Source of the DNA: Kyrpidia tusciae DSM 2912
GTDB lineage: Bacteria > Bacillota > Bacilli > Kyrpidiales > Kyrpidiaceae
Direction: 5' to 3'
NCBI RefSeq assembly: GCF_000092905.1
Contig: NC_014098.1
Span: 1-64,000, forward strand
DNA length: 64,000 nt
In this document: positions 1 to 64,000 of the stretch, in pieces
Layout of the letters: each line of letters opens with the position of its first letter
Numbering within the stretch: the first letter of the stretch is position 1
Made by a program: the position numbers and the translations under genes
Notes under the pieces: generated by a model
Told to the model about the DNA's origin: nothing
The model's database searches: none
The model's input: only the letters and a program-made list of their open reading frames with translations

Positions 1-368
1 AATCCGCGCACAAACTTATCCACAATCCACAGCCTGTGGCTCTCCGCCTGTGACAAACGTGGATAACCGCCCGGATCTGCCGATCATCATCTTTGGGCCC
101 CGACCATTCCATCTGCTATCATGGGGATACTCACATGTGGACAATCCCGCCTGCTCCCCGCGGTTATGCACAGTTGTGGATAACTGTGTGGACAGCCCGT
201 CCACAATGTGGACAATACCCGACCGCTATCCACAACACCCCCGGTGCCGTTTCCGCCCACCCTTATTCCACAGGAAGTGGGAGGGCATCCTTTTGCCGTT
301 TTTCTGTGGATAACCGGAGCTGTTCCTGTGACTAACGCTACCGCACCCGTGTAAGGAGGCACTCTTTT
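1..368. other. oriC: oriC, upstream DnaA-box cluster
   Basis: No gene here. The stretch carries many DnaA-box-like 9-mers: TTATCCACA at 16-24, reverse boxes at 58-66, 175-183 and 305-313, TTATGCACA at 164-172 and CTATCCACA at 226-234, plus several partial TGTGGACA repeats between 135 and 215. A cluster directly before dnaA is the usual upstream half of a Firmicutes bipartite origin. The same boxes probably mediate DnaA autorepression. The left end may be cut by the window. Confidence 0.85.
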
Positions 369-1721
369 ATGGATCCCCGCGCCGTCGAACTTTGGGAGCA
401 ATCCCTCTCCATACTCCGCACCCAGATCAGTCCAAGCACCTTTGAAACATGGCTCTTAAAGGCATCCCCGGTCACCCTGGATGCCAACACGTTGGTGGTC
501 CGAGTTCCCAATATGCTGGCCCGGGATTGGCTTGAACGCCACTATACACCTCTTGTACAAGAAGCACTCTATACGATTCGCCGCGAGCCTTTGTACGTTC
601 GATTTGTCCTGCCGGACTCGGTGCCCTACGAACAACCGGCCTCTCAAGCGACTGCCGCTTCTCCGGCGCCGGTGCGGACTCACGACGACTTTCCACCACC
701 CCAATTGAGCAGTAAATACACATTCGAAAGCTTTGTCGTCGGAGAGAATAATCGATTCGCTCATGCCGCCTGTCTCGCCGTGGCAGAAGCTCCCTCCCTT
801 TCTTATAACCCTTTGTTTATCTACGGCGGGGTAGGTCTTGGCAAAACGCACCTCATGCAGGCAATCGGGCATTACGTGTTGAAACATCATCCCGAAAAAC
901 GCGTGGTGTACATATCCACGGAACAGTTTACGAACGAATTCATCAACGCCATTCTTTATAAAACCGTTCCTGACTTTCGGAATCGCTATCGATCCGTCGA
1001 CATTCTCCTTGTGGACGACGTTCAATTTCTCGCCGGCAAAGAACAAACCCAGGAGGAATTTTTCCACACCTTTAATACGCTGCACCTTGAGGGAAAGCAG
1101 ATTGTCCTCTCGAGCGACAGGCCTCCAAAGGAGATCCCCACCCTGGAGGACCGCTTGCGTTCCCGATTTGAGTCGGGACTCATTACAGACATCCAACCCC
1201 CCGATTTTGAAACCCGGGTGGCGATTTTGCGCAAGAAAGCAAAGGCGGAAGGTCTGGATATCGGCGAGGACGTGATTTCGTTCATTGCCTCCAAAGTCAA
1301 CACGAACATTCGGGAACTGGAAGGAGCACTCATTCGTATCGTCGCCTACTCATCGGTGGTCAACCAAGACATGAATTCTGAATTGGCCGCTGAGGCCTTA
1401 AAGGACATCATCAATGCTGACCGCAAACAAACCATCACCGTCTCCGACATTCAAAAGGCGGTGGCCGAACAATTTTCCTTGCGCGTTGAAGATTTAAAGG
1501 CTAAGAAGCGCACGAAGGCGGTCGCTTTTCCCAGACAGATCGCCATGTATCTCGCCCGGGAAATGACCTCTTTATCCCTGCCCCGAATTGGCATGGAGTT
1601 TGGAGGACGCGACCACACCACAGTGATGCACGCCCATGAAAAAATCATTCGGGCCCAAGCCGAAGACCCTGATCTCGCCGAATTGATCCAACATCTGAAA
1701 AACCGCTTGCTTCATGCGTAG
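369..1721 (+). CDS. dnaA: Chromosomal replication initiator protein DnaA
   Basis: AAA+ ATPase that binds DnaA boxes, melts oriC and loads the helicase. It has 450 residues, normal for the family. An N-terminal interaction domain (about 1-75) and a variable linker precede the AAA+ module, with Walker [10 protein letters not shown] near residue 153 and Walker B LLVDDVQF near 214. The C-terminal DNA-binding domain has the signature RDHTTVMHA near 415. ATG at 369 follows AAGGAGG at 353-359. It lies between two DnaA-box clusters, so autoregulation is likely. Confidence 0.98.
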
Positions 1722-1923
1722 AGTCATACACAATGAGGACTTTGATGGAACGTGTTATCCACAGCCTCATCCACAAGAAAATCAGCGCAGCTACAGCCTT
1801 TATTGGACTTGTCCACAATTTACCTGCACTGATTATGATGATGAACTTTATCTTTTAATCCTCTTACTCCTACTATATGTAAACGCTACGCCCTTCAGAC
1901 CGCATCCAAGGAGGTTTTTTCTC
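1722..1923. other. dnaA-dnaN intergenic origin half with DnaA boxes and AT-rich unwinding region
   Basis: Contains TTATCCACA at 1755-1763, TCATCCACA at 1767-1775 and TTGTCCACA at 1809-1817. An AT-rich stretch (about 1828-1882) follows, with ATGATGATG-like and CTCCTACTATA-like triplet runs. In B. subtilis the unwinding element and DnaA-trio motifs lie in this same interval. The triplets here are suggestive but less regular, so the exact melting site is an inference. Confidence 0.75.
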
Positions 1924-3051
1924 TTGCGAATCCATGTTCACCAACAAAGTCTCGCCGCTGCGTTGCAACAAGTGCAACGCGCCGTCTCCGCCCATTCCAC
2001 CATGCCAATTCTCGGGGGCATCAAGCTGACCGCCGACACGGACAGCCTTCGTTTGATCGCCACTAACCAGGAAATCGCGGTCGAGACTTACCTTGCCGCG
2101 GACTCGGACACCCTGTCCATCGAGATGCCCGGATCCATCGTTTTGCCCGCCCGCTACTTTGTTGAGTTGGTCCGGAAACTCCCCGACCCTTGGGTTCATT
2201 TAACCGTTCAACAACCTTATTCCGTGCAGATCACATCTGCACAAGCGGCCTTTCTCCTTCATGGTTTCGATCCAGAGGAATTCCCTCGTTTGCCCCAAAT
2301 CGCGTCCGATCAGCCATTTCTCATTCACAGCGACAACCTGAAAGATGCCATTCGGCAAACTGTCGTGGCGATCGCAGCCGAGGAGACACGACCCGTTCTA
2401 ACCGGGTTGTGCATGAAGTTTGACGCGGACTCCATCACCTTCATCGGTACCGACAGTCATCGCCTCGCCTCACGGAAATTATTTTTACAAGGGGGGCCGG
2501 AAGGGGCATCCGAAATTGCTGTCGTTCCCGGGAAAAGTATTCATGAGCTGGCCCGACTTCTCCCAGAGGACGATACACCTGTCACCATGACCATCGCGGA
2601 CAACACCCTACTGGTTTCTTCCGACACCACCCGGTTTTTCACAAGGCTTTTGGAAGGACAGTATCCCGATACGTCAAAAATTATTCCAACCACTTTCAAA
2701 ACTCGTATCCATATTCGCAGGGACCCCTTTGCTTCCGCCTTGGAGCGCGCCTTGCTTATTGCCCGGGAAATGCAGAATCAAGTCGTTCGCCTTCAACTGC
2801 AATCGGATCGAATCGAACTCAGCGCTCATTCCCATGATGTTGGACGGGTATCGGAACAAGTTCCCCTTGACCAATTTTCTGGTGATGCACTGACTCTCGC
2901 CTTCAATGGAAAATATATGCTCGACGCCGTGCGATCTTTTGACGGAGAACAGCTAACTGTCGATTTTACCGGAACGATGAGCCCCATGATTCTTCGCCCA
3001 ACAGATGGCCAGGAATACTTGCACCTCGTGCTACCTGTTCGAACCGTGTAG
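1924..3051 (+). CDS. dnaN: DNA polymerase III sliding clamp, beta subunit
   Basis: Ring-shaped clamp that tethers replicative polymerase to DNA. The frame is open back to 1714, but the N-terminus typical of beta clamps (MRIHVHQQSL) begins at TTG 1924, nine bases after AAGGAGG at 1908-1914. That gives 375 residues, the usual clamp length, and removes an implausible leader that runs through the origin sequences. Three clamp-fold repeats are expected, and the closing LHLVLPVRT matches the conserved C-terminus. It follows dnaA in the canonical order. Confidence 0.96.
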   Translation: MRIHVHQQSLAAALQQVQRAVSAHSTMPILGGIKLTADTDSLRLIATNQEIAVETYLAADSDTLSIEMPGSIVLPARYFVELVRKLPDPWVHLTVQQPYSVQITSAQAAFLLHGFDPEEFPRLPQIASDQPFLIHSDNLKDAIRQTVVAIAAEETRPVLTGLCMKFDADSITFIGTDSHRLASRKLFLQGGPEGASEIAVVPGKSIHELARLLPEDDTPVTMTIADNTLLVSSDTTRFFTRLLEGQYPDTSKIIPTTFKTRIHIRRDPFASALERALLIAREMQNQVVRLQLQSDRIELSAHSHDVGRVSEQVPLDQFSGDALTLAFNGKYMLDAVRSFDGEQLTVDFTGTMSPMILRPTDGQEYLHLVLPVRTV

Positions 3052-3063
3052 GGGAGGTGCACC

Positions 3064-3285
3064 ATGCAGGAGATTGAAGTGGTTGTGACGAATGGATTTA
3101 TCACCTTGGGGCAATTGTTGAAGCGACTGAACGTGGTTTCCACCGGGGGAGCGGCCAAGACATTCTTGGAAACAAAAGCGGTTTACGTCAATCATCAGCG
3201 TGAGACCCGCCGGGGCCGGAAACTCTATCCCGGAGATCTTGTCGTTTGTCCCGACCGGGGCACGTGGCGGATCCGCGGGGAATGA
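3064..3285 (+). CDS. rlbA: S4-domain RNA-binding protein (YaaA/RlbA type)
   Basis: Small protein of 73 residues made almost entirely of one S4 RNA-binding fold. The pattern ITLGQLLKRLNVVSTGG, then a turn with VYVNHQRETRRGRKL, is typical. It lies 12 bases after dnaN and 6 before recF, the fixed place of yaaA/rlbA in Bacillales. The family is linked to ribosome assembly, but the molecular role is not shown by the sequence. GGGGAGG before the ATG is a good ribosome site. Confidence 0.9.
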   Translation: MQEIEVVVTNGFITLGQLLKRLNVVSTGGAAKTFLETKAVYVNHQRETRRGRKLYPGDLVVCPDRGTWRIRGE

Positions 3286-3291
3286 GTCGAC

Positions 3292-4404
3292 ATGCGTCTT
3301 GAATCTCTCCGGTTGCTCCACTTTCGCAATTACCCGCATCTCCAACTGGATACGCGAGCTCCAGTGAATGTGTTTATCGGGGAAAACGGACAGGGGAAAA
3401 CCAACGTCCTGGAAGCAATCGATATCCTGGCGTTGACGAAATCGCACCGAACCCACCGTTTAGCAGAGTGCATTCAGTGGGGCGAGCAGTTCGCCCTGAT
3501 CGAAGGTCGCGTCCAGCGAAACACGGGATCTTCCGAACTGTCGGTGACCTTGACGACGTCCGGAAAGCGGGCAGCGGTGGCAGGGATCGAACGCCAGCGT
3601 ATCAGTGATTACGTGGGGATGTTGAACGTCGTGCTCTTTACCCCGGAAGATCTTCAGTTAATCAAGGGTAGTCCCCAGGTCCGACGCCGCTTTTTGGACA
3701 TGGAGATCGGCCAGATTAGTCCTTTGTACCTGCGGGATCTTCAGCAATACGTACGGGCATTGTCCCAGCGAAATCAATTGTTAAAATCTGCAAATCACAA
3801 CCCGACAGAGCGTATCACGGACACCCTCGATATTTGGGACGACCAATTGGCTCGTCACGGCAGTCGAATCATTCTGCGCCGGGCACAGTTTGTGCGTACA
3901 TTAGAGCGACACGCCCGGGAGATCCACAGCCGGGTCAGCGGAGACCGGGAAGTTCTCTCTCTTTCATACGCCAAGGTGTCTCCCGAACAGACGCCAGAGC
4001 AGGTGTTCCAGATGTACCTCCACGAACTTCGGGCCAGACGTTCTCTCGATCTGGCTCGCGGCGTCACTTCCGTCGGACCCCACCGGGATGACCTGGTGAT
4101 TTTGTTAAACGACCGGGAGGCAGCCGCCTTCGCTTCCCAAGGTCAACAGCGAACGGCTGCGCTCTCTTTGAAACTGGCGGAGATTGAACTGATCCGAGAA
4201 GAAGTGGGAGAATACCCAGTGTTGCTACTCGACGATGTCCTTTCGGAGTTGGACCCGGTGCGCCAGGTCCATCTCGTATCGGCCATGGGGGCACAGGTGC
4301 AGACTTTCCTCACTACTACGCATCTTGAAGGCCTCGGCTCCCTGGCAGGCGCCCTTCAGGTGTTTGTCGTCGAAGCAGGGCAGATACGAGCGAAAACACC
4401 CTAG
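3292..4404 (+). CDS. recF: DNA replication and repair protein RecF
   Basis: SMC-like ATPase that helps load RecA at gaps and supports fork restart. It has 370 residues, as expected. Walker A GENGQGKTN sits near residue 34, the ABC-type signature region lies around residues 275-290, and Walker B VLLLDDVLSELD near 310. The ATG is seven bases after the rlbA stop, so dnaN-rlbA-recF probably form one transcript. Confidence 0.97.
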   Translation: MRLESLRLLHFRNYPHLQLDTRAPVNVFIGENGQGKTNVLEAIDILALTKSHRTHRLAECIQWGEQFALIEGRVQRNTGSSELSVTLTTSGKRAAVAGIERQRISDYVGMLNVVLFTPEDLQLIKGSPQVRRRFLDMEIGQISPLYLRDLQQYVRALSQRNQLLKSANHNPTERITDTLDIWDDQLARHGSRIILRRAQFVRTLERHAREIHSRVSGDREVLSLSYAKVSPEQTPEQVFQMYLHELRARRSLDLARGVTSVGPHRDDLVILLNDREAAAFASQGQQRTAALSLKLAEIELIREEVGEYPVLLLDDVLSELDPVRQVHLVSAMGAQVQTFLTTTHLEGLGSLAGALQVFVVEAGQIRAKTP

Positions 4405-4443
4405 CGATCGCGCCGGGAGGCACACTGGGAAAAGGGAGTGTCT

Positions 4444-4701
4444 ATGTTGTTTATTCATCTCGGCGGGGATATGATGGTGTCAACGAAAGATGTGATCGCC
4501 ATTCTCGATAACAAGATGGTGAATGTCTGCGATGACACCCGTCGCTTTCTTCAGGCGGCCGATGCAAAGGGACTCGTTTTTCGGGTGGAATCGGGTCCGG
4601 AGAAGTCGATCGTCATTACCGAAACCCGGGTTTTCATTTCCCCCATTTCTTCCCTGACGCTGAAAAAGCGGGCCGGGTATATCACCGACGTCGACGGGTA
4701 A
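4444..4701 (+). CDS. remB: DUF370-family regulator RemB (YaaB)
   Basis: Small DUF370 protein of 85 residues. The start MLFIHLGGD and the stretch VVSTKDVIAILDNK-like match RemB/YaaB, an activator of biofilm matrix genes in B. subtilis. Its place between recF and gyrB is conserved. An in-frame GTG exists at 4438, but ATG 4444 sits six bases after AAAGGGA and fits the family N-terminus. Whether it controls matrix genes in this organism is unknown. Confidence 0.88.
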   Translation: MLFIHLGGDMMVSTKDVIAILDNKMVNVCDDTRRFLQAADAKGLVFRVESGPEKSIVITETRVFISPISSLTLKKRAGYITDVDG

Positions 4702-4722
4702 ATTGCTGAGAGGGGCGGATTT

Positions 4723-4751
4723 TTGCGCTTTTTCCCGCCCTGTGCTAAAAT
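4723..4751 (+). promoter_or_regulatory. Predicted sigma-A promoter of gyrB
   Basis: TTGCGC at 4723-4728, a 17-bp spacer and TAAAAT at 4746-4751, preceded by TGC as an extended -10. The predicted start point is near 4758. Confidence 0.7.
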
Positions 4752-4773
4752 TTGAACCGCGAATGTTACGTAC

Positions 4774-4800
4774 GCCTGATTGGATTCAGGCTTCTTTTTT
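4774..4800 (+). terminator. Leader terminator or attenuator hairpin before gyrB
   Basis: GCCTGA (4774-4779), a 6-base loop, TCAGGC (4786-4791), then a T-rich tail ending in six T. It has the form of an intrinsic terminator and begins about 16 bases after the predicted gyrB start point. It could end remB read-through, attenuate gyrB, or both. Confidence 0.65.
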
Positions 4801-4827
4801 GTCACTGATCTGCCATCAGGCATGTGA

Positions 4828-6756
<1,929 letters not shown>

Positions 6757-6775
6757 GCGGAAAGGAGCAAACTGA

Positions 6776-9208
6776 ATGGCCGATCCCGGAAAGATTCTAC
6801 CCGTCGATATCAGCGAGGAGTTGCGCCAGTCTTTTCTCGATTACGCCATGAGCGTAATTGTGAGTCGGGCCATTCCAGACGTCCGGGACGGGTTGAAACC
6901 GGTTCATCGCAGAATTCTTTACCAAATGCACCTTTTGGGGATGACGCCCGATAAACCGTATAAAAAATCGGCTTGGGTCGTAGGCCAAGTTTTGGCCAAA
7001 TTCCATCCTCACGGCGATGCGGCCGTATACGACGCCCTGGTGAGGCTGGCCCAAGACTTTTCCACGCGGTACCTGTTGGTGGACGGGCACGGCAACTTCG
7101 GTTCCGTGGATGGCGATGGAGCCGCGGCCATGCGGTACACCGAAGCTCGCCTGTCGAAAATCGCGCTGGAACTACTTCGGGACATCCAGAAAGAGACGGT
7201 GGACTTCGGCGACAACTACGACGGAAGCGAAAAAGAACCTCTTGTACTTCCCTCGAGGTTTCCGAACATCCTCGTCAATGGGTCTACAGGTATCGCCGTG
7301 GGCATGGCGACCAACATTCCTCCGCATAACCTGGGGGAAGTGATTGACGGAGTCATCCATCTGATCGATCACCCCGACGCCGGGGTGGAGGAACTCATGC
7401 AACATATCAAAGGGCCCGATTTTCCCACCGGGGCGTTGATTCTCGGACGCGAGGGGATCCTGGACGCGTATCGCACGGGACGCGGAAGTATCATTTTGCG
7501 GGCGGCTACACAGATTGAGGAGGCCTCGGGGGGCAAAACGCGAATTGTCGTCACTGAAATCCCCTACCAGGTGAACAAAGCTCGTCTTGTGGAAAAGATT
7601 GCGGAACTTGTTCGGGAGAAACGAATCGACGGGATCACCGATTTAAGAGACGAGTCGGACCGCCGGGGCATGCGAATTGTCATCGAATTGCGCCGGGACG
7701 TCAAACCGCGGGTGGTCTTGAACAATCTTTTCAAACATACCGCTCTGCAAACGAGTTACGGGGTTATCATGTTGTGTTTGGTGGATGGGCGGCCCAGGGT
7801 CTTGAACCTGGGAGAAATGCTTCGGTATTACCTGCGGCACCAGGAAGATGTCATCCGTCGTCGAACGACCTACGACTTGAAAAAGGCCGAAGCGAGGGCT
7901 CATATCCTGGAAGGTCTGCGAATCGCCCTCGACCATATCGACGCGGTGATCGAATTGATTCGGGGGTCTAAGACGGTGGAAGAAGCCCGGACTGGGTTGA
8001 TCGAACAGTTTCACCTCAGCGAGGAGCAGGCCCAGGCTATTCTCGATATGCGCCTGCAGCGGTTGACGGGATTGGAACGCCAGAAGATCGACGAAGAGTA
8101 CGCGGAATTGGTGGAAAAAATCAAGGAACTGCGAGCGATTTTGGCGGACGAGAAAAAAATTCTCGGGGTGATTCGCGAAGAATTGTTGGATATTAAAGCA
8201 AAATACGGGGATGAGCGACGCACCCGCATCACCGCCGGGGAAGGAGAGATTGAAGATGAGGATTTGATTCCCATGGAGGAGGTGGCCGTCACTTTATCCC
8301 ACGACGGGTACATCAAACGTCAACCCATGTCCCTGTATAAGAGCCAACGGCGAGGCGGTCGCGGGATTACGGCAATGGGCACCAAAGAGGAGGATTTTGT
8401 CGAACATTTGTTTATCACCTCCTCTCATCACTACCTGTTGTTTTTCACGAATAAGGGTAAAGTGTATCGGTTGAAGGCTTACGAAGTTCCGGAGTTGGGG
8501 CGCGCCGCAAAGGGAACTCCCATCGTCAACCTGTTGAACGTCGACCAAGGGGAAAAGATTTCGGCGGTGGTTCCCATTCGGTCGACCGATGGCGGACAAT
8601 ATCTGATCATGGCAACCCGGGAAGGGACGATTAAAAAAACGCCGTTAGACGAGTTCGAAAACATTCGCCGGGGGGGCTTGGTGGCGATCAGTCTTCGGGA
8701 AAACGACGAATTGATCGCGGTCCGGATGACAGATGGTTCTCGGGAGTTGATTCTCGGGACGCGATCCGGGATGGCGATTCGCTTTCCGGAAACGGATGTG
8801 CGATCGATGGGCCGGGGCGCCGCTGGTGTAAAAGCCGTGGATTTGCAGGGCGGTGACGTGGTCATCGACATGGATGTGGTGGATCCGGACGGAGATGTCC
8901 TGGTTGTCACCAATCGCGGATTTGGGAAACGCACTCCCATCACGGAGTATCGTCATCAGTCCAGGGGTGGCAAGGGGATTCGAACTCTGCATGTAACGGC
9001 CCGAACCGGATCTGTGGTGAGTCTCAAAATGGTGAGGAACGATGAGGACGTGATGGTGATCACCACAACGGGCATTGCCATCCGCATGCACGTGGATGAG
9101 ATCTCGGTCCAAGGGCGGAATACCCAAGGAGTGAAGCTGATTACTCTAAAAGAAGACGAAGAGGTTTCCACGGTGGCGAAGGTCGTTTGCGCTGGAGAGG
9201 GGAATTGA
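6776..9208 (+). CDS. gyrA: DNA gyrase subunit A
   Basis: DNA-cleaving and strand-passing subunit of gyrase, 810 residues. The catalytic tyrosine lies in [13 protein letters not shown] near residue 122. The GyrA box QRRGGRG near residue 524, which DNA gyrase needs for wrapping and which separates it from topoisomerase IV, is intact, followed by a beta-pinwheel C-terminal domain. It begins 19 bases after gyrB with AAAGGAG before the ATG, so the two subunits are co-transcribed. Confidence 0.98.
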
Positions 9209-9332
9209 CCCCAGGGAGCGATGGAAAGGTGGAGCACAGTATCAGACGGTGAAAAATCGCGCATTCCTGAGCGTGCGGGCGCATATGGGCGAATGAGGCA
9301 GGTTGCCCTGGCGAATCCGGGGATCGCCCGGG

Positions 9333-9362
9333 TTGAGTCCGGGCCCTCCGCGGGCCTATAAT
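9333..9362 (+). promoter_or_regulatory. Candidate rRNA operon promoter P1
   Basis: TTGAGT at 9333-9338, 18-bp spacer, TATAAT at 9357-9362. It lies in the 346-base gap between gyrA and 16S rRNA, which holds no credible gene. Tandem promoters are usual for rRNA operons. Confidence 0.55.
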
Positions 9363-9449
9363 CATCTTCGCTGCCCCGATGGGCTCACCCCCGGGGCGGC
9401 CGGGAAGCGGTGCGCGGCAGACGTCGCGGGCGTTTCCACGAACTACCGG

Positions 9450-9478
9450 TTGCATTATCGGCCGGGATGTGATAAAGT
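9450..9478 (+). promoter_or_regulatory. Candidate rRNA operon promoter P2
   Basis: TTGCAT at 9450-9455, 17-bp spacer and TAAAGT at 9473-9478 with TGA just upstream as an extended -10. It would start transcription near 9485, about 70 bases before mature 16S rRNA. Confidence 0.6.
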
Positions 9479-9511
9479 ATCTCTTGTCGCCGCTTCAAGC
9501 GGCACCTCGAT

Positions 9512-9534
9512 CCTTGAGAATCAAACAGTACGCC
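9512..9534 (+). other. 5' arm of the 16S pre-rRNA processing stem
   Basis: The 23 bases upstream of 16S are almost perfectly complementary to 11131-11152 in the 16S-23S spacer. In the precursor they would form the long stem that encloses 16S and is cut by an RNase III-type enzyme. Confidence 0.75.
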
Positions 9535-9554
9535 ACTTCAAGCCCGGATGAATC

Positions 9555-15860
<6,306 letters not shown>

Positions 15861-15975
15861 GAGCCCTCATAACACCGTAATCTGATCCCCCGCCCATCCT
15901 CGCGATTGTCTCACAGGGCAGGCGGTCCCTATCCTTTCGCCACAGTAGGATCGTGTGGTTGAGGGGTATAATTTC

Positions 15976-16004
15976 GCCCATTTCGGGGACGAGCGTGGTA
16001 TAAT
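15976..16004 (+). promoter_or_regulatory. Candidate dacA promoter
   Basis: TATAAT at 15999-16004 with TGG just before it (extended -10) and only a weak -35. A second TATAAT lies at 15967-15972. Either could serve dacA. Confidence 0.5.
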
Positions 16005-16045
16005 GACTCCGGATGTGAAGGATCCTGATCGTGGAGGGCGAAGTG

Positions 16046-17260
16046 GTGGGACGTATACATCGTCGCTGGTTTGTAGGGTTTGTCGCGGTTGTCGTGTTCT
16101 TGGCCGCCGTGGTGGCGGGAATGCCCATGCCGGGACGGGCCGCCGGGGTAGCCTGGCCGGCACCCCCACATTTGACAGCGCCTTCTGCGGTGTTGATGGA
16201 CGCGGCGACGGGCCAGATTCTTTACGAAAAAGGCGCTGACGACAAACGGTACCCCGCCAGCATGACGAAGATGATGACGCTGTACCTGACCTTTGAGGCT
16301 ATTCACGATGGCAAGGCACACCTCGACGATATCGTTCCAATTTCACAAAATGCTTACAACACCGGCGGGTCAGAGGTGTATCTCGATCCCCGGGAAAAGT
16401 TTACGCTGAAAGATATGATTACCTTTGTGGCCGTACATTCGGCCAACGATGCCGCTGTGGCGATCGCGGAATATGTGGGTGGCAGTGTCGGACAGTTTGT
16501 TAAGAGGATGAACGAAAAAGCCCAGGAGTTGGGGCTTACACAGACGCATTTTGTGAATCCCGACGGGCTCCACGATCCGAACCATTATACTACGGCGATG
16601 GATATGGCCATATTGGCGAGGGATCTGATTACGAAATACCCCGAGGTTCTGGATTACACCAAGATCCATGACATGTGGATCAGGAACCACACTTTTAACG
16701 TATCAGCCACAAATAATCTCCTTGGTAAGTATCCGGGCATGGACGGGTTGAAGACAGGTTTTACAGACCAAGCGGGGTACTGCCTGACAGCGACGGCCCA
16801 ACAAGGCGGAGTACGGCTCATTTCTGTAATCATGAAAGATCCGGATGATCAGAGCCGTCAAAAGGACACCACTGCCTTGCTCGATTACGGCTTCAAGAAT
16901 TTTACGCCCCTGTCGCTGCTAAAGCCCGGAGATCCATTGGATGTAAAGGCAGAAGTGCCCGACGGAGTCATCGAGTCTCTACCGGTGACCACTCAGGTCC
17001 CTTTGGCGCCCCTAGTTCCCGAGGGGACGAAAGCGGACGATTTGGTGCGAACGGTACAATGGACACCAGGCCTCAAAGCCCCGGTGGCACAGGGCCAACA
17101 GGTGGGCACCGTATCATACCGCCTCGGGGATCAGCAACTGCTTCAGCTGCCCCTTTACGCGGTGGAGAAAGATGATAAGGCGGGATTCATCCGCATGATG
17201 TTTCGCGGGTTGATCCATTTCGTCACCGGTGCGGTGGAGAGCGTCTTCAAGCGTCTATGA
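16046..17260 (+). CDS. dacA: D-alanyl-D-alanine carboxypeptidase (penicillin-binding protein 5 type)
   Basis: Trims the terminal D-alanine from peptidoglycan pentapeptides outside the membrane. A basic start and a hydrophobic signal segment (about residues 5-30) ending AGMPMPGRAAG indicate export. The serine-protease-like motifs are complete: SMTK near residue 71, SAND near 133 and KTGFT near 235, followed by the C-terminal beta domain (PBP5_C). A final amphipathic stretch fits membrane anchoring. GTG codons at 16031, 16043 and 16046 are possible starts; GGAGGG at 16032-16037 favours 16043 or 16046. Confidence 0.94.
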   Translation: MGRIHRRWFVGFVAVVVFLAAVVAGMPMPGRAAGVAWPAPPHLTAPSAVLMDAATGQILYEKGADDKRYPASMTKMMTLYLTFEAIHDGKAHLDDIVPISQNAYNTGGSEVYLDPREKFTLKDMITFVAVHSANDAAVAIAEYVGGSVGQFVKRMNEKAQELGLTQTHFVNPDGLHDPNHYTTAMDMAILARDLITKYPEVLDYTKIHDMWIRNHTFNVSATNNLLGKYPGMDGLKTGFTDQAGYCLTATAQQGGVRLISVIMKDPDDQSRQKDTTALLDYGFKNFTPLSLLKPGDPLDVKAEVPDGVIESLPVTTQVPLAPLVPEGTKADDLVRTVQWTPGLKAPVAQGQQVGTVSYRLGDQQLLQLPLYAVEKDDKAGFIRMMFRGLIHFVTGAVESVFKRL

Positions 17261-17273
17261 AAGAAGGGTCGAC

Positions 17274-17417
17274 ATGCGAGAAGCTGTGGTGTGGAGTATG
17301 TTGGGCATCGGACTCAGCGCCGTTCTGTTGTTGGTGATTTTGGTCGGTGGATTTTTCATGTTTCGGGCTTTTCTTCGGAAGATGGCCCCAGGGCAAAACC
17401 GTCCCCAGGACGATTGA
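17274..17417 (+). CDS. Small single-span membrane protein, unknown function
   Basis: A 47-residue protein starting MREAVVWSMLGIG, with one hydrophobic helix (about residues 8-31) and a basic tail RAFLRKMAPGQN ending in acidic residues. ATG 17274 follows GAAAGAAGGG, a weak ribosome site, and lies only 13 bases after dacA, so it would be on the same transcript. No family was recognised. It could be a small partner of the membrane-anchored carboxypeptidase, but nothing in the sequence proves it. Confidence 0.55.
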   Translation: MREAVVWSMLGIGLSAVLLLVILVGGFFMFRAFLRKMAPGQNRPQDD

Positions 17418-17462
17418 GGAATTCGCTCTGCCCGAACAACCGGACGACGAAGGGTTTTCCAT

Positions 17463-17490
17463 TGATACGAAGGGAATTGTGACGTATGAT
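17463..17490 (+). promoter_or_regulatory. Candidate pdxST promoter
   Basis: TTGATA at 17463-17468, a 16-bp spacer and TATGAT at 17485-17490, about 40 bases before pdxS. Confidence 0.5.
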
Positions 17491-17528
17491 ATATAGATGA
17501 CGCAGGTCACAGATAGGAGGCGCCAAGG

Positions 17529-18413
17529 ATGGTGGAAGTGGGAACGTCCCGCGTGAAACGCGGTATGGCGGAGATGCAAAAGGGCGGCGTCATCATGGAC
17601 GTGGTGAACGCTGAACAGGCGAAGATCGCCGAGGAAGCGGGCGCGGTTGCCGTCATGGCACTGGAGCGGGTTCCGGCGGATATTCGAGCAGCCGGTGGCG
17701 TGGCCCGCATGGCCGACCCGACGGTGATCGAGGAAGTGATGAACGCCGTTTCCATTCCTGTCATGGCGAAAGCTCGGATTGGGCATTACGTCGAGGCAAA
17801 AGTTCTGGAAGCACTCGGCGTGGATTATATCGATGAGAGCGAAGTGCTTACGCCGGCGGATGATAAATATCACATTAACAAAAAGGAGTTCACCGTCCCT
17901 TTTGTTTGCGGCGCCAGGGATCTGGGGGAAGCCTTGCGGAGGATCGCTGAAGGGGCGTCGATGATGCGAACCAAAGGGGAGGCGGGGACAGGGAACATCG
18001 TGGAAGCCGTCAAACACATGCGGACAATGATGGGCCAGATTCGCAAGGTCCAGAATATGTCCGAGGATGAACTCGTGGCCGAGGCGAAGAATCTCGGTTG
18101 TCCCTACGAACTTCTCCTCGAAGTGAAGCGGCTCGGGCGGTTGCCCGTGGTCAATTTTGCGGCTGGCGGCGTGGCGACTCCGGCCGACGCTGCGCTGATG
18201 ATGCATCTTGGGGCGGATGGCGTGTTTGTGGGATCAGGTATTTTTAAATCGGAAAACCCTGCAAAGTTTGCCCGGGCTATCGTGGAAGCCACCACTCATT
18301 ACACGGATTACAAGTTGATCGCCGAACTGTCGAAGGGCCTCGGGGCTCCGATGAAAGGCATTGAATTGTCCACCCTTGCAGAGACCGAGCGCTTGGCCGT
18401 GCGGGGTTGGTAA
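17529..18413 (+). CDS. pdxS: Pyridoxal 5'-phosphate synthase, synthase subunit PdxS
   Basis: Makes PLP from ribose 5-phosphate, glyceraldehyde 3-phosphate and ammonia in the deoxyxylulose-independent pathway. It has 294 residues forming a TIM barrel. The catalytic lysine lies in [13 protein letters not shown] near residue 81, with a second in the [13 protein letters not shown] region, and the phosphate-binding [14 protein letters not shown] is intact. ATG 17529 follows ATAGGAGG. It is immediately followed by its glutaminase partner pdxT. Confidence 0.98.
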
Positions 18414-18415
18414 CC

Positions 18416-19021
18416 GTGAAGATCGGCGTTCTCGGGCTTCAAGGAGATGTGCATGAACACCTGGAAAGGCTGCGGGACGTGGGCGTCGACCCGGTGATTG
18501 TCAAAAAGCCGCAGGACCTCGCTGGGCTTAGGGGATTGATCTTACCGGGGGGCGAGAGCACGACGATCGGGAAACTAATGAGGAAATATGAGTTGCTCGA
18601 GCCCATCCGGGCCATGGGCCAGAGTGGCATTCCACTATACGGAACGTGCGCAGGGATGATCCTGTTGGCTCGGGAGATCGAGGGTGGCGAAGAACCGCAT
18701 CTCGCCCTGATGAATATTCGCGTGGCTCGGAATTCCTTTGGACGTCAAAAAGATAGTTTTGAGACAGATCTTTTCATTGAAGGCTTTGCGGGGCCGCCGT
18801 TTCGCGCCGTGTTTATCCGTGCGCCGCACGTGACCTCCGTGGGGGAGGATGTGGAGGTGCTGGCAATGTTCGACGGCCGGGTGGTGGCCGTGCGACAGGG
18901 CACTTTGCTGGCCACTTCTTTTCACCCAGAGCTCACCGAAGATCCTCGCGTCCACGAGTATTTCGCGGAGATGTGCAGAAACGCGGAGGTGCCGGTGGGC
19001 GGTACAGATTCTCGACTTTAA
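18416..19021 (+). CDS. pdxT: Pyridoxal 5'-phosphate synthase, glutaminase subunit PdxT
   Basis: Class I glutaminase that supplies ammonia to PdxS, 201 residues. The nucleophile cysteine lies in YGTCAGMILLA near residue 78, and the His/Glu pair in SFHPELTED near residue 169. GTG 18416 gives the canonical start MKIGVLGLQGDVHEH, two bases after the pdxS stop; an in-frame TTG at 18407 overlapping pdxS is an alternative. The two genes are translationally adjacent, as in the stable PdxST complex. Confidence 0.97.
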   Translation: MKIGVLGLQGDVHEHLERLRDVGVDPVIVKKPQDLAGLRGLILPGGESTTIGKLMRKYELLEPIRAMGQSGIPLYGTCAGMILLAREIEGGEEPHLALMNIRVARNSFGRQKDSFETDLFIEGFAGPPFRAVFIRAPHVTSVGEDVEVLAMFDGRVVAVRQGTLLATSFHPELTEDPRVHEYFAEMCRNAEVPVGGTDSRL

Positions 19022-19047
19022 TCAGCGGCGCTTTGCGCCGCAAACGT

Positions 19048-19135
19048 GGACAGGTGGCCGAGAGGTTGAAGGCGGCAGTCTTGAAAACTGCAGAGGGGAG
19101 ACCCTCCGTGGGTTCGAATCCCACCCTGTCCGCCA
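19048..19135 (+). tRNA. tRNA-Ser (anticodon UGA)
   Basis: Class II tRNA with a long variable arm, acceptor GGACAGG/CCTGTCC, anticodon loop CTTGAAA and T-loop GGTTCGAATCC. The CCA end is encoded. It lies 26 bases after pdxT; a perfect GCGGCGC-TTT-GCGCCGC hairpin at 19025-19041 separates them and lacks a T-run, so read-through and processing from the pdxT transcript is plausible. Confidence 0.95.
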
Positions 19136-19151
19136 AAAAACTCTCAGGAGG

Positions 19152-19187
19152 GCGGATTTCAGGTTTCCATGGAATCCGCTGTTTTTA
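19152..19187 (+). terminator. Terminator after tRNA-Ser
   Basis: GCGGATT...AATCCGC stem (19152-19179) followed by GTTTTTATT. The following 240 bases to 19426 hold no gene that could be supported, only a 42-codon frame at 19247. Confidence 0.7.
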
Positions 19188-19426
19188 TTGCTTGCGGGTG
19201 ATTCCTGCCGTGTTTTGCCCCTCGTGGGAACGTGGAGACTGTGGTATGATTAAGGGGCTGCTCAGGCGGGAGACCGGTCTGAGATGGTTATTCGATGTGG
19301 ACCACGAGGAGGCTGTTCGTTCCCTTCGGATCTGTCATAGGCGTGGGGATGTTTTCCGTGGTTGTGTGGCATGACGGTCCCTCCTTCCCGTGAGATCAAA
19401 GTTAAAATGGCACCTGGAAGGTCTCG

Positions 19427-20062
19427 TTATGCGTTAGGCGTGTTTTGCGTGTTTTCTTGATCTCCGGGTTCTTGGCGGGCATGACGAGTCTGCTGTCGCC
19501 TCCAGATGAACAGGCCGAGCCCGACGATTACCACCGGCGCGACGATGTACCAGTAACGTGCGGTCCAGGCCGCGACGGGGTGGAATAACGTTGTGAGGGT
19601 GCGTCCCAGGACAAGAAAAGTCACGGCCCATAGGATGGACCCAATGACGGTGTAAACGGTAAAATCAAACCAAGAAATGCGTCCGATCCCCGCGAGGTAA
19701 GGGATCACCTGTCGCACCCCGGCGATATATCGGCCGAAGATCAACATGAGGACTTTATACCGATTCAGCCAGTGTTCTCCCTTGACCATGTGTTCGGGCT
19801 TGATGCCGACCCAACGACCGTATTTTACAAGGACATGGCGCCCTAAGTAGCGGCCAATGGCGTAGGCGATGGCCGAGCCGATCACTGAGCCCGCGGCCAC
19901 CGCCGCGAGGGAAGGGATGAGGTCAAGTTTTTTAGCCGCGATCAGCGTGCCGGCGAGGGTTATGATGGTCTCACTGGGAGTCGGCAAGATCGGGTCCAGA
20001 ACCATGAGCAGGAATAGACCCCAGTAACCGTAGGCCATTAATGAAGAGATCAATGCATCCAT
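19427..20062 (-). CDS. DedA-family membrane protein
   Basis: Integral membrane protein of 211 residues in the DedA (SNARE-associated) family. Landmarks are PILPTPSETIITLAG near residue 25, GSVIGSAIAYAIGRYLG near residue 58 and FGRYIAGVRQVIPYLAGIGR near residue 110, where the charged Arg residues match those needed in DedA transporters. A basic tail ends the protein. Family members move polyprenyl-phosphate lipids or help membrane homeostasis; the substrate here is not known. It is divergent from a second DedA gene 165 bases away. Confidence 0.88.
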   Translation of the reverse strand: MDALISSLMAYGYWGLFLLMVLDPILPTPSETIITLAGTLIAAKKLDLIPSLAAVAAGSVIGSAIAYAIGRYLGRHVLVKYGRWVGIKPEHMVKGEHWLNRYKVLMLIFGRYIAGVRQVIPYLAGIGRISWFDFTVYTVIGSILWAVTFLVLGRTLTTLFHPVAAWTARYWYIVAPVVIVGLGLFIWRRQQTRHARQEPGDQENTQNTPNA

Positions 20063-20227
20063 CCGGGCACCGCCTTTGCGAGGGTTGTCCCGCGTTTAAC
20101 TGCGTTCTTTGCACGTCCGGCGTACACATCCTCTCAGATTTCGGATGAAAATGCAACTATCCGAGCGGAGGTAGTGCCGTTGGGTGTCCAATCGCTGCAG
20201 GGATCACGTATTCGTGAGGTGTAACGA

Positions 20228-20839
20228 TTGTCCAGTTTGCTGGCTGCCATATCCGATTTCACGATTCAACTTGTCCAGTCCTATGGTTACCTGGGAATTT
20301 TTATTGGCATGACCCTGGAGAGCGCTTGTATTCCGCTGCCCAGTGAGGTGATCATGCCCTTTGCGGGGTACATGGTTGGGCGGGGATTCCTCAATCTCGG
20401 CTGGGTGATTCTCGCCGGTACAGCCGGGAATGTGGTTGGCTCTTTAATTGCTTATTACGTCGGCATCAGGGGCGGTCGAGCTTTTCTCGAACGGTACGGG
20501 CGGTACATTTGGATCCACCATCGGCACTTGGACCAAGCAGACCACTGGTTTGCCCGCCGGGGCGAAGTGACTGTTTTTGTCGGGCGCCTGCTTCCCGCCA
20601 TCCGGACTTTTATCTCCCTGCCGGCAGGAATTGCCAGGATGCCCGTGGGGCGCTTTATTCTGTACAGCGCCGTAGGATCCCTCCCTTGGGTATGGGTGTT
20701 GGCTTTGGTAGGGGTGAAGCTTGGGCAGCATTGGGAGTCGATCCAGCATTACACGCACCCGCTCACCCTGGCAGTCGGAGTGGCGGTGCTGGCAGCCATC
20801 GTCATTTTTGTGGTGCGGGCAAAACGAAAACAACGATGA
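20228..20839 (+). CDS. DedA-family membrane protein, coupled to PAP2 phosphatase
   Basis: DedA-family protein of 203 residues starting at TTG 20228. It has ACIPLPSEVIMPFAGYM near residue 37, GNVVGSLIAYYVG near residue 70 and VGRLLPAIRTFISLPAGIAR near residue 120, all family hallmarks. It shares only part of its sequence with the divergent DedA neighbour, so the two look like diverged paralogues. Its stop overlaps the start of a PAP2 phosphatase (ATGA), indicating coupled translation. Undecaprenyl-phosphate transport is a reasonable but unproven role. Confidence 0.88.
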   Translation: MSSLLAAISDFTIQLVQSYGYLGIFIGMTLESACIPLPSEVIMPFAGYMVGRGFLNLGWVILAGTAGNVVGSLIAYYVGIRGGRAFLERYGRYIWIHHRHLDQADHWFARRGEVTVFVGRLLPAIRTFISLPAGIARMPVGRFILYSAVGSLPWVWVLALVGVKLGQHWESIQHYTHPLTLAVGVAVLAAIVIFVVRAKRKQR

Positions 20840-21462
20840 CAAAGCGCGATAGGGCGAGCAGGGCGATTCAAATCGTTGGACTGGTGGCTTTCGCCGGTTT
20901 GGCGGTGGCCGTGCAGAGCGGGTGGACCAAGGGTTTCGACTGGGGCGTACTGATTTGGTTACGGAGTCACGCCTCGCCCACGTTGACTTGGGTGATGAAA
21001 ATCATCACCGATCTTGGTTCCTGGGTGGTCGTCGTGCCTGTTTCGGTTCTCGTTGCATTATGGCTGTACAGCGATAGGGAACGCCGGGGTGATTTTCCGT
21101 TCTTTGTTCTTGCAGTGGCGGGAGCCAGTTTGTTAAACGGGCTGCTCAAATGGGTCTTTCAGCGCCCCAGGCCGGGATTCGGTCTGGCCGATGCGGCGGG
21201 GTACAGTTTTCCCAGCGGTCATTCGATGGAAGCTTTCTCATTTTATGGGTCAGTGGCGATACTCCTTTGGGCATACGCGCGCTCTTGGCGGGCCAAAGTG
21301 ATCGTTGCCGGCAGTGCAGCGGTCTTGGTGGCCGCTGTGGGTTTCAGTCGGATATACCTCGGGGTCCATTATCCAAGCGACGTGATCGGTGGTTTCATTG
21401 CGAGTACCATCTGGTTGAGCCTATGTGCCCAGTATGCCCGGGGGCGCCGGGCGGCGAAATGA
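20836..21462 (+). CDS. PAP2-superfamily membrane phosphatase
   Basis: Phosphatidic acid phosphatase type 2 protein of 208 residues with about six membrane segments. The three catalytic blocks are present: KWVFQRPRP near residue 103, PSGHS near residue 126 and SRIYLGVHYPSDVIGG near residue 175. ATG 20836 overlaps the stop of the upstream dedA. Relatives act on undecaprenyl diphosphate (BcrC type) or phosphatidylglycerol phosphate; the sequence alone does not decide which. The frame is open further upstream, but those codons lie inside dedA and are not family sequence. Confidence 0.9.
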   Translation: MTKRDRASRAIQIVGLVAFAGLAVAVQSGWTKGFDWGVLIWLRSHASPTLTWVMKIITDLGSWVVVVPVSVLVALWLYSDRERRGDFPFFVLAVAGASLLNGLLKWVFQRPRPGFGLADAAGYSFPSGHSMEAFSFYGSVAILLWAYARSWRAKVIVAGSAAVLVAAVGFSRIYLGVHYPSDVIGGFIASTIWLSLCAQYARGRRAAK

Positions 21463-21512
21463 AAGGATTGATTTGAGCAGTCCGGGCGAAAGGGAGTAAT
21501 GGGGGGCGGATT

Positions 21513-21758
21513 GTGAAACTTCTTATCGCATTGATCGTGTTTGCCGGTTGCCTCACGGTACAACGATTGGCGCTGCACCGCCGGGCCTTTGGAAGGTCGT
21601 TGTTTATCACCGCTATGGGTTTTTTGACATCGGTGATTGTAGGGATCTCTCCTTATCCCCCGGCAAAATATGTCTCACAGGGGCTTTTCTGGGCCACTTG
21701 GGTCTTTATTGGGTTTATGACGGTGGTCTCAATCCTGCGTCTGCGCCATCGGCATTGA
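21513..21758 (+). CDS. Small membrane protein, unknown function
   Basis: An 81-residue protein starting at GTG 21513 with two or three hydrophobic stretches (residues 2-17, 29-46 and 52-76) and basic linkers HRRAFGRS and RLRHRH. It lies 50 bases after the PAP2 gene on the same strand. GGGAG lies about 15 bases before the start, so the ribosome site is only fair. No family was recognised. Confidence 0.5.
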   Translation: MKLLIALIVFAGCLTVQRLALHRRAFGRSLFITAMGFLTSVIVGISPYPPAKYVSQGLFWATWVFIGFMTVVSILRLRHRH

Positions 21759-21886
21759 GGGTGGATCCTGGCGTGCCCAGGTCGGTGTGTGCCCGGATTT
21801 GCGGACCTGCCTAAACGGGAAATCCCCGGGTGCCCTTGGGTAACCCTTGGGTAAGGTGCTGTAGCGGATGGCGAGGCGCAGATTCC

Positions 21887-21916
21887 TTGAGAAAGGTGCT
21901 CTTGGCGTGATATAAT
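21887..21916 (+). promoter_or_regulatory. Predicted promoter of the tRNA-Ser/tRNA-Arg pair
   Basis: TTGAGA at 21887-21892, 18-bp spacer and TATAAT at 21911-21916 with TGA upstream as an extended -10. Confidence 0.7.
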
Positions 21917-21932
21917 GATTGACGGCTAATGT

Positions 21933-22024
21933 GGAGAGATGGCCGAGCTGGTCGAAGGCGCTCCCCTGCTAAGGGAGTATACCCCAAAAGGGTATCGAGG
22001 GTTCGAATCCCTCTCTCTCCGCCA
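21933..22024 (+). tRNA. tRNA-Ser (anticodon GCU)
   Basis: Class II tRNA of 92 bases, acceptor GGAGAGA/TCTCTCC, anticodon loop CTGCTAA, long variable arm and GGTTCGAATCC T-loop, with encoded CCA. A hairpin (CTGCGGC 22032-22038 / GCCGCAG 22047-22053) separates it from the next tRNA. Confidence 0.95.
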
Positions 22025-22064
22025 TGCGCGACTGCGGCCCTTCGAAGCCGCAGCCGAGGTTCAT

Positions 22065-22143
22065 GCGCCCGTAGCTCAGGTGGATAGAGCGGTGGTTTCC
22101 TAAACCGCGTCTTGCGGGGGTTCGAGTCCCTCCGGGCGCACCA
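22065..22143 (+). tRNA. tRNA-Arg (anticodon CCU), likely integration site
   Basis: Acceptor GCGCCCG/CGGGCGC, anticodon loop TTCCTAA, T-loop GGTTCGAGTCC and encoded CCA. A tyrosine recombinase begins 154 bases downstream in the same direction, the classical layout for an element integrated at a tRNA 3' end. A direct repeat of the tRNA 3' end was not found by eye further downstream. The hairpin AAATCCCTTG/CAAGGGTTT follows at about 22150-22173. Confidence 0.93.
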
Positions 22144-22297
22144 ACACACGAAATCCCTTGTTCCACAAGGGTTTGAAGCCTCTCGGGAGTGCCCACTGAG
22201 GCACCCCAGATACCCCCCTCTTAACCTGCAAAACCGTTTCTCCTCAACTCAGCGGCAGCGGCATCCTGTTTCATCAAAAGGAGGTCGCTATTTTATT

Positions 22298-23209
22298 ATG
22301 CTCGCCTGGCATGATGCACTGGAGGAATTCTTGCTGACCAAGCAAGCCGAGGGGAGGGCTGTCCGCACACTCAAGGACTATCGCAAGCACGTCTCCGCGT
22401 TCTTCCGGGAGCACGAGGACGCATGGCCGGACCACCATGCCTTGAAACGGGCGGTGGTCGCACATTTTGCCGATCTCCGGGAGCTCTCCGCCACCCATTA
22501 CAACCTCCGACGGGAGTACCTCAAGGCCTTCTTCTCCTGGTGTATCCGGGAGGAATACTTGCCGAAGAATCCAGCGGACAACATCCCCAAACGAAAGAAT
22601 GACGGCACTCCGCGCAATCTCGATCATGACACCCTGAAACGCCTTTTGGCTCTTCCTCGAAAAGACACATACGCCGGGGTCAGGGACTATGCCCTGATGC
22701 TGTTTCAGCTTGACACCGGCACTCGCCCAGGGGAGGCGCTTCAGTTGCTTCCCGATCATTTCAACCTTGCGGCGTTAGAAGTCATCATACCGAGCGGCAC
22801 CGCCAAAACCAGGGCGGCCAGGACGGTGGTCGTATCCCCGCAGACGGCCAAGGCCATCCGGCGGCTCCTGTCCGTGCGTCCTGCCGACTGGACCGATGAT
22901 GTCCCAGTATTCGCCAGCGCTTCGGGACGCCGCTTCACGGTCCACGGTTGGGATCAGCGCCTGGCCAAGTACGGGGAGCGCCTCGGCGTCCGCCTGACCG
23001 CCTACATGCTCCGGCATAGCTCTGCGATCCTTTTCCTGCGCGGCGGTGGGCACGTCTTCGCCCTCCAGCGCCAACTGGGGCATACCTCTCTCGTCATGAC
23101 CAAGCGATACGTCCACCTGGCTGACTCCGATCTACACCAGCAACACGCCGTCGCTTCTCCCGTCGCCAACCTCCTGCCCCAACGTACCCGGGCAAGGAAG
23201 GTGAAGTGA
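22298..23209 (+). CDS. Tyrosine recombinase/integrase
   Basis: Site-specific recombinase of the XerC/D-phage integrase family, 303 residues. The N-terminal SAM-like core-binding domain covers about residues 1-85. The catalytic set is visible: Arg in TGTRPGEALQL near residue 145, Lys in SGTAKTRAARTV near 170, HxxR-like RHSS near 236, LGHTS near 261 and the tyrosine in KRYVHL near 270. ATG 22298 follows AAAAGGAGG at 22277-22285; upstream in-frame codons run through the tRNA and were rejected. Beginning beside tRNA-Arg, it is probably the integrase of the following island. Confidence 0.93.
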   Translation: MLAWHDALEEFLLTKQAEGRAVRTLKDYRKHVSAFFREHEDAWPDHHALKRAVVAHFADLRELSATHYNLRREYLKAFFSWCIREEYLPKNPADNIPKRKNDGTPRNLDHDTLKRLLALPRKDTYAGVRDYALMLFQLDTGTRPGEALQLLPDHFNLAALEVIIPSGTAKTRAARTVVVSPQTAKAIRRLLSVRPADWTDDVPVFASASGRRFTVHGWDQRLAKYGERLGVRLTAYMLRHSSAILFLRGGGHVFALQRQLGHTSLVMTKRYVHLADSDLHQQHAVASPVANLLPQRTRARKVK

Positions 23210-23210
23210 G

Positions 23211-23381
23211 ATGAAGGTGAAACATCTCTACGAGGTCAAGTCTCCAAACGGTTCGTGGTACCCTTTTTGGGCCTATGACAGCCGGGACGCCAAAAGGCAG
23301 TATTGCAAGATGCGCGGCCTGCGCCCTGGCGACCATTGGACCGGCATGAGCATGCTTCGGGCAAGGAAGGTGAAGCGATGA
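23211..23381 (+). CDS. Small island protein, unknown function (56 residues)
   Basis: ATG 23211 lies one base after the integrase stop codon. The 56-residue product begins MKVKHLYEVKSPNG, is rich in Trp, Tyr and basic residues, and ends MLRARKVKR. AAGGAAGGTGAAG before the start is a good ribosome site. The stop TGA at 23379-23381 overlaps the next start (ATGA). No family was recognised; phage or ICE accessory proteins are often of this kind. Confidence 0.6.
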   Translation: MKVKHLYEVKSPNGSWYPFWAYDSRDAKRQYCKMRGLRPGDHWTGMSMLRARKVKR

Positions 23382-23617
23382 GCATGTTCACCCTCACAGA
23401 CCGGAGCGGAGGAACGTACACCGTGACTGAGTTCCCGGACATCACCGCACTGTCACCGGCGGAAGCCATCGCGTGGTTCGTCAGGCAGGTCAAGCACGTG
23501 TCCCGGCTGTCCCCGTTCGATCAGACCAAGGAACGGCGGGTCATGGAGCTCCGGCAGTGGAAGGATGCGGTCCTCGTCTCGTGGTTGGAAGACGTTCACC
23601 GGCGGCGGGCGTGGTGA
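23378..23617 (+). CDS. Small island protein, unknown function (79 residues)
   Basis: Starts at ATG 23378, overlapping the preceding stop, with product MSMFTLTDRSGGTYTVTEF and a C-terminal helical stretch rich in Trp and charged residues (LVSWLEDVHRRRAW). The ribosome-site stretch CGGGCAAGGAAGGTGAAG is an exact 18-base copy of the one before the previous gene. It is translationally coupled to its neighbour. No family was recognised. Confidence 0.6.
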   Translation: MSMFTLTDRSGGTYTVTEFPDITALSPAEAIAWFVRQVKHVSRLSPFDQTKERRVMELRQWKDAVLVSWLEDVHRRRAW

Positions 23618-23640
23618 ATTAAGAGGGGAGGGCAAAGCGG

Positions 23641-24006
23641 ATGATCGCATACCAGACAAACGGCCGTTGGTTGGTCCGTGTGGAGGGCGGCCGCCGTAAC
23701 AGGGACACCGTGCCGGGGGAGACGCTTGAAGTCCCGGAGAAGCCTCGGCCGGTCGCCTGTTGGCGGGACGAGCATGAGGATTCGTGTGGACATGGAACGT
23801 CGTGGTTCACCCAGTTCCGGGCGGGGGACGTGACGTTCTGCATCGAATCCTTCGTTTGGCACCCCGCCCCGGGCTATTCGTGGTCCGAATCATGGGAGTC
23901 GTTCTCCGACATGGAGCCGCCGCAGATGGGGGAAGCATGGGCGTGGACGGGGGACGGTTGGGAGGCCACCCGGCACTCGATGAGCGCAGAGGGGGTCTTA
24001 CAATGA
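23641..24006 (+). CDS. Small island protein, unknown function (121 residues)
   Basis: ATG 23641 follows GAGGGGAGGGC. The 121-residue product starts MIAYQTNGRWLVRVEGG, is notably rich in Trp (about ten) and acidic residues, and contains CWRDEHEDSCGHG, a Cys/His cluster that might bind metal. No transmembrane segment. Its stop overlaps the next start (ATGA). No family was recognised. Confidence 0.6.
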   Translation: MIAYQTNGRWLVRVEGGRRNRDTVPGETLEVPEKPRPVACWRDEHEDSCGHGTSWFTQFRAGDVTFCIESFVWHPAPGYSWSESWESFSDMEPPQMGEAWAWTGDGWEATRHSMSAEGVLQ

Positions 24007-24269
24007 GATACGCCATCTATGAACGCCGGTTCGGAGGGCGTCCCATCATCGTGGGCCTTGATCCGCTCCCGGGCATCGCCCTGGCCGACGATCTCAACTC
24101 GGCATGGAGCTACGAGACGGCCACGCCGGTGCTCATATTTGTCAGCCCGGATTGTCAGGGACACTTTCCCCTACTGATGACGCGCCTCCCACGGCATCTC
24201 CCACGGATACGTCCCACCCGTGGCCCGTGGAGCCGTTTTCCGCCTGCCAAATGGATGGCGGGGGTGTAA
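24003..24269 (+). CDS. Small island protein, unknown function (88 residues)
   Basis: Starts at ATG 24003 inside the previous stop. The product begins MRYAIYERRFGGRP and contains DPLPGIALADDLNSAW, with an arginine- and proline-rich C-terminal third (HLPRIRPTRGPWSRFPP). That tail could be a frame-shifted end rather than native sequence. It closes the run of four coupled genes after the integrase. No family was recognised. Confidence 0.5.
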   Translation: MRYAIYERRFGGRPIIVGLDPLPGIALADDLNSAWSYETATPVLIFVSPDCQGHFPLLMTRLPRHLPRIRPTRGPWSRFPPAKWMAGV

Positions 24270-24381
24270 TCGATCAAAATCGTCTCTCCTCTTGCCAATT
24301 TTTCCTAAGTTTTGTATATATGAGGGTGCACAGGTAACCTTAATCCCGCATGAACGGGAATGGATACCAGAAGGTGATTCG

Positions 24382-24609
24382 ATGAATAGGACGCTGCTTA
24401 TCATGATTGTCGTTGTCGTGTTTCTCCTCGTGTCATTTGGAATGAGTTATGCCATGGAGATCTTTTTTCGCGGAAAACCGAAAACCCGAGAGGAACGCAA
24501 ACGCGTATTCATCGGGGCGTTCATTTGGTGGATATTCCCGCTTGATGTTGTTGGCACCAAACTGGCGAAACTCCTCCATTCCCTTCGTTGGAGTTCTGTA
24601 AAAAGTTAG
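24382..24609 (+). CDS. Small single-span membrane protein, unknown function
   Basis: A 75-residue product from ATG 24382 with a strongly hydrophobic first 25 residues, then a basic stretch FRGKPKTREERKR and a second weakly hydrophobic segment. GAAGGTG precedes the start. Local sequence is AT-richer than the preceding island genes. Its end overlaps the convergent PIN-domain gene by four bases. No family was recognised. Confidence 0.5.
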   Translation: MNRTLLIMIVVVVFLLVSFGMSYAMEIFFRGKPKTREERKRVFIGAFIWWIFPLDVVGTKLAKLLHSLRWSSVKS

Positions 24610-25076
24610 CATTCATATCCAATGCGTTTGAAAAAATCTGGAGCCGTTATGTACTCAACCCCCTCCCAAACATGTTTGCCTTCGTCATTTTGAGGGGGAA
24701 ATTCCCGCACATTGGCTGAAACGATGTAATCCGCATCTGCGAATTTTGCAGTGGACGAAATAGGCAAATCATTTTCGTCAGCCAATTTAGGCCATGCAGG
24801 ATACCATGGTGGTTTTGGATCGACGCAGTCAAAAACAGAAGCAAGAAAAGACATCATGTCGTTATACCGTTTTGAAAGCTGCGTCCGCTCTCTTAGGCCA
24901 CCCTTATTTCGAATCCAATTCCACGTCAAAGCACGATTAAGTTCAGCGATAATCCACGGCGACCATATTGGACGATACAATCCCTCATAGGCAGCGGTAA
25001 CAAGGTGCTCTCGATTCGAGTTTGAGACCAACACTGAAGCATCAACAACAGCTATAGGTAGAACCGAGCGGGTCAC
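24606..25076 (-). CDS. PIN-domain protein, probable toxin ribonuclease
   Basis: 156-residue PIN-domain protein, as in VapC-like toxins. An N-terminal VVDASVLVSNSN places the first acidic residue near 12, a conserved Glu lies in IIAELNRAL near 45, and DADYIVSANVREF near 120 gives the second acidic cluster. The predicted role is cleavage of RNA, probably tRNA or rRNA. It starts at GTG 25076, overlapping the stop of the HTH gene (GTGA), so the pair is translationally coupled, antitoxin first. Lower GC than core genes suggests transfer. Confidence 0.78.
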   Translation of the reverse strand: MTRSVLPIAVVDASVLVSNSNREHLVTAAYEGLYRPIWSPWIIAELNRALTWNWIRNKGGLRERTQLSKRYNDMMSFLASVFDCVDPKPPWYPAWPKLADENDLPISSTAKFADADYIVSANVREFPPQNDEGKHVWEGVEYITAPDFFKRIGYEC

Positions 25077-25435
25077 TTCTCCGTCTCTTTTTTCTCTTCT
25101 TTCCAGGGCAATTGTCCCATTTGACGATCGGACATGGCATCCAAATCTTCCTCAGTCAGGTCAAAATCCAAGTCCGCCATAGCATCTGCGCGCCGTTTCA
25201 AGTTTTGGAACGCTTGGACATTTTTATCTCCAGACCGCAACAAGCGTTGAATCGACTCAACGGAAATCCGCATCCAGCCCGTCTCGCCAAACTTTCGGGC
25301 CTCAAGTTTTCCCTCTGCCACCCAGCGTTTCACCGTATTCACGGAACTGACGCCCAACATTTTCTTCGCTTCTCCAGTGGTCACCCAATTGCCACCCTGT
25401 TTTGTTGTTTGTTCCACTGCTGCCGTTTGTCTCAT
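25073..25435 (-). CDS. HTH-domain protein, probable antitoxin and operon repressor
   Basis: 120-residue protein starting MRQTAAVEQTTKQ, with a helix-turn-helix of the MerR/excisionase type in WVTTGEAKKMLGVSSVNTVK (about residues 16-36). An acidic C-terminal half (LDFDLTEEDLDAMSD) probably binds the toxin. The frame is open to 25504 and beyond, but a full promoter lies inside that extension, so ATG 25435 is the likely start, with GGGAG upstream. It overlaps the PIN gene and likely represses its own operon through the inverted repeat at 25487-25522. Confidence 0.75.
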   Translation of the reverse strand: MRQTAAVEQTTKQGGNWVTTGEAKKMLGVSSVNTVKRWVAEGKLEARKFGETGWMRISVESIQRLLRSGDKNVQAFQNLKRRADAMADLDFDLTEEDLDAMSDRQMGQLPWKEEKKETEK

Positions 25436-25459
25436 CGGTTTATCACGCTCCCTGTCTCC

Positions 25460-25522
25460 ATCATATTCGCTACCGTCAAAAGTGTCAATACTGTTCACTT
25501 GCATCACCCCACGAACAGTATT
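25460..25522 (-). promoter_or_regulatory. Promoter and inverted-repeat operator of the HTH/PIN operon
   Basis: Read on the minus strand: TTGACA (25483-25488), a 17-bp spacer and TATGAT (25460-25465), a near-consensus sigma-A promoter. A perfect 10-bp inverted repeat, AATACTGTTC at 25487-25496 and GAACAGTATT at 25513-25522 (16 bases apart), overlaps the -35 element, the expected site for an autoregulating antitoxin. Confidence 0.75.
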
Positions 25523-25525
25523 TGT

Positions 25526-25684
25526 GCAAAAGGCAGGAAAGAGGGCAGGGAAGAAGGAGAGCGGCAGGCAAAGCAAGAGGTGGCCAAAAGACTTTTGCGG
25601 ATGGGTTTGACCGTCGAGCAAGTGGCGGAAGGTACGGGTCTGAGCCGGGAAGAAATCGCCGCCATTCTGAAAGAGGTCGAGTGA
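25526..25684 (+). pseudogene. C-terminal remnant of an Rpn-family nuclease/transposase
   Basis: A frame ending ...MGLTVEQVAEGTGLSREE, preceded by the basic/acidic run GRKEGREEGERQAKQEVAK, matches the typical C-terminal tail of Rpn (recombination-promoting nuclease) proteins. The PD-(D/E)XK catalytic domain and a plausible start are missing, because the HTH promoter lies directly upstream. The 233 bases that follow (25685-25917) are AT-rich and hold no gene I can support. Confidence 0.65.
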
Positions 25685-25917
25685 GGGTTGGGGCCATGGA
25701 CTGCTGTTACCCACGAGCAATCAGGGGAATCGGCCAGGGAAGGACTTGGCGATCATGAAGACTAACCGCAGTGATTCATTCCTGTCAGACACAAAAAGTG
25801 GGAGATCTCACAAATACAACCACCTGGATATCATCTTCCTAATATATTGCATAACAAATTTAAACGCTTTGTTCGCAGTAAATGCTGTTTTTGGATACAT
25901 TCATACCTAGTGCCCCT

Positions 25918-26238
25918 TCAGACAACTTTGATCTTCTTTTGCTCACGTAGAAGGCTGGCGTGGCGGCTGTGCTTGGTTCGCCAACGCAGGTACGATCGGA
26001 TCGCTGTGGCCAACGCCTCATGATGGGGATAGTTACTCCCGCGCAAGACAAACGATCGCAACGGCGCAAAATGGCATTCGGTTCGGTTCAACCATGATGC
26101 CTGGGTCGGTGTAAAAACCAGTTCTACATTGTTTTCTGCAGCCCCCTCAGTCACAGTGCGATGCTTGTGAGGTGAAAAATTGTCCAAGACCACGTACAGC
26201 CGTTCAGAGCGGTGATACCGCCGGCGGAGCATTGCTAT
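25918..26238 (-). mobile_element. IS630-family transposase fragment
   Basis: Encodes the C-terminal part of an IS630-type DDE transposase: RLYVVLDNFSPHKHR with the second catalytic Asp, FTPTQASWLNRTECHF with the final Glu region, and the tail RTKHSRHASLLREQKKIKVV. The N-terminal half is absent. It abuts an unrelated IS1634-type fragment near 26236-26245. No terminal repeats were recognised, so this is a decayed remnant. Confidence 0.78.
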
Positions 26239-26590
26239 ATAACACCTGCATCTCTTGTTCGAACAGATACGCCAACAACACACAGACAAAAATGTGGCCT
26301 CGTACCCGCTTCTCGTTCCAGGGATAGACAGGTCCCACATCGAGGAAGTTCTTGATCTGTCGAAACGCCCGCTCAATCCCCATCAGCGTTTTGTAGGACA
26401 ACACCACGTCCCCGGCCGGGATGGTCGTGTTCGTCCGAATCAAGAACTTCCCGTCCCGCAGAGCCTCCTTGGCAAGGGCCCCTTCGTCCCGAGCAAAGAC
26501 ATAGCGTGCATACCCATCGCATCCATGGCACGCAAGAAACCCCGGGGCTTTCTCGAGGCGGACCATTTTCAAGGCGGACAACGCAGATTG
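26239..26590 (-). mobile_element. IS1634-family (IS4-like) transposase fragment
   Basis: Encodes the C-terminal part of an IS1634-type transposase: DGKFLIRTNTT, the E-box YKTLMGIERAFRQIKNFLDV with the catalytic Glu, and the closing RVRGHIFVCVLLAYLFEQEM. Upstream it reads SALKMVRLEKAPGFLACHG, but the first catalytic regions are missing. It lies directly downstream of cbaA. GGCGGAC-type complementary arms at about 26574-26596 could be the cbaA terminator on the minus strand. Confidence 0.75.
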
Positions 26591-26599
26591 TCCGTCCGC

Positions 26600-28288
26600 C
26601 TACCAGCTTCGAATAGGAGGTGTCCCGGGCGGCGGTGATTGAATCATGTCCACCAAGGGCACGGTGTATACGATGAGCACCAACACAGCCGTGAGAGCGA
26701 TCCACAATGGCCATCGTTCGAGAATCATTGGGGTCGGATGGGACTTGTCCTTCACCTCTCCGATGGGAAACTCCGCCGGGGTGTCCAGGCGCGGAGCAAA
26801 CCACCACAGGTAGATCATCGCACCGAGGAACAACATGATGGAGAGAAACAGAAAGATACCCGACATTCCCATCACCGGCCAGTAGGGCAGCCACGGTTGG
26901 ACAACAGGGTTGTCGTTGTACGTGGTGAACGCCGTGCGCCGGGGCTCTCCCAGGAGTCCGACGATGTGCATGGGGACGGAATTGAGCAGCATGCCGATAA
27001 ACCAGAGCCACGCTTGGACAATGCCGAGGTTATTGACCCGCCACGTCAGCTTTCGGTTAGTGAGGGCCGGGACCAGCCAGTAGGCGATACCGAAAAAGGT
27101 TAGGGTCACCGCAGAAGACAAGGTCATGTGAAAGTGTCCCGTTACCCACAAAGTGTTATGAATGACTTGGTTAAGCTGGTAACTGGCGTTCACCACTCCT
27201 CCGGCCCCGCCCGGGATGAACATCACCATGCCGAGAAACGGGGCGAAGAACCGGACATCCTTCCACGGGAGTTTGCGGAGCCATGCGAATCTCCCGGTCG
27301 CTCCCTGAGCCCGGCCAGCCATTTCGAAGGTGGCGAACATGGCGAACACCGTCATCAAGGAGGGGACCACGACGGTCAGGGTGAGGGCGGCGGCGAGGAT
27401 TTTCCAAATATTTGCAATCCCCGGTTCGTTAAATTGATGATGAAATCCAACCGGGATCGAATAGAGGATGAACAAGACGAAAGTGAGTCGCGGCAGAGAA
27501 TCACTGAATAACTTGCCCTTGATGATTTGAGGAATGTTCACGTACCAGTATATGTAAGCCGGCAACAACCAGAAGTACACTAAGGGATGGCCGAAATACC
27601 AGAACAGCGTGCGGCTCAGTTCCACGTTGACCCGGGGAACCCATCCGAAAGACATGGGGATCAATTGAAACAACACTTCAATGGCGACCCCCAGGGTGGC
27701 GATGATCCATAGGATCATCGTCGCGACGGACATGTAGGCGAATAACGGAGACACCTGACCCCGGTGCCGCCGCCGCCACCGGGCGTAGGCCGTAAAGATG
27801 GCCACTCCCCCCAGCCAGCTTCCCACGACGACCAGCGCCAACCCGACGTAAAACCATGGAGAGGCATTCATCGGGGCATAAAACGTGTACAACACCGTTG
27901 CCGTGTTGTTCATGATGGTGACGGTACTCATGGCTGTGCCCACCACCATCATCACCCAGCCGATCCATGCCCAAGCTCGATCCACGGCCTGAAGTTTGCC
28001 GTCCAAGGTCTTCGCAGTCCCGGCGAGCAGGAACCCAATAATGAACAGGGTGGTGAAAATGAGCGCCAAGGACACTCCGTGCAAAGTGAGGAGTTGATAA
28101 TATCCTACGGCATCCGGCCATTTGATGTATCCGGTGCGCTGTAGCCCCTGCAGCATTCCGGCAGCCGCACCCAATAACAAGGCGATAAACGCAATCCCCA
28201 AGTGGGCGAGCACCAGGATCCGGTCCCCTCGTTCAAAGGCGAAGACGGGAGCCCGGGTTGTTCTTGTATCCACAGCACTTTCGCTCAT
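26600..28288 (-). CDS. cbaA: Cytochrome c oxidase subunit I, ba3 type (B family)
   Basis: Catalytic subunit of a B-type haem-copper oxidase that reduces oxygen and pumps protons, with 562 residues and 12-13 membrane helices. Haem and copper ligands are seen in LLTLHGVSLAL near residue 70, FGHPLVYFWLLPAYIYW near residue 232 (CuB His with the cross-linked Tyr), HHQFNEPG near residue 282 and TGHFHMTLSS near residue 385. The loop features of A-type oxidases are absent. It is the last gene of a three-gene operon (IIa-II-I), 22 bases after subunit II. Confidence 0.95.
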   Translation of the reverse strand: MSESAVDTRTTRAPVFAFERGDRILVLAHLGIAFIALLLGAAAGMLQGLQRTGYIKWPDAVGYYQLLTLHGVSLALIFTTLFIIGFLLAGTAKTLDGKLQAVDRAWAWIGWVMMVVGTAMSTVTIMNNTATVLYTFYAPMNASPWFYVGLALVVVGSWLGGVAIFTAYARWRRRHRGQVSPLFAYMSVATMILWIIATLGVAIEVLFQLIPMSFGWVPRVNVELSRTLFWYFGHPLVYFWLLPAYIYWYVNIPQIIKGKLFSDSLPRLTFVLFILYSIPVGFHHQFNEPGIANIWKILAAALTLTVVVPSLMTVFAMFATFEMAGRAQGATGRFAWLRKLPWKDVRFFAPFLGMVMFIPGGAGGVVNASYQLNQVIHNTLWVTGHFHMTLSSAVTLTFFGIAYWLVPALTNRKLTWRVNNLGIVQAWLWFIGMLLNSVPMHIVGLLGEPRRTAFTTYNDNPVVQPWLPYWPVMGMSGIFLFLSIMLFLGAMIYLWWFAPRLDTPAEFPIGEVKDKSHPTPMILERWPLWIALTAVLVLIVYTVPLVDMIQSPPPGTPPIRSW

Positions 28289-28310
28289 GGCTGTTCCTCC
28301 TCGACTGAGA

Positions 28311-28787
28311 TTACTGTACGACGAATCGACCGAGCATCACCTGATGTCCGCTGCCACAATACTCATTGCAGACGATGACCCGATCCATCTTGGTGCGGAA
28401 TGTGGCCGTATATTCGGTGATGTGACCGGGGACCACCATGAGGTTCACATTGGTGCCAGGGATTTCAAAGCCATGAACCACATCTGGACTTGTCACCTCA
28501 AAATGCACCGTGGCCCCCGCTGGTACCGTCACTTGGTTAGGCTGGTACATAAACATCTGGGCGATCATGACGGCGCGGTATTCGTTCGGTCCCACCTGAT
28601 ACAGACCGGGTTTGTCAAAGGGCGGGGTGGTCCGCACCGCGTCCGGGGCGATGGTTTTCATTTGCCCGGGGTTATGAAATCCCCAAACCAGCGCCATGAT
28701 CAGGATGATCGCGAAAAATACCACCAAAGAGGCCCCGCCGATCACCAACCAGATTCGTTCCGAACGGGGCAAATCGATGTTGAGCAT
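28311..28787 (-). CDS. cbaB: Cytochrome c oxidase subunit II, ba3 type
   Basis: CuA-bearing subunit that takes electrons from cytochrome c on the outer face of the membrane. It has 158 residues, the short form typical of ba3 oxidases, with one N-terminal membrane helix (about 12-35). CuA ligands are seen in VVHGFEIPGTN and in CNEYCGSGHQVM near the C-terminus. No haem c motif CXXCH is fused, unlike caa3 types. It sits between the small subunit IIa and subunit I. Confidence 0.95.
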   Translation of the reverse strand: MLNIDLPRSERIWLVIGGASLVVFFAIILIMALVWGFHNPGQMKTIAPDAVRTTPPFDKPGLYQVGPNEYRAVMIAQMFMYQPNQVTVPAGATVHFEVTSPDVVHGFEIPGTNVNLMVVPGHITEYTATFRTKMDRVIVCNEYCGSGHQVMLGRFVVQ

Positions 28788-28800
28788 GGACGTTTACCCC

Positions 28801-28953
28801 CTATGCACTGAGCCTCGTGACATAAAGGCCGAACATAAGAAACCACAGAATCACAATAAACGCGCCCACCACAAGGGATGCCACAATCGTGTCGTGTAGA
28901 TTCTCGTCGGTTTTTTCCACTTTCTGTATATCCTTGTTCAGGTCTGGATCCAC
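28801..28953 (-). CDS. cbaD: Cytochrome c oxidase subunit IIa (small ba3 subunit)
   Basis: A 50-residue protein from GTG 28953, MDPDLNKDIQKVEKTDENL, then a single hydrophobic helix (about residues 23-45) ending YVTRLSA. It ends 13 bases before subunit II. GGAAGGAGTGAG lies eight bases before the start. Position, size and a single helix match the subunit IIa found in ba3 oxidases such as that of Thermus. The gene is small enough to be missed by length-limited gene finders. Confidence 0.82.
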   Translation of the reverse strand: MDPDLNKDIQKVEKTDENLHDTIVASLVVGAFIVILWFLMFGLYVTRLSA

Positions 28954-29139
28954 ACTGAACTCACTCCTTCCCTAAGAGAAAAGACTCGACCTCTTTCTGG
29001 AAGTATGTCCTGTTTATTCAATATTTATCCGGGAATGAGCCGTGCTCCCGGTGATCGAAGAGATGGCGTAAAATAATCGTCAAGGAGGTCGCTGGCCGGA
29101 CGAAGGTGAGGAAAAATTCTCTTTGATCTGTCTGGTCAG

Positions 29140-29465
29140 ATGTGCAAAATGGACCGAGAAGCGGCACTTCGGAGGATAGCGGCATACAGCCCTAGGGGAC
29201 CTGTGAAAAAGTCTTTGATCCAATGAACATGGTGCAAATATAGCGCATGGAACATTAGTTGAACACTATATATGGGACTTAGTTATGAAATAAGGTGGAT
29301 TTTCACAGGTTCCCTAGGGAGTTGGAAGACTGGAAACGCCACGTGTTGCGGTGCCGGGCTCACTTTGCCCGGGATCACAACCTCTTTGAAGTGGAAGAGT
29401 GCGATTTTTTACTTTTGCACATTGAGGAGCGGTTGAAGGGCCAAAGGGGTCAAGGGGTCAAATGA
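29140..29465 (+). pseudogene. Small gene interrupted by a MITE-like element
   Basis: The 5' part (29140-29195) reads MCKMDREAALRRIAAYSPR and the 3' part (29318-29465) reads on in ELEDWKRHVLRCRAHFARD through FEVEECDFLLLHIEERLKG to a TGA at 29463-29465. Removing 29196-29313 plus one CTAG copy joins them in frame, giving about 67 residues. The product is charged and helical; no family was recognised. ATG 29140 lacks a good ribosome site, so further decay upstream is possible. Confidence 0.65.
29196..29313. mobile_element. 118-bp MITE-like element with terminal inverted repeats and CTAG duplication
   Basis: The ends are inverted repeats: GGGACCTGTGAAAA (29196-29209) and, read inward from the other end, GGAACCTGTGAAAA (29313-29300), with one mismatch. 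Both sides carry CTAG (29192-29195 and 29314-29317), a 4-bp target duplication. No coding capacity. This is the anatomy of a non-autonomous element mobilised by a transposase that duplicates CTAG; no related full IS copy lies in this window. Confidence 0.78.
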
Positions 29466-29546
29466 ATCCACAAAAACGACGGGGTCGTCGGGCGTCCGGG
29501 CCGGACAAGACGAAAAGTCTGCGTTTGGCACCGGCGCCCGTCCTTT

Positions 29547-30413
29547 TTACCGTTGCGATTCCCACCATTTTAGATACGGATACGGGTCGATGGCCTGCCA
29601 GGATCCGGAGGTTTTATACATCCCAAAGTGCAGGTGGGCCTCGAATTTGCCCGAAGTCCCAACGGGGCCGTATCCGGTGTTCCCCACGTATCCGATCAGT
29701 TGACCCTTCTTGATCGTCGCACCTTTCACCATCCCAGCGGCATATCTAGACATATGGGCGTAATAAAAAGCGGTGGATCCGTCGACCTGAACGGTGAGCC
29801 GCCAGCCCCCCAGTTCACTCCACCCCTGATTGATAATCGTTCCCCCTTCGGCGGCGTAAATGGGGGTGCCCAGAGGGGCCACGATGTCGATGCCATCATG
29901 GTTGCGGGTGGTGGTGCCCGTTGGAGACCAGGTTCGAATCGCGCCAAAATTGTCAGTAAACCCGGAGTAGGAGCCCTTTGGTAATGGGAAGACGCCATCT
30001 CGATAGGCCGGGGGCATGCGAACCGTCGGGGTCGAAGCGGGGGCCGTGGACCCCAGATTGCTGCTGGGACCGGAAGGAATCTTTAGGACTTGGCCGGGGT
30101 AAATCAGGTCGTCGGACAATTGGTTCTCAGCTTTAAGCGCCGCCACCGAAACATTGTATCGCTGGCCGATTTTCCAAAGGCTGTCGCCCTTGACCACGGT
30201 ATATGTACGGCTGTTCCCCGGGATCTGAAGGTTTTGCCCGGGGTAAATCCACGTACTCGTCAAGTGATTGGCTTCCATCAATTGGGCGACGGAAACATTG
30301 TGAGCATGGCCGATTTTCCACAGGGTGTCACCGGGTTTTACCGTGTAAGCCAGAGCCGGAGTCGGAAGGAGCAGGGCGCCGGTGAAAACGGCGGCAATCA
30401 ACCGACCTTGCAT
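29547..30413 (-). CDS. LysM-domain M23 family metallopeptidase
   Basis: Secreted cell-wall endopeptidase, 288 residues. A signal peptide ends near PTPALAYT (about residue 25). Two LysM peptidoglycan-binding repeats follow (about 23-66 and 71-114), with YTVKPGDTLWKIG and YTVVKGDSLWKIG. The C-terminal M23 domain has NHDGIDIVAPLGTPIYA and HLHFGMY, zinc ligands of LytM-type enzymes. ATG 30413 follows AGGAGG; an upstream ATG at 30437 lacks a ribosome site. It is divergent from an L,D-transpeptidase 125 bases away. Confidence 0.9.
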   Translation of the reverse strand: MQGRLIAAVFTGALLLPTPALAYTVKPGDTLWKIGHAHNVSVAQLMEANHLTSTWIYPGQNLQIPGNSRTYTVVKGDSLWKIGQRYNVSVAALKAENQLSDDLIYPGQVLKIPSGPSSNLGSTAPASTPTVRMPPAYRDGVFPLPKGSYSGFTDNFGAIRTWSPTGTTTRNHDGIDIVAPLGTPIYAAEGGTIINQGWSELGGWRLTVQVDGSTAFYYAHMSRYAAGMVKGATIKKGQLIGYVGNTGYGPVGTSGKFEAHLHFGMYKTSGSWQAIDPYPYLKWWESQR

Positions 30414-30538
30414 CTTAAAACCTCCTCGTCCCTTCAATTCCTACTGTCACTCTACTGAAGTCGGATCGCTTTGTGAATCGACAAATAGTGGATTAAGAAC
30501 ATGTTATTAACAAATCTCACCACGAGGTGGAGGTTGCC

Positions 30539-31369
30539 ATGATTCTGGCGAGTCGTTTTCTACGTTTGACCACCCCCTACATGAGGGGACCGGATGTGAT
30601 TGCCGTGCAACGGAGGTTGACAGTTTTCGGACGCTTGTCTTCTTGGGACGGCATCTATGGACCGGTCACCGCCCGGGCGGTGGCCGAGTTTCAACGGGCG
30701 TCCGGTCTTCTCTCCGACGGCATCGTCGGTCCTGCCACCTGGGTTGCCCTGGGAATCGAACAAGTGGAGTGGGGGGGCGGACAATTTCATATCGCGATCG
30801 ACACCGAACGCCGGGTCCTTAGCCTTTTTCAAAGAGACCGTCTGATACGAAGCTTTCCGGTGGCAGTGGGGAAGCCCACAACGCCGACTCCGGTGGGGGA
30901 CTGGGTGATTGTGGAGAAGATTGCGAACCCTGGTGGCCCTTTTGGGGCGGCGTGGATGCGTCTCTCGGTTCCCAATGGCGGCTATGGCATTCACGGGACG
31001 AACAATCCGGGTTCGGTGGGTCGGGCCGTGAGTCACGGCTGTGTGCGGATGCACAACGAAGATGTGATCCAAGTGTACCAGACGGTTCCATTGGGGACCT
31101 TGGTGACCATTACGGGGAGGGTGTTGACCACGCGGCTGCTCCATATGGGAGTCACCCCAGGGGATGATATCGCCCAGGTCCAGAGGATGCTCCAAGTGCT
31201 GGGCTTCTATCGCGGGGATACCGACGGGATATTTGGCCGAATAACCGACACGGCGGTCCGAGCTTTTCAGCAGTCCGCCCAGTTGACCGTGGACGGCATT
31301 GTGGGGCCCCGAACGGCGGTGACGCTGGAATCCCATTACGATATCGCGCTGGGCGACGTGCAGCCCTGA
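30539..31369 (+). CDS. L,D-transpeptidase with two peptidoglycan-binding domains
   Basis: YkuD-family enzyme that cross-links peptidoglycan through a catalytic cysteine, 276 residues. An N-terminal peptidoglycan-binding repeat (about residues 12-72) is followed by the YkuD domain with GYGIHGTNNP near residue 145 and the catalytic SHGCVRMHN near residue 165. A second peptidoglycan-binding repeat (about 205-265) ends the protein. No signal peptide is obvious, so export or spore targeting is unclear. ATG 30539 follows GTGGAGG; GTG 30527 is an alternative. Confidence 0.9.
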   Translation: MILASRFLRLTTPYMRGPDVIAVQRRLTVFGRLSSWDGIYGPVTARAVAEFQRASGLLSDGIVGPATWVALGIEQVEWGGGQFHIAIDTERRVLSLFQRDRLIRSFPVAVGKPTTPTPVGDWVIVEKIANPGGPFGAAWMRLSVPNGGYGIHGTNNPGSVGRAVSHGCVRMHNEDVIQVYQTVPLGTLVTITGRVLTTRLLHMGVTPGDDIAQVQRMLQVLGFYRGDTDGIFGRITDTAVRAFQQSAQLTVDGIVGPRTAVTLESHYDIALGDVQP

Positions 31370-31481
31370 CGCCAGACGGATCACAGCCAGATGCAGACTG
31401 TCCGCCGTCGCATGGTTCGAGCGAGCGCTCGAAGTTACCCTGAATGACCGTGGCGGTTTATGATCAGACTTCAGGCCGTTA

Positions 31482-31524
31482 AGTCCGGCGGGGCCGGCTG
31501 AGGGCCAGCCGGCCCCGCCGGACT
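31482..31524. terminator. Bidirectional terminator with a perfect 19-bp stem
   Basis: 31482-31500 and 31506-31524 are perfectly complementary over 19 bases with a 5-base loop. It sits between the convergent L,D-transpeptidase and ymaF genes, and could end both transcripts. Confidence 0.7.
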
Positions 31525-31528
31525 TTCG

Positions 31529-31930
31529 TCAGGGATGGGCGTCCCCCGTTGTGCCGCGGTAGCGATGGGTGTGGGACGGACGACCGTTGACCGTGCTGAC
31601 ACCGGCGAATACGTGGTAATGACCGCCTCCGGGCAGAGGCACGGCGGGACCTGTACGCCCTTGCAGGACGTGGGTGTGGCCTTGATTGAAGGTGGTCACC
31701 GTGTAATAATCGTGGGTGTGGGGGACGCCGCTCGGCGCGGGGCCCGTGGTGCCGGCGTAACGATGTCGATGACCGGCGTCGAAAGATGTGATTCCGCCAA
31801 AATCGTGGACATGCGGTGGCCGGCCGTCCCATTCGATCAAATAGAGCTCATGGGTGTGGTCTTCATTCTTTGGTTTTCCAGATGTGGGCGGATCGGCGTG
31901 GCACAAGATGCCGATGACCGGCTTTTTCAT
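31529..31930 (-). CDS. YmaF-family histidine-rich repeat protein
   Basis: 133-residue protein with seven H-x-H type motifs spaced about 15-20 residues apart: DHTHELYLIEWDGRPPHVHDFGG-type opening, then HRHRYAGTTG, HTHDYY, HTHVLQGRTG, HYHVFAGV and HTHRYRGTTG. The pattern matches YmaF-type proteins of Bacillales. The histidine pairs could bind metal, but no biochemical role is known to me. ATG 31930 follows AAGGAGGG. It is convergent with the L,D-transpeptidase, with the 19-bp hairpin between them. Confidence 0.8.
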   Translation of the reverse strand: MKKPVIGILCHADPPTSGKPKNEDHTHELYLIEWDGRPPHVHDFGGITSFDAGHRHRYAGTTGPAPSGVPHTHDYYTVTTFNQGHTHVLQGRTGPAVPLPGGGHYHVFAGVSTVNGRPSHTHRYRGTTGDAHP

Positions 31931-32154
31931 GAACAGCCCTCCTTTCCTCTGCTCACTGTATGGACGGAAGGGAAAAACGGCCGGGCCAATCGGCCGGGCG
32001 GCGGTGGAATTTGCTCGCTCAATCAAGGTCTGAACACTCGGCTTTGTGCTCGCCGGGCAGGGGAGCGGGCACCAAGGATCTCAAGGATCACCGACCGTTG
32101 CATGGTGTCCCCACATTGTGATATAGTAGTGGAACGGAAGGTGGGATTCAGCTT

Positions 32155-32679
32155 TTGCCCGATGCGCCGCGGGACTTGCAGTACATGGAGCGCGCCCTGC
32201 AACTGGCGGCATATGCAGGGGAGATGGGCGAGGTGCCCATCGGTGCGGTGGTCGTGGCAGGGGGAAAGATTCTCGGAGAGGGTTGCAACCTTCGAGAGAT
32301 GTGGAATGATCCCACGGCCCACGCGGAGATGGTGGCCTTGCGGCAAGCGGCCCAAGCGGTTGGTGGCTGGCGACTTTCAGGCACCACGTTGTATGTGACC
32401 CTGGAGCCATGTGCCATGTGCGTGGGCGCTGCTGTCTTGGCTCGGGTGGAACGGGTGGTTTTTGGGGCGCCTGATCCGAAAGCGGGAGCGTGCGGATCGG
32501 TGCTTCAGGTGGCTGATGCGCCCTTGAATCATCGACTAAAGGTGGAGGGTGGCGTCCTTCAGCAATCCTGTTCCCACCTGCTAAAACAGTTTTTTCGTGA
32601 ACTGCGCATGCGGAAGAGGCCGCAGGCTGGCCGTTCTTCAGTTCTTTCCTTTGATGACCCATCGCGGAGAGATGTCTGA
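32155..32679 (+). CDS. tadA: tRNA adenosine-34 deaminase TadA
   Basis: Zinc enzyme that converts the wobble adenosine of tRNA-Arg(ACG) to inosine, 174 residues from TTG 32155 after GGAAGGTGGG. Catalytic HAEM (near residue 56) and PCAMC (near 86) are intact. The N-terminal GEMGEVPIGAVVV matches family members. The stop codon lies inside the next gene: TGA 32677-32679 falls 12-14 bases into tRNA-Ser(CGA), so the last four codons are tRNA sequence. Confidence 0.95.
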   Translation: MPDAPRDLQYMERALQLAAYAGEMGEVPIGAVVVAGGKILGEGCNLREMWNDPTAHAEMVALRQAAQAVGGWRLSGTTLYVTLEPCAMCVGAAVLARVERVVFGAPDPKAGACGSVLQVADAPLNHRLKVEGGVLQQSCSHLLKQFFRELRMRKRPQAGRSSVLSFDDPSRRDV

Positions 32680-32755
32680 GTGGTCGAAAGAGCTCGCCTC
32701 GAAAGCGAGTAGCCCTTCACGGGGCTCGTGGGTTCGAATCCCACTCTCTCCGCCA
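32666..32755 (+). tRNA. tRNA-Ser (anticodon CGA)
   Basis: Class II tRNA, acceptor GGAGAGA/TCTCTCC, anticodon loop CTCGAAA, long variable arm, GGTTCGAATCC and encoded CCA. Its first 14 bases overlap the 3' end of tadA. Confidence 0.95.
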
Positions 32756-32802
32756 TTGTTATTCCCCAGGGTGCCCCTACAAGCCGGCGGTGGATCGACT
32801 GT

Positions 32803-32893
32803 GGAGAGATGTCCGAGTGGTCGAAGGAGCACGATTGGAAATCGTGTAGGCGGCAAAACCGCCTCGTGGGTTCGAATCCCACTCTCTCCGCCA
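32803..32893 (+). tRNA. tRNA-Ser (anticodon GGA)
   Basis: Class II tRNA with the same acceptor and T-arm as the preceding tRNA-Ser but anticodon loop TTGGAAA. CCA is encoded. It ends seven bases before SRP RNA, as in Bacillus where tRNA-Ser, tadA and scr are close together. Confidence 0.95.
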
Positions 32894-32899
32894 CTGGAT

Positions 32900-33171
32900 C
32901 TGCCGCGCTAGGCGGGGAGGTAGCGGTGCCCTGAACCCGCAATCCGCTAGAGCGGGGTTGAAGGCTTGTCGTGAGGTGTGCGTCATGGAGGGCCGGCACC
33001 GGCCTCGGAGCGTCGACGACCGGGTCCTGCGCGGCGGGTCCTTCCGAACCGTGTCAGGTCCTGACGGAAGCAGCACTAAGGAAGATCGCCCGGGTGCCGC
33101 AGGGTAGCCTGGTCCGAGCCACCCGCCGGTGATACGCCTCGGTGCGCACATCGAAGACAAGGGCGCGGCAG
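32900..33171 (+). ncRNA. ffs: Signal recognition particle RNA (large, Bacillus type)
   Basis: About 272 bases. The 5' part CTGCCGCGCTAGGCGGGGAGG pairs with GCGCGGCAG at the 3' end, and the Alu-type 5' domain GGTAGCGGTGCCCTG is conserved with B. subtilis scRNA. The SRP54-binding hairpin with GTCAGGTCCTGACGGAAGC and GCAGCACTAAG lies near 33053-33079. A GTGCCGCAGGGTAGCCTGG block is also shared. Ends are estimated from the terminal pairing. Confidence 0.93.
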
Positions 33172-33180
33172 ATCCAGGGA

Positions 33181-33213
33181 ATCCTCCTGCCTGACAGGGC
33201 GGGAGGATTTTTT
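33181..33213 (+). terminator. Terminator of SRP RNA
   Basis: ATCCTCCTGCC, short loop, GGGCGGGAGGAT, then six T. A strong intrinsic terminator ten bases after the RNA. Confidence 0.85.
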
Positions 33214-33292
33214 CCGTCCTCGTAGAACTGTACACGTACGGCGACCGGGAATGTACGGCCCGGGATCGCCATAGGGCGGGGAGGGACGTGGC

Positions 33293-34615
33293 TTGTTTCA
33301 CCGCGAAGGCTGGATCGAACGAAACATCGAACTCCTCCCGTTTCCGGCCTGCCTCTCGGACAGCGGCGGCGCGCTCCTTGCGGTGAGTCGGGCGCTGGGA
33401 GATGCAACTCGGCAGCCCGAAAACCATCTGGCAGAGAAGGGTCCGCAATCTTCAAACGCCGGGAGGGACGGTTTGCCGGCCGATATGGTTCGCTACGAAC
33501 GAACCACCGAGGACGGGAATCGCGTGTACTTGTATGTTTCCGATGACGCCATCACCTGGGATCTGTGGCTGTGGGAACTTGTTCAGCCCATCATCGGGGA
33601 GATGGGGATGGGCGTTATTTTGACCGATGTGGATCTGAGGGTTCGGGCGACGAACCGCACGGCTGTGAAGATGCTGCGCTTGAAAGCCGATGACGCCATT
33701 GGGCGGGTCCTTTCCGAGGCTGTTCCCGAACTCGGCCTGGTGTTGCGTCCCGTTGCTCACAAGATCGCCGTGGAAGGTGTGCGAAACCTTCTTTTTGATG
33801 CTGAAATCGACGGACAGATCCAACACTGGTTGCTGGATTCTCATGTTTTACAGGGCTTCTTATCTCCGGAGGGATCTTACGAAAAAAGAATCGTGTTTTT
33901 CCTGAAGGATCTCGGCGAACGCTTCGAAAACCAGCTTCAGCGACAGGAAAAGCTCGCTACGGTCGGCAAGATTGCCGCTGGCATTGCCCACGAAATTCGC
34001 AATCCCCTGACTTCAATTAAAGGCTTTTTGCAAATCATGCGAGAGAATTTCATCCGCTCCCATATGGATAAGGAATTTCAGTACACTGAGGTCATGTTGG
34101 CGGAGATCGACCGCGTCAACGAGTTGGTCGGAGAGTTGCTGTTGTTATCGAGACCCCGGGATGTAAAATTGGCATCCACGGAAGTGGAAGAACTGGTCAC
34201 GGGTTTGGCCCCACTGATCAGCAGTGAAACTCTTCTGCATGACATTGAATTTCATTTGTGTATCAAACCCGTTCCGAAAGTGTTGGCAGACCCTGAGCTG
34301 TTGAAGCAGGTCGTCCTGAACCTCGTGAAAAATGCGGTGGAAGCGATGGAACACGGCGGCACGTTGACCCTGTGTACCGACGTGGACCGGGAAGAAAATC
34401 TCGTTCGGATCGATGTACAAGACACGGGGCCCGGGATTCCCGCTTACGCGATGGATCGCATTTTCGATGCCTTTTTTACGACCAAAGAAAATGGGACCGG
34501 CTTGGGACTGCCCATTTGCCAACGGATTATCAGCGATCTGGGAGGTATGATCCGGGTCTCCAGTAAAGGATACGGAACCACGTTCAGTATTCTGCTGCCC
34601 GCCTACGAGCCGTAG
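33293..34615 (+). CDS. PAS-domain sensor histidine kinase
   Basis: 440-residue kinase from TTG 33293 with GGGAGGG upstream; no membrane segment is obvious, so it is probably cytosolic. A PAS-like sensor lies at about residues 100-200 (VILTDVDLRVRATNRTAV). The H-box is AHEIRNPLTSIKGF with the phospho-acceptor His near residue 234. The N-box VVLNLVKNAVEAM near 345 and the G-boxes DTGPGIP, FFTTKENGTGLGLPI complete the HATPase domain. No response regulator is beside it. An orphan kinase of this kind could feed the sporulation phosphorelay, which is inference. Confidence 0.88.
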   Translation: MFHREGWIERNIELLPFPACLSDSGGALLAVSRALGDATRQPENHLAEKGPQSSNAGRDGLPADMVRYERTTEDGNRVYLYVSDDAITWDLWLWELVQPIIGEMGMGVILTDVDLRVRATNRTAVKMLRLKADDAIGRVLSEAVPELGLVLRPVAHKIAVEGVRNLLFDAEIDGQIQHWLLDSHVLQGFLSPEGSYEKRIVFFLKDLGERFENQLQRQEKLATVGKIAAGIAHEIRNPLTSIKGFLQIMRENFIRSHMDKEFQYTEVMLAEIDRVNELVGELLLLSRPRDVKLASTEVEELVTGLAPLISSETLLHDIEFHLCIKPVPKVLADPELLKQVVLNLVKNAVEAMEHGGTLTLCTDVDREENLVRIDVQDTGPGIPAYAMDRIFDAFFTTKENGTGLGLPICQRIISDLGGMIRVSSKGYGTTFSILLPAYEP

Positions 34616-34720
34616 GCGGCCAGCGATGCCCGGCCGGGCACTGGTCTGGATACCCCGCATATGGTAGTGTATTGGCAGACGGCTATTGTCGATCGGAAGA
34701 ACGCAAAGAGGTGGGGACCT

Positions 34721-36715
34721 TTGGCCTATCTCGCACTCTATCGCGAATGGCGGCCACAGTTGTTCGCTGATGTCGTTGGGCAGCCCCATATCGTTCGCAC
34801 GCTGCAAAATGCGCTGCGCAACGGACGGCTGGCCCACGCATATTTGTTTACAGGTCCTCGCGGCACCGGAAAAACCAGCGTTGCCAAGATTCTTGCCAAA
34901 GCGGTGAATTGTGAACAAGGGTCCGGCGAGGAACCGTGCAACCAATGCAATGCCTGCCGCGGCATCATGGACGGTTCGGTTTTGGACGTGGTAGAGATCG
35001 ACGCCGCCTCGAATCGGGGCATCGATGAAGTGCGGGAACTTCGGGACCAAGTCCGGTATGCCCCTACCCAGGTGCGTCATAAAGTCTATATTATTGACGA
35101 AGTCCACATGTTGACCCCCGAGGCGTTTAATGCGCTGTTAAAGACGCTGGAAGAGCCACCGGAGCATGTCATCTTTATCTTGGCGACCACAGAACCGCAC
35201 AAGGTGCCCGCCACCATTATGTCCCGGTGTCAACGATTCGCGTTTCAGAGAATCTACGCCGGGGACATGGCGGAGCGGATGAAATCGATCCTGGCCCACA
35301 AGGGGAGGCAGGCCGAAGACAAGGCATTGTGGCTCATTGCCCGGGCGGCGGATGGGGGGCTCCGGGATGCTTTGAGCATGTTGGACCAGGCCCTTTCTTT
35401 CAGCGATGATGTGCTGCGGGAAGAGGATGTGCTGGCCCTTCTCGGCCGCCTGCCCGAGCGGGCTTTGATGTCGGGTGTTGAAGCTCTGGCGGCGGGCCGA
35501 ACGGCCGATGTCCTGATATGGGCGAGGGAGCAGCTGGACCATGGTTTCGATGTCGGTCCACTGGTGTCGACACTGTTAGATGCGTTGAGGGACATGCTGT
35601 GGATGCGGACGGCGCCGGACCATCCCGAGGTTCGGGAGCGGGCCCAGTTTCAGCCGGAAGTGAAAGCTCTGGCCGACCGGATGGAACCCGAACAGATTCT
35701 GGTTTGGATGGAAGAGCTGAACGGTCTGCAACAGCAGATGCGTTGGTACGGGCAACCCAGGATGTTGCTGGAGCTCACCTTGGCCAAACTCTGCACCCTT
35801 GCCGGGGAGAAGGGTTCGATGGAAACGAGTGGGGGTAGTGCCAGCATAACTGCCGACAAGTCTTCGCCGGCATCGGAGTGGGCTGCTCGGGTAGAACGAT
35901 TGGAACGACAGATGGAACGGTTGACCCAAGCCCTGCGACAGAAAGGGGATGTTCCGGGGCCGGTGACCGTAGAACCCCCGGGGCCTCCTTCCTCATCTTT
36001 GCCCAGCTCTACGAGAAGCGAAGGCTCACAGGCTGACGCATGGGACAGAAGGGAAGGGGGCTCTCGCGCGCCTTCGGTTTCATCCCCGCCATCCCCGGGT
36101 GTTCCCCCCGCGGTCGGAGATCTCGAACCGGCTGTTGGGGATCGGCCGGCCGCCGGGCCGTCGGAGACGATGAGAAATGGCTCAGGTGTCGGGCGCCCTT
36201 CGGCGGGTGAAGGGCCGGAGTCGCCGGGCCCCACGCCTTCGGCAAAAGGGCAGGCCCAGGGAGCAGCGTGGGAAATGATCCGTCGGCAACTCGATATTCC
36301 CGGGGTTGAACCCGTACGCGCCCGTTGGCAAGAGGTGCTCGATGAAGTAAAGCGTAAACGCGTGACCACGCAAGCCTGGCTTTTAGATGGCGAGCCGGTG
36401 GCCCGGTCGGGTTCATGGCTGATCGTGGCTTTCAAGAACCAGATCCACCGGGAAACTGTCATGAAACCGATGCACCGCACGGCCATCGAAGAGGTTTTGC
36501 AGGCGCTCTTCAATGAATCCATGCAACTCTATGCGGTGTCGGTTCAAGTGTGGGAACAGGAGTTGGCCGAGAGGGAGCAGGCTGCCGGCGTCGTTTCTCG
36601 CAGTTCGGGGAAGGGCGGAGGGACCGGCGGATCGGAGGGCGGAAGTGATGATCCCCTGGCGCAGCTGGCGGCCCTTTTTGGGCAAGATCGAATTGAGATC
36701 ATCGGGGAGGAATGA
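34721..36715 (+). CDS. dnaX: DNA polymerase III subunits gamma and tau
   Basis: Clamp-loader ATPase. The frame is open from 34661, but TTG 34721 gives the family start [15 protein letters not shown] and follows AGAGGTGGGG, yielding 664 residues. Walker [10 protein letters not shown] lies near residue 46, the zinc site [16 protein letters not shown] near 64-80 and the Walker B IIDEVHML near 125. The C-terminal third (residues 370-520) is Pro/Ser/Gly-rich and low in complexity, a normal tau linker. It is followed by ybaB and recR as in B. subtilis. Confidence 0.95.
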
Positions 36716-36717
36716 AC

Positions 36718-37029
36718 ATGAAAAACATGAACCAATTGATGAAACAGGCAAAGAAGATGCAGGAAGAGATGATGAAAGCCCAGGAGGCTTTAGGGGAAAA
36801 GACGGTTGAGGGATCCGCCGGGGGCGGTGCGGTGACGGTGGTGGCAAACGGACACAAGCAGATTCAGTCAGTGGTCATTCGTCCGGAAGCGGTAGACCCC
36901 GATGATGTGGAAATGTTGCAGGATCTGGTGCTCACGGCGGTGAACGACGCCTTAAAAAAAGTCGATGATTTGGTGGCGGAGGAACTCAGTAAATACACTC
37001 GGGGGTTCAACATGCCGGGGTTATTCTGA
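36718..37029 (+). CDS. Nucleoid-associated protein, YbaB/EbfC family
   Basis: Small DNA-binding dimer of 103 residues, conserved between dnaX and recR. It has the N-terminal helix [19 protein letters not shown] and the central [16 protein letters not shown] segment of the family, with a Met- and Leu-rich C-terminus. ATG 36718 is six bases after GGGGAGG; an in-frame ATG at 36712 overlaps the dnaX stop but leaves no space from the ribosome site. Confidence 0.93.
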
Positions 37030-37056
37030 GAGGGTGCGAAGTGCGGTGAAACGACA

Positions 37057-37656
37057 ATGGTGAACTTTCCGGAACCCATCTCGCAGCTCATCGACGGGTT
37101 TATGAAATTGCCGGGAATCGGTCCTAAGACCGCTCAACGCTTGGCTTTTCACGTTCTCCGGATGCCCGACGAAGATGTCCTGCACCTATCCCAGGCCCTG
37201 GTGGCGGTCAAAAAGGACCTCCGGTATTGCCGGATCTGCTGCAACATTACCGATGTCGATCCTTGTACCCTTTGTCGCGATGAGCTGCGGGATCACCGGG
37301 TGATCTGCGTGGTTCAGGATCCCAGGGATGTCGCGGCGATGGAACGCACCCGGGAATACCATGGGGTATATCACGTGCTTCACGGGGCAATTTCGCCGAT
37401 GGAAGGGATTGGCCCCGAGGATATTCGAGTGAAAGAATTACTGGAACGCATGAAGAACGATTTGCCGAAAGAGTTGATTCTCGCCACAAACCCCACCGTG
37501 GAAGGGGAAGCGACAGCGATGTTTTTAACCCGGCTGGTCAAACCGCTGGGGGTGAAGGTGACCCGGATCGCCCGGGGGTTGCCCATGGGGGGAGATCTCG
37601 AGTATGCGGACGAGTTGACGCTGTCCCAGGCTCTGGAAGGCCGCCGAGAAATTTAA
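37057..37656 (+). CDS. recR: Recombination mediator RecR
   Basis: Zinc and TOPRIM protein that works with RecF and RecO to load RecA, 199 residues. The N-terminal helix-hairpin-helix [18 protein letters not shown] lies near residue 15. The zinc motif [16 protein letters not shown] begins near residue 54, and the TOPRIM domain starts [17 protein letters not shown]. The order dnaX-ybaB-recR is conserved, so one operon is likely. Confidence 0.97.
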
Positions 37657-37755
37657 GTCCACAGTCATAGGAACCGCATGCGGCTTCTATACATCCTTAG
37701 TGAGGACAGGCCAGCGCATTCGATATGAGTGTGGCGGCCGGCGGGAGGGGATGGG

Positions 37756-38097
37756 ATGAAGCCGATTTTGCGGTGGGCCCGGTGTAAACGGCGGACCCGG
37801 GAGGGGAATGAAGCGGAACGGGAGCGGGCGGAACTTCTTCTCGAGATTCGGCGGACCCGGGACGAATGGATGAGAGCCCAGCACTTGTTGGATAATGTGG
37901 TTGAGCCCGAGTTGATCGACCACGCTATCTACGCCGTTCAGGCCGCTCAACGCAAGTACGAATATTTGATGAAGGTGGCCCGAAAACAACACCTTTCTGT
38001 GCCGCCGGAAGAAGGTCTGGTCCGGGGTGCCGCCCGGACTCCGGCGGTGGACTTCCAGGGGCATGACGGGGTGAGGGCCCGCTCCAAAGGTCGGTAA
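37756..38097 (+). CDS. yaaL: YaaL-family protein (DUF2508)
   Basis: 113-residue protein of the DUF2508 family, with its hallmark helical core ELLLEIRRTRDEWMRAQHLL followed by the region AIYAVQAAQRKYEYLMKVAR (about residues 25-75). The function is unknown. ATG 37756 follows GGGAGGGG; its place after recR matches B. subtilis yaaL. The C-terminal third is basic and unstructured. Confidence 0.85.
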   Translation: MKPILRWARCKRRTREGNEAERERAELLLEIRRTRDEWMRAQHLLDNVVEPELIDHAIYAVQAAQRKYEYLMKVARKQHLSVPPEEGLVRGAARTPAVDFQGHDGVRARSKGR

Positions 38098-38113
38098 AGG
38101 AGGCGTGTCGCCC

Positions 38114-39082
38114 ATGGTGGAGTATCCCATCACCCGGGCTGAGAATGGGAAAAAATTGCACCGGTTTTTGCGTCAAAATTTACCAGGATTGCCGCTCAGC
38201 GGGGTGTACAAATGGATCCGGGTGGGCCGGGTGAAGGTGAACCGGAAAAAAGGCAAACCGGATTTGGTGCTTCACGAGGGCGACACCGTCCAACTGTTTG
38301 TATCCGACGAGGAGTACGCCGCCCTGCGGCGCCGGGGGCCGAAGTTTCAGGGCGTTCCCCGAACCTTCGAGATCCTGTATGAAGACGGCGATCTCCTGGT
38401 TGTGAATAAGCCCGCGGGACTGCTGACCCATCCGGATCGGCAGGAGCACCGGGATACGTTGATCAATCGGGTCCTGGCTTACCTTTATGATAAAGGCGAA
38501 TGGGACGGGCGGGCTTTCGCACCGGCGGCGGCGAACCGACTGGACCGCAATACCAGCGGAATCGTTTTGATCGGTAAACACGCCCAGGCTCTAAGAGAAC
38601 TGGCGGATGCACTTCGCGGGCGTCGAGTGGACAAACGTTACTTGGCTTTGGTACACGGCCGTATTGAGACCCCGGGTACGCTGAAACAAGCGTTGATTCG
38701 AGATCATGAGAATAACCGAACGCGCCTGGCCGGAGAAAAGCGCGGACGGCACGGCGTGGCACCGGAGACCTTGGAAGCCGAAACCCGGTACCGGCCACTG
38801 GCCGTGGCGGAGAGGCTGACGCTCCTGGACATTACATTGGTAAGCGGGCGGACGCATCAGATTCGAGCTCATCTGGCTGCAGCGGGTCATCCCTTGGTCG
38901 GGGACATCAAATATGGGGGCAAACCTTTACGTGGCTTGCGGCATCAGTTCCTGCATGCCTACGCATTGACTCTTGCCGATGGGCGGAGGTTCGTGGCCCC
39001 GCTGCCCGCGGAATTACGGAAGTTGCTGGAGTCCTATGGGCTTTCCACAGATGTGCCGGCGGAGACTTCGACGTCCACGTGA
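38114..39082 (+). CDS. RluA/RluC-family RNA pseudouridine synthase
   Basis: Converts uridine to pseudouridine in rRNA or tRNA, 322 residues. An N-terminal S4 domain (about 1-65, GVYKWIRVGRVKVNRKKGK) is followed by the catalytic domain with NKPAGLLTHP near residue 96 and NRLDRNTSG near residue 139, which carries the catalytic Asp. RTHQIRAHLAA and GHPLVGD are conserved. ATG 38114 follows AAAGGAGG; GTG 38105 is an alternative but too close. Not present at this position in B. subtilis. The exact target uridine cannot be told. Confidence 0.9.
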   Translation: MVEYPITRAENGKKLHRFLRQNLPGLPLSGVYKWIRVGRVKVNRKKGKPDLVLHEGDTVQLFVSDEEYAALRRRGPKFQGVPRTFEILYEDGDLLVVNKPAGLLTHPDRQEHRDTLINRVLAYLYDKGEWDGRAFAPAAANRLDRNTSGIVLIGKHAQALRELADALRGRRVDKRYLALVHGRIETPGTLKQALIRDHENNRTRLAGEKRGRHGVAPETLEAETRYRPLAVAERLTLLDITLVSGRTHQIRAHLAAAGHPLVGDIKYGGKPLRGLRHQFLHAYALTLADGRRFVAPLPAELRKLLESYGLSTDVPAETSTST

Positions 39083-39154
39083 CCGGAAAAGCTCCGGGTG
39101 AACCGAGTGAGGCTGCTGCACCGGTCGGGGACCGGGCATTTTTACGGGCTGGAC

Positions 39155-39182
39155 TTGACACCAGGTCATAAAACTCTACAAT
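39155..39182 (+). promoter_or_regulatory. Predicted promoter of fabH
   Basis: TTGACA at 39155-39160, 16-bp spacer and TACAAT at 39177-39182. No FapR-like palindrome is evident here, although B. subtilis fabH genes are under FapR. Confidence 0.65.
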
Positions 39183-39214
39183 AAGAGCCATGAATGATCA
39201 AAGGGGGAGTCCGT

Positions 39215-40189
39215 ATGCGGCGAGCGGGGATTGTTGGCCTGGGAATGTACGTGCCTCCGAAGGTGCTCACGAACCGGGATCTTGAGCGCATGGTGGATAC
39301 ATCGGATGAGTGGATCCGGCAGCGAACCGGGATTGAAGAGCGGCACATTGCCGACCCCGGTGTGGGCAGTTCGGACCTCGGAGTACAAGCCGCCCGGGCG
39401 GCCTTGGCGGACGCTGGCTGCGGTCCCGAGGATTTGGATCTGATCTTGGTGGCCACCACCACTCCAGACCAGCCATTTCCGACTACGGCGGTGATGGTGC
39501 AAAAGGGCCTCGAAGCCTGGCAAGCGGGGGCAGTGGACGTCGGGGCCACGTGTTCGGGGTTTATTTATGGGCTTTCCTTGGCCACCTCCATGGTGGAGTC
39601 GGGACGGATGAACAAGGTGCTCGTTATTGGGGCGGAGACGCTATCGCGAATCACCAATTGGAAAGATCGCGCGACGTGTGTACTGTTTGGAGACGGGGCT
39701 GGAGCTGCGGTGGTGGCGGAAGTTTCTCAAGGAGGGATTCAGGCTTTCGAACTGGGTGCCGACGCTCGGGGTACAGAATTTCTGAACGTTTGGGTTGGAG
39801 GATTTAAGAAACCGGTCACTGCGGAGCTGTTGGAGTCTTCAGACCGTTATATCAACATGACCGGACGGGAAGTTTTCAAGTTTGCGGTGCGGACGATGGA
39901 AGAATCGGTTCGCCGGGTTGCGGACCGGGCGTGGGGAGGTTTAGAGGTTGACCTGTTGGTGCCTCACCAGGCCAATGCACGGATTATCGAGGCGGTGGGG
40001 CAGCGTCTCGGGTTGGCCGACAAGGCTTGGATCAATATCCAGCATTACGGCAATACTTCGGCGGCATCGATTCCCATGGCTCTCACTGAAGCTCGGGATG
40101 CGGGGCGCCTGAGCCCAGGTACCCGGGTGGCGATGACCGCCTTCGGAGGGGGATTCACCTACGCCAGTGCCGCGTTGGAATGGGTCTAA
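39215..40189 (+). CDS. fabH: Beta-ketoacyl-ACP synthase III (FabH)
   Basis: Starts fatty acid synthesis by condensing acetyl- or branched acyl-CoA with malonyl-ACP, 324 residues. The catalytic triad is intact: Cys in DVGATCSGF near residue 112, His in LVPHQAN near 250 and Asn in YGNTSAASIP near 280. ATG 39215 follows GGGGGAG. The gene stands alone, with its own promoter, away from other fab genes. Chain-type preference cannot be read from the sequence. Confidence 0.96.
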   Translation: MRRAGIVGLGMYVPPKVLTNRDLERMVDTSDEWIRQRTGIEERHIADPGVGSSDLGVQAARAALADAGCGPEDLDLILVATTTPDQPFPTTAVMVQKGLEAWQAGAVDVGATCSGFIYGLSLATSMVESGRMNKVLVIGAETLSRITNWKDRATCVLFGDGAGAAVVAEVSQGGIQAFELGADARGTEFLNVWVGGFKKPVTAELLESSDRYINMTGREVFKFAVRTMEESVRRVADRAWGGLEVDLLVPHQANARIIEAVGQRLGLADKAWINIQHYGNTSAASIPMALTEARDAGRLSPGTRVAMTAFGGGFTYASAALEWV

Positions 40190-40251
40190 GCTGGTCCACC
40201 CCGGCATAGGATGGTGCTGATACCACTGTCCTGGGGCAAGGAGGACCGACC

Positions 40252-40521
40252 ATGGGAAAGATTGATCTCCCGGCGGCGCTATTCGCAGCCGGTTTGGCCA
40301 TCGCCCTGCTGGCGTATGTGATCCGCAACCCCCTGCGGTTCTTGGGCCGGTTTGTCCGCGGATTGGTGGTCGGCGGGGCCGTGATCTGGGCGGCCAATTG
40401 GCTGGGGCAGGCCCATCAGTTTCACGTACCCTGGAACCCGATCACTGCCGCCATTCTAGGATTGTTCGGCCTGCCGGGGGCTTTGGCGCTTCTCTGGCTG
40501 CGCTGGTGGCTTCCGGTGTGA
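40252..40521 (+). CDS. bofA: BofA-family pro-sigma-K processing inhibitor
   Basis: 89-residue membrane protein with two or three hydrophobic segments and the family-typical WNPITAAILGLFGLPGALAL region near the C-terminus. BofA sits in the outer forespore membrane and restrains the SpoIVFB protease until the forespore signal arrives. AAGGAGG lies directly upstream. The position next to the recR-yaaL block matches B. subtilis. The following 243 bases to 40764 hold no gene; a TATAAT at 40721-40726 may start the next transcript. Confidence 0.88.
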   Translation: MGKIDLPAALFAAGLAIALLAYVIRNPLRFLGRFVRGLVVGGAVIWAANWLGQAHQFHVPWNPITAAILGLFGLPGALALLWLRWWLPV

Positions 40522-40764
40522 CGGCGGCGCCCGGCGGTGGGCTGAACGGCCACAGAAGAATACCTCCTTTGGCATCGGGTACACCCGAAACGATCTTCAA
40601 TCGTTCCATCGTAAATATGACTAAAGAATGTCTTTCATTATAGCACTCGGACCGGCTCTGACAACTCGCCGGAGGGCGGCGGGAGCCCGTAGGACTCGTG
40701 CGAAGGGTGCAGGGATTGTTTATAATGAAAGGCGACTTTAACGGGTTCGGGATGGAGTGATCGA

Positions 40765-42264
40765 ATGCCGACACCGCTTTGGGACGCGCTTGTTCGACAT
40801 GTCGCGGCAAGGCCGGTGCCGTGGCACGTTCCCGGACACAAGATGGGTCGGGGCGCGCCGCCGGACCTCATCCGGTGGCTGGGGGCGGGGCTTAAGCTGG
40901 ATTTGACTGAACTTCCCGGGTTGGACGATTTGCACCAGCCGGAAGGTCCCATTGCCGAAGCCCAAGTCTTGGTTGCTCAAACGGTTGGGGCGGACGAGAG
41001 CTTTTTCCTCGTCGGAGGGAGTACGGTCGGGAACATCGCCATGCTTCTGGCCACCGCTGAACCCGGGGAGACGGTGCTGATTGCCCGGAATGTGCATCGC
41101 TCGGTGATCTCGGGGTTGATGTTGGCGGGGGCATCGGCCCTGGCGGTGGCTCCCGACTGGGAGTATGACCTGGGTGTGCCAGGGGGCATAAGGGTAGAAA
41201 CGGTGGCGCGCATCCTCGGGGCGCATCCCGAAATTCGGACAGTGCTGGTGACGAGTCCGACTTATCACGGCGTGTGCAGTGATTTGGCTTCCTTGGCCGA
41301 GGAGGTACACCGCCGGGGAGGGCGATTGTTGGTCGACGAGGCTCACGGAGGGCATTTTCCCTTTGTACAGGGAAGTCCGCCTGGCGCTCTTGCTTCGGGG
41401 GCGGACGCGGTTGTGCAAAGTTGGCATAAGACGATGGGATCGCTGACCCAGTCGGCGGTGTTGCACCTGCGCGGCAATCGGGTGGACCGCCAGCGTATAC
41501 GAGAGTCCCTGGCGACGGTTCAATCTTCCAGCCCTTCCTACCTGCTGATGGCTTCCTTGGATCTGGCTCGACAGTGGATGCAGGATGAAGGCGGGAGGCG
41601 CCTTGACTCCGTGGTGCAGACCCTGGCTCAAGTCCGGGGAGAATTGGATGCTGTTCCTGGGGTTGACGTGTTGACCGCCGAGAGGGCCCGTCGGGCGGGA
41701 GGAGTTGGCCTGGATCCCGCCCGCCTGACCTTGGGGGTTGTTAGGTCTGGAGGGACAGGGATCGAGTGGGGAGAGGCCCTCCGGCGGCGGGGGATCTGGC
41801 CGGAATTGGAGGAACCGACCGCGGTGACCTTTGTTGCCGGACCCGGGGACGACAGCCGGATCATCGGCCGGCTTGTCCAAGGGCTGCAAGACGTGGCCAT
41901 GGAGATCGGCGGGGTTGGTGAACCCGCCGAGGGCCGGCGGGGTTCACGGGTCTTCCCAGGTACGGAGGCGGCCGAGTGGGCGGCCCTTCTGCAGGAACTG
42001 TGGCACAATGAAGAAGGGCAGGACCTAATCAGGCCCCGACTGGCCCGGAAAGTCCGATGGGTTCCCCTGGGGAAAGCTTTGGGGCTGCAGGCCGCCCGGG
42101 CCGTGATTCCTTACCCGCCCGGCATTCCCATGCTCCTGCCCGGGGAGCGGATCCGCCCTCTTCACAATGAACTGATCCGAATGGGGCGGTCTATGGGGGT
42201 TCGCTTGGTCGGCATGCCTTCCGATGAGGAAGTGGTGGCGGTGACGGAGGAGGGGCGGGAGTGA
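40765..42264 (+). CDS. Orn/Lys/Arg decarboxylase family protein (YaaO/SpeA type)
   Basis: PLP-dependent fold-type I decarboxylase of 499 residues. HVPGHKMGRG near residue 22, GGSTVGNIAML near residue 88, LVDEAHGGHF near residue 190 with the PLP Asp, and the PLP-lysine block SWHKTMGSLTQ near residue 222 are complete, then the C-terminal group III-type domain. It matches yaaO, which lies before tmk in B. subtilis. Arginine or lysine as substrate cannot be told. Its stop overlaps the start of tmk (GTGA). Confidence 0.92.
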   Translation: MPTPLWDALVRHVAARPVPWHVPGHKMGRGAPPDLIRWLGAGLKLDLTELPGLDDLHQPEGPIAEAQVLVAQTVGADESFFLVGGSTVGNIAMLLATAEPGETVLIARNVHRSVISGLMLAGASALAVAPDWEYDLGVPGGIRVETVARILGAHPEIRTVLVTSPTYHGVCSDLASLAEEVHRRGGRLLVDEAHGGHFPFVQGSPPGALASGADAVVQSWHKTMGSLTQSAVLHLRGNRVDRQRIRESLATVQSSSPSYLLMASLDLARQWMQDEGGRRLDSVVQTLAQVRGELDAVPGVDVLTAERARRAGGVGLDPARLTLGVVRSGGTGIEWGEALRRRGIWPELEEPTAVTFVAGPGDDSRIIGRLVQGLQDVAMEIGGVGEPAEGRRGSRVFPGTEAAEWAALLQELWHNEEGQDLIRPRLARKVRWVPLGKALGLQAARAVIPYPPGIPMLLPGERIRPLHNELIRMGRSMGVRLVGMPSDEEVVAVTEEGRE

Positions 42265-42890
42265 CAGGGGTATTTATCACCTTTGAGGGGCCCGACGGGG
42301 CGGGAAAATCCACTCAGGTCGCCCTGTTGGCGAGTCGTCTCCAAAAAGCTTGCATACGTTGTATCACGACCCGGGAACCGGGAGGTACAACGATCAGTGA
42401 CAAGATCCGGGGCATTCTGCTCGACCCCCATCACCGGGAAATGACCCCCCGTACCGAAGCGTTGCTCTATGCCGCTTCCAGAGCTCAGTTGGTCGGCGAA
42501 TTCATCCGCCCACATTTGGAACGCGGGGACGTGGTGATCTGTGATCGCTATGTGGATGCGAGCTTGGCGTACCAAGGAGCGCTGGGGCTGGATCGGAAAG
42601 AACTGGCTCGCCTCAATCACTGGGCCACCGACGGGCTCGAACCCCTGCGAACCTATCTGATCGATGTTCCGGCCGATGTGGGATTGGACCGGGTGAGGAC
42701 GCGGCACTCTATGTATGGTGTCATGGACCGCATTGAGGAGCGGAGCATCGAGTACCATGAAGCGGTTCGCAGATGGTTTCTGGGGCAAGCCCAAACATCC
42801 CCGCGCTACCGAGTGATCGATGGCACGATGCCGCCGGAGATGGTGTCGGAAGCGATCTGGCGAGATGTCAAGAGCCTCTTGAATCTTTGA
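42261..42890 (+). CDS. tmk: Thymidylate kinase
   Basis: Phosphorylates dTMP to dTDP, 209 residues. P-loop FEGPDGAGKSTQ starts near residue 6, the DRYVDASLAYQG motif lies near 95 and the LID loop RTRHSMYGVMDRIEE near 147-160. Start GTG 42261 overlaps the upstream decarboxylase stop, so translation is coupled. It leads the block tmk-darA-yaaR-holB-ricT-yabA. Confidence 0.97.
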   Translation: MTGVFITFEGPDGAGKSTQVALLASRLQKACIRCITTREPGGTTISDKIRGILLDPHHREMTPRTEALLYAASRAQLVGEFIRPHLERGDVVICDRYVDASLAYQGALGLDRKELARLNHWATDGLEPLRTYLIDVPADVGLDRVRTRHSMYGVMDRIEERSIEYHEAVRRWFLGQAQTSPRYRVIDGTMPPEMVSEAIWRDVKSLLNL

Positions 42891-42903
42891 GGAGGTGACA
42901 CCC

Positions 42904-43230
42904 ATGCGCCTCGTAATCGCGGTGGTCCAAGACAAAGACAGTGGGCGCTTGGCGGCAGAATTGGTGAAGCGCGGGTATCGCGCCACGAAGTTGGCGAGTA
43001 CTGGCGGATTTCTGAAGGCGGGGAACACCACTTTCTTGATTGGGGTGGACGATGAACGGGTCAACGACGTGGTGGAATGTATCCACCGGAGCTGCAGGGC
43101 CCGGGAACAAGTGGTGACCCCCTTTGCCCCGGTGGGAAACGTGGATGCGGAAGTTCCAGTGCCGATTTCCGTCCAGGTGGGAGGGGCCACCGTGTTCGTC
43201 CTGGATGTGGAGAGGTTCGAACATTTCTGA
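42904..43230 (+). CDS. darA: Cyclic di-AMP receptor DarA (PstA/YaaQ)
   Basis: PII-like signal protein of 108 residues that binds cyclic di-AMP. KLASTGGFLKAGNTTFLIG (about residues 29-48) matches the binding loop region of the family. ATG 42904 lies directly after GAGGAGGTGAC. It follows tmk by 13 bases. The downstream partner is not known in the family. Confidence 0.94.
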   Translation: MRLVIAVVQDKDSGRLAAELVKRGYRATKLASTGGFLKAGNTTFLIGVDDERVNDVVECIHRSCRAREQVVTPFAPVGNVDAEVPVPISVQVGGATVFVLDVERFEHF

Positions 43231-43273
43231 ACCCAGGTGCACCTCGGATTGCATGGGGAGAGGGGCGGTAAGA

Positions 43274-43720
43274 TTGCGTGTGGATCAAACCCTAACCCAG
43301 TGGTGGCGAGATCAGCCGGCCAGCCGCCCTTTTTCCGGTGGAGACTTGTCCCGGCCTTCTTTTGGACAAGTTTTTGATGCCCAAATCCGGAGGATCGGCA
43401 GGGAAGAACTGGATGAATCCTTCGAACGCATTGAGGAGGCAGCGGCTGTCCTATCGGAACGGATGAGGTTGGAGGATCTGCAACGGTATAAGGAGGCGCT
43501 GAAGGAATTTCTAGAACGGGCGATGCGACTCGGTTTGATTGTCCGCGAGGAGACGGGACGGGATCGGCGGGGGCGTCCGCAGCTTTTGAAATTACTGGCG
43601 ATCTTGGATGAACGGGTCCTCGAGATCGCGGATGTGCTTCGGGAAGCGGAAAAAGACCGCATCCGGCTGCTGGCGCTCATCGGAGAGATTCGGGGCCTGC
43701 TGATTCAGGCCACGGCCTGA
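43274..43720 (+). CDS. yaaR: YaaR-family protein (DUF327)
   Basis: 148-residue mostly helical protein of the DUF327 family. RRIGREELDESFERIEE and LLKLLAILDERVLEIADV match the family, and the B. subtilis member has about 146 residues. TTG 43274 follows GGAGAGGGGCGG and gives MRVDQTLTQWWRD. Function unknown; its location between darA and holB is conserved. Confidence 0.85.
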   Translation: MRVDQTLTQWWRDQPASRPFSGGDLSRPSFGQVFDAQIRRIGREELDESFERIEEAAAVLSERMRLEDLQRYKEALKEFLERAMRLGLIVREETGRDRRGRPQLLKLLAILDERVLEIADVLREAEKDRIRLLALIGEIRGLLIQATA

Positions 43721-43766
43721 ATTCCGGAATGAGATCGGGAATGACAATGAGGGACGGTGGGCGGCG

Positions 43767-44783
43767 GTGAATGATCGGGATGGCGTTGAACAGTCAGGCG
43801 GGGGATGGCTCCAGCTTCGCCGGTGGCTGCGGCGGGGGGAGTGGGCGCACGCTTATCTGTTCGTGGGGCCTGAAACCGGAGACCAGGATCAAGCTGCAGA
43901 ATATTTTGCTTCTGGGGTTCTCTGCGAGGACCGAGCGAATCCGCCCTGTGGTTCTTGCCCATCCTGCCGCAGGCTGGCCCATGGGAATCATTTCGGGTTG
44001 GTCCAGGTGTATCCGGACGGCCAGAGCATTAAAATCGACCAGCTCCGGGAGCTGCAGCGGTTCTTCTCCTTGCGTGCGATCGAAAGGGAGAACAGGGTGT
44101 ACATCATCCACGGGGCGGATCGCATGACTCCCGAGGCGGCGAACTCCTTGCTGAAGTTTCTTGAGGAGCCGGCCTCCGGCACGGTGGGGATTTTGACGGC
44201 AAAGCGCCCGGAAGGGGTGCTGGCCACGGTGCGTTCCCGGTGTCAGGTTCTCCGATTCTCGGCGCCGAGGCCAGAGGTTTTGTACCGGGAGTGGACCTCC
44301 CGGGGAGTTGGGGAGGAGATGGCCCGTTTATTTGCGTATTTGGGCTTGTCTGACACGGGCTGTGGGGAAGACGCGGATAAAGAGGCGGACGGTGAAAATC
44401 CGTTGGACACCGCTGTATTTGCCGATATCGCCCGTTGGGTGGTAGAATGGGTGCAGGCGGTGGAGGAGCACAAGGGTAAGCCCCTCCTGGAGCTTTTTTC
44501 CCGGGTGGGTCGGGGACAATGGTCTACCCCCGAGTGTCTGTGGCTCCTCGACGTGCTGGCGTGTTGGTACCGGGATGTCCTCTATACCTCGCTGGGTTTG
44601 TCGGACCAAGTGGTGTTTATCGACCATCGGCGCGAACTTTCCTCCCAGGCAGCACGGCACGGCTCGATCGCCCTTCTCGTGGAAAGGATGGGGGAGGTGA
44701 TCGAGGCGAAACGACGCCTGCAGGCCCATGCCAACCCCCAGCTGACGCTGGAGCGCATGGTTCTGAGGCTGCAGGAGGAATGA
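43767..44783 (+). CDS. holB: DNA polymerase III subunit delta'
   Basis: Clamp-loader subunit of 338 residues from GTG 43767. The AAA+ fold lacks a working P-loop, as in delta'. A zinc cluster CEDRANPPCGSCPSC begins near residue 53. ILLKFLEEPASG-like sequence and RSRCQVLRF near 150-175 are family marks. It belongs with dnaX, the other clamp-loader gene in this window. Its stop overlaps the ricT start (ATGA). Confidence 0.93.
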   Translation: MNDRDGVEQSGGGWLQLRRWLRRGEWAHAYLFVGPETGDQDQAAEYFASGVLCEDRANPPCGSCPSCRRLAHGNHFGLVQVYPDGQSIKIDQLRELQRFFSLRAIERENRVYIIHGADRMTPEAANSLLKFLEEPASGTVGILTAKRPEGVLATVRSRCQVLRFSAPRPEVLYREWTSRGVGEEMARLFAYLGLSDTGCGEDADKEADGENPLDTAVFADIARWVVEWVQAVEEHKGKPLLELFSRVGRGQWSTPECLWLLDVLACWYRDVLYTSLGLSDQVVFIDHRRELSSQAARHGSIALLVERMGEVIEAKRRLQAHANPQLTLERMVLRLQEE

Positions 44784-45454
44784 GAAAGATGTACACGGTA
44801 GTCGGCGTACGGTTCCGACCGGCCGGAAAACTGTATTATTTTGACCCCGGATCTGAACCCGTGGGCCAGGGCGACTGGGTGATTGTCGAAACCGCTCGCG
44901 GCGTCGAGTATGGAGAAGTGGGGTTGGCTCCCCGCGAGGTGACCGAGGACGAGGTCGTTCTGCCACTGAAGCCCATTATACGGCTGGCAACGGAAGAAGA
45001 TGAACGCCAGATGGAAGGGAATCGCCGCGCGGCGAAAGAAGCGCTGGGCGTGTGCGCGGATTTGATTCGCCGGCATTCCTTGCCGATGAAATTGGTGGAT
45101 GCCGAATACACCTTTGATCGCAATAAACTGATCTTTTACTTCACCGCCGAAGGCCGCGTGGACTTTCGGGAACTGGTGAAGGACCTCGCTGCGGCATTTC
45201 GCACCCGGATCGAACTGCGTCAGATCGGGGTGAGGGACGAAGCGAAGATGGTTGGCGGGATCGGCCCCTGTGGACGAGTGACCTGTTGTTCCAGTTGGTT
45301 GGGGGAGTTTGTCCCGGTCTCGATCCGCATGGCAAAAGATCAGCAGTTGTCCCTTAATCCGTCGAAGATTTCCGGGCTATGCGGGAGGCTCATGTGTTGC
45401 TTGAAGTATGAGGCCGACTCGTATCCAGGGGCGGGGCGGACGACCAGCGCATGA
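44780..45454 (+). CDS. ricT: RicT (YaaT), PSP1-type stage 0 sporulation protein, C-terminally short
   Basis: PSP1-domain protein of the RicAFT complex, which helps mRNA maturation with RNase Y and supports sporulation phosphorelay and competence. Start ATG 44780 (MRKMYTVVGVRFRPAGKL) overlaps the holB stop. The iron-sulfur-binding cysteines are seen in GGIGPCGRVTCCSSWLGEF and GLCGRLMCCLKYE. The B. subtilis protein has about 275 residues and continues some 50 residues beyond this point; here a stop follows shortly, giving 224 residues. The missing tail may be genuine or due to deletion. Confidence 0.9.
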   Translation: MRKMYTVVGVRFRPAGKLYYFDPGSEPVGQGDWVIVETARGVEYGEVGLAPREVTEDEVVLPLKPIIRLATEEDERQMEGNRRAAKEALGVCADLIRRHSLPMKLVDAEYTFDRNKLIFYFTAEGRVDFRELVKDLAAAFRTRIELRQIGVRDEAKMVGGIGPCGRVTCCSSWLGEFVPVSIRMAKDQQLSLNPSKISGLCGRLMCCLKYEADSYPGAGRTTSA

Positions 45455-45485
45455 TTCCCCGCAGTCGGGCAACGGGGTGTTGATC

Positions 45486-45803
45486 TTGGATAAACAAGCG
45501 GTGTTCGCCGAAGTGGCCAATGTGGAAGAGCGGATCGGAGAACTTTACGCCCAAGTGGGCAGCTTGAAGCGGAAGATCGTCGAGTTGATCGAAGAGAACC
45601 AAAAGCTCACCATGGAAAACGCGAAGTTGCGGAAGATTCTCGATCAACTTCACCCGGAGGAGCAGGTTCATCCCGGGGATGGATACGACAACCTGGCGAG
45701 GATTTACCATGACGGTTTTCACGTCTGTCATGTGCGGTTTGGGAGTTTGCGCACCGATGGCGACTGCTTGTTTTGCCTATCGTTATTGAATAAAACCGGA
45801 TGA
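45486..45803 (+). CDS. yabA: Initiation-control protein YabA
   Basis: 105-residue regulator that binds DnaA and DnaN to prevent over-initiation. A leucine-zipper-like N-terminal half (MDKQAVFAEVANVEERIGEL onwards) forms a helical bundle. The C-terminal zinc domain HVCHVRFGSLRTDGDCLFC is intact. TTG 45486 fits the Bacillus start MDKKELF; GTG 45477 and TTG 45480 are possible. The GGGG stretch at 45474-45477 is a modest ribosome site. Confidence 0.93.
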   Translation: MDKQAVFAEVANVEERIGELYAQVGSLKRKIVELIEENQKLTMENAKLRKILDQLHPEEQVHPGDGYDNLARIYHDGFHVCHVRFGSLRTDGDCLFCLSLLNKTG

Positions 45804-45858
45804 ACGGGCGGCGGGAGCCGCTCTTTTCTTTAACGGGTGCTCAGCCGGAGGCGATGTG

Positions 45859-46767
45859 ATGGACAGTCAATTTTCTTTCGATGGGCCCCGGGAAAGGGGC
45901 TTGGTGCTGGTGGCGACCCCCATCGGCAACCTCGAGGATATTTCCGCCCGAGCGCTCCGGGTGCTTGGGGAAGCGGATGTTATCCTCGCCGAAGACACCC
46001 GGCGCACCCGGCAACTGCTGGCGCATTTTCAGATTTCTGGACCCCGGCTGGTCAGCTATCACGAGCACAATCGAATCCAGAGAGAACCCGATGTTTTAAA
46101 TTGGCTGAAGGAGGGCAAGCTCGTGGCCTTGGTGACCGACGCCGGGATGCCGGCAATCTCTGACCCTGGGGCGGACCTGGTGCGTCTTGCCCGGAATGTC
46201 GGTGCCCCGGTTACCGTGGTTCCCGGTCCGTCTGCTGCCCTTGCAGCTCTCGTGATCTCTGGCCTTCCCACCGATCGATTTGTGTTTCTGGGTTTTTTGC
46301 CTCGCTCGGGACGGGCGAGGGAAGAAGAGATCGCTCGGTTGGCCGGATATCCGGAGACGATCATCCTTTATGAGGCGCCCCATCGGGTGATTCGCACCGT
46401 GAGGGATCTGGCCCGGGTGCTGGGGAACCGACGGGCTGCGGCCGTCCGGGAATTGACCAAACGGTACGAGCAGGTGGTTCGCGGAACTTTGGGGGAGTTG
46501 ATCGGCTGGTTGGAGGGGGAAGAACCCAAAGGGGAATGGGTCCTCATCGTTGAAGGGGCAGTCTCGGCGTTGAACGAACATCACATGTTCGGGGAAGGAG
46601 GATCTTCCGGGGAAGACGATATGAACCGCTGGTGCGAGGAGGTAACCCGTCAGGTGGCCGAGGGAGTCAGCGTCCGGGACGCAATCCGGGAGACCGCTCA
46701 GCGGCATCGGATATCCCGGCGGGCCCTGTATCAGGCTTATCTGAAGCGGGCAGAGGGAAACGGATAA
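45859..46767 (+). CDS. rsmI: 16S rRNA (cytidine-1402-2'-O)-methyltransferase
   Basis: SAM-dependent enzyme that methylates ribose of C1402 in 16S rRNA, 302 residues of tetrapyrrole-methylase fold. It has LVATPIGNLEDISARAL near residue 15, ILAEDTRRTR near residue 36, LVTDAGMPAISDPG near residue 88 and VVPGPSA near residue 116. ATG 45859 follows CGGAGG. In B. subtilis two genes (yabB and yazA) lie between yabA and rsmI; they are absent here. Confidence 0.95.
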   Translation: MDSQFSFDGPRERGLVLVATPIGNLEDISARALRVLGEADVILAEDTRRTRQLLAHFQISGPRLVSYHEHNRIQREPDVLNWLKEGKLVALVTDAGMPAISDPGADLVRLARNVGAPVTVVPGPSAALAALVISGLPTDRFVFLGFLPRSGRAREEEIARLAGYPETIILYEAPHRVIRTVRDLARVLGNRRAAAVRELTKRYEQVVRGTLGELIGWLEGEEPKGEWVLIVEGAVSALNEHHMFGEGGSSGEDDMNRWCEEVTRQVAEGVSVRDAIRETAQRHRISRRALYQAYLKRAEGNG

Positions 46768-46823
46768 CGCCTTCCGCCAGGGCGTCCGGGGTGGTCGTCC
46801 GAACTTCGGGTTACAGATGATGA

Positions 46824-46853
46824 AAAGGCCCGGGCGCGGAGCGCCGCGGGCCG
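46824..46853 (-). terminator. Terminator of abrB
   Basis: Read on the minus strand, a GC-rich hairpin (arms 46843-46853 and 46827-46837 with a bulge) followed by TTTTCATC. It lies between the convergent rsmI and abrB genes and may also stop rsmI. Confidence 0.65.
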
Positions 46854-46875
46854 AAAGTACCGGACCGGCCGGGGG

Positions 46876-47115
46876 CTACTTGCTCATCTCGGCGATGCAG
46901 GCCGGGCAGATGTTGCGCCCTTTAAAGTGGATGATCTCATCGGCGTTCCCGCAAAAAATGCAGGCAGGCTCGTACTTTTTCAGCACGATGCGGTCGCCGT
47001 CCACGTAAATCTCTAGGGCGTCTTTGACGCCGATGCTCAAGGTGCGGCGCAGCTCGATGGGAATCACCACCCGGCCCAGCTCGTCGACCTTGCGGACAAT
47101 ACCTGTGGATTTCAT
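46876..47115 (-). CDS. abrB: AbrB-family transition-state regulator
   Basis: 79-residue DNA-binding protein with swapped-hairpin fold: MKSTGIVRKVDELGRVVIPIE is the typical N-terminal domain, followed by ALEIYVDGDRIVLKKY. The C-terminal part has CIFCGN and NICPAC cysteine pairs, typical of AbrB and its relatives. In Bacillus AbrB represses post-exponential genes during growth and is repressed by Spo0A. It is in the opposite orientation between rsmI and metG, as in B. subtilis. ATG 47115 follows GGGGAGAGGGAC. Confidence 0.93.
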   Translation of the reverse strand: MKSTGIVRKVDELGRVVIPIELRRTLSIGVKDALEIYVDGDRIVLKKYEPACIFCGNADEIIHFKGRNICPACIAEMSK

Positions 47116-47169
47116 GTCCCTCTCCCCCTGTAACATGACCGAATGTTGACATCTAGGCGGTGCATCCTA

Positions 47170-47198
47170 AGTGTACCAATTACTACCATAACAGTCAA
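47170..47198 (-). promoter_or_regulatory. Predicted abrB promoter
   Basis: On the minus strand TTGACT (47193-47198), 17-bp spacer and TACACT (47170-47175), close to the sigma-A consensus. The interval to metG (to 47277) may hold Spo0A sites but none was clear. Confidence 0.65.
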
Positions 47199-47277
47199 CC
47201 TAGTTTTAGAAAAATAGGGCGAAAGTCCTAGTCGACGGTAGAAAGCGCGGAAACTCCGGCGCGAAGGTGCGAATTTC

Positions 47278-47307
47278 TTGACCTGTTCTTTCGGAGCATG
47301 GTAAAAT
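47278..47307 (+). promoter_or_regulatory. Predicted metG promoter
   Basis: TTGACC at 47278-47283, 18-bp spacer and TAAAAT at 47302-47307 with TGG immediately upstream (extended -10). Predicted start near 47314. Confidence 0.65.
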
Positions 47308-47329
47308 TTTGAGAACAGGACAATCGCTC

Positions 47330-47358
47330 CCTCTCGTCCTGGGGACGAGGGGTTTTTT
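47330..47358 (+). terminator. Leader terminator or attenuator before metG
   Basis: CTCTCGTCC-type arm (47330-47339), three-base loop, GGACGAGGGG (47343-47352), then six T. The hairpin begins about 16 bases after the predicted start point and ends 25 bases before the metG ATG. A T-box leader is ruled out by the short length. Confidence 0.65.
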
Positions 47359-47383
47359 GTATGGGATTCCCAGGAGGTGCGAT

Positions 47384-49438
47384 ATGGGTCGCAAAACGTT
47401 TTATATCACCACCCCCATTTATTATCCGAGCAATAAACTGCACATTGGCCACGCTTACACGACGGTGGCGGCGGATGCCATGGCTCGGTACAAACGCCTT
47501 CGGGGCTACGACGTGATGTATCTGACGGGCACGGATGAGCACGGACAAAAGATCGAACGCCGGGCCAGGGAGGAGGGCAAAACGCCCCAAGCCTTTGTCG
47601 ACGAGATCGTCGGGTGGATTCAAGAGCTTTGGAGAAAATTGGACATCTCCTACGACGATTTTATCCGTACCACGGAGCCCCGCCATAAAAAAGCGGTCCA
47701 GCGGATTTTCCAGCGGTTGATGGAGCAAGGGGATATTTATCAAGCGGACTATGAGGGGCTGTACTGCACCCCCTGCGAGTCCTTTTGGACAGCCCGCCAA
47801 GCGGAGGGCGGGCGTTGCCCAGACTGCGGGCGGCCGGTGGAACTGGTGAGGGAAAAGAGTTATTTCTTTCGCATGAGCAAGTATGTGCCCCAGTTGCTTC
47901 GGTATTACGAAGAAAACCCGGAGTTCATCCAGCCCGAGTCCCGGAAGCACGAGATGATCAACAATTTCATCAAACCGGGGTTAGAAGATCTGTGCGTCTC
48001 CCGCACAACCTTCGATTGGGGAATCCCCGTTCCCGGAGATCCAGACCATGTCATCTATGTCTGGATCGATGCTTTGAGCAATTACATCACCGCTCTGGGG
48101 TATCTTTCCGATGATCCGGCTGAACGGGAGAAATTCGACCGATATTGGCCGGCGGACGTCCAGGTGGTGGGAAAGGAAATCGTGCGGTTTCATACGATCT
48201 ACTGGCCGATCATGTTGATAGCGTTAGGGTTGCCTTTGCCGAAAAAGGTGTTCGGTCACGGATGGCTGTTGACGCCGCAGGGCAAGATGTCAAAGTCCAA
48301 GGGGAATGTGATTGACCCGAACCTTCTGTTGGACCGGTATGGCTCCGATGCGATCCGGTATTTTCTCCTGCGGGAAATCCCCTTTGGCGCGGACGGGGTC
48401 TTCACCCCCGAGGCGTTGATCCAACGGCTGAATTTTGATCTGGCCAATGATCTTGGAAATCTGTTAAATCGCACCCTGCCCCTCATTGAACGGTTTGCCG
48501 GAGGCCGGATCCCGACGCCGACCATGGTCCAGGATCCGGACGGGGAATTGCGGAGCTTGGCGGCGGAGACGGTGTCCCGGGTGGAAGAAGCGATGGAGAA
48601 GATGGAGTTCTCCACGGCTCTGGCGGCGATTTGGCAACTGTTGGGCCGGGCGAACAAATATATCGACGAGACCGCGCCTTGGGCCGAGATGAAGGCGGGA
48701 AGGACGGAACGGGCGCACACGGTGTTGTATCACTTGGCCGAGGTGATCCGCATTGTGTCGATTCTGCTCCAGCCGTTCCTGACGAAGGCGCCCGTGGAGA
48801 TGCAGCGGCGATTGGGGCTGTCCCCGGGCCCCCACACCCATTGGGACAGCGCCCGGATGTTCGGAACCTTACCTCCGGGGCTGCCGGTGTACAAAGGAGA
48901 CCCTCTGTTTCCCCGGCTGGATCTGGAGGCGGAGGTACTGGCGATCGATGAAGCGACTGGGGCGGTGAGTCGAGCTGCCGACTCCGAAGGCAACGCGTCT
49001 TCCGCTTCCGGAGCGAAGCGGGTAACCGGGGCCGGGTCAGCCGGAGGGGATGGCGCGGGCGCAGCGCAAGGGATCGCCAAGGCCGGGGACGTCGCCGACA
49101 ACCATGAGGAGCCGAAACTCATCGGAATCGAGGAGTTTCAGAAAATCGACCTGCGGGTCGGCCGCATTGTGGAAGCGGAACGAATTCCCAAGGCGGACAA
49201 ACTGTTAAAACTGATGATCGACCTGGGAAGTGAGGTCAGGCAAGTGGTGTCGGGGATTGCCCAGTACTATCGCCCCGAGGAGTTGGTGGGTCAGCGGGTG
49301 GTGGTGGTGACCAATCTTAAACCCGTCAAACTGCGGGGAGTGGAGTCCAGGGGCATGATTCTCGCCGCCTCGGAGGGTGACCGCCTCGTCCTGACTACCG
49401 TTTCTGACGATATCCCCCTGGGTACCAAAGTAAAATAA
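47384..49438 (+). CDS. metG: Methionyl-tRNA synthetase
   Basis: Class I synthetase that charges tRNA-Met, 684 residues. HIGH-type HIGHAYTT lies near residue 22, the zinc CTPCESF...CPDCGRP near 128-148 and KMSKSKGN near residue 301. An extra C-terminal tRNA-binding (EMAP) domain, IDLRVGRIVEAERIPKADK, starts near residue 585 after a Ser/Ala/Gly-rich linker. ATG 47384 follows CCAGGAGG; the frame is open upstream but covers the leader hairpin. Confidence 0.97.
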   Translation: MGRKTFYITTPIYYPSNKLHIGHAYTTVAADAMARYKRLRGYDVMYLTGTDEHGQKIERRAREEGKTPQAFVDEIVGWIQELWRKLDISYDDFIRTTEPRHKKAVQRIFQRLMEQGDIYQADYEGLYCTPCESFWTARQAEGGRCPDCGRPVELVREKSYFFRMSKYVPQLLRYYEENPEFIQPESRKHEMINNFIKPGLEDLCVSRTTFDWGIPVPGDPDHVIYVWIDALSNYITALGYLSDDPAEREKFDRYWPADVQVVGKEIVRFHTIYWPIMLIALGLPLPKKVFGHGWLLTPQGKMSKSKGNVIDPNLLLDRYGSDAIRYFLLREIPFGADGVFTPEALIQRLNFDLANDLGNLLNRTLPLIERFAGGRIPTPTMVQDPDGELRSLAAETVSRVEEAMEKMEFSTALAAIWQLLGRANKYIDETAPWAEMKAGRTERAHTVLYHLAEVIRIVSILLQPFLTKAPVEMQRRLGLSPGPHTHWDSARMFGTLPPGLPVYKGDPLFPRLDLEAEVLAIDEATGAVSRAADSEGNASSASGAKRVTGAGSAGGDGAGAAQGIAKAGDVADNHEEPKLIGIEEFQKIDLRVGRIVEAERIPKADKLLKLMIDLGSEVRQVVSGIAQYYRPEELVGQRVVVVTNLKPVKLRGVESRGMILAASEGDRLVLTTVSDDIPLGTKVK

Positions 49439-49457
49439 AAGGGGGGGCGAACCAGAG

Positions 49458-50231
49458 ATGCGGTTATTTGATACCCATAGTCACCTCAATGATGAAGCCT
49501 TTTCCGGCGATTTGGCGGAGATCGTGGAGCGGGCGGAGCAAGCGGGCGTGGAGGCGGTGGTGGTGCCCGGCTACGATCTTCCTTCTTCGGAACGGGCTTT
49601 GGAGTTGGCCCATCGGTTCGATATCCTATACGCCGCGGTGGGCATTCATCCCCACGACGCCTCGTCGGCCGATGAGGCCGCCATCGAGAAGCTGAGACTT
49701 CTCGCCAAGGAAGATCGGGTGGTGGCCATTGGGGAGATCGGGCTTGACTATCATTACGATCATTCCCCCCGGGATGTGCAGAGAGAAGTTTTTGAGCGGC
49801 ACATCGCCCTGGCCCGGGAGTTGAACCTTCCCGTGATTGTCCATGATCGAGAAGCCCACGCCGATACGTTGGAGATTTTGAAACGGGCCGGGGCGTCCGA
49901 GGTCGGCGGCGTGATGCACTGCTTTTCCGGAAGTTTGGCTATGGCCCAGGAGTGTTTACACCTGGGCTTTTACCTGTCTTTCGGGGGACCTGTAACCTTT
50001 AAGAACGCCCGCCGGCCGAAGGAAGTGGCGGCCCAGGTGCCGGAGGAACGCCTGTTGATCGAGACGGATGCACCGTATTTGACCCCGGAACCTCATCGAG
50101 GAAAACGCAATGAACCGGCCTACGTGGCTTTGGTGGCCGAGACCCTGGCCAAGATTCGGGAAACGGAACCTGAACAGTTGGCTTTGGCCACCCGGGCGAA
50201 TGCCCGGCGACTGTTTCGTGTCCAAGGTTGA
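49458..50231 (+). CDS. tatD: TatD-family metal-dependent DNase
   Basis: TIM-barrel metallohydrolase of 257 residues. N-terminal DTHSHLND gives two metal His; GEIGLDYHYDHS near residue 92, VIVHDREAHADT near residue 127, VMHCFSGS near residue 152 and LLIETDAPYLTP near residue 196 complete the metal site. Acts as 3'-5' exonuclease or in DNA repair in relatives. It starts 19 bases after metG and its stop overlaps a possible TTG start of rnmV. Confidence 0.95.
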   Translation: MRLFDTHSHLNDEAFSGDLAEIVERAEQAGVEAVVVPGYDLPSSERALELAHRFDILYAAVGIHPHDASSADEAAIEKLRLLAKEDRVVAIGEIGLDYHYDHSPRDVQREVFERHIALARELNLPVIVHDREAHADTLEILKRAGASEVGGVMHCFSGSLAMAQECLHLGFYLSFGGPVTFKNARRPKEVAAQVPEERLLIETDAPYLTPEPHRGKRNEPAYVALVAETLAKIRETEPEQLALATRANARRLFRVQG

Positions 50232-50251
50232 CGGAGGAGAGGGTGGCGGAC

Positions 50252-50815
50252 GTGACGAAACCCGAGGTGGCGGAAGTGGTGGTTGTGGAAGGATGGCGGG
50301 ACAAGGCGGCGGTGGATCGAGCAGTGAAAGCGGATGTCGTCGTCACGGGCGGCATGGCGGTTTCCCGGGAACTGATCGGGTTTCTCCGCAAGGTGGCGGC
50401 TGAGAGGGGCGTGATCATCCTGACAGACCCGGATGCCATGGGTGAGCGGATTCGCACGCGCATCGCCGACAGGGTCCCGGGGTGTAAACACGCCTTTATC
50501 CCGCCAGAAGAAGCCACCGACGGAAGCGATATCGGCATTGAGCACGCAAGCCCATCCGCCATCGACCGAGCGCTGGCCAGGGTTCGCGCGGAGGTCCCCG
50601 CCAAAGTCTGGCGCATCACCTGGTCGGACATGATGGAAGCCGGTCTGGTGGGAGCGCCGGGGGCCTCGGTCCGCCGGGCAAAGGTGGCCCGGGACCTGGG
50701 GGTGGGATATGGGAACGCCAAATCTTTTTGGAAGCGCCTGAACGTCCTCGGCGTTGACCCCGAGGAGTTTCGGGCGGCGGTCCGGGCCGCGGGAGGCGGG
50801 CGAAGCCATGACTGA
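50252..50815 (+). CDS. rnmV: Ribonuclease M5
   Basis: TOPRIM nuclease that matures 5S rRNA in low-GC Gram-positives, 187 residues from GTG 50252 (MTKPEVAEVVVVEGWRDKAA). The TOPRIM Glu lies in VVVEGWRD and the DxD in ILTDPDAMGERIR near residue 60. GTG 50243 and TTG 50228 are other starts. It directly follows tatD; yabE, which sits between them in B. subtilis, is missing. It overlaps rsmA by eight bases. Confidence 0.93.
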   Translation: MTKPEVAEVVVVEGWRDKAAVDRAVKADVVVTGGMAVSRELIGFLRKVAAERGVIILTDPDAMGERIRTRIADRVPGCKHAFIPPEEATDGSDIGIEHASPSAIDRALARVRAEVPAKVWRITWSDMMEAGLVGAPGASVRRAKVARDLGVGYGNAKSFWKRLNVLGVDPEEFRAAVRAAGGGRSHD

Positions 50816-51689
50816 CTCCCGGCCCTCTGTACCCTCCGCGGCCGAGCTGTTGAGGCGCTACGCCTTTCACCCCAAGAAATCACTCGGGCAACATTTTCTG
50901 GTTGACGATCGAATCCTGGAACGGATCGTGGCTGCGGCGGATTTGAGCGGGCGAGAGGCCGTGTTGGAGATCGGGCCCGGATTGGGGGCCCTCACCCTTC
51001 GTTTGGCCCAGGCCGCGTGGCGGGTGTTGGCCGTCGAGAAAGATCGGTCATTGCAACCGGTCTTATCCGAGGTGTTGCGCGACTTCGGGAATGTGCAGGT
51101 GTGCTGGGGCGACGTGTTGGAGGTGGATCTTCCACGAATGTGTGAAGAGGCCTTCGGTCCTCGGACCGTCCGGGTGGTGGCGAACCTCCCGTACTATGTG
51201 ACCACTCCGGTGATGATGAAGCTTCTTGAAGAAGGGCCGGTCATGGATCGCATGGTTCTGATGGTCCAGCGGGAAGTGGCGGACCGCCTCACGGCGCGGC
51301 CGGGCACGAAAACCTACGGGGCGTTGACCGTGGCCGTCCAGTGGTTTGCGGAGAAGGTCGAGTCGGTGGCCCGGGTGCCGGCCTCGTGTTTTTGGCCGAG
51401 GCCGGAGGTGGATTCGGTCGTGGTGCGGCTCGACCTGCGTCCGCGCCCCGATCCTGAGGTGACTCGCAGGTTGTCCCGGGTGGTTCGGGCGGGGTTTGGC
51501 CAGCGGAGAAAAACGTTGTTGAACGCGCTTTCCCACGCCTTGGCTGGGAGGGATCGGGCCTCGATTGAACAGGCACTCCGCCATGCCCGCGTGGCGCCGG
51601 ATCGGCGGGCGGAGACGTTGTCCTTGGAGGAGTTTACGCGGTTGGCGCAGGCGTTGGCGGATGGTGTCTATCCCAAATCAATGCCATGA
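50808..51689 (+). CDS. rsmA: 16S rRNA dimethyladenosine transferase RsmA (KsgA)
   Basis: Dimethylates A1518 and A1519 of 16S rRNA late in ribosome assembly, 293 residues. KKSLGQHFLVDD near residue 22, the SAM site VLEIGPGLGALT near residue 52 and the catalytic NLPYYVTTP near residue 126 are conserved. ATG 50808 follows GGGAGGCGGG and overlaps rnmV. The pairing with rnmV groups two rRNA-maturation genes. Confidence 0.96.
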   Translation: MTDSRPSVPSAAELLRRYAFHPKKSLGQHFLVDDRILERIVAAADLSGREAVLEIGPGLGALTLRLAQAAWRVLAVEKDRSLQPVLSEVLRDFGNVQVCWGDVLEVDLPRMCEEAFGPRTVRVVANLPYYVTTPVMMKLLEEGPVMDRMVLMVQREVADRLTARPGTKTYGALTVAVQWFAEKVESVARVPASCFWPRPEVDSVVVRLDLRPRPDPEVTRRLSRVVRAGFGQRRKTLLNALSHALAGRDRASIEQALRHARVAPDRRAETLSLEEFTRLAQALADGVYPKSMP

Positions 51690-51702
51690 GGCGGTGGGGA
51701 TT

Positions 51703-52182
51703 GTGGAATTTTGGAACCCGAGCAAGGGGAGCCTCAATCTGGAGGAAGTCGTCAGCGACATTGTGGGATTTATGGCTGAGGCCCCCAGGGAGACATATCG
51801 CCTGATTATCGGAACCGATTCGCAGAATCGACCAGCCCAAGGAAAGACACAGTTCGCGATGGCCATCATCATTCATCGAGTGGGAAAGGGAGCTCGGTAC
51901 TATTTTCATCGGGAGTCCCACCGCATCATTCGTTCGCTGACTCAGCGTCTGTACACCGAGGCGGCCATGTCGGTGGAGTTGGGGGAGAAAGTGCAACACT
52001 ATCTACGTGAGGCCGGTGCCTTGCGGGACATCGAGGTGCACCTGGATATCGGTGAGGAGGGGGCGAGTCGGCAGTTGATCCGGGAGGTTGTGGGCTGGGT
52101 CACCAGCAGCGGTTACACGGCGAAAATCAAACCGGATTCCTTCGGCGCGTCGAAGGTGGCGGATAAATATACCAAGGCTTAG
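51703..52182 (+). CDS. YkuK-family protein (DUF458, RNase H-like)
   Basis: 159-residue protein of the DUF458 family starting MEFWNPSKGSLNLEEVV. YRLIIGTDSQ (about residues 28-40) resembles an RNase H-like first strand with Asp, and IEVHLDIGEEGASRQL is conserved. The closing PDSFGASKVADKYTKA is typical. Function unknown. GTG 51703 follows GGTGGGG; the frame is open earlier but through rsmA. It is 13 bases after rsmA, so co-transcribed. Confidence 0.8.
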   Translation: MEFWNPSKGSLNLEEVVSDIVGFMAEAPRETYRLIIGTDSQNRPAQGKTQFAMAIIIHRVGKGARYYFHRESHRIIRSLTQRLYTEAAMSVELGEKVQHYLREAGALRDIEVHLDIGEEGASRQLIREVVGWVTSSGYTAKIKPDSFGASKVADKYTKA

Positions 52183-52207
52183 TTTGTCGGCAGGGGCGGT
52201 GGTCCAC

Positions 52208-53188
52208 ATGCAAGTCTTTTTGCAAATGATACAATCGCTGCGGGGCAAAAAGATTCTTTTCCTTTGCCACGACCAAGCGGACAGTGACGCACTGGGGGCG
52301 GCCTTCGCCCTCGCCCAGTGGCTGGGTGGAACCGTCGGTGTTCCGCGGGAACCGGCCATTCACACCCGAAAGCTGATCGATGCCACGGGCATGAAAGTGG
52401 TTAAGAATCCCAATCCCGATGCCTTTGAGTCGGTGGTGGTGGTGGACGCGGCCGATGCTTCCCAGTTAGAGCCCGCCGTTCCAGGGGCATTTTACCTTAT
52501 CGACCACCATCCGGACAACCGGCTGGTCGACCGGGCGATCGATGCCCTCTACGACCCGGTATCCTCGACCTGCCAACTCGTCTTTCGCCTGTTAAAAGCG
52601 GCGGGGGCCCTGCCCGGGCGGGAGGCCTCCTTGGCTTTGGCCGCCGGTATCCTCACGGATACGATCCACTTTCACAAAGGGGATGCGGAGTCGTTTCGCA
52701 CCTTTGGCGAGTTGTTGCAAACCGGAGGGGTCTCCTATGAGGATGTGAAGCGGCTCTACTTGGACGATCAGCGCCGGGACCGGGAAGTGATTTTGCGGGC
52801 GGCCCTCGGATCCCGATGGGTCAAACTCGGCGATTACAACATTCTTCTGTCCGAGATCCGGACCAACATCCCCACATTTGTCGCCCGGGCCCTCCTGGAT
52901 CTAGGGGCGGATATGAGCGTTGTGGCCTACGAAGGCCCTGAAGGCACGGAGGTGCGCATGTACGTTCGGGAAGAGATGGCCTCGGCGTGTACCCTGGACG
53001 CCGTAGAGATCATGGAGGCCGTGCCCGGGGTGGGCGCCGGCGAGGTTTGGGGGTTCCGGCAGTTTGCGGCGTTTCGGCATCGGGAGGCGATCCCGTCCAT
53101 CTTGGACCGCGTCATTGAAACGTTAAAATCCAGGCTTGTTGCTCCTCGAAAGGGTGTTGGATCGGGTTTCATGCTCCCCCGCGGATAA
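52208..53188 (+). CDS. DHH/DHHA1 phosphoesterase
   Basis: 326-residue phosphoesterase of the DHH superfamily. CHDQADSDALGAA near residue 24 supplies the D-x-D metal residues; VVVVDAADAS near 79 and LIDHHPDN near 100 are further DHH motifs, with a DHHA1 C-terminal domain. Relatives include nanoRNase and pAp phosphatase (NrnA), but this gene has a DHH motif spacing that does not prove that role. Its 3' end overlaps the convergent glycosyltransferase gene by 20 bases. Confidence 0.75.
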   Translation: MQVFLQMIQSLRGKKILFLCHDQADSDALGAAFALAQWLGGTVGVPREPAIHTRKLIDATGMKVVKNPNPDAFESVVVVDAADASQLEPAVPGAFYLIDHHPDNRLVDRAIDALYDPVSSTCQLVFRLLKAAGALPGREASLALAAGILTDTIHFHKGDAESFRTFGELLQTGGVSYEDVKRLYLDDQRRDREVILRAALGSRWVKLGDYNILLSEIRTNIPTFVARALLDLGADMSVVAYEGPEGTEVRMYVREEMASACTLDAVEIMEAVPGVGAGEVWGFRQFAAFRHREAIPSILDRVIETLKSRLVAPRKGVGSGFMLPRG

Positions 53189-53954
53189 ATTGGACGAGGG
53201 TGGCCAAGTGATCCCATCGGCGTTCGCGATGGGCGCCGATGTACAGGCTGCCGGCGAACTGCCGGGTGCGGGGACGGTTGTTCAAGATGCAGAGCGCCTC
53301 CATGGTGTCCCCGGTGACAGCTTCGAGGACGGCCCTGCGGTGTCCGTTGACCCGGTGGGCGGAAGCCAGCCGGGCGAGAGGGCAGCGCGCCAGGACCTCC
53401 ACCCGCATGCCCAGGCGGGCGGCGTGGGCGAGGAGGGTGGGCGGTTTCGCCACATCGGACAATGGGACGGCCCGAAGGAGCCGAGCGGATAGGGCCACGG
53501 GCCCGAGACTGGGATGAACGCCTTCCAAGCGATTGCCGAAAGGCAGGGATTTCTTAAGCTTATTCCACAAATGGTTCAGCGCCGGGTCCGGAAACTGGTC
53601 CACCCCCAGATCCCACAGCGCGAGGTCGACGTCAAAGTGTTCCACCTTTCGGATGAACGGCCGGAGTTCGTGACGGACGTCGCCGATCCAATCTCCGTCG
53701 TACCACAATGCGTGCGGCACTTCCCGGGCCAATGCCACTGCTGCCCCCACAGCCCGGGGAATATCAATCCCCAAGGGGTGCGGCCACACGAGAACTTCCA
53801 CCCGCGGATCACCGAAAGATCGAACCCGCCATTCAGTACCGTCTCGACAACCGTTGGCGATGACGATCACCGGGTCTGCGCCGGAGGCGCGGAGGATGCG
53901 GAGGGCTCGAACGATTCGCCCCGCCTCGTTGTAGGCCGGCACGATTGACAACAC
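53169..53954 (-). CDS. Family 2-type glycosyltransferase
   Basis: 261-residue protein starting at GTG 53954 after GGGAGGT, with the GT-A opening VPAYNEAGRIVRAL and VIVIANGCRDGT. WYDGDWIGDVRH near residue 93 likely supplies the metal Asp. Only the N-terminal catalytic portion looks canonical; no membrane segment. Acceptor and sugar cannot be told. It is transcribed against yabG. A Bacillus gene is not found at this place, so it is an insertion. Confidence 0.8.
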   Translation of the reverse strand: MLSIVPAYNEAGRIVRALRILRASGADPVIVIANGCRDGTEWRVRSFGDPRVEVLVWPHPLGIDIPRAVGAAVALAREVPHALWYDGDWIGDVRHELRPFIRKVEHFDVDLALWDLGVDQFPDPALNHLWNKLKKSLPFGNRLEGVHPSLGPVALSARLLRAVPLSDVAKPPTLLAHAARLGMRVEVLARCPLARLASAHRVNGHRRAVLEAVTGDTMEALCILNNRPRTRQFAGSLYIGAHRERRWDHLATLVQFIRGGA

Positions 53955-54012
53955 ACGTGGGTACCTCCCTTCCCTTTCTTATATGCCGATGGCCATGTCC
54001 CGAGTATCCGAC

Positions 54013-54040
54013 ACTTGCTGATCCGCTTTGGCATAGAATA
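54013..54040 (+). promoter_or_regulatory. Candidate sigma-K promoter of yabG
   Basis: AC at 54013-54014, 17 bases, then CATAGAATA at 54032-54040, which fits the sigma-K pattern AC-N16/17-CATANNNTA. The yabG start lies about 80 bases downstream; yabG is a known sigma-K gene in B. subtilis. Confidence 0.6.
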
Positions 54041-54129
54041 CGACAGGCCGCGGCGACGGTGTGAGGAGGTGCCGCGAAGAGCCGAGGGCCGGAATGGATG
54101 CGCCAAGCTAAGCGAGGGGAGGGGCGGCC

Positions 54130-54990
54130 TTGTGGAAGCCGGGTGACGTGGTGGCGCGGCAGTCTTACGGGAAAGACCTGTGTTTTGTGATCGTGGAAGT
54201 GGACGAAGAAGCTCGGGTCGCCGTGCTCAAAGGGGTGGACGTGCGACTGATCGCCGATGCCCCCTTCGATGACTTGGTGGCGGTGAGTGAAGAGGAGCTC
54301 AGGACCTATCTGTCTGATGAATCCCGGGCGGAAAAGGAGTCGCTTCAATTGGTGCGGCGACGCCGGGAGGTAGAGGCGGATAAACTGCGTATGCGGGCGG
54401 AGATGAAATTTCGCCAGACTCACGATTTTTTTGAGCGCCCCGGCCGGGTTCTACACTTGGATGGAGACGGCGCTTATCTGAACAAATGTCTCCAGGCCTA
54501 TCGGGATCTCGGCATCCCGGCCGAGGGGCGCCATATGCCGGAATCCCGCATGGCAGATGCGCTCCCGGAGTTATTGGATCAATTTCAGCCGGACATTCTC
54601 ATTCTCACTGGTCACGACGGGCTTCTGCGCAAGGGCCAGGACCTCATGAATATTTTTAATTATCGGAACTCCGAACATTTTATTCGCGCCGTGCGCGTGG
54701 CCCGGAGATGGGAAAGAAGTCTGGATGATTTGATTATTTTCGCCGGTGCCTGTCAATCCCATTACGAAGGGTTGCTCGAAGCGGGGGCGAATTTTGCCAG
54801 TTCTCCCCACCGGATCCTGATTCATGCCCTGGATCCGGTACTGATTGCGGAAAAAATCGCCTATACCCCCATTAATCAGACGGTGAACATTTTTGACGTC
54901 GTCCGCTCCACCATTACCGGAACGGATGGGTTGGGGGGGATTGAGTCCCGGGGAAAGTACCGCATCGGCCTGCCTCGGTCTCCCTATTGA
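54130..54990 (+). CDS. yabG: Sporulation-specific protease YabG
   Basis: Cysteine-type peptidase that trims spore coat proteins late in sporulation, 286 residues from TTG 54130 after GAGGGGAGGGG. MWKPGDVVARQSYGKDLCF and the core VLHLDGDGAYLNKC, LTGHDGLLRKG and IIFAGACQSHYEGLLEAG, with His and Cys in the GACQSH region, match YabG. It marks the organism as a spore former. In B. subtilis it is also placed before veg. Confidence 0.95.
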   Translation: MWKPGDVVARQSYGKDLCFVIVEVDEEARVAVLKGVDVRLIADAPFDDLVAVSEEELRTYLSDESRAEKESLQLVRRRREVEADKLRMRAEMKFRQTHDFFERPGRVLHLDGDGAYLNKCLQAYRDLGIPAEGRHMPESRMADALPELLDQFQPDILILTGHDGLLRKGQDLMNIFNYRNSEHFIRAVRVARRWERSLDDLIIFAGACQSHYEGLLEAGANFASSPHRILIHALDPVLIAEKIAYTPINQTVNIFDVVRSTITGTDGLGGIESRGKYRIGLPRSPY

Positions 54991-55063
54991 ATCTGCCCCG
55001 GAAAAGGGGTGTATAATAAATCAGATTGGGTAGGCCAAGGGCCGAAAGGGGTGCGGGCAAAGG

Positions 55064-56005
55064 ATGAGACTGGGGTGTTTCGCGATCGATGGGGAGGCCC
55101 GACTGGGCCTCGCCCGGGGTGAGGAGTGGGTGGTGGACGCGGCGGCTGCCCAGCGGCGTCTTTCCGAGGCGGGTTTAGTGGCGGATGGCCCATTGACGGG
55201 TGGCGATGTACGGGCGGTGATCGAGGATTGGGATGGGCCGGCCGGACAGGCTCTGCGTGCTCTTCATCACGCTCTGGAAACGGCTGGGGACGCGAACTGG
55301 TTGGCCCCCGGAGCCGGGGTCGTCTTTGCGCTGGAAGAGGTGGAGATGTTGCCCCCTCTGGGGACTCCGAGGAAGAATGTTCTATGCCTGGGCAAGAACT
55401 ACGCCGATCACGCCCGGGAGATGAAATCTGAGCGTCCGGAGTATCCGGTGGTGTTTTCAAAAGCGACTTCTTCCTTAACGGGCCACGGGAGCGGGATTCT
55501 GCGCCACCGGGGTGTGACGGATCAATTGGATTATGAGGGTGAGCTGGCGGTGGTGGTGGGGCGCCGGGCCCGGGGGGTGTCCCGAAAAGAAGCGATGGAT
55601 TACATATTCGGGTACACGTTGATCAATGACGTCACCGCCCGGGATTGGCAGCGCAGGCATCTGCAGTGGCACCTGGGGAAGAGCTTCGATACGTTTTGCC
55701 CCATGGGCCCTTTTGTGGTGCCGAAAGAAGATGCGCCTCCCATTCAAGAAATGGTGTTGGAAACCCGGGTTAACGGCGAGCTGCGCCAGAGAGGCCGGCT
55801 GACCGACCTGATTTTTGACATTCCGACGATCCTGGAGGTCATTAGTGCGGGAATCACCCTTGAGCCCGGGGATGTCATCGCCACCGGAACGCCGGCGGGG
55901 GTGGGGATGGGATTTCAACCTCCCCGGTTTTTGGATGTAGGGGATCGTATCGAAATTTCAGTGAATGGCATCGGTACATTGAGGAACTGGGTGATCGAAG
56001 GGTAA
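55064..56005 (+). CDS. Fumarylacetoacetate hydrolase-family protein
   Basis: 313-residue protein with an N-terminal module of about 90 residues and the FAH fold. Metal and substrate residues are seen in VLCLGKNYADHAREM, LDYEGELAVVVGRRARG, FGYTLINDVTARDWQRRH and GDVIATGTPAGVGMG. Relatives are acylpyruvate hydrolases, oxaloacetate decarboxylases or isomerases in aromatic breakdown; which one is open. It is inserted between yabG and veg, a place that lacks it in B. subtilis. Confidence 0.88.
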   Translation: MRLGCFAIDGEARLGLARGEEWVVDAAAAQRRLSEAGLVADGPLTGGDVRAVIEDWDGPAGQALRALHHALETAGDANWLAPGAGVVFALEEVEMLPPLGTPRKNVLCLGKNYADHAREMKSERPEYPVVFSKATSSLTGHGSGILRHRGVTDQLDYEGELAVVVGRRARGVSRKEAMDYIFGYTLINDVTARDWQRRHLQWHLGKSFDTFCPMGPFVVPKEDAPPIQEMVLETRVNGELRQRGRLTDLIFDIPTILEVISAGITLEPGDVIATGTPAGVGMGFQPPRFLDVGDRIEISVNGIGTLRNWVIEG

Positions 56006-56043
56006 CGCCAAGTTTTGCGGCAAGGGATGACCCGATTCACCGA

Positions 56044-56073
56044 TTGACAACGATTTTGACCTCCTGCTATAAT
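56044..56073 (+). promoter_or_regulatory. veg promoter 1
   Basis: TTGACA at 56044-56049, 18-bp spacer and TATAAT at 56068-56073 with TGC upstream. Near-consensus sigma-A promoter. Confidence 0.75.
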
Positions 56074-56084
56074 AGAGCCTTCAT

Positions 56085-56114
56085 TTGACAATGTGAAGTC
56101 CTTCATGGTACACT
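56085..56114 (+). promoter_or_regulatory. veg promoter 2
   Basis: TTGACA at 56085-56090, 18-bp spacer and TACACT at 56109-56114 with TGG upstream. Tandem with promoter 1, about 40 bases closer to veg. Confidence 0.7.
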
Positions 56115-56138
56115 GTCCTCGAGAAAGAGGTGGTGCGG

Positions 56139-56414
56139 GTGGCGGCGAAGAATGCGCTTTTGGAGATTAAGCGCAGCCTCGACAGCTACGTGGGGGAGAA
56201 GATCCTGATCCGGGCCAATAACGGACGACGCAAGATGATCGAGCGGACAGGTATTCTGGAAGAGACCTATCCGTCTGTTTTTGTGATCAAGTTGGATCAG
56301 TCGGACCACTCGTTCAAACGCGTTTCGTACAGCTACGCCGATATTCTGACGGAGACGGTGGAGTTGATGATCATGCGGGACGATGAGCCCGTGCGGGTTT
56401 GTATCGAACGGTAG
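56139..56414 (+). CDS. veg: Veg protein
   Basis: 91-residue protein highly conserved in Firmicutes: [20 protein letters not shown], then [20 protein letters not shown] and [15 protein letters not shown]. Veg stimulates biofilm formation in B. subtilis through SinR, and its promoter is unusually strong there. GTG 56139 follows AAGAGGTGG and fits the family start MAKT; upstream in-frame GTG codons at 56130 and 56133 are alternatives. Two good promoters precede it. Confidence 0.95.
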
Positions 56415-56447
56415 CACCGGCCACCCACCTTGAAGGGGAGGCAACGA

Positions 56448-56476
56448 TGGGCCGCAAGGATGCGGCCCTTTTCGTA
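56448..56476 (+). terminator. Terminator of veg
   Basis: GGGCCGCA (56448-56455), loop AGGA, TGCGGCCC (56460-56467), then TTTTCGTATTTTT. It also overlaps an ATG (56446) that opens the longer sspF frame. Confidence 0.7.
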
Positions 56477-56569
56477 TTTTTGAGGCGCATGTTCGGGAAT
56501 CGCGCCGGGGATACTGAGAGATGGACGCCTAAAAGACTCCCAGAGTCGTTGACAGGAGGGGATCGGCTC

Positions 56570-56758
56570 GTGCCGAGACGGCGTGGCGTAATGTCCGAGG
56601 AATTTAAGGTCGAGTTGGCAAAGGACCTCGGATTCTACGACACCGTGCAGCGGGAAGGCTGGGGTGGCATTCGCGCCCGGGATGCCGGGAATATGGTTCG
56701 CAGAGCCATCGAGATCGCCGAGAAAGCGTTGCGGGAGCGCCACGACACCGACCTGTAA
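56570..56758 (+). CDS. sspF: Small acid-soluble spore protein, alpha/beta type (SspF-like)
   Basis: 62-residue SASP whose sequence [19 protein letters not shown] then [20 protein letters not shown] is the SspF pattern; SASP coat and protect spore DNA. The frame is open to 56399, but GTG 56570 follows AGGAGGGG and gives the usual length. A longer version would begin at ATG 56446 with GGGGAGG upstream, yet a terminator hairpin sits inside it. Adjacent to veg as in B. subtilis. A sigma-G promoter was not identified. Confidence 0.9.
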
Positions 56759-56766
56759 GGCGGCCG

Positions 56767-56793
56767 GCCAGGGGCCATCCCCTGGCTTTTTTT
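56767..56793 (+). terminator. Terminator of sspF
   Basis: GCCAGGGG (56767-56774), CCAT loop, CCCCTGGC (56779-56786), then seven T. Confidence 0.8.
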
Positions 56794-56812
56794 CTTAAGG
56801 AGGGGGCAATGG

Positions 56813-57652
56813 GTGCGAGCGACGCCGGGACCTCTGGTGATCATCGGCGGGGCTGAAGACAAACAAGGAGACTGCGTCATCTTGCGGGAACTGATTCGTC
56901 TGGCCGGAGGGGAACAGGCGCGCATCGTCGTGATCACCGCAGCGACGGAATTTCCCATCGAGGTAGGTAACGAGTACGTGCAAGTCCTGACGCGCTTGGG
57001 AGCTGAAGAGGTCCATCCTCTCCACATCGTAAAGCGGGAGGACGCGAGCGCCCCCTTCGCCGTGCGATTAGTGGAACGGGCGAGTTGTGTATTTTTTACG
57101 GGCGGTGAACAGGGGCGTATCACCCGTTTATTGGGCGGTACACAGTTGGATGCTGCGCTCCACCGGCGGCATGGGGACGGGTTGGTCTTGGCCGGGACCA
57201 GCGCCGGCGCTTCCGTGATGTCCAGCACGATGATTGTCGAAGGGGAGGCAGAAACGAGTCCTCGTCCGGGAATTGTTCACATGGAGCCGGGCATGGAGTT
57301 TTTGAATGGCGTGGTGATTGATCAGCATTTCGCCCAGCGGGGTCGGCTCGGGCGACTGTTGTCAGCGGTGACCAAGTATCCTCATCATCTCGGGATGGGG
57401 ATCGACGAAAACACGGCGGTGGTCGTTTCAGGGGTAGAATGCCGAGTAATTGGCACCGGAGCGGTGAGCATCGTGGACGCCAGTGCCCTCACTTACGCGA
57501 ACGTCGAGTCTGCCGACCGGGGGGAGCCCCTGGCCCTGTGTGGCATTCGGCTGCACGTACTGCCCGCGGGCCATCGATTCGATCTGCGGGACCGCCGGCC
57601 GATTCTGGAAGACGTTGAACCTCACCGAGGAGATGAGGAGTTGACATCATGA
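56813..57652 (+). CDS. cphB: Cyanophycinase
   Basis: Peptidase S51-family enzyme that splits cyanophycin into beta-Asp-Arg dipeptides, 279 residues from GTG 56813 after AAGGAGGGGG. LVIIGGAEDKQGD near residue 8, VFFTGGEQGRITRLL near residue 91 and the nucleophile serine in GTSAGASVMS near residue 127 are typical, with HFAQRGRLGRL near residue 178. Its stop overlaps the cphA start (ATGA), so breakdown and synthesis are coded together. In B. subtilis sspF is followed directly by ispE. Confidence 0.94.
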   Translation: MRATPGPLVIIGGAEDKQGDCVILRELIRLAGGEQARIVVITAATEFPIEVGNEYVQVLTRLGAEEVHPLHIVKREDASAPFAVRLVERASCVFFTGGEQGRITRLLGGTQLDAALHRRHGDGLVLAGTSAGASVMSSTMIVEGEAETSPRPGIVHMEPGMEFLNGVVIDQHFAQRGRLGRLLSAVTKYPHHLGMGIDENTAVVVSGVECRVIGTGAVSIVDASALTYANVESADRGEPLALCGIRLHVLPAGHRFDLRDRRPILEDVEPHRGDEELTS

Positions 57653-60324
57653 AGATTCTCGATGTCCGGTTTATTCCCGGGCCGAATATCTACGTGAGCA
57701 AGCCCATTCTCGTTGCCCGAGTCGATCTGGAGGAGTTGACGGAGCGCGAAAGCAATGAGTTTCCGGGTTTTGTCGACCGGCTCATCGAACATCTTCCCGG
57801 GGTGACCGATCATCACTGTGCCAAAGGAATGCCGGGGGGATTCGTGGAACGGCTGCGGGAAGGTACATATTTTGGCCACGTTCTGGAGCATGTCACGCTG
57901 GAACTGACCGATCGCATCGATGCCCCGGCGTATTTCGGGAAAACTCTGTACGCCGGCCGTGCCGGACTCTACGATGTGGTGATGGAGTGTCACGCTCCCG
58001 AGGCGATGACTCGACTCATTGCTGTGGCCGCCGACCTGATTCAGGCATTGGTTGACGGGCGTCCGTTCTCGTTGGACGCGGCGCTGCAAGAGGCTGCGGA
58101 TATCCATCGCCGCCACCGTTTAGGACCGAGCACGGCGGCAATCGTCCGAGAGGCCGAGGCCCGGGGAATTCCCTGGAGGAGGATACTCGACGGCAGTTTT
58201 GTCCAACTCGGGACGGGAAAATGGGCGAAGCGTATCGAAGCCACGATCGGTCCCGAGACCTCTGCGGTGGCGGTGGACATTGCGTGCAACAAAGCGTATA
58301 CCAAAGCTGTTCTGAAGGAGGCTGGGGTTCCGGTGCCCGACGGCGGCACCGCTTTATCCGAAGAGGAGGCGGCGCGGATCGCCCGGGACGTGGGATTGCC
58401 CGTGACAGTCAAACCCGTGCACGGCAATCAAGGCCGCGGGGTCAGTGTGCGCGTGAATACCGAGGGCGAGGTCCGGGAAGCGTACCGGCGGGCCGCGGAG
58501 ATCGATCCCGAGGTGATCGTTGAAAAGTGGGTTCCCGGGGCACAATATCGGATCCTGATCGTGCGCGGCCGAATGGTGGCGGCTTCCCTCCGCCATCCGC
58601 CCCGGGTGGTGGGGGATGGCGTGCACCAGGTCCGCGAACTGATCGAGCTGGAAAATATGGATCCGCGTCGGGGCGTCGGGCACGAGAAACCGTTGACCCG
58701 TATTCCCATCGACGAAGTTGTTCTCCGGCAACTGCGGGCCCAGGGGCTCGATTTAGAGGCGGTTCCTGCAGTCGGGCGCGTCGTGGTGTTGCGGGACAGT
58801 GCCAATCTCAGCACCGGTGGTACGGCGGAGGACGTGTCCGACCGGGTTCACCCGGACCAGCGTTGGTTGTGCGAAAGGGCCGCCCGGGCGGTGGGGTTGG
58901 ACATCTGCGGCGTCGACCTGATGACACCGGACATCGCCCGGCCGGTGAATGAGGTCGGGGCGGTGGTGCTGGAAGTCAACGCGGCGCCCGGGATTCGGAT
59001 GCACGAGTTTCCCTCGCAAGGGGCGGCCCGGAACGCGGGCCGGGCCATTGTGGATGCGTTGTTTCCACCCGGCCATCCCACCCGGGTGCCGGTATACGCG
59101 GTGACTGGGACGAATGGGAAAACCACCACCACCCGAATGATCGCTCATATCCTACAAAGCTGTGGCGAAACGGTGGGAGCCGCCACCACGGATGGTATCT
59201 ACATAGGTGGGCGAAAGATCGTGGAGGGAGACACCACTGGCCCCTTCAGTGCCCGAACGGTGCTGGCTCACCCGGATGTCACGGCGGTGGTTTTGGAGAC
59301 GGCCCGGGGTGGTATCATTCGGGGAGGCTTGGGGTACGACTGGGCGGATGTGGCGGTGTTGACCAATATTTCCTTGGACCACATCGGCCAGGACCAGATT
59401 GAAACACTGGAGGATTTGATTTTTGTGAAATCCCTGGTGGCCGAGCGGGTGTATCCCGGTGGCGCCGTCGTTCTCAACGCCGATGACCCTTGTTTGGTCG
59501 ATTTGGCGGGGCGTCTGCGTCGTCGGATCGTATTTTTCAGCATGAGGCCGGATAACCCGGTGGTGTTGCGCCATCTCGCCATTGGGGGAACGACGATTCT
59601 CGCAAAAGATGGCTGGATTCTGGAACGGACCGGGGCGCGGACTTGGCCGATTGTGAGAGTGGTCGCCGTTCCCGTGGCTTGCCGCGGAGCGGCGGGGTTT
59701 CACGTGGCCAACGCCCTGGCGGCTGCCGCGGCTTGCCGGGCGGGGGGGATCCCCCGTTCCCAGATCGCCCATGCACTCCGCCGCTTTGGCCGGGAAGTGG
59801 ACAATCCGGGGCGAACCAATCTGTACCGTGTAGGTCGCAGTTACGTCATGGTGGATTATGGGCACAATCCCCACAGCTTTGCCGCCGTCGGACAGCTGGT
59901 GCAGCAATGGCCCGGCCCTCGGGTCACTGGGGTTATCGGGGTTCCGGGGGACCGGGATGATTCGATCATCCAGGCTGCGGGGAGGGAAGCGGCGCGTCAT
60001 TTTCAGAGGATCTGGGTCAAGGAGGACAGGGATACGCGAGGGCGTGACAAGGGGGAGGTGGCCGGGCTATTGACCGAGGCGGTGCGCGGCGTCAACCCGC
60101 TTTTGCCGCTGTATGTCAATCTGGAGGAAACCGCGGCTTTGGGCGAGGCGGTGAGCTCCTCTTTACCTGGTGAGCTCGTGGTGGTTTTCTATGAAAAAAA
60201 AGGCCCCATTCTACAGACCCTGGAGGAATTAGGAGCTGAGCGGGTCTGGGATTGGCCCCGGGCGTCGGACCGCAGTCAGAACGCAAGGGAGGTGAGACAC
60301 CTTTGGCAGACCACGTTACAATAG
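57649..60324 (+). CDS. cphA: Cyanophycin synthetase
   Basis: Polymerises L-Asp and L-Arg into multi-L-arginyl-poly-L-aspartate, a nitrogen store, using ATP. 891 residues, as in classical CphA1. An N-terminal domain (about 1-160) is followed by an ATP-grasp domain (about 215-470, [18 protein letters not shown] and [15 protein letters not shown]) and a Mur-ligase-like domain with P-loop [14 protein letters not shown] near residue 487. It starts inside the cphB stop. The N-terminal domain supplies primer processing in some relatives. Confidence 0.96.
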
Positions 60325-60376
60325 AGTTGAGTGGAGACAGTGTAGCGGCGATGGAGGTCTGGCGGGGAGGACGACC

Positions 60377-61297
60377 GTGGTTTGTGAAAAAGCACCGGCA
60401 AAAATCAACCTGTCTTTGGACGTGCTGTACCGTCGGGATGACGGATACCATGAAGTAGAAATGGTCATGCAAACGGTGGATTTGGCTGACCGGGTGTACC
60501 TAGAGGAGGCCGCGGATTTCCAATTGAGTTGCACTCACCCCAAGCTGCCCACCGACGAACGCAACCTAGCTCTCCGGGCAGCGAAATTGTTGCAGCAAGA
60601 GACGGGTTGTCATCGCGGCGCATCGATTCACCTCGACAAACGCATCCCGTTGTCGGCGGGGCTCGCGGGCGGGTCCAGCGACGCTGCGGCGGTGCTAAGA
60701 GGTCTCAATCGTTTGTGGGGGCTGGGGTTGACCACAGATGAACTGGCGGAACTCGGGGCAAAGCTGGGGTCGGATGTGCCCTTTTGTGTGTACGGCGGCA
60801 CGGCGCTCGCCCAAGGGCGGGGAGAGAGGATCACGATCCTGCCGTCCTGCCCTCCGGCGTGGGTAATTCTGGTTCACCCACCCATTCCGGTGTCCACCGC
60901 CGCGGTCTACGGGAGGCTACGGCTAGATAAGGTGACGGAACACCCGAAAACGGCCCAGATGGTTGAGGCGATTCGCGAGAAGGACCTTGGGCGCATCTCC
61001 CAGCGGCTCGGCAACGTCTTAGAGACGGTCACCTTCGATCTTTATCCGGAAGTGAGGCGGCTCAAAGCCCGAATGGTTCAGTTTGGTGCTTCAGGGGCGT
61101 TGATGTCGGGCAGCGGCCCCACGGTGTTCGGCCTGGTGGACAGGCAGTCGAAGGCGGAACGAATTTATCATGCCTTTCGCGGCTTCGTCCGGGAAGTGTA
61201 TCTGACCCGGGTGTGCGGTTTAAACGACGACATTGTGGGAAAGCGGAGGGAACCTGATGGATGCGATCGTCCTCGCGGGAGGGAGCGTTTCCGATAA
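60377..61297 (+). CDS. ispE: 4-diphosphocytidyl-2-C-methyl-D-erythritol kinase
   Basis: GHMP kinase of the MEP isoprenoid pathway, 306 residues from GTG 60377 after [44 protein letters not shown] near residue 92 (ATP loop) and [17 protein letters not shown] near residue 235 are intact. The C-terminus is longer than usual and is basic ([18 protein letters not shown]), because the frame runs 41 bases into the next gene. Confidence 0.95.
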
Positions 61298-62000
61298 GAA
61301 CGGTCCGAAGGCCCTCTGGTCCATTCAAGGGCGGGCGATGGTGGACTATGTTTTGGACGCCCTGTCCGCGGCAGGCGATATGGAGCGGATTGCCGTGGTG
61401 GGGCAAACGAGTGGATCATCACCCAGGGCGGTCTGGTTGCCCGGGTCGGGCTCCATTGTCGATCATCTGAAGGCTGCCCTGGAGTTTCTCGGTCGGCCCC
61501 GGGGGGAGTATGTGCTCATTGCCACCTGTGACGTACCGTTGTTAACCGGGGCGATGGTCGAAGACTTTCTGGGCCGTTGCCGGCCGTTTCGCCGGGATTT
61601 CTATTATCCCATCGTGCGCAGGGAAGATTGCGAGCGGGAACTCCCGGGGATTCGGCGAACGTATGTGAAGCTTCGGGACGGCACGTTCACGGGCGGGAAT
61701 CTGTTTGTGATTCGCGACGACGTGTTGAGCCGGATCCTCCCGGTGATCGACCGTTTCATCCGCAACCGGAAGAATCCTCTGCGCTTGTCGAAGGAGCTCG
61801 GGTGGAGTTTCACCGTTCGGTTGGCGGCCAGCCGGGTGGTGGGAGTGCTATCGATTGATCAACTGGAGTCCCGGGTGAGGGAGTTGTTTGCCGTTCGAGC
61901 ATCTGCAGTGATCTGTCCCCATGCCGCCATTGGCGCCGATGTGGATGAACCCGAAGATTTGGGATGGGTGGACCGGGCTTTGTCGGCGAGATTGTCATAA
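61257..62000 (+). CDS. Nucleotidyltransferase-family protein (MobA-like)
   Basis: 247-residue protein with the sugar/nucleotide-transferase start [20 protein letters not shown], a MobA/GlmU-type Rossmann-like fold. [10 protein letters not shown] near residue 82 gives the metal Asp. No second domain is recognised. ATG 61257 follows GCGGAGGG and lies inside the 3' end of ispE in another frame, a 41-base overlap. B. subtilis has no gene here between ispE and purR. The substrate is unknown; molybdopterin guanylyl transfer or sugar-nucleotide synthesis are guesses. Confidence 0.75.
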
Positions 62001-62062
62001 CCCGAAAGAAATGATATATTTTCCGAGGGAATGTTCGGTTTTTAAGATGGGGGATGGCAGGG

Positions 62063-62875
62063 GTGCGCCGCAGCGACCGGTTGGTTTGTTTGACCCAATT
62101 GTTTCTACAGAATCCCCACACCGCCGTGTCGCTGAGCGACCTGGCTGAACGACTGGGGGCCGCGAAGTCCTCGTTGAGTGAAGATTTGTCAATTGTGCGG
62201 GCAGTCTTTGAACAGCAGGGACTCGGCACCTTTGAGACCGCAACGGGGGCTGCGGGGGGGATTCGCTACATCCCGGGCGTGAGTGAAGCCTTCGCGGTGG
62301 ATTTTGTGCGACGGCTTCAGGGGGAGCTGGCTGACGGGGAGCGCATCCTTCCGGGTGGGTTCCTGTTTATGTCCGACATCCTCGGGAGGCCGGATGTCTT
62401 GGATGCCGCCGGAAGGTTGTTTGCCCATCGGTTCGCAGGGGCCGGTGCGGAAGTGGTCATGACGGTGGAGACGAAGGGAATCCCCCTGGCGGTCTCGACG
62501 GCGCGGTATCTCGGGCTTCCCATCGTGGTGGTCCGCCGGAATCAACGTCTGACGGAGGGCTCTGCCGTGAGTTTGAACTACGTGTCGGGATCGGACCGGC
62601 GAATTCAGACGATGTCGTTGTCCCGCCGGTCCCTGCGAGAAGGCAGCCGGGCCCTCATTGTGGACGATTTTATGAAGGCGGGGGGCACGGCCCGGGCGTT
62701 GGTGGAGTTGCTGGCCGAGTTCGGTGGCGAGGCTGTGGGAATCGGCGTGTTTACCGCAACCTTGGAGCCGGAGAAAAAGCTGGTCAGCGAATATGTGTCA
62801 TTGGTGGACATCGGGCGCATGGATGAAGAAAAACGCCGGGTGGAGACGGTTCGCGGCACGTATTTTGGCCGCTGA
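62063..62875 (+). CDS. purR: Purine operon repressor PurR
   Basis: Gram-positive PurR of 270 residues: an N-terminal winged helix (about 1-70, [18 protein letters not shown] and [16 protein letters not shown]) and a phosphoribosyltransferase-like domain with the PRPP loop [16 protein letters not shown] near residue 200. It represses purine synthesis genes; PRPP is the inducer. GTG 62063 gives the family start and leaves nine bases from GGGGG; ATG 62054 lies directly after GGGGG and was thought less likely. Followed by ridA and spoVG as in B. subtilis. Confidence 0.94.
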
Positions 62876-62907
62876 TTCGGTCCGCCGGCAGGAAGGGACG
62901 ATGGAGG

Positions 62908-63297
62908 ATGGCAGGACAGATCATTTTAACGCCGAAGGCTCCCGGGGCGATCGGCCCTTATTCTCAAGCGATTCGTTGCGGGTCATTCGTTTTTACATCG
63001 GGGCAAATCCCTCTCACCCCAGAGGGGCAAATGGTGACGGGGGACATCCGCGAGCAGACCCGGCAGGTATTCGCCAACCTAGAGGCGGTATTGAAAGCAG
63101 CTGGGGCGAGTTTTGCAGACGTGGTCAAGGCGACCGTTTTTTTAGCGGATATGAATGATTTTGCCCCGATGAATGAAGTCTATGAGGAAGTGCTCGGCGC
63201 GTATAAACCCGCCCGGACGACGGTCCAGGCGGCGGGGCTGCCGAAAGGCGCGGGGGTCGAGATCGAATTGATCGCCGTGATTTCAGAATCGATTTGA
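62908..63297 (+). CDS. ridA: RidA-family deaminase (YabJ)
   Basis: 129-residue trimeric protein that removes reactive enamine/imine intermediates. [41 protein letters not shown] and [20 protein letters not shown] are family blocks, including the Arg in PARTTV that binds the substrate carboxylate. YabJ is needed for purR-dependent regulation in B. subtilis and lies next to purR here too. Confidence 0.95.
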
Positions 63298-63366
63298 ATG
63301 GCGCTAAACAGGTTTCGGATCTGACGCCGTCGAACTCTCCGTCTAAAATGGAGAGGGGGAGTGACC

Positions 63367-63654
63367 GTGGAGATCACGTCGGTCCGTTTAGTTCGGCTCA
63401 GCGCCGGGAAGCTGCGAGCGTTGGCATCGGTTACCTTTGATGATGAGTTCGTGGTTCACCAGATTCGAGTGATTCACGGAAGCGCCGGATTGTTTGTGGC
63501 CATGCCGGCTAGGCGGACGGCCTCCGGGGCCTATCGAGACATCGCACATCCTGTGTCCGCTTCGTTTCGGTCGAAGGTTCAGGCGGCGGTGTTGGCGGCT
63601 TACGAGGCGCCCATGGAAGGGGAGCCGTCGGACAAAGTGGAGAGCGAGATCTGA
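63367..63654 (+). CDS. spoVG: Septation/sporulation regulator SpoVG
   Basis: 95-residue RNA/DNA-binding protein, EITSVRLVRLSAGKLRALASV, FVVHQIRVIHGSAGLFVAMPA and DIAHPVSASFR being family blocks. GTG 63367 (MEITSV) lies seven bases after GAGAGGGGG; GTG 63361 is too close. AGGTTT near 63310 and GAACT near 63331 resemble a sigma-H promoter loosely. Followed by glmU as in B. subtilis. Confidence 0.94.
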   Translation: MEITSVRLVRLSAGKLRALASVTFDDEFVVHQIRVIHGSAGLFVAMPARRTASGAYRDIAHPVSASFRSKVQAAVLAAYEAPMEGEPSDKVESEI

Positions 63655-63717
63655 AGGGCTGCGGGTCCCGGGCGAAGGATGTCACACCGACGGCGGCCGT
63701 CACCTTTTGTGCGACGG

Positions 63718-63746
63718 TTGAATCCCCTATAGTGATGAGTTATAGT
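63718..63746 (+). promoter_or_regulatory. Predicted glmU promoter
   Basis: TTGAAT at 63718-63723, 17-bp spacer and TATAGT at 63741-63746. Confidence 0.55.
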
Positions 63747-63808
63747 GTTTTACCGGAAACGCCAGTGTCCGTGCCGGTCCGGGCGGAGAGGCGACGGGGG
63801 GATGGTCA

Positions 63809-64000
63809 TTGACGCAGCGAAACGCCGTGGTTTTGGCGGCCGGGCTCGGGACCCGGATGAAATCCCGCAGGCACAAGGTGGTTCACGAAGTATGTGGTCA
63901 ACCGATGATTCGGCACGTCGTGGACCATCTGAAGGCGAGTCAAGTGGACCGGATCGTCGTAGTGGTGGGTCACTTGGCGGAGCAGGTCCGGGCCGTCTTA
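63809..64000 (+). CDS. glmU: Bifunctional GlcNAc-1-phosphate uridyltransferase/acetyltransferase (5' part)
   Basis: The first 64 codons only; the gene runs out of the window. NAVVLAAGLGTRMKSRRHK is the nucleotide-binding start of GlmU, and HEVCGQPMIRHVVDHL follows as expected. The enzyme makes UDP-GlcNAc for cell wall synthesis. TTG 63809 follows GGGGGGA. Its position after spoVG matches B. subtilis gcaD/glmU. Confidence 0.92.
   Translation, partial: MTQRNAVVLAAGLGTRMKSRRHKVVHEVCGQPMIRHVVDHLKASQVDRIVVVVGHLAEQVRAVL

Follow-up and report, generated by a model that had tools for sequence, protein, structure and literature searches.

A 118-bp mini-transposon with IS1182-family ends probably interrupts a small gene in Kyrpidia tusciae

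Is the 118-bp segment that divides a short reading frame of Kyrpidia tusciae DSM 2912 a mobile element, and if so, which kind of transposase brought it there? The locus lies in the first 64,000 nucleotides of contig NC_014098.1, the whole stretch that we analysed and call the window (64 kb). We consider it very probable (about 0.93) that 29196-29313 is a non-autonomous MITE with IS1182-family ends that inserted at a CTAG in a small gene and duplicated these 4 bp, a reading carried by its matched ends, the 4-bp duplication, an empty site in relatives, a dispersed family and IS elements with matching ends. The parts of the locus, some of them compared with relatives (congener G002; Alicyclobacillus mengziensis), are as follows.

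29140-29195, plus strand: 5′ part of the interrupted gene, MCKMDREAALRRIAAYSPR, from the ORF reading and the alignment with the G002 protein VDRSEVLKRIENSDRQELEAWKRHV
29192-29195, no strand: left CTAG, 4-bp target-site duplication, from the sequence and from relatives that include six CAAG..CAAG copies
29196-29313, plus strand: probable non-coding MITE of the IS1182 end type, 118 bp, with terminal inverted repeats (TIRs) and a covariance-model match of 109.6 bits to a multi-genome family, this copy being one of the ten sequences that built the model
29196-29209, plus strand: left TIR, GGGACCTGTGAAAA, which matches the exact IS1182-family ends CTAGGGGWCCTGTGAAAAAGT of A. mengziensis
29235-29274, no strand: degenerate central hairpin CAAATATAGCGCATGG-AACATTAG-TTGAACACTATATATG, homologous (alignment A4) to a 16-bp hairpin that is perfect in the wider family
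29300-29313, minus strand: right TIR, read as GGAACCTGTGAAAA on this strand, with one mismatch
29314-29317, no strand: right CTAG, second copy of the target-site duplication, from the sequence
29318-29465, plus strand: 3′ part of the interrupted gene, ELEDWKRHVLRCRAHFARDHNLFEVEECDFLLLHIEERLKGQRGQGVK, whose frame remains open and can be read from a GTG at 29295 contributed by the element

The original prediction placed the element, its 14-nt TIR with one mismatch and its CTAG flanks exactly where a re-check of the sequence finds them, and its description of the segment as non-coding agrees with the lack of any credible coding ORF; the segment thus has the short, transposase-free, TIR-bounded form of a MITE. 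The inverted repeat appears longer than the 14-nt TIR because CTAG is palindromic: CCCTAGGGGACCTGTGAAAA at 29190-29209 returns as a near-perfect reverse complement at 29300-29319, giving 20-nt arms that are 95% complementary and 90 nt apart, this being one of just two 20-nt inverted repeats in the window whose arms are at most 300 bp apart. At 31481-31525, after a peptidoglycan-binding gene, the window also holds a perfect, GC-rich inverted repeat (20-nt arms, 5-nt loop). The fold of 29192-29317 lies far below those of shuffled sequences (z −4.28; 0/200). A consensus scan found no sigma-70 promoter within the element, Rfam gave it no match (the sole hit being an M-box riboswitch near one relative), and it was unmatched in plasmid, phage and viral collections.

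The reading frame supplies an argument independent of the repeats' appearance. Deleting 29196-29317 (122 bp, that is, 118 plus one CTAG) leaves a single 67-codon frame in which MCKMDREAALRRIAAYSPR continues into ELEDWKRHVLRCRAHF..., as predicted. Joining the two frames takes a shift of 2 mod 3; 118 is 1 mod 3 and 126 is 0 mod 3, so removal of either length cannot achieve it, and since only 122 bp fits, the frame favours a 4-bp duplication. Comparison with an empty site in relatives, proposed earlier as a check, bears this out. Congener G002 carries the same small gene, intact, colinear and without the element; its protein, VDRSEVLKRIENSDRQELEAWKRHVLRCREHFIRDRNAFEVEECDF..., aligns ungapped to MDREAALRRIAAYSPRELEDWKRHVLRCRAHFARDHNLFEVEECDF..., encoded by the two window halves once joined (34/53 residues identical), and the ATG at 29149 is the codon homologous to its GTG start. 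By codon position the two genes differ at 15/17/32 nucleotides, a third-position excess as would be expected of a coding gene. In G002 the gene lies upstream of a LysM/M23 peptidase gene, the same place as in the window. Congener G001 has the flanking DNA at this locus and neither the small gene nor the element. The claim that the insertion is recent stands in so far as it came later than the split from G001 and G002; nothing narrower is supported.

In the window genome the upstream half meets a stop inside the element, and the downstream half keeps an open frame that could be read from the GTG at 29295, in the element's right end. Searches of Pfam and NCBIfam with the small protein gave nothing convincing. 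The gene is dispensable in the genus, because G001 keeps the flanking DNA without gene or element, and that the insertion cost the window genome this gene seems plausible from the sequence.

Whether the segment belongs to a dispersed family was examined with a covariance model built from ten copies, the window copy included. As for the other copies that the original prediction proposed to look for, neither sequence nor model searches found a second one in the window's own genome, G001 has one, and more than 100 distinct copies are present in four genomes (G342, G378, G406 and G408) of another family of the class; model match counts include both strands of one palindromic copy, and the distinct places listed alone exceed 100. 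Multiple copies are thus dispersed, in unrelated flanks. The G001 copy (328294-328419), likewise in unrelated flanks, is ~80% similar to that of the window, with 81% identity over the left 86 bp, and is bordered by CTAT/CTAG. At G001:C1:327871-328419 (L042 5872-6420) this copy follows an IS630-type transposase remnant at ~57 bp, between glycosyltransferase-like genes.

Among the 78 copies inspected, those of the window and G001 included, length with both 4-mers is 128 bp in 46 and 126 bp, as in the window, in 17. The flanking 4-mers are identical in 38/78 (shuffled mean 25, p 1e-4) and read CTAG/CTAG in 30/78; six copies, in six different flanks, have CAAG...CAAG. Five tandem pairs of MITEs overlap by exactly 4 bp, and here one element is inserted into the duplication of another. 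On contig C216 of G408, from 10651 (L172 252-2230), the order is MITE-CTAG-MITE-CTAG followed by a complete IS of a second IS1182-family type (455 bits, with GAGTCTGTCCGACG as ends), each junction being a single shared CTAG; this IS itself lies between CTAGs. We rejected an element boundary at TGTGAAAA with an 8-bp duplication of CCCTAGGG, which would give the same empty site; in the relatives the duplication is 4 bp long and base conservation extends beyond TGTGAAAA.

The source of the element can be read from its ends. Searching for the pattern CTAGGGGWCCTGTGAAAAAGT returned 15 exact matches, 14 of them in A. mengziensis, where each match that could be traced to the other side marks the left end of an element of ~1.85 kb (1.65 kb in one copy). 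These elements fall into two sequence types, have TTTATCACAGGACCCCTAG or TTTTTCACAGGACCTCTAG as right ends and lie between CTAGs in unrelated flanks. Their transposase, of 528 aa, scores 277 bits against the NCBIfam IS1182 model (cut-off 270) and matches Pfam DDE_Tnp_1_6 and DUF772. The search for a full IS with the same ends, another check proposed earlier, therefore led to IS1182-family elements that share both ends and CTAG flanks, and these elements, together with a relic in its own genome, support the assignment of the MITE as IS1182-derived. The link is made through the terminal ~20-28 bp along with the target duplication; more extended homology plays no part in it. This relic has the near-identical end GGGGGCCTGTGAAAACGTCC at G000:C1:830967 and, ~60 bp later, MFRKHQHQVSFADADNWLAKTPPNSIWHRFRTWAQENG, which is 47-55% identical to the N-terminus of the A. 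mengziensis transposase and then truncated; the ends therefore belong to an IS1182-family lineage once resident there.

IS630 elements take CTAG as a target, and an IS630/Tc1-mariner MITE, for which CTAG would be the preferred site, only TA would be duplicated and the outer C and G positions would be part of the element, was the source we first considered, given CTAG with its TA and the IS630 fragment next to the G001 copy. Transposase genes or fragments of the IS630 type (DDE_3) are common in both Kyrpidia-like genomes, one ~57 bp from the G001 copy and another in the window. Against this origin, the full-length elements bounded by these ends have transposases of IS1182 and not IS630 type, the own-genome relic on such an end is IS1182-type, and six copies are flanked by directly repeated CAAG, 4 bp that lack a central TA. 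On ends, transposase type and CAAG duplications, with no sign of a TA-only duplication, we rejected IS630, which we now think very improbable.

The supposition that CTAG merely forms the outer end of the inverted repeat, that nothing was duplicated and that the small gene never formed one frame draws on CTAG being self-complementary, so that the window alone cannot separate repeat from duplication, an ambiguity that also attended the predicted target duplication. The relatives settle the point: CAAG is not palindromic, so CAAG...CAAG is a direct 4-bp duplication and not part of an inverted repeat, the relatives' CAAG is never inverted, and tandem pairs share one 4-mer. With an uninterrupted gene in G002 and an ungapped junction, this supposition is even harder to sustain than an IS630 origin. 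A target duplication and an empty site are thus found together, in the CTAG duplication, the restored frame, the G002 gene and the CAAG repeats. That the 118 bp are instead a functional regulatory or structured RNA or DNA element kept in place, as the strong fold and the covarying hairpin of the wider family might suggest, is equally improbable for a segment that is absent at this locus from both congeners and present elsewhere in one, has family copies in unrelated flanks, lacks an Rfam match and splits a coding frame.

The transposases of IS1182 elements belong to the DDE class, and a MITE is moved in trans by a transposase that recognises the ends it shares. We posit that an IS1182-family DDE transposase acted in trans on ends of ~17 bp and that the element, probably by cut and paste, inserted into the CTAG within a CCCTAGGG palindrome inside the small gene. 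A 4-bp staggered cut and its repair would have duplicated CTAG, and the net gain of 122 bp would have shifted the frame and interrupted the 67-codon gene, presumably with loss of its function. The original prediction held that a transposase elsewhere must mobilise the element; the IS1182 ends and the relic uphold this for the past, whereas for the present the own genome offers only the truncated relic. Some results count against our reading: searches of that genome turned up neither a second copy nor an intact transposase with matching ends, and no close transposase came to light in the MITE-rich G342 and G378. Because the cognate transposase is found in the own genome only as a truncated relic, the window copy is probably stranded and now immobile.

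Other transposon sequences of this genome were also considered. A ~1.7-kb IS occurs at about 12 places on G000:C1 (e.g. 3094499, 1368072 and 2813525) in copies mostly 97-99% identical; it is distantly IS1182-like (155 bits against the cut-off of 270, with a weak DDE_Tnp_1_6 match), and we rejected it as the mobilising partner since its ends differ (GAGCCTTTTTCGATGC). Two unrelated transposase fragments adjoin at 25918-26581 of the window, minus strand: a C-terminal part of the IS630 family (NCBIfam 56.8 bits, below cut-off) and a part that looks IS1634/IS4-like by eye only.

Elements of this kind were known before, since IS1182-derived MITEs have been reported in Methanosarcina and 4-bp repeats in ISPse1 and ISPsy36. 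In the accessible text of the Methanosarcina acetivorans report, the MITEs derived from ISMac2 (IS1182 family) are 160 bp long, in 14 copies, with IR 26 and DR 4 (PMC3852290); like the window element's group they are short, non-coding and multi-copy, with an IS1182-family partner and 4-bp direct repeats, and they differ in their archaeal host and in that this text mentions no central hairpin. ISPse1 measures 1653 bp, with IR 16/16 and DR 4 (PMC3281130), and ISPsy36 has 4-bp GGCC target repeats (PMC8027508). With these IS1182-family elements and those of A. mengziensis, which share the exact end CTAGGGGWCCTGTGAAAAAGT, the window element has in common short TIRs and a 4-bp, often palindromic target duplication; unlike them, it encodes no transposase. 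IS1272, placed in the IS1182 family and hence in that of the inferred mobilising enzyme, replaced inverted-repeat targets in new insertions with no duplication (PMC5678879), whereas 4 bp are duplicated in the group studied here. Literature searches for IS1182 with CTAG and for Alicyclobacillus or Kyrpidia MITEs returned nothing specific, and the literature library searched yielded no description of this Bacilli family.

The middle of the element in the wider family is a 16-bp hairpin, typically CACATATAGCGTTTGA-GGCTTTAA-TCAAACGCTATATGTG; one example lies at L130 1501-1626, with relatives in G342, G378, G406 and G408. Alignment A4, in which structure was ignored, comprises 67 distinct copies, with the hairpin in columns 46-85; 92% of cells pair, and across genera 11/16 pairs have compensatory changes that affect both sides. 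No shuffled or slid control comes near the hairpin's covariation score, the shuffles ignoring relatedness, and we regard the covariation evidence as strong but not final. Most copies have GGCTTYAR as the 8-nt loop, one position of which never varies (67/67). In the two Kyrpidia-like copies the hairpin is degenerate, and that of the window forms 12/16 pairs, counting G-T.

Three readings of the hairpin may be offered. It could be (i) a functional part of the element and no passive remnant, acting as a second site for the transposase or for a host factor, as an insulator that blocks read-through or as an RNA, so that these MITEs would be under structural selection and the window copy would be a decaying version, which we hold as a tentative and rather unlikely view; (ii) a product of quasi-palindrome correction during replication, which would give paired changes without selection; or (iii) an inheritance from IS leaders. 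The second fits a set of copies lengthened by ~25 or ~50 bp (L092 1501-1651, which is the L136 copy, L131 1501-1651, L190 201-353 and L173 206-382): they arise via tandem duplication of one hairpin arm and the loop, and these ~25-bp arm duplications are suggestive of replication slippage at the hairpin. The third is considered because IS1182-type relics in G406 have a hairpin (L204) or MITE-like sequence (L160) shortly before the transposase start; in L160, ~108 bp of leader is 70-75% like MITE interiors and may be an adjoining decayed MITE.

The locus thus offers a clear, checkable case in which a gene was split by a mini-transposon, probably now stranded, that can be assigned to its source family by its ends. 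The analysis also brought to light a large family of IS1182-type MITEs in Bacilli with a 4-bp CTAG/CAAG target preference. The hairpin is the sole surprising part: either replication homogenises the palindromes of MITEs, or the hairpin serves the element.
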